From positions 1 to 23,398 of the IMG/VR virus record IMGVR_UViG_3300001683_000079: 23,398 nt of DNA; one strand, written 5' to 3'. The translations under genes and the position numbers were made by a program. This stretch comes from a virus. The notes beneath the pieces are model-generated. The model saw only the letters and a list, made by a program, of their open reading frames with translations, was not told the DNA's origin and did not search any database. This document shows positions 1-23,398 of this stretch, in pieces (the first letter of the stretch is position 1; the number at the start of each line of letters is the position of its first letter).

Positions 1-2
1 GA

Positions 3-170
3 CACGACTCTCAAATAACCAAGTTGTTTAGTCGTATTGATGAAACTAATAAGTGTATTCAAAAGATTAATAATAGTATGTTACAAGTTAAATGGAGTGT
101 TTATGGTGCTATTGGTTTCTACATAGTTACTCAGATTGGAATTATAGAGGCATTTAGAATAGCAGTATGA
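3..170 (+). CDS. Small coiled-coil membrane protein, 5' end outside the window
   Basis: An open frame enters from the left edge and ends at TGA 168-170, giving 55 visible residues. The first 30 or so are polar and heptad-like (KLFSRIDETNKCIQKIN), followed by one hydrophobic segment (VYGAIGFYIVTQIGIIEAF) close to the C-terminus. The stop overlaps the ATG of the next gene as ATGA, which indicates translational coupling. Small proteins of this build, polar coil plus one membrane segment, are common beside phage holins, so a role in lysis or the membrane is plausible, but the family is not recognised. The true start is not visible. Confidence 0.6.
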   Translation, partial: HDSQITKLFSRIDETNKCIQKINNSMLQVKWSVYGAIGFYIVTQIGIIEAFRIAV

Positions 171-598
171 TAGCATTACTTACAAATGTTGCACCAATAC
201 TCTTAGGCTTTGTTGCTAAGTTATTTGCCTTAAAAAGTCAAGCAGCAGCAGAAAATCAGAAGCTGATGATACAATCACTACAAGTTCGTAATGATTCTAT
301 CAATCAAGCCAGAGATCGAGCAGATAAAGAAAGTCCTATGGCTGCATGGAATAGAAGAATTATAATTTTAGTGATCCTAGCTTTAGTTATATTTACACAA
401 GTAGCACCTGTATGGTTTGATGTTCCTACAGTCATACCTACAGTAGTAAAAGGTGCAAGTATATTAGGCTTTCAGTTAACACCTGATGTGGTAGAATATA
501 TAACTGTAGAAGGGATGTTGAAATTTGATGAAATATTCCAATGGGCAACAATGATAATCGAATTCTACTTTGGAGCACAACTAGCAAAAGGTAGGTAA
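167..598 (+). CDS. Holin-like membrane protein (3TM type)
   Basis: The 143-residue product has a hydrophobic N-terminus (about 1-22), a polar helical stretch rich in A, Q and R (24-60), a strong membrane segment at about 64-84 after WNRR, and a weaker amphipathic segment near 121-140 ending in a basic tail. This resembles the 3TM holins of gene transfer agents and marine phages, which open the inner membrane for lysis; that assignment rests on topology and family resemblance only. It overlaps the upstream gene by ATGA and is followed after two bases by the phosphoesterase gene, so it lies within the late operon. No endolysin is adjacent in the visible part. An unrelated structural membrane protein remains possible. 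Confidence 0.5.
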   Translation: MIALLTNVAPILLGFVAKLFALKSQAAAENQKLMIQSLQVRNDSINQARDRADKESPMAAWNRRIIILVILALVIFTQVAPVWFDVPTVIPTVVKGASILGFQLTPDVVEYITVEGMLKFDEIFQWATMIIEFYFGAQLAKGR

Positions 599-600
599 AC

Positions 601-1356
601 ATGAAAAGGGCGATTGTTATACCCGATCAGCATTTTCCGTTACATGATGAAAAAGCGGTTAAGGTTGTATTAAAGGCGATAGAATTTGTAAAACCAGAAA
701 TATTTATCAATTTAGGTGATGTTGGAGAGTGGGAATCTGTATCTGGTCATAAATATAAAAGAAGGAAACGACCACCATTAGAATATCAGCTTCCAGAAAT
801 AGATAAAGAAATTAAAGCAGTAAACAAACAGATAGACAGATTTGACAAGATTTTAGATAAGGTTAAATGTAAAGAACGACACATACTAGCTGGAAATCAC
901 GATGAATGGCTAGATGCGTTTGTAGAAGAGAATCCTTACCTAGATCAATACACATTTAGAAATGCGTGTAAATGGGATGAAAGAGGATATGAATATAGAT
1001 TTTGGAATGAAGTATTAACCATTGGTAAGTTATCTTTTGTACATGGTGCTTACGCAAGTGTAAACCATGCTAAGAAACATTTAGATGCTTATGGAACGAA
1101 TCTAATGTACGGACACGTTCATGATGTGGCACGACATTCTGCAACTAGATTATTAGATGGAAATATTAGTTCGTGGGCAATGGGTTGTTTAAAAGATATG
1201 TCGGCAGAAAACAACACATGGTTAAAAGGTAGATTACATAATTGGAATCATGCTTTTGGAATTGTAACTTTTTTTGATAATGGTAATTTTCAAGTAGAAG
1301 TTGTAGATATTGTAAAAGGAAGATGTTCTGTATGGGGAACAATAATTAAAGGATAG
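601..1356 (+). CDS. Calcineurin-like metallophosphoesterase
   Basis: The 251-residue protein carries the metallophosphoesterase metal-binding blocks in order: D9-x-H11 (PDQH), G39-D40 (LGDVGE), G98-N99-H100-D101-E102, H148 (FVHG) and G171-H172-x-H174 (GHVH). These bind two divalent metals and catalyse phosphoester hydrolysis. The substrate in a phage is unknown; family members act on phosphoproteins, nucleotides or nucleic-acid ends. The start is the ATG at 601, with AGGTAGGT just upstream. It sits between a holin-like gene and the tail adaptor gene, an unusual place for an enzyme, suggesting late expression or co-packaging (inference). All catalytic residues appear intact. Confidence 0.88.
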   Translation: MKRAIVIPDQHFPLHDEKAVKVVLKAIEFVKPEIFINLGDVGEWESVSGHKYKRRKRPPLEYQLPEIDKEIKAVNKQIDRFDKILDKVKCKERHILAGNHDEWLDAFVEENPYLDQYTFRNACKWDERGYEYRFWNEVLTIGKLSFVHGAYASVNHAKKHLDAYGTNLMYGHVHDVARHSATRLLDGNISSWAMGCLKDMSAENNTWLKGRLHNWNHAFGIVTFFDNGNFQVEVVDIVKGRCSVWGTIIKG

Positions 1357-1360
1357 GGAT

Positions 1361-2035
1361 ATGACATTTAGAGAACTAATTAATCAAGTATTAATAAGAC
1401 TAAGAGAAGATACAATAGCTTCTGATTGGTCTGGCGATATTAACGATAGTACAACTGTATCTGCATATCATAAAACAATAGGTGCGTTAGTTAATGATGC
1501 CAAACGAAGTATAGAAGGTTATCACGACTGGTTAAATCTTAGAGAATCAGTTGATATATCTACAGTTAATGGAACTAAAAATTATAACTTATCGTCTGGT
1601 CAAGAGATTAAGATTGTTGATGTAACAAACAACACTACAGGAATCCATTTAAGACAGGTAAGTAAGGTGTACATTAACACAGTAAAGTACCCTACAGACA
1701 CTACTGGCGACCCTCTATATTATGGATTTAATGGTAGTGATGCTTCTAATAATTTAAAGGTAGATTTATCACCAGTTCCAACAAAGGCTGAAACCATAAC
1801 ATTTGATATTATTAAGTACCAAGATGATTTAGCTACAGCTTCTACGGTATTAAAAGTTCCATCTAAGCCAGTTATACTTGGTACATGGGCTAGAGCAATA
1901 GCAGAGAGAGGTGAAGATGGTGGTACACAGTCTAGTATAATGGCTCAAGAATCTAGTGAGGCTCTTAAACAAGCTATTATGTTAGATAGTGGAAACACTC
2001 AATATGAATCAGATTGGTTTATCTCTTCTAGATAA
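1361..2035 (+). CDS. Head-tail adaptor-like protein (SU10-type)
   Basis: The 224-residue protein begins with a helical segment (MTFRELINQVLIRLRED), continues with AYHKTIGALVNDAKRSIEG and a central beta-rich part, and ends with a helical part (WARAIAERGEDGG). This order matches the adaptor proteins that sit under the portal in SU10-like podoviruses. No enzymatic motif is present. The gene stops at TAA 2033-2035, which shares its last base with the ATG of the nozzle-like gene (TAATG), so the two are coupled. Adaptor next to nozzle is the expected order in short-tailed phages. The assignment is by family resemblance and context. Confidence 0.6.
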   Translation: MTFRELINQVLIRLREDTIASDWSGDINDSTTVSAYHKTIGALVNDAKRSIEGYHDWLNLRESVDISTVNGTKNYNLSSGQEIKIVDVTNNTTGIHLRQVSKVYINTVKYPTDTTGDPLYYGFNGSDASNNLKVDLSPVPTKAETITFDIIKYQDDLATASTVLKVPSKPVILGTWARAIAERGEDGGTQSSIMAQESSEALKQAIMLDSGNTQYESDWFISSR

Positions 2036-3456
2036 TGGCTAAAGAAATTACATATCAACCATTATCCGATATAGGTCTTAATGGGTTAAATACACAAAGT
2101 AACCCTTCAACCTTAGACCATTCATGGCTGACTAAAGCAGAGAATATAGTTTTAAGAGAGTCTGGTCGTATTACTTTTAGAAAAGGTTTAAAACAGAAAG
2201 TTGCTCCTAATGTTGTACACCCAAATGGAGTAGCAATAGGTTCTATGATAGAACATAAAGAAGCTGATGGTACTAATAAGATATTCGCTAGTTATGGTAC
2301 ATCTATATATACAGTAGATTTTACTTCACCCGAAGATGCCTTTCCTAGTAGTGGTGCTGACGTCAAACACACAGTAGGAAGTTCAACAGGTGATTGGCAG
2401 TTTGTAAATTATAATAATAGATTAAACGCATTTCACGCCAGTATAGTTCCACAAAGATATGATGGTGCTTTAGGTTCTGGTTCTAAGTGGGCAGCTTATG
2501 ATAACGCACATAGACCATCCTCAGTAACATCAGGGGAATTTAAACCTAGTTGTGGTATGGGCTACTATGGTCGTATGTGGGTAGGTGGGGTTGCAGAAGA
2601 AAAGGATGTTGTTCACTACTCATCTCTATTAGATAGTGATGATTTTAGAACTACAGCAGAAAATGGTGCTTCAAATGGTGGTTCTATAGATTTAAAGACT
2701 GTATGGGGTACTGATGAAGTGGTGGCAATAGCACCTTATTTTGGTAAGTTAATTATTTTTGGTAAGAATAATATAGCAATCTATGATAGTCCAGATATTA
2801 TTGCAAATACAGTTCTCAACGAGGTTATAAGGGGTATTGGTCTAGTTTCAAGAGATAGTGTACAGGCTATTGGAGATGATTTGGTATTCTTATCTAATAC
2901 AGGATTACGCTCTCTTGCAAGAACAACAGAGAAAGACAAACTACCACTACAAGATTTATCTTTAAATATAAAAGATACATTAATTAGAAATATAGGTAAT
3001 AGCACGAATGTTAAGAGTGTCTATGTAGAGAATGAGGGTATATATATTATGTCTTTTGTTGCTAAAAACATTAACTATATATTTGATTTTAAACATAGAA
3101 CACCTAATGGTGCACCAAGAGTAACTACTTGGACTTTTGATAATGATAGAGAACCTGCAAGTCTAATTTATACAGAATTATATGGATTATTAGTAGGACA
3201 GAAAGATGGTTCAATTGCTGGATATGAGAAACATTATGATACTGATTTAGCAGGTGCATCTACTTATACAGATTTTTCTTATACTGCTGCATTTGAAACA
3301 GTATGGGTAAACTTAGGTGAATCTGTAGCAGCATCTCTATTAAAGAGATTGTTTATGGTTCTTGAAGGTGGCTCTGGTGCGACAATGGGTATCAACGACT
3401 TCTATAATTTTAAATCCAGTAACGACTGGCAATTCATTTATATGGGGTGCTTCTGA
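2035..3456 (+). CDS. Tail nozzle-like structural protein, main part of a frameshifted gene
   Basis: This 473-residue frame is rich in beta-strand, glycine and aromatic residues, with short repeats such as FGKNNIAIYD and YGLLVGQKDGS, as expected of the propeller-like nozzle or tail-hub proteins (P22 gp10-like) that follow the adaptor in podoviruses. It starts at the TAATG overlap. Its last residues are probably out of frame: the coding sense continues in the +1 frame up to TAA 3671-3673. Joining the frames near 3405-3412, for example within TTTTAAAT, gives a coherent protein of about 545 residues ending QGKIR. The frame change must lie between 3344 and 3455, because frame 2 has a stop at 3341-3343. 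It may be a sequence error, a real mutation or a programmed shift. Confidence 0.65.
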   Translation: MAKEITYQPLSDIGLNGLNTQSNPSTLDHSWLTKAENIVLRESGRITFRKGLKQKVAPNVVHPNGVAIGSMIEHKEADGTNKIFASYGTSIYTVDFTSPEDAFPSSGADVKHTVGSSTGDWQFVNYNNRLNAFHASIVPQRYDGALGSGSKWAAYDNAHRPSSVTSGEFKPSCGMGYYGRMWVGGVAEEKDVVHYSSLLDSDDFRTTAENGASNGGSIDLKTVWGTDEVVAIAPYFGKLIIFGKNNIAIYDSPDIIANTVLNEVIRGIGLVSRDSVQAIGDDLVFLSNTGLRSLARTTEKDKLPLQDLSLNIKDTLIRNIGNSTNVKSVYVENEGIYIMSFVAKNINYIFDFKHRTPNGAPRVTTWTFDNDREPASLIYTELYGLLVGQKDGSIAGYEKHYDTDLAGASTYTDFSYTAAFETVWVNLGESVAASLLKRLFMVLEGGSGATMGINDFYNFKSSNDWQFIYMGCF

Positions 3457-3673
3457 TTCTTTATATGGAGCGACAACAGTATCACATACACACGTTGCAG
3501 GAACACATCCAAATTCAGCGACTTATAAACCTATATTTGGATTAAGAGAATATAGGACACCACTTACAGGTAGTGCAAAGCACTTAAAACTAGCAGTAGA
3601 TATAGAGAGTAATGGATTTGATGCCTCTCTACAGAATTTAACAATTTTACATAAACAAGGGAAGATAAGATAA
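3362..3673 (+). CDS. C-terminal part of the nozzle-like protein, in the +1 frame
   Basis: The frame reads NPVTTGNSFIWGASDSLYG followed by a beta-rich tail ending in ILHKQGKIR. It has no credible start: the only nearby initiator is a TTG at 3362 without a Shine-Dalgarno site, and the first 18 or so codons look like the out-of-frame shadow of the upstream gene. It is therefore read as the missing C-terminal 80-90 residues of the nozzle-like protein rather than a gene of its own. Its stop overlaps the start of the fibre gene as TAATG, the same junction style as adaptor to nozzle, which supports the frame being translated. Confidence 0.55.
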   Translation: MKVALVRQWVSTTSIILNPVTTGNSFIWGASDSLYGATTVSHTHVAGTHPNSATYKPIFGLREYRTPLTGSAKHLKLAVDIESNGFDASLQNLTILHKQGKIR

Positions 3674-3924
3674 TGGCAGATTATACGATAGCAGGTTCTT
3701 GGAATTTAAAAGACGGTCTGGCTGACTCAGATGCAAACAAGATAATATCTGGAGATGACTTTCATACGGAGTTCACTACAGTACAGACTAGTGTGAACTC
3801 AAAGGCAGATATAGCTTCGCCTACTCTGACAGGTACACCACTAGCACCTACAGCATCAGTAAGCACAAATACAACACAGTTAGCTACAACAGCTTTTGTA
3901 AGAAACACTAACTGCTTATGCTGA
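3673..3924 (+). CDS. Tail fibre/collar protein, N-terminal part of a frameshifted gene
   Basis: The frame starts at the TAATG overlap (MADYTIAGSW) and contains the fibre motif SPTLTGTPLAPTAS and then TQLATTAFVRN, the classic repeat and linker of phage tail fibres. It runs out of frame after ATTAFVRNT and stops at 3922-3924. In the +1 frame the sequence continues as TAYADSAAVVTALGG. Frame 2 has a stop at 3899-3901, so the shift falls within the 20 bases 3902-3921. The complete product would have about 196 residues and end with a collar-like domain. Confidence 0.7.
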   Translation: MADYTIAGSWNLKDGLADSDANKIISGDDFHTEFTTVQTSVNSKADIASPTLTGTPLAPTASVSTNTTQLATTAFVRNTNCLC

Positions 3925-4264
3925 TTCGGCAGCAGTAGTTACAGCATTAGGTGGAACGACTTGGGTATCTATTGGAGCAGGTAGGGTACTGGTAGGATTG
4001 GATTCTGGTGATACTGACTTTGATGTTATATCGGAAACAGGTGGTGCTAAAACTGGTTCTCATACACTTACTGTTGATGAGATGCCTGCTCACACTCACA
4101 CTTATGGTAAATCAACCACTACTGAGAATATGAGTATTCACGATATTAGTGGACTTAGGGGTGCTGCTACTACAGCCACAAGTTCAACAGGTGGTGGTTC
4201 AGCACACACGCACCCAATAGTACAACCGTACTTAGTAGTTTATTTTTGGAAACGCACAGTTTAA
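3902..4264 (+). CDS. Tail fibre/collar protein, C-terminal part in the +1 frame
   Basis: Reading from the frame-change zone gives TAYADSAAVVTALGGTTW, then VGLDSGDTDFDVISETGGAK, then LTVDEMPAHTHTYG and a His/Gly/Ser-rich segment ending AHTHPIVQPYLVVYFWKRTV. The pattern of D-x-G-G-x-x, MPAHTHT and a terminal QPYxVVYxWKR is typical of phage tail-collar and microcystin-dependent-protein-like receptor tips, where clustered histidines may bind metal along the trimer axis. A separate start at ATG 3998 exists, but no Shine-Dalgarno site precedes it. It is more likely the second part of the fibre gene starting at 3673. Confidence 0.65.
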   Translation, partial: ETLTAYADSAAVVTALGGTTWVSIGAGRVLVGLDSGDTDFDVISETGGAKTGSHTLTVDEMPAHTHTYGKSTTTENMSIHDISGLRGAATTATSSTGGGSAHTHPIVQPYLVVYFWKRTV

Positions 4265-4279
4265 TTAGGAGATAGAGAT

Positions 4280-5140
4280 ATGCCATATCAAGACATGAGG
4301 GTAGGAAGCAAAAGACCTGCTTCTGCTTTTAAAGAACCAGCAACAAAAGTAACCCCTAGAGGTGGTGGTAGCATCAACTTAGGCTCTCTTCTAGGTGGTT
4401 TATTTGGTGGTGGTGGTAAAAATGTAGATTACGCTAAACAAGACTTTGAAAGACAAAAAGAATTAATGGACAAGATGTACGGAATGAGTGCACCATATAG
4501 CACTTATGGTGTTACTGGAAGTAATGTTGTAGACCAAGAAGGTAAAACAATTAAACAAACTTTATCTCCAGAGTTACAAGCACAGTATGATGCGTTATTA
4601 AAACGCTCTGGATTAACTGCTGATAGAGTTGCTCAAATGTCTGGTAGTCCACAAGAGTTACAAAATTATATATACAATCAACAACAATCATTACTACAAC
4701 CATCTCAAGACCAAGCTAGAGCACAGCTAGATGAACAACAAATAGCTAGAGGTATGCTGGGTTCTACAGGTGGTGCTTCTCAAAGAGGTGGACTTGAAAC
4801 AAGTATTGGTATGCAAAATCAACAAGCACTAGCTAATGCTTTGGCACAATCACAAGGAATACTAGATGCAGAGAGAGGTAGACAATCAATGGATGTGTCT
4901 AACGCTTTAACTATGGCTGGACAACCTAATGCTATGTTAGGTGCTGGTGGTCAATATGCTGCTGGTGGAGCAATTGGAAATATTGAGGGTGTAAGTTTAA
5001 CATCTTCTAATATCGCCAATCAACTAGCAGTTAGAGATGGAACACGAAAGAAAGGTCTTTGGGATATGTTGGGTATGAGTAGTGGTGGTGGTAGTGGTGG
5101 ACTATTTGGTGATACTTTTAGTAGTCTATTTAACAGATAA
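4280..5140 (+). CDS. Gly/Gln-rich internal virion (ejection) protein
   Basis: The 286-residue protein has a glycine-rich N-terminal patch (LGGLFGGGGK, about 38-48), a long Gln- and Ala-rich helical centre (about 105-205) and a Gly-rich C-terminus. No enzymatic motif is visible. AGGAG lies 8 bases before the ATG. This composition, and the position between the tail-fibre gene and two further internal-type proteins, fits the small ejection proteins that podoviruses carry inside the capsid and deliver into the host envelope. The call is from composition and gene order, not from a recognised domain. Confidence 0.5.
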   Translation: MPYQDMRVGSKRPASAFKEPATKVTPRGGGSINLGSLLGGLFGGGGKNVDYAKQDFERQKELMDKMYGMSAPYSTYGVTGSNVVDQEGKTIKQTLSPELQAQYDALLKRSGLTADRVAQMSGSPQELQNYIYNQQQSLLQPSQDQARAQLDEQQIARGMLGSTGGASQRGGLETSIGMQNQQALANALAQSQGILDAERGRQSMDVSNALTMAGQPNAMLGAGGQYAAGGAIGNIEGVSLTSSNIANQLAVRDGTRKKGLWDMLGMSSGGGSGGLFGDTFSSLFNR

Positions 5141-5149
5141 GGAGATAAG

Positions 5150-6214
5150 ATGGGTTTATTAAGTAATAAATATGATGTAGAACAAGGCATAAATGATGCT
5201 ATGACAAGTACAGCTTTGTCTTTTGGTCAATTAGCCTCTCCTAGATTTGCACCAATGACAGCCAGTACAGCACTACAAGGTGATATGGCTGGTAGAGGTT
5301 TAGGTATGATGGTAGGTGGACAAGACCCTAGAATAACTAAACAAAATACTGTTGATGAGATTATGAAAAAACATCCAGACCCTTCAACACCAGAGGAATT
5401 GGAAGCAGTAGCTAATGACTTACAAGCAGCAGGTCTTATGGACTTAGCAGTTGAAATTAGAGCAGTGGCTAATGAAACTAAGAAAGCAGATGCAGCAACA
5501 ACAAAAGCTAATGCTCCTAGTGCAGATTTGTTTAAGAATTTAAGTAGTGCTTTATCTACTCAAGTATTAACTACAAAGTTTATGGATAACTATTTTAGAT
5601 ATGCAAAGGATGAGGATTTATCAATAAAATATGACAGAGATACAAGTTCTTATGATACTTATACTGCATATAAAGATGGTAAAAAATCACATCGAGAGGA
5701 CTTAGAGAACTTGTTTACTCAATGGGCAAATTCTAAAAAACATGATGGTACGAATAAAGACGAACTAGCCACTTTAATGAATGATGATGCAGCAATGACT
5801 GCCGATTTCATAAAATGGATAGGTCATCATGGTAATGTAGAACTGTCTGAATATATGCAGGGTGCAATGATGGGTGGTACTACAGGTGGTGAAGATGGTG
5901 GTCTTGGAGAAATTGAAGGCTATGTAGCAAAAGTAGATGAAGATGACCATATGGTGATTACAGCGAGAGCAGAAATTGCTGAGTGGACTATTAAAGATGT
6001 TAATAAAAGGTTGGGCTTGTTAGATAAAATAGAAAATAAAGACCCACTTCAAACTATGCGATGGGAACTATTGAAAGAAAGAAAAGCACAATTAGAGAAA
6101 GAAGGAAAAGAAACTAACCAAGCTAATGATGCTGAATCAGCTACTATAGCTGCTGGTGCAACCCAATACACACCAGAGATGGCTGAACAATTTACAGCAT
6201 GGTATATGCAATAA
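5150..6214 (+). CDS. Internal virion protein B-like
   Basis: The 354-residue protein begins MGLLSNKYDVEQG, has a Met/Gly-rich stretch (GRGLGMMVGGQDPRITKQ), and then a helical region containing a KKHPDPSTPEELEAVANDLQ segment that closely resembles internal virion proteins of marine podoviruses. Residues from about 115 on are polar and helical, with an acidic Gly-rich spacer near 240. AAGGAG precedes the ATG. The gene is one base upstream of the giant internal protein gene, and this order of small, medium and giant proteins mirrors the internal core cassette of T7-like phages. The role would be forming the ejection channel (inference). Confidence 0.55.
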   Translation: MGLLSNKYDVEQGINDAMTSTALSFGQLASPRFAPMTASTALQGDMAGRGLGMMVGGQDPRITKQNTVDEIMKKHPDPSTPEELEAVANDLQAAGLMDLAVEIRAVANETKKADAATTKANAPSADLFKNLSSALSTQVLTTKFMDNYFRYAKDEDLSIKYDRDTSSYDTYTAYKDGKKSHREDLENLFTQWANSKKHDGTNKDELATLMNDDAAMTADFIKWIGHHGNVELSEYMQGAMMGGTTGGEDGGLGEIEGYVAKVDEDDHMVITARAEIAEWTIKDVNKRLGLLDKIENKDPLQTMRWELLKERKAQLEKEGKETNQANDAESATIAAGATQYTPEMAEQFTAWYMQ

Positions 6215-6215
6215 T

Positions 6216-9200
6216 ATGTCTAGCACTTATATAGATGGTATTGGTTTTGTAGCTATTTCTTCGTATAAAAGTCCAGAAGAAAGAGATACAACACTTGATT
6301 ACTATAGAAATATAGCACCTAAATATCAACAGATTGGTGGATTTAAAGAAGGCTTTAATGATACACAATCTATAATTTTTAGAGCATGGGAAAATCTTTT
6401 TAAGACTGAAGATGAAGAAAAGAATACTTGGTTTAAAGAAGAGATAGCAGAGTGGGGTCAAATGGTAGGCTATACAGATTCACAGGCTTTACAACAATAT
6501 CATAGAGAACTTGAAAAACTAAGACCTTTAACAGAAGTAGAAGAAGCTGATAAAGAAGCTAATTTTATGACTATGCAACAATTTGAATCGGATATGTATG
6601 ATGCTTATGATAATGAAGATGGCGACATATCTGAAGTTCAAAGAAAATATGGATATGATGAAGAAGAACTTGGTATCTTAAATGGTTTGGCTGCATTTGC
6701 AAAATTAGCTTGGCAATCCCCAACCTATATGGCTGGTTCTGTATTTGGTATGGTTGCAAAAGACCCAGAGTTATTATTGTTAGGTTTATTAAGAATACCA
6801 GCATTAGCTGCTCAAGGTACAACTAGGGCAGTTCAACTTGCAAGTTTAGCTATGAGAGTACAACCTAAATATGTACAAACTATGTCTAAAGCTATACAAG
6901 GGCAAAGAGGTAGAGCAGTTATTGGAAGGGGTGTTGAGGGTGCTACCTATGGTGGTGTCTATGAAGCCTTACATGACTTAACTTTTAAAGGGCATATTAA
7001 AAAAGAAAATGTAGAAAGAGGACTTGCTTTAGGTAGCTTACTAGGTTCTGCTTTTGGTGGATTATCTAAAAACATTGGAAGAGAAAGTTGGTTAATAAAT
7101 AGACAGACATCTTTAAATGCTGAAAAAAATATATCACAACTTAAATATTCATTACAAGACCCTAATCTAAAGTGGACAAAAGCAGAGGGAATTGGTGGTG
7201 AAGGTGTACTAAGCTGGGAAAAAGGTTGGCAACAGAAATTAGAAAATATTAAACTTGAGAATAAAGGGTTTAAATATAACCCAAAAACTAAGCGATATGA
7301 AGAGCCTGTAGTAGAGGATGCGCCAGTTAGAGATGCAACTGGTGAGGTTGTTGACCCTAATATTGATAATATAAATCCAGAGTTTAATCCAAACAGACCT
7401 CCTAAAGCACAAATGCCAAAGGGATTAGATAATGCTACAAAAGCAAAGTTCTGGAAAGGTAGGTTACAAGGATTAGTTGACCATGAAAGTGGTGTTAAAG
7501 GCACTATTTATAATCAATTTATTAAGGACATGACTGATGCTGGTATGTCAATTGAAAAAGCATATGCTAAACTTTCTGATAATATAGATAAAAAAATACT
7601 TGTTGCCCAAAAGAAATTATTACTTGAAAAAAATAAAGATGGGTCAGCAAAATACACTAAAGCAGAGGCTGGTGCAATTGCTGTAAAAGAAGCAGCAAGA
7701 GAATTAGAAGCTAGAAATCCAGAGTTATTAAAGGCAGAGGGAGTTCCTTATAATAAAACCACATCAAAAAAATGGGGAACACAAAGAGAACAAGTCCTAG
7801 CTGATGATTTAATTGGTGCAGGTGAAGTATTAAAAGATGCTGGTTCTTTTTCACATATATTTAAAAATGTTTTCAAAGATTTACCAAAAGCCACACCCAA
7901 ACAATTAGTTAAAGCAGGTGTAATTGGTGGAGTTACTGGACTTATTATTGCAGATGAAGATAAAGCATGGGGTGGTTTATTAGGTCTTACTGCTGGTTTG
8001 TTAGTTAGAGGTAATATAAAGGGCATTAATGTTAGTCAAGCTAAGATTAGATTAAGAATGTATAAAGTGGCTAGTGAAGGTGAGGGTTTAATGAAAACTC
8101 TACAGATGGAAGCTGGTAAAACTGTAAATATTCTTCATCAAGTTTTAAAAGGAAAACATCCAGATATAAGTTCTTTAGATTTTTTATCTTATGTTGAAAA
8201 TTTTAGTAAAAAAAGTAAAGTAATAGATGGAATAGAATATGGCATTAAAGGTAGGAATAAATTATCTGCCGAAGCACAAGATGCTATTCGTGCTTATAGA
8301 GATTTAATGAAAAACTTTGAAAAGGTTGCTAAAGATGTGGGTATTTTTGCAGACAGACAATTTATTAATGACTATGTAACACACATTTTTAGAAATAAAA
8401 AACAGACACCAGACTCAATTGAAGCATTTGTTAGAAGGCTTAAAAACTCTAAAAATGGTTCTAAGTTAGATGATGTGTCAACATTTAGTAATCCTAGAAG
8501 GCTTATTGAAGATATAAAAGTATTGGCTAAAACCCATCCAGACCTTGAAACTGATGTGTTTAAGATATTAGATGCTTATACAAGGTCAATGTCTAAAGCT
8601 ATTGCTGGTAAAAATATCACTAGACAATTAGAACGAACTGCTATATTAGATGGGAAAAATCCAATTAGTGTTATTATAAATCCTAATGAGTTTAATCGTA
8701 GGATTGAGATTAATGATGTAGGTAGCGTAGGATTAAAAGAATATGCAACTGATGTGCTTGGCTATCAAGTAAGTAATCATCCAGCACTTAAAGGTAAGTT
8801 AATACATCCATTAATTAAAAAGTCTTTAGATGATTTTTATGCACCAGAGATAGGTACTGAGGGTATCTTAAATAAAATTATACTTGTGAATAATGCAATG
8901 AAACGATTGGCTGTTTCTTTTTCTTTGTTTCACATGCAATCTTTAGTTTTCTCTGGTATTTATGCTGGTATTGGTGGTGAGTTATTAACATCGGCAGGTC
9001 GAGCAAGAATGAAAATGGTTAATAAAATAGTAAAAGGTCAATGGGAAGGTCATGGATTAGACGCAAAAGGCAAACCAATTCTTAAAAAGAATGTTCATGG
9101 TAGAGAGGCAGAGGGTGAGTTATTAGGTGCATCTATACTTAAAGAGATGGCTGAAGAGGGTGTAGAAATAGGCGTTAAGGCTAGTGAATATGTAGATGCT

Positions 9201-10226
9201 GGTTATAATACTGTTAAAAATCTAATGGAAAGATATGCTAAACCACTAGATTATGTACAAACTAAACTAGATAAATTGACTTGGGATAAGACACATGATA
9301 TGGGTAAGATGTTTGCTTATCTAACTATGAAAGATAGAATGATGTCGAAAACACCTCGTGGTCTTGCAAGAATTATGCCTATACTTAGTAAGATTCGTGG
9401 GAAAGACTTAGGTAAATGGGAAGCTATGAGCCATGCTGAAGCAAAATCTTCAGCAGCAGCATTTGTTAATGATGCTTTTGGTGGACAAAGACATGCTAAA
9501 TTAGCTATGGAATGGCAGAAGAAAGCTATAGCAAATGCCGACAATCCTAAAGGTGTTTTCTATAATATGATTGCTTTATGGACTACGCCATCTAAAGCTA
9601 AGTTATCTAACTTGTTTTTATTCTCGCCAGACTGGACAATTTCAAATCTTAGAATTGGTTTTAGAGGTCTTGGTATGACTAAAGATATAGTAGGAAAGAT
9701 AGCTAAAGGTAAGAAATTAACACCAAAAGATATGGCAGAATGGAATATTTACATGGGTTATTGGACTAGGGCTGTCATTGCAACAACAACAGTAGCTTAT
9801 ATAATGCACGAAATGTTTGCAGATAAAGATAAAGAATTTGATTTACAAGATTTTTGGTATACAGGTAGACTTGATTTAGGTACAGGTGAAGAGTATGTGG
9901 TATCAAAACAGATAGCAGAACCAATGCATTGGATAACGCATCCAACACAAACCTTTATGAATAAAACTGCTGCTGCACCAAAAGTTGGATTGGAGTTATT
10001 ATTAGGGAAAAAATACATCTCTCTTAAACATGGTGGTGGATATATCGGGCCGACTCTTGATAGAGGTAGCCCAAAAGAAATGGCTTTATGGGGTGTGGGT
10101 AAGGTTACACCTATATCGTTAAGCCCCTTTAAAAGAGCAATTGAAGAAGATGAAGATTTGTGGGATGCCACAGGTAAAGCAATGCTAGGAAGTCTTGGAT
10201 TCCCAAGATATGGCAGTAGAAAATAA
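6216..10226 (+). CDS. Giant internal virion / DNA-ejection protein
   Basis: The 1336-residue frame is read from ATG 6216 (MSSTYIDGIGF), one base after the upstream stop; an earlier ATG at 6156 would overlap the upstream gene by 59 bases and is less likely. The protein is mostly helical, with hydrophobic or glycine-zipper stretches near residues 168-200, 568-600 (GGVTGLIIAD...GGLLGLTAGLL), 895-925 and 1183-1200. Otherwise it is basic and Lys-rich. Size, position and membrane-active segments match the large ejection proteins (T7 gp16-type) that cross the envelope ahead of the DNA. No transglycosylase or polymerase catalytic motif was recognised. The unbroken 4-kb frame also indicates that sequence quality is good here. 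Confidence 0.6.
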   Translation: MSSTYIDGIGFVAISSYKSPEERDTTLDYYRNIAPKYQQIGGFKEGFNDTQSIIFRAWENLFKTEDEEKNTWFKEEIAEWGQMVGYTDSQALQQYHRELEKLRPLTEVEEADKEANFMTMQQFESDMYDAYDNEDGDISEVQRKYGYDEEELGILNGLAAFAKLAWQSPTYMAGSVFGMVAKDPELLLLGLLRIPALAAQGTTRAVQLASLAMRVQPKYVQTMSKAIQGQRGRAVIGRGVEGATYGGVYEALHDLTFKGHIKKENVERGLALGSLLGSAFGGLSKNIGRESWLINRQTSLNAEKNISQLKYSLQDPNLKWTKAEGIGGEGVLSWEKGWQQKLENIKLENKGFKYNPKTKRYEEPVVEDAPVRDATGEVVDPNIDNINPEFNPNRPPKAQMPKGLDNATKAKFWKGRLQGLVDHESGVKGTIYNQFIKDMTDAGMSIEKAYAKLSDNIDKKILVAQKKLLLEKNKDGSAKYTKAEAGAIAVKEAARELEARNPELLKAEGVPYNKTTSKKWGTQREQVLADDLIGAGEVLKDAGSFSHIFKNVFKDLPKATPKQLVKAGVIGGVTGLIIADEDKAWGGLLGLTAGLLVRGNIKGINVSQAKIRLRMYKVASEGEGLMKTLQMEAGKTVNILHQVLKGKHPDISSLDFLSYVENFSKKSKVIDGIEYGIKGRNKLSAEAQDAIRAYRDLMKNFEKVAKDVGIFADRQFINDYVTHIFRNKKQTPDSIEAFVRRLKNSKNGSKLDDVSTFSNPRRLIEDIKVLAKTHPDLETDVFKILDAYTRSMSKAIAGKNITRQLERTAILDGKNPISVIINPNEFNRRIEINDVGSVGLKEYATDVLGYQVSNHPALKGKLIHPLIKKSLDDFYAPEIGTEGILNKIILVNNAMKRLAVSFSLFHMQSLVFSGIYAGIGGELLTSAGRARMKMVNKIVKGQWEGHGLDAKGKPILKKNVHGREAEGELLGASILKEMAEEGVEIGVKASEYVDAGYNTVKNLMERYAKPLDYVQTKLDKLTWDKTHDMGKMFAYLTMKDRMMSKTPRGLARIMPILSKIRGKDLGKWEAMSHAEAKSSAAAFVNDAFGGQRHAKLAMEWQKKAIANADNPKGVFYNMIALWTTPSKAKLSNLFLFSPDWTISNLRIGFRGLGMTKDIVGKIAKGKKLTPKDMAEWNIYMGYWTRAVIATTTVAYIMHEMFADKDKEFDLQDFWYTGRLDLGTGEEYVVSKQIAEPMHWITHPTQTFMNKTAAAPKVGLELLLGKKYISLKHGGGYIGPTLDRGSPKEMALWGVGKVTPISLSPFKRAIEEDEDLWDATGKAMLGSLGFPRYGSRK

Positions 10227-10241
10227 TAATAGGAGTAAGAA

Positions 10242-11135
10242 ATGGCAAATCCAAGAGCAACAAAAATAGCAGAGTTAAAGGCTAGGATAGAGGCTGCTAA
10301 AGCTGAGATAGCACAACTACAAGCTGATGAACAGGCTGAAGTAGCAGAGGAAAAGACTGGTGCTGCCATGAATTTCAAAGCTGCTGCAACAGGATTAGGA
10401 TTAGATGGTAACAGAAATGACCAAGGTGATTTTGTAGAAGCAGAATTTCCACCTCATAGAGAGATGACTGCTGATGAAAAGAGTTTATATGATGCTATTA
10501 TGGCTGGTGAGATGCCATTGACAGATGAGATGCAACTCATAGCCAATGATATGTCTGACCAAGATTTTATTGATACAGGAATACCAGTTGTTAATAAGAA
10601 AGTTTTTACTATAGATGATACTGATGATGGTAAAGGTGCTCCTACTGGAGAACTTGGTAGTGGTATGGATTTATCTGGTCAAAATAAGGGTAAAGATAGA
10701 CTCATTACAGAGAAACAAATTGCAGAACCAGAGGATGATAAAATTCATGGAGTAAAACCCAAAGAAGAAATTGATGATATTGACACAGACGAAAGAACAG
10801 ATGAAGAGTCTGGTAAAATGCGTCATGGTGGTGTTGATGCCGAAGAGGGTAGAAACAAACCAGAAGTGTCAAATGCTAGAGGTGAAAAAGCAGGTTGGGC
10901 AATGGCAGAGGGTTCAAATATGTGGAGCGTTGATGAGAAAGACGACTACTGGAAAACTCAAGAGGGATTTAATGAGGCTATGGACTTGTATGGTAAGAAA
11001 CCAGCATGGGTAAAAGAACCAACTTTGATTTGGAATCCAGAAACACAAGAGTATGAAGAAGTTGAAGAAGAAGAAGAGTTTGAAGATTTATCTCGCCCTG
11101 CTATTAGTGCTGATATCAAAAAACTCTTTGGCTAG
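10242..11135 (+). CDS. Acidic late protein with N-terminal coiled coil, function unknown
   Basis: The 297-residue protein starts with a strong heptad-like helix (KIAELKARIEAAKAEIAQLQ) and becomes very acidic, with a Glu cluster near the C-terminus (YEEVEEEEEFEDL). No family is recognised. AGGAG lies 7 bases before the ATG. It lies between the giant internal protein and the virion lysozyme, so it is probably a late structural or assembly factor; a scaffold-like or ejection-complex role is possible. The Glu-rich 3' end, read in the +1 frame, spells Lys codons and contains an upstream start for the lysozyme gene (see findings). Confidence 0.55.
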   Translation: MANPRATKIAELKARIEAAKAEIAQLQADEQAEVAEEKTGAAMNFKAAATGLGLDGNRNDQGDFVEAEFPPHREMTADEKSLYDAIMAGEMPLTDEMQLIANDMSDQDFIDTGIPVVNKKVFTIDDTDDGKGAPTGELGSGMDLSGQNKGKDRLITEKQIAEPEDDKIHGVKPKEEIDDIDTDERTDEESGKMRHGGVDAEEGRNKPEVSNARGEKAGWAMAEGSNMWSVDEKDDYWKTQEGFNEAMDLYGKKPAWVKEPTLIWNPETQEYEEVEEEEEFEDLSRPAISADIKKLFG

Positions 11136-11136
11136 T

Positions 11137-11652
11137 ATGAATGTAGACGAGATAAGAGCCTCGTTACTAAGGGCGGGTTTTGAAGAAGATGAAATACCTG
11201 CCTTACTAGGTAATATAGATGTAGAAACTGGTGGTAGTTTTGATTATCAGCAAGTAGAAGATACATCTAATGAACAGAAAGGTTATGGTTTATTCCAGTT
11301 TACTGGTGGACACCTTTCATCTTATCTTGAATATTTAAAAGATACTGAACAAAAAGATAGTTCAGATGCACAGATTAAGTTTGTGTATGCTAACATCTAT
11401 GATGAAAACCCACCCCATGTAATAGGTGCAGGAAACCAGAAGAAGATACAGAAAGCATTTGATAGTGATGATAATGCTTCAAAGTCTGATGTATTTGCTA
11501 GATGGTATGAACGCTTTGAAGGCTCAGAAGAAGATGATACTTGGATTCCCAACTGGTTGAGAGGTGGAATGTTTGATAAAGTCTTAGGTGGGCTTGATAA
11601 TCAACACTCTTCTTATAATGAAAGATATAAGAGGTCTAAGAAGTATGATTAA
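11137..11652 (+). CDS. Virion-associated lysozyme (phage tail lysozyme family)
   Basis: The 171-residue protein contains LLGNIDVETGGSFDYQQVED, with a likely catalytic Glu, followed by KGYGLFQFTGGHLSSYLEYL and later DVFARWYERFEGSEED. This is the signature layout of the phage tail lysozyme family (Phage_lysozyme2), goose-lysozyme-like muramidases that open the cell wall during DNA entry or lysis. The start chosen is ATG 11137, one base after the upstream stop. An in-frame ATG at 11053 would add 28 residues that look like a Sec signal peptide. Neither start has a good Shine-Dalgarno site. It is the last gene of the plus-strand late module. Confidence 0.72.
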   Translation: MNVDEIRASLLRAGFEEDEIPALLGNIDVETGGSFDYQQVEDTSNEQKGYGLFQFTGGHLSSYLEYLKDTEQKDSSDAQIKFVYANIYDENPPHVIGAGNQKKIQKAFDSDDNASKSDVFARWYERFEGSEEDDTWIPNWLRGGMFDKVLGGLDNQHSSYNERYKRSKKYD

Positions 11653-11975
11653 TGGACTGTAATGGAGTTGGAAAGAATTAGAGAGGAATACAGAGGTTAA
11701 TATATAAAACCCTAGCCTTACCATTACTAAATAATAATAATGCCCGTAACCCCCTCTGAATCCTCTTAAAAAATACCTGTTCTTCGGCACAAGTACAGGT
11801 AAACTTGCACAAAAAGGAAAAGAAGTCCATCATCTTATGGTATCTCACCCTTCGCCTGTGTTGATTGTACATACCCATATCAACGATAGTTATTAACTCG
11901 TACTATCACTTATTATATCTAAGGGGGCATGATAGTACCAACGATGTACTCATTGTTGGAAGTTCCCCCAAAAAA
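11653..11975. other. Convergent intergenic region between late and replication operons
   Basis: This 323-base stretch separates two convergent operons. It holds a minus-strand terminator (11768-11801) and a set of nested or competing inverted repeats (11885-11969). A minus-strand frame at 11678-11878 crosses the terminator and lacks a ribosome site, so it is not called. No plus-strand terminator with a U-run was found after the lysozyme gene. Confidence 0.6.
11768..11801 (-). terminator. Rho-independent terminator of the minus-strand operon
   Basis: On the minus strand, TACCTGT (11801-11795) pairs with ACAGGTA (11780-11774), with additional pairing inside (CTT/AAG) around a GTGCCG loop, and is followed directly by six T (11773-11768). 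The hairpin is preceded by the end of the replication operon, whose last called gene stops at 11976, leaving a 3' leader of roughly 200 bases. Confidence 0.7.
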
Positions 11976-12155
11976 CTATGTAACTGGTAATCTTAATTTA
12001 TCTCTATCCAAGTTTGCTACGGATAATTCTCCGTTCAAAGCAAATATCTTTAGCAAAGATGAGCGACTTATTCCATATCTCTCAGCCTTCGCATCTATAA
12101 ATTTCAAATCTCTTTTATTAATCTTTAGATTAATTTGTTCTGTCGCCTCATTCAT
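11976..12155 (-). CDS. Small ribbon-helix-helix protein
   Basis: The 59-residue frame reads MNEATEQINLKINKRDLKF, then IDAKAERYGISRSSLLKIFA, and ends LPVT. A short beta strand (about 6-12), a first helix (14-27) and a second helix starting at the ISRSSLL turn (29-44) give the ribbon-helix-helix layout of Arc/MetJ/CopG DNA-binding proteins, which act as dimers inserting a strand into the major groove. It is the last gene of the minus-strand operon. No clear Shine-Dalgarno site is visible; TATAAT-like sequences lie just upstream (12182-12187, minus sense), so a private weak promoter is possible. A transcriptional regulator is likely; its target is unknown. Confidence 0.6.
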   Translation of the reverse strand: MNEATEQINLKINKRDLKFIDAKAERYGISRSSLLKIFALNGELSVANLDRDKLRLPVT

Positions 12156-12203
12156 TATACTATTACTTAATTGAAAAGGGTATTATACATTAGTAAATAG
12201 AAT

Positions 12204-12374
12204 CTATTTAATATTAAATGGCGATATTGGTGGTGTTGGTGGTAGTCTTTTTTCTTCTTCTACCCATAAATCTATAAGTTCTGATTGTGCTTTATATAAT
12301 TCAGTATGTACACAATCATTCTTCTTGTCACCAAACATTCTTATATACTCAGAGTCTTTTGTAAAGTCAATCAT
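12204..12374 (-). CDS. Small protein with Pro-rich tail, unknown function
   Basis: The 56-residue frame starts MIDFTKDSEYIRMFGD and ends with a proline-rich tail (LPPTPPISPFNIK). Its ATG overlaps the end of the lipoprotein gene by eight bases, and an AGAGGTGAG sequence lies about 14 bases upstream. The overlap with a well-supported neighbour and the sensible codon pattern support translation. No family is recognised. By position beside a lipoprotein it could act with it, but there is no membrane segment. Confidence 0.45.
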   Translation of the reverse strand: MIDFTKDSEYIRMFGDKKNDCVHTELYKAQSELIDLWVEEEKRLPPTPPISPFNIK

Positions 12375-12480
12375 TTTGAGTTACTTTACTCACCTCTTCC
12401 ATCTTTGTTTCAAATTCACTACATCCTGTTAGTAGAGTTACTATAACTTGTAATACAATTATTAATGCTATAGTTTGCAT
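12367..12480 (-). CDS. 37-residue lipoprotein, spanin-like candidate
   Basis: The frame reads MQTIALIIVLQVIVTLLTGC, then SEFETKMEEVSKVTQND. A hydrophobic signal ends in the lipobox LTGC with the lipidated cysteine at residue 20, leaving a mature peptide of 18 residues. GAGGA lies 7 bases upstream of the ATG, which overlaps the upstream gene by 13 bases. Rz1-type outer-membrane spanin subunits and phage exclusion lipoproteins are lipoproteins of this size, so a lysis or envelope role is plausible. No matching inner-membrane spanin with the usual embedded arrangement was found, so the role is inferred only. Confidence 0.6.
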   Translation of the reverse strand: MQTIALIIVLQVIVTLLTGCSEFETKMEEVSKVTQND

Positions 12481-12725
12481 ACGCCATCCTCACAATCATC
12501 ATCTGATTCTATTATAACATACTCTTCTACACTTCTAGTGGTTATCTTTTTAATAGTAGAGCCAAGGTTTCCTACTGTAAATTGTTGTAATAGATTTTCA
12601 TAACTTCGTTTCTCGCATCTCTTTAAATATATATTATAAGCATAATTAAAATTTAAATTTAATACTACTGATGCTTTTTTTGCATAATCTATTGCCAACG
12701 CTTCACATAGTTCTACCCTCGTCAT
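12468..12725 (-). CDS. Hypothetical protein with acidic Cys-containing tail
   Basis: This 85-residue protein (MTRVELCEALAIDYAKK...) is mainly helical and ends with an acidic tail carrying two cysteines (SDDDCEDGVCKL). GGAG lies 10 bases upstream of the ATG, and the gene overlaps the end of rusA by 23 bases. No family is recognised. It is followed by an overlapping lipoprotein gene. It belongs to the tightly packed 3' end of the replication operon. Confidence 0.55.
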   Translation of the reverse strand: MTRVELCEALAIDYAKKASVVLNLNFNYAYNIYLKRCEKRSYENLLQQFTVGNLGSTIKKITTRSVEEYVIIESDDDCEDGVCKL

Positions 12726-13122
12726 TTTCTAATATCTCCATTTGTTTGAACAATATGTGAGGGTCTTTACTGTACATCTTTTTAGCAAAAATTTCCACAA
12801 CTTGTTTGTCATCTATAAAAAAAACACCATTCAAAGAATCTAGTATTGCTTTTATGTAGTTATCAATGTCAGCATTGTTACTACAGTAGGTGTTATCATA
12901 ATTGTTTCTCTTCTTCTTTGACCAAGACTTTGGAATCTCAATCATAAACTCTAAACCAATACAGACTAACTTATCAGAGGGAGTCTGATTCAACTCACTT
13001 GTAAGTGCTTCCATATCTTTTTTAAACTTGGTGTACTTCTTTGGGTAGTATGTAGACCACCTTGCTACCCGAGGTCTTGATGCTGGAACAGGATTTATAT
13101 TAAATTTTTCAGTCCAAATCAT
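12703..13122 (-). CDS. rusA: RusA-like Holliday junction resolvase
   Basis: The 139-residue protein shows the RusA layout: N-terminal PVPASRPRVAR, then the metal-binding block AD85-I-D87-NYIKAILD95, and the downstream DD104-105KQV. RusA dimers cleave Holliday junctions symmetrically; in phages they resolve recombination or packaging intermediates. Length matches the family (about 120-140). The start at 13122 overlaps a 53-residue small gene by 14 bases and lies four small genes from the DUF3310 gene. Together with the NinB-like and YbcO-like genes in the same operon this gives a lambda nin-region-type recombination set. Confidence 0.9.
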   Translation of the reverse strand: MIWTEKFNINPVPASRPRVARWSTYYPKKYTKFKKDMEALTSELNQTPSDKLVCIGLEFMIEIPKSWSKKKRNNYDNTYCSNNADIDNYIKAILDSLNGVFFIDDKQVVEIFAKKMYSKDPHILFKQMEILENDEGRTM

Positions 13123-13270
13123 ATCTAAGTTGTTCTATCTTATCTAAAACAAAGCATAGTAAAAATCTTATTTCCATATCTCTTGGTGTATCTTCTTCCC
13201 TTGCCACCTCTAGTGCATCTTTAATATTATCTGATATTTCGTCTATCGCATCATGTTGATTTATTCTCAT
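13109..13270 (-). CDS. 53-residue acidic helical protein
   Basis: The frame reads MRINQHDAIDEISDNIKDAL, then EVAREEDTPRDMEIRFLLCF, and ends VLDKIEQLRYDLD. It is acidic and predicted helical throughout. It fills what would otherwise be a 128-base hole in a gap-free operon, overlapping the upstream NinB-like gene by 20 bases and rusA by 14. No strong Shine-Dalgarno site is visible, so translation would rely on coupling. No family recognised. Confidence 0.5.
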   Translation of the reverse strand: MRINQHDAIDEISDNIKDALEVAREEDTPRDMEIRFLLCFVLDKIEQLRYDLD

Positions 13271-13670
13271 ATTGCATTGCTATTTTATAATCATCAGTTC
13301 TTGGGAGTTTTATACCATGCTCACCCGACAACATCTCAATCTCACAGATGTAATCTATAAACTCGTCTATATTTAACTCCCTTGTTGATGGTATTTGAGA
13401 TATATCTTTACCACTTTTGGTTTTAAATTCTATCTTGGTTAGGAATTTATCAGCTAAAACAAGGTGCATTTCTTGTTTAGAATAGCCTATTTCCTTTGCT
13501 AGTATATCCACCCATGCAAAGTAAAGCCTGTTTTGAGCATCTGAACGCCTCGACTTTACGATGGAAACTACTGCTTCTTGTGTTGTGGGGTTTTCTAGGA
13601 AGTAATCTTGTACTAAAGTTTTAAAGATTGCTTCTTTTGGTTTATCTTTTTGAATGACTCTACTTATCAT
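13251..13670 (-). CDS. NinB-like recombination protein
   Basis: The 139-residue protein contains the RRSDAQNRLYFAWVDILAKE block followed by EIGYSKQEMHLVLADKFL, which corresponds to the R-S-x-x-Q-N-x-x-(L/Y)-(W/F) core of the NinB (lambda Orf) family. Orf proteins bind single-stranded DNA and assist the annealing protein against host SSB, replacing RecFOR functions. AGGAG lies 9 bases before the ATG. An ERF annealing protein and RusA are encoded in the same operon, which supports the call. The C-terminal half is less typical. Confidence 0.68.
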   Translation of the reverse strand: MISRVIQKDKPKEAIFKTLVQDYFLENPTTQEAVVSIVKSRRSDAQNRLYFAWVDILAKEIGYSKQEMHLVLADKFLTKIEFKTKSGKDISQIPSTRELNIDEFIDYICEIEMLSGEHGIKLPRTDDYKIAMQYENKST

Positions 13671-13797
13671 TGTACACTACTCCTACTTTCTTGTGTTCTT
13701 TTTTTCTATCTAAATAAATTTTAGATACCCATAACCTATTCTGACGAACAGCGTGTTTGAGTTTATTAATAATAGGATGTGCTTTCTTATGACTCAT
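13660..13797 (-). CDS. 45-residue basic protein
   Basis: The frame reads MSHKKAHPIINKLKHAVRQN, then RLWVSKIYLDRKKEHKKVGV, and ends VYNDK. It is strongly basic. Its start overlaps the DUF3310 stop as ATGA, and its end overlaps the NinB-like start by 11 bases. No independent Shine-Dalgarno site is present, so expression would depend on re-initiation after DUF3310. A nucleic-acid-binding peptide is possible from charge alone; no family recognised. Confidence 0.5.
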   Translation of the reverse strand: MSHKKAHPIINKLKHAVRQNRLWVSKIYLDRKKEHKKVGVVYNDK

Positions 13798-14027
13798 TTG
13801 ATATTTTTATCCAAAAGTGTACTAATTAATTTTTCAATAAACCATCTAGCCTTTCTTAAATCTTCAACTTGCCCCTCACCTTTATGCTTATCTCTCCATC
13901 TACATAAATACTTAACAGCAGATGCCGTAAAGTAATCCATATCTTGGTCAATAATAAAATCTATGACCTCTATCTCTCCTTTCTGATAGTGAGAGGGGTT
14001 GATGTTATCTTGTGGTTCAGCCACCAA
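13794..14027 (-). CDS. DUF3310 phage protein
   Basis: The product carries NPSHYQKGEIEVIDFIIDQD, then FTASAVKYLCRWRDKHKG and EDLRKARWFIEKLI, the full DUF3310 pattern (NPxHY, E-x-I-D, KY-x-x-R-x-x-x-K, DLxKAxWY). This small family is very common in phage replication operons and is often labelled a nucleotide kinase without experimental proof. The first codon is TTG at 14027 or, more likely, GTG at 14024; there is no ATG at the N-terminus. Both overlap the end of the upstream 32-residue membrane peptide. Confidence 0.82.
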   Translation of the reverse strand: MVAEPQDNINPSHYQKGEIEVIDFIIDQDMDYFTASAVKYLCRWRDKHKGEGQVEDLRKARWFIEKLISTLLDKNIK

Positions 14028-14115
14028 TCCATCCGAATAGCATAGCCACTACAACAATCGCTAGGAATATCGTAAGCGATTTATTCTTTAACACTTGGTC
14101 GATTAAGTCTTTCAT
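14017..14115 (-). CDS. 32-residue single-span membrane peptide
   Basis: The frame reads MKDLIDQVLKNKSLTIFLAI, then VVVAMLFGWIGG: a short charged N-terminus and one membrane segment. Its ATG overlaps the stop of the two-span membrane gene as ATGA, and its end overlaps the start of DUF3310. Such pairs of adjacent small membrane proteins can be holin/antiholin pairs, but similar peptides are also common in phage early operons with no known role. Coupled translation is the main evidence that it is real. Confidence 0.5.
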   Translation of the reverse strand: MKDLIDQVLKNKSLTIFLAIVVVAMLFGWIGG

Positions 14116-14354
14116 TCTGACAACTCCTTTCTAATGTCATCATCAAGCAATCTCCATATAACTACTGCTGCGATTATACCAACCAAACCAGCAGAACCTA
14201 ACTGTGCTATGATATCAATGATTGTACCAATTACATTACCACCTAAAAAAGGTACGCTATGACCAAAGACAATCTGTAAAACAATTGCCAAACTAATCAG
14301 TTTAATACCTACATTTATACTAGCATCTGCGATGCCCATTATTCTATCTAACAT
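14112..14354 (-). CDS. Two-span small membrane protein, holin-like
   Basis: The 80-residue protein has two hydrophobic stretches (about 14-31 and 39-70, the second long and Gly/Ile-rich) and a charged C-terminus (RLLDDDIRKELSE). AAGGAG stands 8 bases before the ATG, one of the best ribosome sites in the operon, implying strong translation. Size and topology fit small class II holins; the position inside the replication operon rather than the late operon is atypical for a holin. Upstream is a run of nine T on the minus strand (14370-14378), but no stem precedes it. Confidence 0.5.
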   Translation of the reverse strand: MLDRIMGIADASINVGIKLISLAIVLQIVFGHSVPFLGGNVIGTIIDIIAQLGSAGLVGIIAAVVIWRLLDDDIRKELSE

Positions 14355-14383
14355 ATATTTATCTCCTTAAAAAAAAAGAACCC

Positions 14384-14674
14384 CTATTTTAACTGAATTA
14401 ATCTCTTACGGAGAAGTATTTTTTGAGTATTTATTACTGCTCTCAACACTTCTAGTTCTAACCATTCACTCTCTATTGGTGGGCTTAATTGTTTTCTTCC
14501 ATCTATAATATCATGGCAATTAATACAAGCATACATTCCAAAGAGGTCTGATTGCTTAGTTCCCATGCCCCCACCATTCATGTGGGCGTAAACTACTGTT
14601 TCATTTTCGGGCATACAGCCCTCTAATCTTACTTGGCAAGGCATACCCCTTGCTGATTCTGTGATTCTACTCAT
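14384..14674 (-). CDS. YbcO-like (DUF1364) nuclease
   Basis: The 96-residue protein begins MSRITESARGMPCQVRLEGC and continues to VVYAHMNGGGMG, DLFGMYACINCHDIIDGR. This is the full pattern of the YbcO/DUF1364 family, small His/Cys-rich DNA nucleases found in lambdoid nin-like regions: C13, C20, H31, C50-x-x-C53-H54. These residues would bind zinc and the catalytic metal. It is two bases downstream of the dnaB stop. The role is inferred to be processing of branched DNA during recombination or packaging, alongside RusA. Confidence 0.82.
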   Translation of the reverse strand: MSRITESARGMPCQVRLEGCMPENETVVYAHMNGGGMGTKQSDLFGMYACINCHDIIDGRKQLSPPIESEWLELEVLRAVINTQKILLRKRLIQLK

Positions 14675-14676
14675 AA

Positions 14677-15945
14677 TTATCTGCCATATATATCTCTTTC
14701 TATAGTTGAAAATCTTGAGAAATCTCCCTCAAATTTACATTGAACAGTACCACTTTGCCCCATTCTATTCTTGGTTATGATTATTTCTGCCAATCCTTTC
14801 TCTGTAGACTCTTCTTTAGTATAGTATTCATCTCTGTAACACATAATGATTACATCAGCATCCTGTTCTATCTCTCCTGAAGAGCGTAGGTCGCTCATAA
14901 GAGGACGTTTATCTCCACGATACTCTACCCCACGACTCAATTGGGATAATAGAATTACAGGTATGTCTAGTTCTTTAGCGAGATATTTCAATTCTCTAGT
15001 TATGTTTCCTAGTTCACTCACTTCCTTTGCTTTATCATAAGACATTATCTGTAAATAGTCCACAATAATAACGCCAAGGTTTTTCTCTCCATGTAACTGT
15101 CTTGATTTAACTACAATATCTTTAGCAGATATACCACCCTTATCTATTATAGTCATGTTCTTATCACCAGCCTCGGCTAATGCTTTGTACCATCTATCGT
15201 TTTCATCTTCTGTTAGTTGATTTCTTTCCACTTTCCATAAAGGTATATTAGTTTCACTTGATACTATCTTCATCATTAGTTGTACTTGTGTCATCTCTAA
15301 TGAAAAGAATACTACACTCTTGTTCTTTGATATATTGTTAGCAAAATTCATAACCAATGTAGACTTACCCATGCTTGGTCGCCCAGCAATTACAGTTAGA
15401 GTTCCATTCCTTAGACCATTAAGTAGTTTATCAATATCTTCAAAGCCAGTTGATAGTCCAGCACCATGCTCTTTAAGGTCATCAATATATTCTATTGTTT
15501 TAGATACTATATTTTTCATACCATCTTCATTGGCATCAGCCAAGTCAGATTGTAGTTTTGTTATTTCATCTGCTGACTTCTGATAGTTACTGTATGAAAT
15601 GTTTTCTTTTAAATCTTCTATCTTATTTGATATTCTTCTAGTGCGAATGTGTTTAGCGTAGACTTCAATGTTCTCTATACCAGCACAGTTCTCTGCTAAA
15701 TTAGCAAGGAAATGAAAGCCAGTCCACTCACCACTATGGTCGCCATCTCTATCTATCCAATCTCTAACAGATAGTGCGTCAATGTGTGCTTCCTCATTAT
15801 CCATAGCAACAAGGTAATCAAAAAGAATACCTAAATTTTTATCAGAAAAGTCAGAAGAGATTAGACCAGTTGCCCTTACTTTAGGGATAACTGGATTGAT
15901 TAGTAAGCCACCTATAACTGATTGTTCTGCATCAATAGAGTTCAT
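14677..15945 (-). CDS. dnaB: Replicative DNA helicase, DnaB family
   Basis: The 422-residue protein has the DnaB layout: N-terminal helical domain (about 1-95, starting SIDAEQSVIGGLL), linker, and RecA-like domain with Walker A G188-RPSMGKST, SLEMTQVQLMMK, Walker B VIIVDYLQIM (292-301), ILLSQLSRGVE (331-341) and the DLRSSGEIEQDADVI block. A hexamer of this protein unwinds the fork. It is slightly shorter than E. coli DnaB (471). No phage polymerase or primase is visible in the window, so the host replisome is probably recruited. The ATG overlaps the upstream stop as ATGA, coupling it to the small basic protein that may be a loader. Confidence 0.95.
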   Translation of the reverse strand: MNSIDAEQSVIGGLLINPVIPKVRATGLISSDFSDKNLGILFDYLVAMDNEEAHIDALSVRDWIDRDGDHSGEWTGFHFLANLAENCAGIENIEVYAKHIRTRRISNKIEDLKENISYSNYQKSADEITKLQSDLADANEDGMKNIVSKTIEYIDDLKEHGAGLSTGFEDIDKLLNGLRNGTLTVIAGRPSMGKSTLVMNFANNISKNKSVVFFSLEMTQVQLMMKIVSSETNIPLWKVERNQLTEDENDRWYKALAEAGDKNMTIIDKGGISAKDIVVKSRQLHGEKNLGVIIVDYLQIMSYDKAKEVSELGNITRELKYLAKELDIPVILLSQLSRGVEYRGDKRPLMSDLRSSGEIEQDADVIIMCYRDEYYTKEESTEKGLAEIIITKNRMGQSGTVQCKFEGDFSRFSTIERDIYGR

Positions 15946-16208
15946 GGTCTACCCCCTATACTTTTTAATGCTAAGTTCATCATCTCTCTATCTATATCCT
16001 TTTCACTTATAGTTAATTTAGTTCTTGGTTTTGTTAAGGCGGGTTTTGCAAATATCTTATCGGGGCATCTATGCTTTAACAATCTTCCCCTTACTAGATG
16101 TATGGCAATCTCTTTTTGTTTCCATCTTGAGCGAAGCCTCATAAGAATCTGCCTTGCAGTCCACTCAGTTCCATCAGTAAGGGTATAAATTTGTATTGGT
16201 CTACTCAT
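15942..16208 (-). CDS. Small basic protein upstream of dnaB, HTH-like
   Basis: This 88-residue basic protein reads MSRPIQIYTLTDGTEWTARQ, then ILMRLRSRWKQKEIAIHLVR and so on, with DGTEWTARQI followed by a helix pair that resembles a helix-turn-helix. It lies between an SSB-like gene and dnaB and is coupled to dnaB by an ATGA overlap. By position it could be an origin-binding or helicase-loading factor, but no family is recognised. GGTAGGT precedes the ATG. Confidence 0.5.
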   Translation of the reverse strand: MSRPIQIYTLTDGTEWTARQILMRLRSRWKQKEIAIHLVRGRLLKHRCPDKIFAKPALTKPRTKLTISEKDIDREMMNLALKSIGGRP

Positions 16209-16214
16209 TATTAC

Positions 16215-16499
16215 CTACCAAGGCAAGTCATCATCTTCGACTGCTGGTTTGAATGGCTCAGTAGTTCCTAATGGGTCATTAAATGGCTCAGTAGTTGATG
16301 CAACCACTCCACCTTTAGGTTTGAAACTAAGGGTTAATGCTGGTGCAGTTGGCTTTGCCCCTTTATCTCTTTTCCAAGCAGAAACATACATCTCTGTACC
16401 ATTTACATTTGCTACTCCTGTAAAGTGTGGGTGTCTTTCTGTTTCCCTCTTCTCATTTTTCCAAATGCTACCTCTGTTTGTGTTGTCGTATTGCGACAT
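16215..16499 (-). CDS. SSB-like protein with acidic DDDLPW tail
   Basis: The 94-residue protein has an N-terminal part with beta-strand character (GSIWKNEKRETERHPHFTG, then NVNGTEMYVSAWKRDKG), a central LTLSFKPKGG, a Pro/Thr-rich spacer and the terminal EDDDLPW. Ending in an acidic run plus a Pro-aromatic pair is the hallmark of bacterial and phage single-stranded-DNA-binding proteins, where it docks partner proteins. The core is shorter than a standard OB fold (about 100 residues), so this is a compact or divergent variant, or an accessory protein that mimics the tail. AGGAG stands 8 bases before the ATG, and a strong promoter lies directly upstream. Confidence 0.5.
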   Translation of the reverse strand: MSQYDNTNRGSIWKNEKRETERHPHFTGVANVNGTEMYVSAWKRDKGAKPTAPALTLSFKPKGGVVASTTEPFNDPLGTTEPFKPAVEDDDLPW

Positions 16500-16531
16500 A
16501 TTTATCTCCTATCTTTTATTATAAAATATAT

Positions 16532-16560
16532 ATTATACACTATCTATCTACCTATATCAA
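16532..16560 (-). promoter_or_regulatory. Sigma70-like promoter for the SSB-like/dnaB segment
   Basis: In minus sense: TTGATA (16560-16555), a 17-base spacer, then TATAAT (16537-16532). Both boxes are near consensus with ideal spacing. The expected transcript starts about 25 bases before the ATG of the SSB-like gene. The promoter lies partly over the end of the winged-helix gene, so it is internal to the operon. Confidence 0.7.
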
Positions 16561-16819
16561 AGAGATACTCACCAACAGTACAGCCCTCGCCAAACTGGTT
16601 GGTAACTTTCTTATCTCTAGTTACAATATGTAGCCCTTTCTTTCTTAGGTTGTGAATGACTGCCGACAATCTATAGACTCCACATTTATTCCATGAGTCT
16701 AAAGGATTGACTGCACCCCATTGGTCGTACATGGTTGGTTCACCATGCTCATCATAATCTCTAATACTATTCATGTGAAATTGATTTAAGATTCTGCGTT
16801 CTTGTTTACTTAGTTTCAT
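16544..16819 (-). CDS. Winged-helix DNA-binding protein (HTH_39-like)
   Basis: Read from ATG 16819 (MKLSKQERRILNQF), 91 residues. GGAG lies 6 bases upstream of this ATG, whereas an in-frame upstream extension would overlap the ERF gene. The segment CGVYRLSAVIHNLRKKGLHI followed by VTRDKK matches the phage helix-turn-helix family in which a YRL-x-x-x-I-x-x-LRKxG-x-x-I motif forms the recognition helix and wing. The preceding DSW-x-x-C-G is also usual. A role in replication control or as a small regulator is likely. One base separates it from the ERF stop. Confidence 0.72.
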   Translation of the reverse strand: MKLSKQERRILNQFHMNSIRDYDEHGEPTMYDQWGAVNPLDSWNKCGVYRLSAVIHNLRKKGLHIVTRDKKVTNQFGEGCTVGEYLFDIGR

Positions 16820-16820
16820 A

Positions 16821-17375
16821 TCATTCTCCAAATAGTTGTATGTGTTTATCTTTGACTTGAACATAATCATTATCATCTGCCCATTCCCATATGTTAGTAG
16901 CAGATTCTAAGTCTTTGTTCTTGTGTGCTTCAACCAGTTTGTCCATTGCCTTTATGATTTCAGCACTCCTCTTTTGACTAGCAGTCGGTTGCTTACTGAC
17001 TGACTGTCCATCATCATCTTCTGTTTCTAAACCAAACATAGAGATGAGGGCGTATCTTCTAGCGTAAGTAATTGCACTACCTAACTTTTGCATATCGGCA
17101 GTAGGTAAAAACAATCTTACCTCTGACTCGATAAACTCTTTCGGGTTATCTTGTAGTGTTAGTCTTGTTACTAAGACATCAGCATTGTTCTCTGTAACTT
17201 TAGGGCATTGAGTAAAACAAATCCCCAACGACTCACAGACTGGTGAGATTGATTCAATCACATTGTTAATGTCTGCGTAGTTAGATTTAAAGAAAGGGTT
17301 CTTGGCATTCTTAGTTACTGAACCAATCATTCCTCTTGCCTGTAGTATTGCTTGGTAAATGTTATTCTCTTTCAT
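16821..17375 (-). CDS. erf: ERF-family single-strand annealing protein
   Basis: Read from ATG 17375 (MKENNIYQAILQAR), 184 residues. AAGGAG sits 6 bases upstream, which rules out the longer in-frame start at 17402. The core contains NPFFKSNYADINNVIESISP and the family signature LGSAITYARRYALISMFGL (about 98-116) followed by ETEDDDGQ. ERF proteins form rings on single-stranded DNA and anneal complementary strands, driving circularisation and recombination. NinB-like, YbcO-like and RusA genes are downstream in the same operon. Confidence 0.9.
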   Translation of the reverse strand: MKENNIYQAILQARGMIGSVTKNAKNPFFKSNYADINNVIESISPVCESLGICFTQCPKVTENNADVLVTRLTLQDNPKEFIESEVRLFLPTADMQKLGSAITYARRYALISMFGLETEDDDGQSVSKQPTASQKRSAEIIKAMDKLVEAHKNKDLESATNIWEWADDNDYVQVKDKHIQLFGE

Positions 17376-17388
17376 TTGTATCTCCTTA

Positions 17389-17664
17389 TTAACTATAATC
17401 ATTATACACTTTTCTTATTGACTTGGGGATATTATTTTCTTTTATATAATATTCCTTTGCCATTCTCTTTACTGTTTTAACTGCGTACTTGATTCCTCTT
17501 GGTGTATCGTACTGAGTTAAATGTTTTAGTGGCTCAGTATTTAACACTCGTCTAACTCTTATTGGGTATTCATAGTAGATTAGGTGAGTCCACTTACGCC
17601 CAATGTTTATTACTAATGCCACTCTCCAACCCTCGTTGGTGTGGTGATTGATTACTTTATACAT
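17389..17664 (-). CDS. Hypothetical phage protein, 91 residues
   Basis: The protein (MYKVINHHTNEGWRVALVIN...) is basic and mixed alpha/beta in appearance, with a Lys/Arg-rich C-terminal half (YAVKTVKRMAKEYYIKENN). AAGGAG lies 6 bases before the ATG. It overlaps the upstream 49-residue gene by 13 bases. No family is recognised; early expression is implied by the promoter two genes upstream. Confidence 0.6.
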   Translation of the reverse strand: MYKVINHHTNEGWRVALVINIGRKWTHLIYYEYPIRVRRVLNTEPLKHLTQYDTPRGIKYAVKTVKRMAKEYYIKENNIPKSIRKVYNDYS

Positions 17665-17801
17665 ACCTTACTCCTTAATAGTTTGTCAAGTTTGTTTAAT
17701 CTTCTTTGTTCCTTTCTTCTAAGTAATCTACTACTAGGAAGAATGCTATGTTTACCACTTTCTTTGTTCATGCTTTTATTTAATATCCATAATGATTGCA
17801 T
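17652..17801 (-). CDS. 49-residue highly basic protein
   Basis: The frame reads MQSLWILNKSMNKESGKHSI, then LPSSRLLRRKEQRRLNKLDK, ending LLRSKVCIK. GAGGAG lies 6 bases before the ATG, and a near-consensus promoter ends about 33 bases upstream. The Arg/Lys-rich helix (RLLRRKEQRRLNKLDKLLR) could bind nucleic acid or an acidic partner. Its end overlaps the next gene by 13 bases. No family recognised. Confidence 0.6.
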   Translation of the reverse strand: MQSLWILNKSMNKESGKHSILPSSRLLRRKEQRRLNKLDKLLRSKVCIK

Positions 17802-17833
17802 CTCTTACTCCTCTTTAAATTAACTTAGTGTAC

Positions 17834-17862
17834 AGTATAGCATACTTATTTACTTTTGTAAA
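17834..17862 (-). promoter_or_regulatory. Extended -10 sigma70-like promoter of the ERF segment
   Basis: In minus sense: TTTACA (17862-17857), a 17-base spacer, then TATACT (17839-17834) preceded by TGC, an extended -10. It is located just after the stop of the 78-residue gene and drives the 49-residue, 91-residue and ERF genes. Confidence 0.72.
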
Positions 17863-17865
17863 GTA

Positions 17866-18102
17866 TTAAAATAAACTTTGTTGATTAGGCTCATCACCTA
17901 ACCGTTTTAAAATCTCATCAACAGGATTAATATTATCTTCGCTAGGAAACCAATGCGACTTGTAACCTGTTTCAGTATAAGCACATGGGTTACTAAAGTA
18001 TTCAACATGGTCAACCTTATATAAATCTTCGGGAGTGTGGACTATCTTAATTGACAGCCCACCCCATGTTATATTGTAAGTTATGCTTGACTTGTTAGCC
18101 AT
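17866..18102 (-). CDS. Hypothetical protein with TETGYKSHW motif
   Basis: The 78-residue protein has a beta-strand-rich first half (ITYNITWGGLSIKIVHTPED, then HVEYFS) and the motif YTETGYKSHWF, followed by an acidic tail ending SLF. A similar (I/T)TETGYRSHF motif occurs in a conserved hypothetical family on plasmids and mobile elements, whose function is not established. The gene overlaps the upstream one by 22 bases and is the last gene before an internal promoter. Confidence 0.55.
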   Translation of the reverse strand: MANKSSITYNITWGGLSIKIVHTPEDLYKVDHVEYFSNPCAYTETGYKSHWFPSEDNINPVDEILKRLGDEPNQQSLF

Positions 18103-18485
18103 TGTATGTAATATTTATTTAACAAATGTTCTTTGGCATCATCAAGTATCATCATAATAACTCTTTCTAATATTTCTTGGTGGTCATCATCAGGGTGAAG
18201 TCCATGTTCAATCACTATATCATCTTTCCATTCTTCAACCGTTGCCATAGTCCAACCAGTAAATCTAATAATGTCAGATTCGTCAGACATATCTTCGGGG
18301 GTTATTGTTTCTTCCTCTTTCAATTTAGTGATTATTAAACACGCTTCGTATTTACTTAATGGCAAAGAATAATTATGTCCGAGTTGTTCGCACAAATCAT
18401 TTATTACCCATAGTTGTTTTGATGTAGCAAGTTCTTTATTATTTTTCATTGCTACCAACATTTGTTGTACTCTATTTGTTTTCAT
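18081..18485 (-). CDS. Hypothetical protein, 134 residues
   Basis: The protein begins MKTNRVQQMLVAMKNNKELA, followed by TSKQLWVINDLCEQLGH, a helix pattern also seen in phage and plasmid DNA-metabolism proteins where xTxKQ-x-x-x-I-x-x-L introduces a small helical domain. The rest is acidic and helical. CGGAG lies 8 bases before the ATG, which overlaps the upstream stop as ATGA. No firm family assignment. Confidence 0.6.
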   Translation of the reverse strand: MKTNRVQQMLVAMKNNKELATSKQLWVINDLCEQLGHNYSLPLSKYEACLIITKLKEEETITPEDMSDESDIIRFTGWTMATVEEWKDDIVIEHGLHPDDDHQEILERVIMMILDDAKEHLLNKYYIQWLTSQA

Positions 18486-18649
18486 TTTATTATCTCCGTA
18501 TGTCCTGTAATATTATGTTGTTTCATAATGGTTATATCAGCCTTGAATTTATCTGACATATTATCAGCAAAGCACATGGCTTTCCATCTACTACAAGTAG
18601 TGTATTCTTCAAAGCCTGTACCAAAAACATAGTATGTATATTGTGGCAT
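18482..18649 (-). CDS. 55-residue hypothetical protein
   Basis: The frame reads MPQYTYYVFGTGFEEYTTCS, then RWKAMCFADNMSDKFKADIT, ending MKQHNITGHTEIIK. It is tied to both neighbours: TAATG overlap at its start and ATGA overlap at its end. Without it there would be a 163-base hole in a gap-free operon. No family recognised; the many aromatics suggest a compact folded domain. Confidence 0.58.
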   Translation of the reverse strand: MPQYTYYVFGTGFEEYTTCSRWKAMCFADNMSDKFKADITIMKQHNITGHTEIIK

Positions 18650-18855
18650 TATTCTAACTCCTCTTCATCTCTTGCTTGTTGTTCTTGCCAATCAAGAGGG
18701 CGTGATAATTCTTCAGCATCTGAATCATGTCTATCTTTAGGATAGATACAATTCTCTTTCAAAGCATTTTGTAATTCATTATGCTTTGCTTGTGCCTTTG
18801 CATTGTCTGATTGTATTTTACACATATCAATTATCATTTCTTTAAAGTCGCTCAT
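18649..18855 (-). CDS. Acidic helical protein, 68 residues
   Basis: The protein starts MSDFKEMIIDMCKIQSDNAK and is helical and Gln/Glu-rich, ending QQARDEEELE. It overlaps the upstream gene as TGATG and the downstream one as TAATG. No family recognised. It is the second gene of the early minus-strand operon. Confidence 0.58.
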   Translation of the reverse strand: MSDFKEMIIDMCKIQSDNAKAQAKHNELQNALKENCIYPKDRHDSDAEELSRPLDWQEQQARDEEELE

Positions 18856-19049
18856 CAGTTTATACTCCTATTATTAATTGTTGAATAAATTTCCATGAAA
18901 CTTTTAATACCTGTTTCATTTTCTGTCATTACATCAAGAGATAATTGGTGTAAATCTTTTGGTGCATCTGACCAAGATTCAAAATCCTGACCACCAAACT
19001 CAAACCAAATATCTGTTGCTTCAATTATTGCGTCTGTCATTCTAATCAT
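18855..19049 (-). CDS. First gene of the minus-strand operon, 64 residues, unknown
   Basis: The protein reads MIRMTDAIIEATDIWFEFGG and so on, acidic with several aromatic residues. GGAG stands 7 bases before the ATG at 19049, which favours it over the second in-frame Met. A near-perfect promoter ends about 47 bases upstream. First genes behind strong early promoters often encode host-takeover or anti-defence proteins; nothing in this sequence identifies which. Confidence 0.58.
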   Translation of the reverse strand: MIRMTDAIIEATDIWFEFGGQDFESWSDAPKDLHQLSLDVMTENETGIKSFMEIYSTINNRSIN

Positions 19050-19095
19050 TTTGTTACTCCAATAGTTATAATATTTTTCTTTGTTACTAAGTCTT

Positions 19096-19124
19096 ATTAT
19101 ACAGAAGTGTAGAACATTTGTCCA
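19096..19124 (-). promoter_or_regulatory. Main sigma70-like promoter of the minus-strand operon
   Basis: In minus sense: TGGACA (19124-19119), a 17-base spacer, then TATAAT (19101-19096). This is the best promoter at the head of the 24-gene operon. It faces a plus-strand promoter at 19292-19320 across a divergent control region. Confidence 0.78.
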
Positions 19125-19291
19125 CCTTTATTTTAAAATAATTTCTGTTTACTAAGAGGAAAATTTTATTCTTGAAACTACCAATTCAACGAACACCCCT
19201 ATACCTATAGTATTACATGGCTAGAAATAAACAAGGTTAGAATCAACGCTAAGATACCTTAGAATTGAATGAATTATTTTATAAATAAGTG
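19125..19291. promoter_or_regulatory. Divergent control region
   Basis: AT-rich spacer between divergent promoters. It contains the palindrome CTATACCTATAG (19199-19210) and the dyad CTAAG-ATAC-CTTAG (19240-19253 region), either of which could be an operator. No gene is apparent. No iterated repeat that would mark an origin was seen. Confidence 0.35.
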
Positions 19292-19320
19292 TTGCATTAT
19301 TCTATACCATGTGTTATAAT
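19292..19320 (+). promoter_or_regulatory. Extended -10 promoter of the 94-residue gene
   Basis: TTGCAT (19292-19297), 17-base spacer, TATAAT (19315-19320) with TGT immediately before it (extended -10). The stretch from TATAAT to the ribosome site (19315-19346) is nearly identical to that of the ardC promoter at 19869-19899. Confidence 0.75.
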
Positions 19321-19350
19321 ATAATCTGATTAACTAAGAAAAGGAACAAC

Positions 19351-19635
19351 ATGAAACAAGACAGACAAATAATAAAAGACCTTTTAAATTGTGATGAACT
19401 GTATGAGCAATTTGTAAATGTCATTTGTGTAGATGATAATAAATTTGTTGAAGAATATTCTGAACAAGAGATTATCGAAGAAGCCAAATATGTTAAGACT
19501 AAATATGAAGCTGGTAATGGTTGGATTCATTACGATATGATAAGTGGTGAAGATGGTAGAGAAGCACAGAAAGTAGCAAGAAAAGAATATAACCAAGTCA
19601 AAAGATTTCTTAAAAAATGGGATAAACCTTTCTGA
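19351..19635 (+). CDS. Unknown 94-residue early protein
   Basis: The protein reads MKQDRQIIKDLLNCDELYEQ, an acidic helical N-terminal half (EEYSEQEIIEEAKYVKTKYE), and a basic C-terminal end (YNQVKRFLKKWDKPF). AAGGA is 5 bases before the ATG. It is a stand-alone transcription unit: own extended -10 promoter upstream and a strong terminator 6 bases after the stop. Its promoter and leader are shared with ardC, so both are probably expressed at once early in infection. No family is recognised. By association it is a candidate anti-defence or host-takeover protein. Confidence 0.65.
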   Translation: MKQDRQIIKDLLNCDELYEQFVNVICVDDNKFVEEYSEQEIIEEAKYVKTKYEAGNGWIHYDMISGEDGREAQKVARKEYNQVKRFLKKWDKPF

Positions 19636-19641
19636 TTTTTT

Positions 19642-19667
19642 CCCCTCTTTATTGAGGGGTTTTTTTT
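19642..19667 (+). terminator. Rho-independent terminator after the 94-residue gene
   Basis: CCCCTC (19642-19647), loop TTTATT, GAGGGG (19654-19659), then eight T. A flanking A/T-rich extension on both sides lengthens the stem, and an upstream T/A run could let it work on the minus strand too. Confidence 0.85.
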
Positions 19668-19850
19668 GTCTAAAAAAATTTTGCCCTCACAAGTTCGGGC
19701 TAAGTAAGGACTCGCTAGTCGCTCGGTAAATGCTAAGAGCAAAGCAATAAGGTTTCGGCTAAGACGCCTCACTAAGAGCAAGAGCAAGAGCCATCTTGCA
19801 AAGAAGTAAGGCAAAAATATCTGACTATTTATTTTTAAATAAAGTGTAGT
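19668..19850. repeat. Repeat-rich spacer 1
   Basis: Noncoding spacer between a terminator and the ardC promoter. It holds one diverged copy of the dispersed repeat (19747-19792, starting ATAAGGTTTCGG), ending in an exact 25-base sequence (19781-19805) that recurs at 21051-21075. A minor hairpin GCCC/GGGC lies at 19683-19700. A minus-strand open frame across it is low-complexity (Leu/Arg runs) and is not called as a gene. Confidence 0.6.
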
Positions 19851-19868
19851 ATTAGTATTTACCTATGA

Positions 19869-19874
19869 TATAAT
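19869..19874 (+). promoter_or_regulatory. Extended -10 promoter of ardC
   Basis: TATAAT preceded by TGA, an extended -10; no good -35 box is present at 16-18 bases. The sequence 19869-19899 repeats the promoter-leader of the 94-residue gene with only one or two differences. Confidence 0.62.
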
Positions 19875-19907
19875 ATAATCTAATTAACTAAGAAAGGAAA
19901 TATTAAA

Positions 19908-20771
19908 ATGATTACTCAAGACTTAATGGAAATGACAACAAATAATGTAGTTGGTAAGATGGAAAAATATGGTGCTAACTGGTTGCGTTCATGGGTTGGC
20001 GAATCTGAATTGCCAATCAATTGTGAAACCAACAAGGCATACACAGGAATAAATTTATTTATTTTATTGGGTACTGAAATGTCATCGGGCAAATGGGGAA
20101 CTTTCAATGCTTGGAAAAGATTAGATAAATCTATACGCAAAGATGAGAAGTGTACAAATATTGTATGGTTTAAAATGTTGAAGTCTAAAACAGAAGTAGA
20201 CGAGAACGGAAACCCTACTAAATTTCCTATCATGAAAATGTATAGGGTGTTCAATGAATCACAAACTGTTGGATATGTTAAGGAAGTTAAAACAGAGGGC
20301 GAAACTTTCGCAAGGTCTGACGCTGATTTGTGGATTAAAAATACTGGTGCTGTTATTGATTATAATAAATCATCTGCTTTTTATAATCCTAATCAAGATA
20401 AAATAGGTATGCCATCAATGGAAAGTTTTATAAAAACAGATGACGCAACAGCAGAACAAAATTTTTATGGAACTTTATTTCATGAACTCACGCATTGGAC
20501 AGGACACACGAGCCGAAACAATCGCTTGATAAAAAACTCAAGCCGAACTGATTATGCTTTCGAAGAGTTAGTCGCTGAACTTGGTGCGTGTTTCCAGTCC
20601 GTACATTTTGGAATTGAAACTGCAGAAGTAAACGCTGACCATATAAAATATTTAAATGGTTGGCTCAAGGCTTTGAAAGATGATAACAAATTTATATTCA
20701 AAGCAAGTGCAAAAGCAAATCAATCAATAGCATTTTTAAATACTCTTCAAGAGATTAAAAAAGTTGCTTGA
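19908..20771 (+). CDS. ardC: ArdC-like antirestriction protein (ssDNA-binding plus zincin domain)
   Basis: The 287-residue protein has the ArdC N-terminal domain: GANWLRSWVG, TNKAYTGINLFILL, WGTFNAWKRLDK, IVWFKMLKS, then MKMYRVFNESQTVGY. The C-terminal zincin-like domain follows, with H192-ELT-H196 (HExxH) and the downstream YAFEELVAELGA block (residues 216-227) supplying the third ligand. Plasmid and phage ArdC proteins protect incoming DNA from restriction; the metallopeptidase fold is conserved although its action is not fully settled. AAGGAAA precedes the ATG. It is a monocistronic cassette with its own promoter and terminator. Catalytic residues are intact and length matches ArdC (about 290-300). 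Confidence 0.88.
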   Translation: MITQDLMEMTTNNVVGKMEKYGANWLRSWVGESELPINCETNKAYTGINLFILLGTEMSSGKWGTFNAWKRLDKSIRKDEKCTNIVWFKMLKSKTEVDENGNPTKFPIMKMYRVFNESQTVGYVKEVKTEGETFARSDADLWIKNTGAVIDYNKSSAFYNPNQDKIGMPSMESFIKTDDATAEQNFYGTLFHELTHWTGHTSRNNRLIKNSSRTDYAFEELVAELGACFQSVHFGIETAEVNADHIKYLNGWLKALKDDNKFIFKASAKANQSIAFLNTLQEIKKVA

Positions 20772-20788
20772 TTAAAATTCTTACTGAG

Positions 20789-20818
20789 TACCCGACCAAA
20801 ACAGTCGGGTATTTTTTT
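20789..20818 (+). terminator. Rho-independent terminator of ardC
   Basis: TACCCGAC (20789-20796), loop CAAAACA, GTCGGGTA (20804-20811), then seven T (20812-20818). It is a perfect 8-bp stem, 18 bases after the ardC stop. Confidence 0.9.
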
Positions 20819-20849
20819 AGAAAATTTCCCCTCTAATACAATGTGCTTT

Positions 20850-21097
20850 TTCATTGGCTGATAGGCTCTTGACTTTGCTCTTGACTTGGCTCTTGCTTTA
20901 CTATGACTGAGCGATTAGCGAATCATTCTTAGCTGAGCGTAGCGAAGCGAAATTTTTTTTTTGAAATCGTTAAGGATTCGCCTAGTCGGCTCAGTATTGG
21001 CAGAGCAAATCAAGAGCGATAAGGTTTCGCCTGTGTCGGCTCAGTACAGCAGAGCAAGAGCCATCTTGCAAAGAAAACAAGGTGCGAAAATTTGAGA
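20850..21097. repeat. Repeat-rich spacer 2 with inverted copies and a long hairpin
   Basis: Noncoding stretch between two convergent terminators, so probably little transcribed. It has two direct copies of the dispersed repeat (20970-21016, starting TTAAGGATTCGCC, and 21019-21062, starting ATAAGGTTTCGCC) and one inverted copy (about 20864-20935). ACTGAGC (20906-20912) pairs with GCTCAGT (20989-20995) and CGAATC (20919-20924) with GATTCG (20975-20980), giving an imperfect stem of about 20 bp across a loop with a T10 run. The 25-base repeat shared with spacer 1 is at 21051-21075. No gene seen. Confidence 0.7.
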
Positions 21098-21124
21098 TAA
21101 AAAAAACCCCTCAGTTAAGAGGGG
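21098..21124 (-). terminator. Rho-independent terminator of the 22.0-21.2 kb minus-strand cassette
   Basis: In minus sense: CCCCTC (21124-21119), loop TTAACT, GAGGGG (21112-21107), then an uninterrupted T-run of nine (21106-21098). It lies about 35 bases after the stop of the last gene of the cassette. Confidence 0.85.
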
Positions 21125-21156
21125 GAAAATATATCGAGCATATTTTATTACGGAGT

Positions 21157-21420
21157 TTATCCATAAAAAACCTGACGCCCTAACTCTGCAAAGAATTTTC
21201 TATCGAACCATTTAAAGAAATCACAGTCGCCCATTTCGTCCTCTTGGTTTTCTATGTATTCTATAAGTTCAAGACATGAGATATTTTTCTCTTTCATTTC
21301 TTTAATTGATGCCGACCAATTGCCACAATAAAACTGATACATCAAACTATCACCAACAAAAAAGATACTTTCATGTTCGTCAGTTTCTAACTCGTCTAAC
21401 TCATTATATAATATATTCAT
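21157..21420 (-). CDS. Acidic unknown protein, 87 residues
   Basis: Read from ATG 21420 (MNILYNELDELETDEHESIF), where GGAG lies 9 bases upstream; a longer in-frame start would overlap the preceding gene. The protein is acidic, with several Trp/Phe residues (YCGNWSASIKEM, CDFFKWFDRKFF). No family recognised. It is the last of three genes ending at a strong terminator. Small acidic early phage proteins may mimic DNA or inhibit host enzymes; that is only a possibility here. Confidence 0.6.
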   Translation of the reverse strand: MNILYNELDELETDEHESIFFVGDSLMYQFYCGNWSASIKEMKEKNISCLELIEYIENQEDEMGDCDFFKWFDRKFFAELGRQVFYG

Positions 21421-21421
21421 T

Positions 21422-21658
21422 TTAATTATCTCCATTAAGTTTATAAAGAAATTCGCACAAGTCAAAATCATTATCATCGAAAAATTTTTGACCTAACATA
21501 TTTTGTATATGTTTTTTTAGTTCAAGGTACTTTGTATATTCTGCCTTGTCATAATCTATTGACTCGTCTGAATCCCAAACGCATGTATTAGATTCCCAAA
21601 CAAAATTTAAAATTCCCTGTAATGCTTTTCTCTCTTGGTTAGTTTCTAAAATTATCAT
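21422..21658 (-). CDS. Acidic unknown protein, 78 residues
   Basis: The protein reads MIILETNQERKALQGILNFV and so on, with an Asp/Glu-rich middle (WDSDESIDYDKAEYTKYLEL) and the C-terminal FDDNDFDLCEFLYKLNG. CGGAG lies 10 bases upstream of the ATG. One base separates its stop from the next start. It is similar in charge and size to its downstream neighbour but without visible homology. No family recognised. Confidence 0.6.
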   Translation of the reverse strand: MIILETNQERKALQGILNFVWESNTCVWDSDESIDYDKAEYTKYLELKKHIQNMLGQKFFDDNDFDLCEFLYKLNGDN

Positions 21659-21680
21659 AATATTATTACTCCGTTGTTGT

Positions 21681-21696
21681 GGGGGCTTTCGCCCCC
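21681..21696 (-). ncRNA. GNRA-type hairpin between two genes
   Basis: In minus sense the RNA would read GGGGGC-GAAA-GCCCCC, a 6-bp GC-only stem capped by a GAAA tetraloop. No T-run follows, so it is not a typical terminator. It sits just after the 98-residue gene stop and before the CGGAG site of the next gene. It could stabilise the upstream message or attenuate the downstream genes. Confidence 0.5.
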
Positions 21697-21703
21697 GTTA
21701 AAA

Positions 21704-22000
21704 TTAACTTCCTATTCTATTAATTAAAATAGTACTTTCCATATCCCAAGTACGGTGTCCTGTTCTCTCGGTGTGTCGCTTTGCTTGGGCGTTCATTTTT
21801 TTATAATCGCCCTTTGAATATACACCGATAGCGTATTGACTTCCGTTTGGGTATTCTGCTTTCAGAACATAAACCACTATAAATTCATCAAAGCCCATTT
21901 CATCAACCTTTGTGAAGTGATGTATCTCGGCTTTAAGATTATCATTATCTAGTATTTTTTGTTCTAGTCTTTTAGTGTTTGTTAGTTTCTTGTCAGTCAT
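21704..22000 (-). CDS. Unknown protein, 98 residues
   Basis: The protein begins MTDKKLTNTKRLEQKILDND and has a well-formed mixed segment (FDEFIVVYVLKAEYPNGSQY, then AIGVYSKGDYKKMNAQAKRH). CGGAG lies 8 bases before the ATG. It is the first gene of a three-gene cassette with its own promoter and terminator. The beta-hairpin-like core with a basic helix suggests a small folded domain, but no family is recognised. Confidence 0.62.
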   Translation of the reverse strand: MTDKKLTNTKRLEQKILDNDNLKAEIHHFTKVDEMGFDEFIVVYVLKAEYPNGSQYAIGVYSKGDYKKMNAQAKRHTERTGHRTWDMESTILINRIGS

Positions 22001-22048
22001 CTTTTTTACTCCGTTAAATTTAAAAGGTCTTTCTTTGTAACTGGCTCT

Positions 22049-22054
22049 ATTATA
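22049..22054 (-). promoter_or_regulatory. Candidate extended -10 promoter of the three-gene cassette
   Basis: In minus sense TATAAT with TGT just before it (extended -10). The -35 box is poor. It is about 50 bases upstream of the 98-residue gene. Confidence 0.5.
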
Positions 22055-22139
22055 ACAAATTGGTAGAGGTATAGAAACTTTCTATAGAACCACAGGCAAC
22101 GACTTACTAGTCCAGATTAAAAGACAGTTATAAAAATCC

Positions 22140-22169
22140 TTGACAAAAAACCCATTTATAATGTAAAAT
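22140..22169 (+). promoter_or_regulatory. Plus-strand sigma70-like promoter facing the hairpin array
   Basis: TTGACA (22140-22145), 18-base spacer, TAAAAT (22164-22169). A consensus -35 box and one mismatch in the -10 box make it credible. There is no convincing plus-strand gene for over 650 bases downstream, so a transcript from here would be noncoding and run through the hairpin array. Confidence 0.5.
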
Positions 22170-22344
22170 CGGACAATGCTTTTAGAGATAAAAAGCCATC
22201 ACCAAAACAAGAGCATAAATATATTTCTAGTAATTTAAAATCAATGTGCTCTTTCATTGTAGATAATCTTTTCTTTTCATTCAAATATAATGCTTGATAT
22301 TCTATACCCCTCTTATATTTATATTGCTCTACAAAATTGCACAA
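22156..22344 (-). CDS. Possible gene remnant beside the hairpin array
   Basis: A 62-codon minus-strand frame reads YKYKRGIEYQALYLNEKKRL, then STMKEHIDFKLLEIYLCSCF, ending LSDFTL. Its only upstream initiator is a TTG immediately next to a stop inside the first hairpin, with no ribosome site; the internal ATG leaves 33 residues. The amino-acid composition is protein-like, so it may be the 3' remnant of a gene interrupted by the repeats. It may equally be a chance frame. Confidence 0.25.
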   Translation of the reverse strand: MCNFVEQYKYKRGIEYQALYLNEKKRLSTMKEHIDFKLLEIYLCSCFGDGFLSLKALSDFTL

Positions 22345-22726
22345 CTAAGCTTCGTTCCTCGCTAAGTTGTGCGTAAAGCTATAAGGATTCGCCTAATAGT
22401 CGGCTCAGTACAGCAAAGAAAGAGCGCACCAGCTACAAATATTTGCTGGTGTAGGCAAAAAAGCATAGCTTTTTTTATTCTTCTAGTCGGCTATAAGCCG
22501 ACACAAAGCATTGCCTGTAAAGAGCAATGCCGCTCTATTCTTTCGCTATGCTTTTACAGGCAATAGTTTCGGCTTAGTAAACTAAGCCGAAACACAAAGC
22601 CTTGTATTTTCTAAGCTATGCTTAGAAAATTAGTTTAATAGTTTCAGCTTCGCTGAAACACAAAGCCTTTTGCAAAGCTACAGCTTTGCAACTCCCCCGT
22701 AGGGGGAGGCTCATGCTTCGCTGAGC
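22339..22726. repeat. Dense tandem hairpin array
   Basis: Eleven inverted repeats lie in a row. They are: 22339-22372 (12-base arms, one mismatch), 22426-22452, 22457-22475 (AAAAAAGC/GCTTTTTT), 22486-22502 (GTCGGCT/AGCCGAC), 22510-22564 (12-base arms ATTGCCTGTAAA), 22566-22593 (12-bp, GTTTCGGCTTAG), 22606-22630 (11-bp, ATTTTCTAAGC), 22641-22659 (GTTTCAGC/GCTGAAAC), 22670-22691, 22692-22708 (CTCCCCC/GGGGGAG) and 22709-22726. Most loops are 3-4 bases. The last three abut with no spacer. A short separator ACACAAAGC follows three of the hairpins, and 22381-22425 is a copy of the dispersed spacer repeat. No gene is present in 22345-22852. Confidence 0.85.
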
Positions 22727-22783
22727 AGAGATATATTACCTCCAACGCACAAAAAACAGAGTTTGAACTAATAAGAAATAAAG

Positions 22784-22813
22784 TTTACTCACAAGAAACT
22801 TTTATGTTATAAT
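22784..22813 (+). promoter_or_regulatory. Extended -10 promoter of the terminase genes
   Basis: TTTACT (22784-22789), 18-base spacer, TATAAT (22808-22813) preceded by TGT (extended -10). The expected leader before the terminase small subunit gene is about 33 bases. Confidence 0.68.
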
Positions 22814-22852
22814 ACCCACAAGATAACTCTACTCTGAGCCTATAACAAAAAT

Positions 22853-23239
22853 ATGGCAGAAACTAAAAGAAAAGCAGGAAACCCTAACTTCCACAAAGGT
22901 ATGAAAGCCTTGAATGGAGTAGGTAGACCTAAAGGTTCTGTTAATAAGTTTACTGCTTTGGCAAGAGAGTTAATGTCAAATAAATCTCCAGAGATTGTAA
23001 AGAAGGTAATTGAAAAGGCAATGGAAGGAGATGTTCATTGTTTGAAGATGTGCTTAGATAGAATATTGCCTGTACAAAAGGCTATTGACTCTACACGAAC
23101 TAAGGCAGATGCCCAAGTTATAATTAATGTTTCCTCTCTGGAAAGCATACAGCAACAGCTAGATGTTACTCCAGAGGGTGAACTTATAGAACCCAAAGAG
23201 AAAAGTGATGATGAGGTTGTGGTGAATGTGAATGGCTGA
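22853..23239 (+). CDS. terS: Terminase small subunit-like protein
   Basis: The 128-residue protein starts MAETKRKAGNPNFHKGMKAL, followed by GVGRPKGSVNKFTALARELM. The GRPKGSVNK-T basic motif and the following helices (EIVKKVIEKAMEGDVHCLKM) are typical of small-terminase or DUF5681-like DNA-binding proteins that recognise the packaging site. The C-terminus is acidic (EPKEKSDDEVVVNVNG). No Shine-Dalgarno site is apparent, but a promoter lies directly upstream. It overlaps the large terminase start by eight bases, which supports the assignment. The hairpin array immediately upstream could contain the packaging signal (inference). Confidence 0.72.
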   Translation: MAETKRKAGNPNFHKGMKALNGVGRPKGSVNKFTALARELMSNKSPEIVKKVIEKAMEGDVHCLKMCLDRILPVQKAIDSTRTKADAQVIINVSSLESIQQQLDVTPEGELIEPKEKSDDEVVVNVNG

Positions 23240-23398
23240 GTTAGATATTAGCTTACACCCAGCCCAGTTAGAGATATTTCGTTCAAATAAGAGATTTAAG
23301 ATTGTTGCTGCTGGTCGTAGGTTTGGAAAGTCATACCTATCTGCTTGGTTGTTGTTAATCAACGCAATACAATCTGAATCAAAAGATGTATTCTATAT
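23232..23398 (+). CDS. terL: Terminase large subunit, N-terminal part (runs off the window)
   Basis: The frame starts at ATG 23232 inside the end of the small subunit gene (ATGGCTGA overlap) and gives 55 codons to the window edge: MAELDISLHPAQLEIFRSNK, then RFKIVAAGRRFGKSYLSAWL. The segment AAGRRFGKS (residues 26-34) is the Walker A-like motif of large terminases, preceded by the usual LHPAQ-x-x-(I/V)F adenine-side motif. The protein is the ATP-driven motor and nuclease that packages DNA. The rest lies beyond the window. Confidence 0.85.
   Translation, partial: MAELDISLHPAQLEIFRSNKRFKIVAAGRRFGKSYLSAWLLLINAIQSESKDVFY

Follow-up and report, generated by a model that had tools for sequence, protein, structure and literature searches.

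A fast-evolving hairpin array upstream of phage terminase genes, possibly a structured leader RNA

The Hairpin Array and Its Genomic Setting

The window analyzed here is a stretch of 23,398 nucleotides, bases 1–23398 of a 34,303-base viral record (IMGVR_UViG_3300001683_000079). It contains a dense array of hairpins (22339–22726), with leftward genes on one side, the closest starting at 22000, and the rightward terS-terL genes on the other (Table 1). The portal protein is ∼23% identical to those of HMO-2011-type phages, and comparison of the array and terS with cultured phages at the DNA or protein level revealed no similar sequence. A probable leftward promoter before the leftward genes occurs at 22045–22095 together with a dyad, TATAGAAACTTTCTATA (22070–22086), which is kept in several relatives and is a likely operator.

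Table 1. Features of the hairpin array locus and of region B (window coordinates).
Feature	Position	Strand	Remarks
Promoter-like TTGACA-18-TAAAAT, directed into the array	22140..22169	+	Same, with 18-nt spacing, in about 18 genomes
CAATGTGCTCTTTCATTG hairpin, promoter-array interval	22242..22259	+	Similar word precedes region B
E1 hairpin	22339..22372	+	Fixed core, conserved internal mismatch, covarying outer arms
E2 element	22379..22408	+	Hairpin 22379–22399; conserved AAGGATTCGCCTAATAGTCGGCTCAG at 22383–22408
F1 hairpin	22427..22451	+	Fixed distance from E2; six alternative stems among relatives, each fully complementary
Hairpin AAAAAAGCATAGCTTTTTT	22457..22475	+	Pair change relative to L116 compensated
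Hairpin GTCGGCTATAAGCCGAC	22486..22502	+	
Hairpin GCATTGC-loop-GCAATGC	22508..22530	+	
12-bp hairpin	22566..22593	+	Diverged duplicate of 22641–22659
11-bp hairpin	22606..22630	+	
8-bp hairpin GTTTCAGCTTCGCTGAAAC	22641..22659	+	
9-bp hairpin	22670..22691	+	Next hairpin abuts
Terminal hairpin CTCCCCC-GTA-GGGGGAG	22692..22708	+	Stems vary among relatives
Last hairpin GCTCATGCTTCGCTGAGC	22709..22726	+	
Deeply conserved core	22702..22764	+	GGGGGAGGCTCAT, ~23 nt, ACCTCCAACGCACAAAAAACAGAGTTT; also in array-less relatives
terS proximal promoter TTTACT-18-TATAAT	22784..22813	+	
Likely terS, 128 aa, DUF5681	22853..23239	+	Directly before terL
Region B, second structured block	20840..21066	+	E2 copies 20972–20994 and 21021–21044; converging genes around

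Perfect hairpins (stem of 7 bp or more, loop of 3–11) number nine in the array and together hold 195 of its 388 bases, compared with a mean of 0.44 and a maximum of 3 in 300 dinucleotide shuffles, and no stretch of the same size in the rest of the window contains more than two. Imperfect or shorter hairpins (22339–22372, 22379–22399, and 22709–22726) bring the total to about twelve, and the eleven counted in the first-pass annotation, which had placed the array at the right coordinates, is therefore a fair figure; its statement that nearly every base belongs to an inverted repeat is somewhat overstated, with about 69% of the bases held in hairpins. Other details of that annotation are borne out, including the exact abutment of the last three hairpins, the separator shared after three stems (ACACAAAGC, whose only copies in the window are the three at 22501, 22592, and 22658), and the higher GC content of the arms (the array has a G+C of 0.43, its flanks have 0.28 and 0.29, and the window as a whole has 0.35). 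Folding of the array gave z = −10.86 on the plus strand and −10.87 on the minus strand, and the top three windows in a folding scan of the whole record all fall inside it.

A CRISPR array, already dismissed in the annotation, is rejected since identical direct repeats and regular spacers are absent, the direct repeats present being only short, diverged, and irregularly spaced. In line with the annotation, the array is likewise not a single terminator, with the intrinsic terminator scan giving one weak match within it (22521–22536) and none 3′ of the terminal hairpins. A coding frame had been named as evidence against a structure; the sole plus-strand frame is a 65-aa GTG ORF spanning the hairpins, which was rejected, and no convincing ORF crosses the array. 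None of the Rfam 15 covariance models (including GOLLD, ROOL, and CsrB) reached the gathering score in the window or 12 relatives, a permissive Rfam search returned chance-level scores only, and openly available papers yielded no account of this element.

Conservation and Turnover Among Relatives

Relatives were collected through the terS protein (80 contigs). Those bearing the array mostly have a terS about 75% identical or more to that of the window, and L084 (69%) also has strong hairpins; in distant relatives the array is absent altogether, and the hairpins are not a feature of all related genomes, which the annotation had set as a point against a selected structure. Conservation relative to the window is confined to two blocks, roughly 22297–22410, containing E1 and E2, and 22665–22843, containing the terminal hairpin pair, the conserved core, and the proximal promoter. 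The middle between them is unalignable, varies in length, and turns over completely between close relatives, while genomes that differ in their middle still share the position, order, and orientation of the outer hairpins. In 40–50 loci, E1 and E2 always point the same way as terS; their minus-sign entries come from contigs that had been counted before and recur as reversed copies, or from loci where terS was not located. Many relatives also have a long bulged hairpin (GGGCTAGAATAAGCCTAG... outside L040), which is inverted once, loop included, about 210–282 bases before terS in L040.

Pairing of the array is conserved among the array-bearing relatives while its letters change. For example, E1 has a fixed core, ACTA-GCT...TCGCT-AGT, mismatch included, around which only the outer arms covary (GCACA/TGTGC, GCGAC/GTCGC, GCGAT/ATCGC, GCGTA/TACGC, and GCAAC/GTTGC). 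Across 19 E1 sequences, 93.7% of cells are paired, and cells changed on both sides number 21 against 8.2 in shuffles, with almost none in slid controls; three adjacent pairs are swapped on both sides, and one-sided changes number 0 among 15 intact copies. Similarly, F1 follows a fixed linker and carries the stems CACCAGC, CACCAAC, GCCTAGC, GACTAGC, GCAATGC, or GCCAAAC, each with its own complement, around a mostly conserved loop (TAAACAAGTG in most). Against L116, the closest relative found, the window has three compensated double changes across F1 and the hairpin after it, with no pair broken. In 35 genomes, 92 distinct double changes are compensated and 40 broken, compared with 3–7 compensated and 6–16 broken in slid controls. 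The search for compensatory changes proposed in the annotation therefore favors a structure kept in most relatives, with one reservation, namely that the 5′ stem is broken in a single subclade (5 of the 19 E1 rows, one group of relatives), in which the arm GCTCA faces TTCGC or ATCGC.

It is quite improbable that most of the array's middle arose as a functionless by-product of mutation and recombination, its palindromes formed and refined by template switching, duplication, and exchange in a spacer that separates gene modules. The complete replacement of the middle between close relatives, the diverged duplication within the array (22566–22593 and 22641–22659), the inverted hairpin of L040, and the E2 copies flanking variable accessory genes agree with such an origin, and template switching can also yield apparent compensation. 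Against it stand the constancy of the outer hairpins beside different middles, an E1 core kept with its mismatch while only the arms covary, loops that stay while stems change, weak folding found mainly where the promoter is degraded, and the observation that hairpins of the array type are not spread over the other intergenic regions of the record. The graveyard of palindromic elements offered in the annotation fits the outer hairpins poorly, because of their fixed order, orientation, and covariation, but could account for some of the hypervariable middle.

A pairing between AGGCTCA (22707–22713) and TGAGCCT (22835–22841, in the terS leader) was also considered; L016, L025, L029, and L036 do not retain the first partner, and this pairing is therefore unsupported.

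A Conserved Promoter Sequence Directed Into the Array

The promoter aimed into the array has the consensus TTGAC(A/T)-18-TA(A/C)AAT, with an exact 18-nt spacer in about 18 genomes, and persists even where the upstream genes differ. In L016, L017, L020, L025, and L029, the place upstream of the array is taken by an ArdC gene rather than by leftward genes; E2 and the long hairpin then lie beyond ArdC, and the promoter still stands directly before the remaining hairpins. Genomes with a degraded −35 element fold less well (one-sided p 0.002, the compared genomes being related) and are mostly without strong folding, L034 being the exception, and every broken E1 with a scorable promoter belongs to these genomes. 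Since the compared genomes are related, the association between the −35 element and folding may reflect one event rather than several.

The second structured block, region B, lies between converging genes, is flanked on both sides by terminator-like hairpins, and contains two E2 copies of the same orientation. In L046 and L049, two pairs of its second E2 hairpin are compensated, and a promoter scan of the region found no plus-strand promoter. E2 copies in the record are restricted to the array and region B, and a search of 84,980 bacterial and archaeal genomes with the E2 pattern gave only three chance-like matches. An ArdC-like antirestriction gene (19908–20771; also in L016, L017, L025, and L029) differs in its place relative to the array from one relative to another, beside E2 copies, and the repeats may help in the exchange of accessory genes.

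Comparison With Known Systems

The put RNAs of phage HK022 act in antitermination, are about 70 nt long, and form two stem-loops 3′ of a phage promoter (for putR, about 270 nt beyond the start), each genome having two related put copies (PMC9378689). E1-E2 has the same layout, a pair of hairpins within 69 nt located about 165 nt past the conserved promoter, although the E2 consensus hairpin is short, and E2 recurs in region B as put recurs in HK022. In contrast, put precedes early genes, whereas E1-E2 stands before the terminase genes and is followed by the hairpin array, and region B has no promoter that could be found. The likeness is one of layout, and E1-E2 can be called put-like by analogy rather than by membership.

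Other systems share fewer traits with the array. The CsrB/RsmZ-type sRNAs also have tandem short hairpins over a few hundred nucleotides and, in csrB, strand-symmetric folding, but the array has no Rfam match, no repeated GGA loops, and no terminator after it; a CsrA-binding sponge RNA was rejected on the same ground, no GGA being found among the listed hairpin loops. GOLLD and ROOL are large, hairpin-rich, noncoding, and found in phages, as the array is, but the array differs in matching no Rfam model, in its hypervariable middle, and in its position directly upstream of terS. REP/BIME elements are similarly short GC-closed palindromes in intergenic DNA; the array, however, is confined to two places in a fixed orientation, and REP/BIME repeats were rejected because dispersed copies are absent, with copies found at the array and region B only and no convincing matches in bacterial genomes. 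Finally, cos/pac sites next to terS share the position of the array, which has a deeply conserved core beside it; these sites are not known to be hairpin arrays.

Possible Roles: RNA Leader or DNA Site

Among the three options offered in the annotation, the evidence most favors a structured noncoding RNA, through the covariation of the stems and the conserved promoter. In our judgment, there is about an even chance that the array is a new kind of structured RNA that evolves rapidly, most likely as the leader of the terminase operon and possibly with a put-like action. Transcription would proceed rightward from the conserved promoter (22140–22169) and produce a structured noncoding RNA; since no terminator was found between the array and terS, this transcript would most likely run on as a terminase operon leader of about 680 nt, although it could also be an sRNA that ends elsewhere. 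The fixed 5′ domain (E1 and E2) would carry the specific recognition, perhaps by working on RNA polymerase during elongation in the manner of HK022 put RNA, and the hypervariable middle would serve as a scaffold or spacer in which pairing matters and sequence does not. By analogy, put-like antitermination would be the most concrete form of this leader. Several observations speak against it, including the terS proximal promoter, which makes a long leader unnecessary for terS, the few G-U pairs, the equally good folding of the minus strand, the inversion in L040, the lack of a plus-strand promoter in the scan of region B, which shares E2, and the exception of L034 to the association between promoter and folding.

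An unlikely but more than negligible alternative is that the hairpins work as DNA, in an origin, packaging, or dimer-resolution region where a strand folds or cruciforms extrude beside terS. Internal G-U pairs are near-absent (0 of 60 in the stems of the window), one-sided stem changes have no excess of G-U over A-C, the array folds as well on the minus strand as on the plus strand, and small loops are mostly closed by C-G (45 of 60). The scarcity of G-U and the strand symmetry speak weakly for DNA, although both tests are weak by their own controls: csrB, a real hairpin-array RNA, folds likewise on both strands, making the strand difference in z a poor test of RNA against DNA, and a scan of G-T versus A-C mismatches could not separate rRNA controls from chance and therefore has no power as a strand test. 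Because of the GC-closed triloops, N4-type promoter hairpins were also considered; no N4 virion RNA polymerase homologue was noted among the scanned proteins.

The slot before terS also bears on a DNA role. In array-less distant relatives, this slot adjoins the same core (GGGAGGCTCAT...CCTCCAAnCCACAAAAAAC), which abuts the array where one is present, lies at a variable distance from terS, and is possibly a cos/pac or other DNA site. A cluster of DnaA boxes (TTATCCACA twice and ATATCCACA once) just before the core in L070 (4253–4318) and L074 (360–425), upstream of the terminase region, is likely to mark an origin. XerCD dif-like sites lie directly before the core, upstream of terS, in L118 (about 1670–1690; TTCGCATAA-TTTATC-TTATGTTAAGT), L121, L122, L060, and L064, with an 8-bp center in L060 and L064, and XerD-like arms are repeated around the dif-like site or core in L060–L077; the tailed-phage relatives with such sites may use the host XerCD. 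The slot is thus likely, on these motifs, to be a control region for DNA events in distant relatives, and the DNA reading of the array therefore keeps some probability, as does the replication or packaging site named in the annotation, the conserved core beside the array being a further reason. The cumulative GC skew of the record is lowest around 19–23 kb, though it follows gene direction. On the other side, the conserved promoter aims into the array and its loss accompanies loss of folding, and the record itself has only isolated one-mismatch DnaA boxes, with no clear cluster, and no dif-like site was found in it. Contig ends were tried as physical genome ends and rejected, since in these assembled contigs the ends near terS scatter and show no sharp packaging end.

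A broader proposal, which must be regarded as doubtful, is that the array represents a phage element of a new class, with selection keeping pairing rather than sequence and fixed end modules enclosing a hairpin cassette that is exchanged as a whole among close relatives; if true, the cassette would work, in RNA or single-stranded DNA form, when the phage turns to late genes and packaging. The region is covarying, structured, and linked to a promoter, in a phage group with no close relative found among cultured phages, and matched no described RNA family. As an RNA, it would offer a new way to control late and packaging genes, and as DNA, an origin or packaging region made of interchangeable hairpins. 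The keeping of pairing while sequence is swapped among close phages provides a natural experiment on what the array requires.

In addition, Fur-box-like palindromes (AATGATAATCATTATCATT and AATGAGAATCATTCTCATT) lie at or near the terminase promoter in L016, L025, L032, L033, L044, L045, L070, and L084, and another is found in L018 near 1350, pointing to possible iron-linked or other repressor control of the late genes. The window has AAAGTTTACTCACAAGAAACTTT at this position instead (22780–22802).
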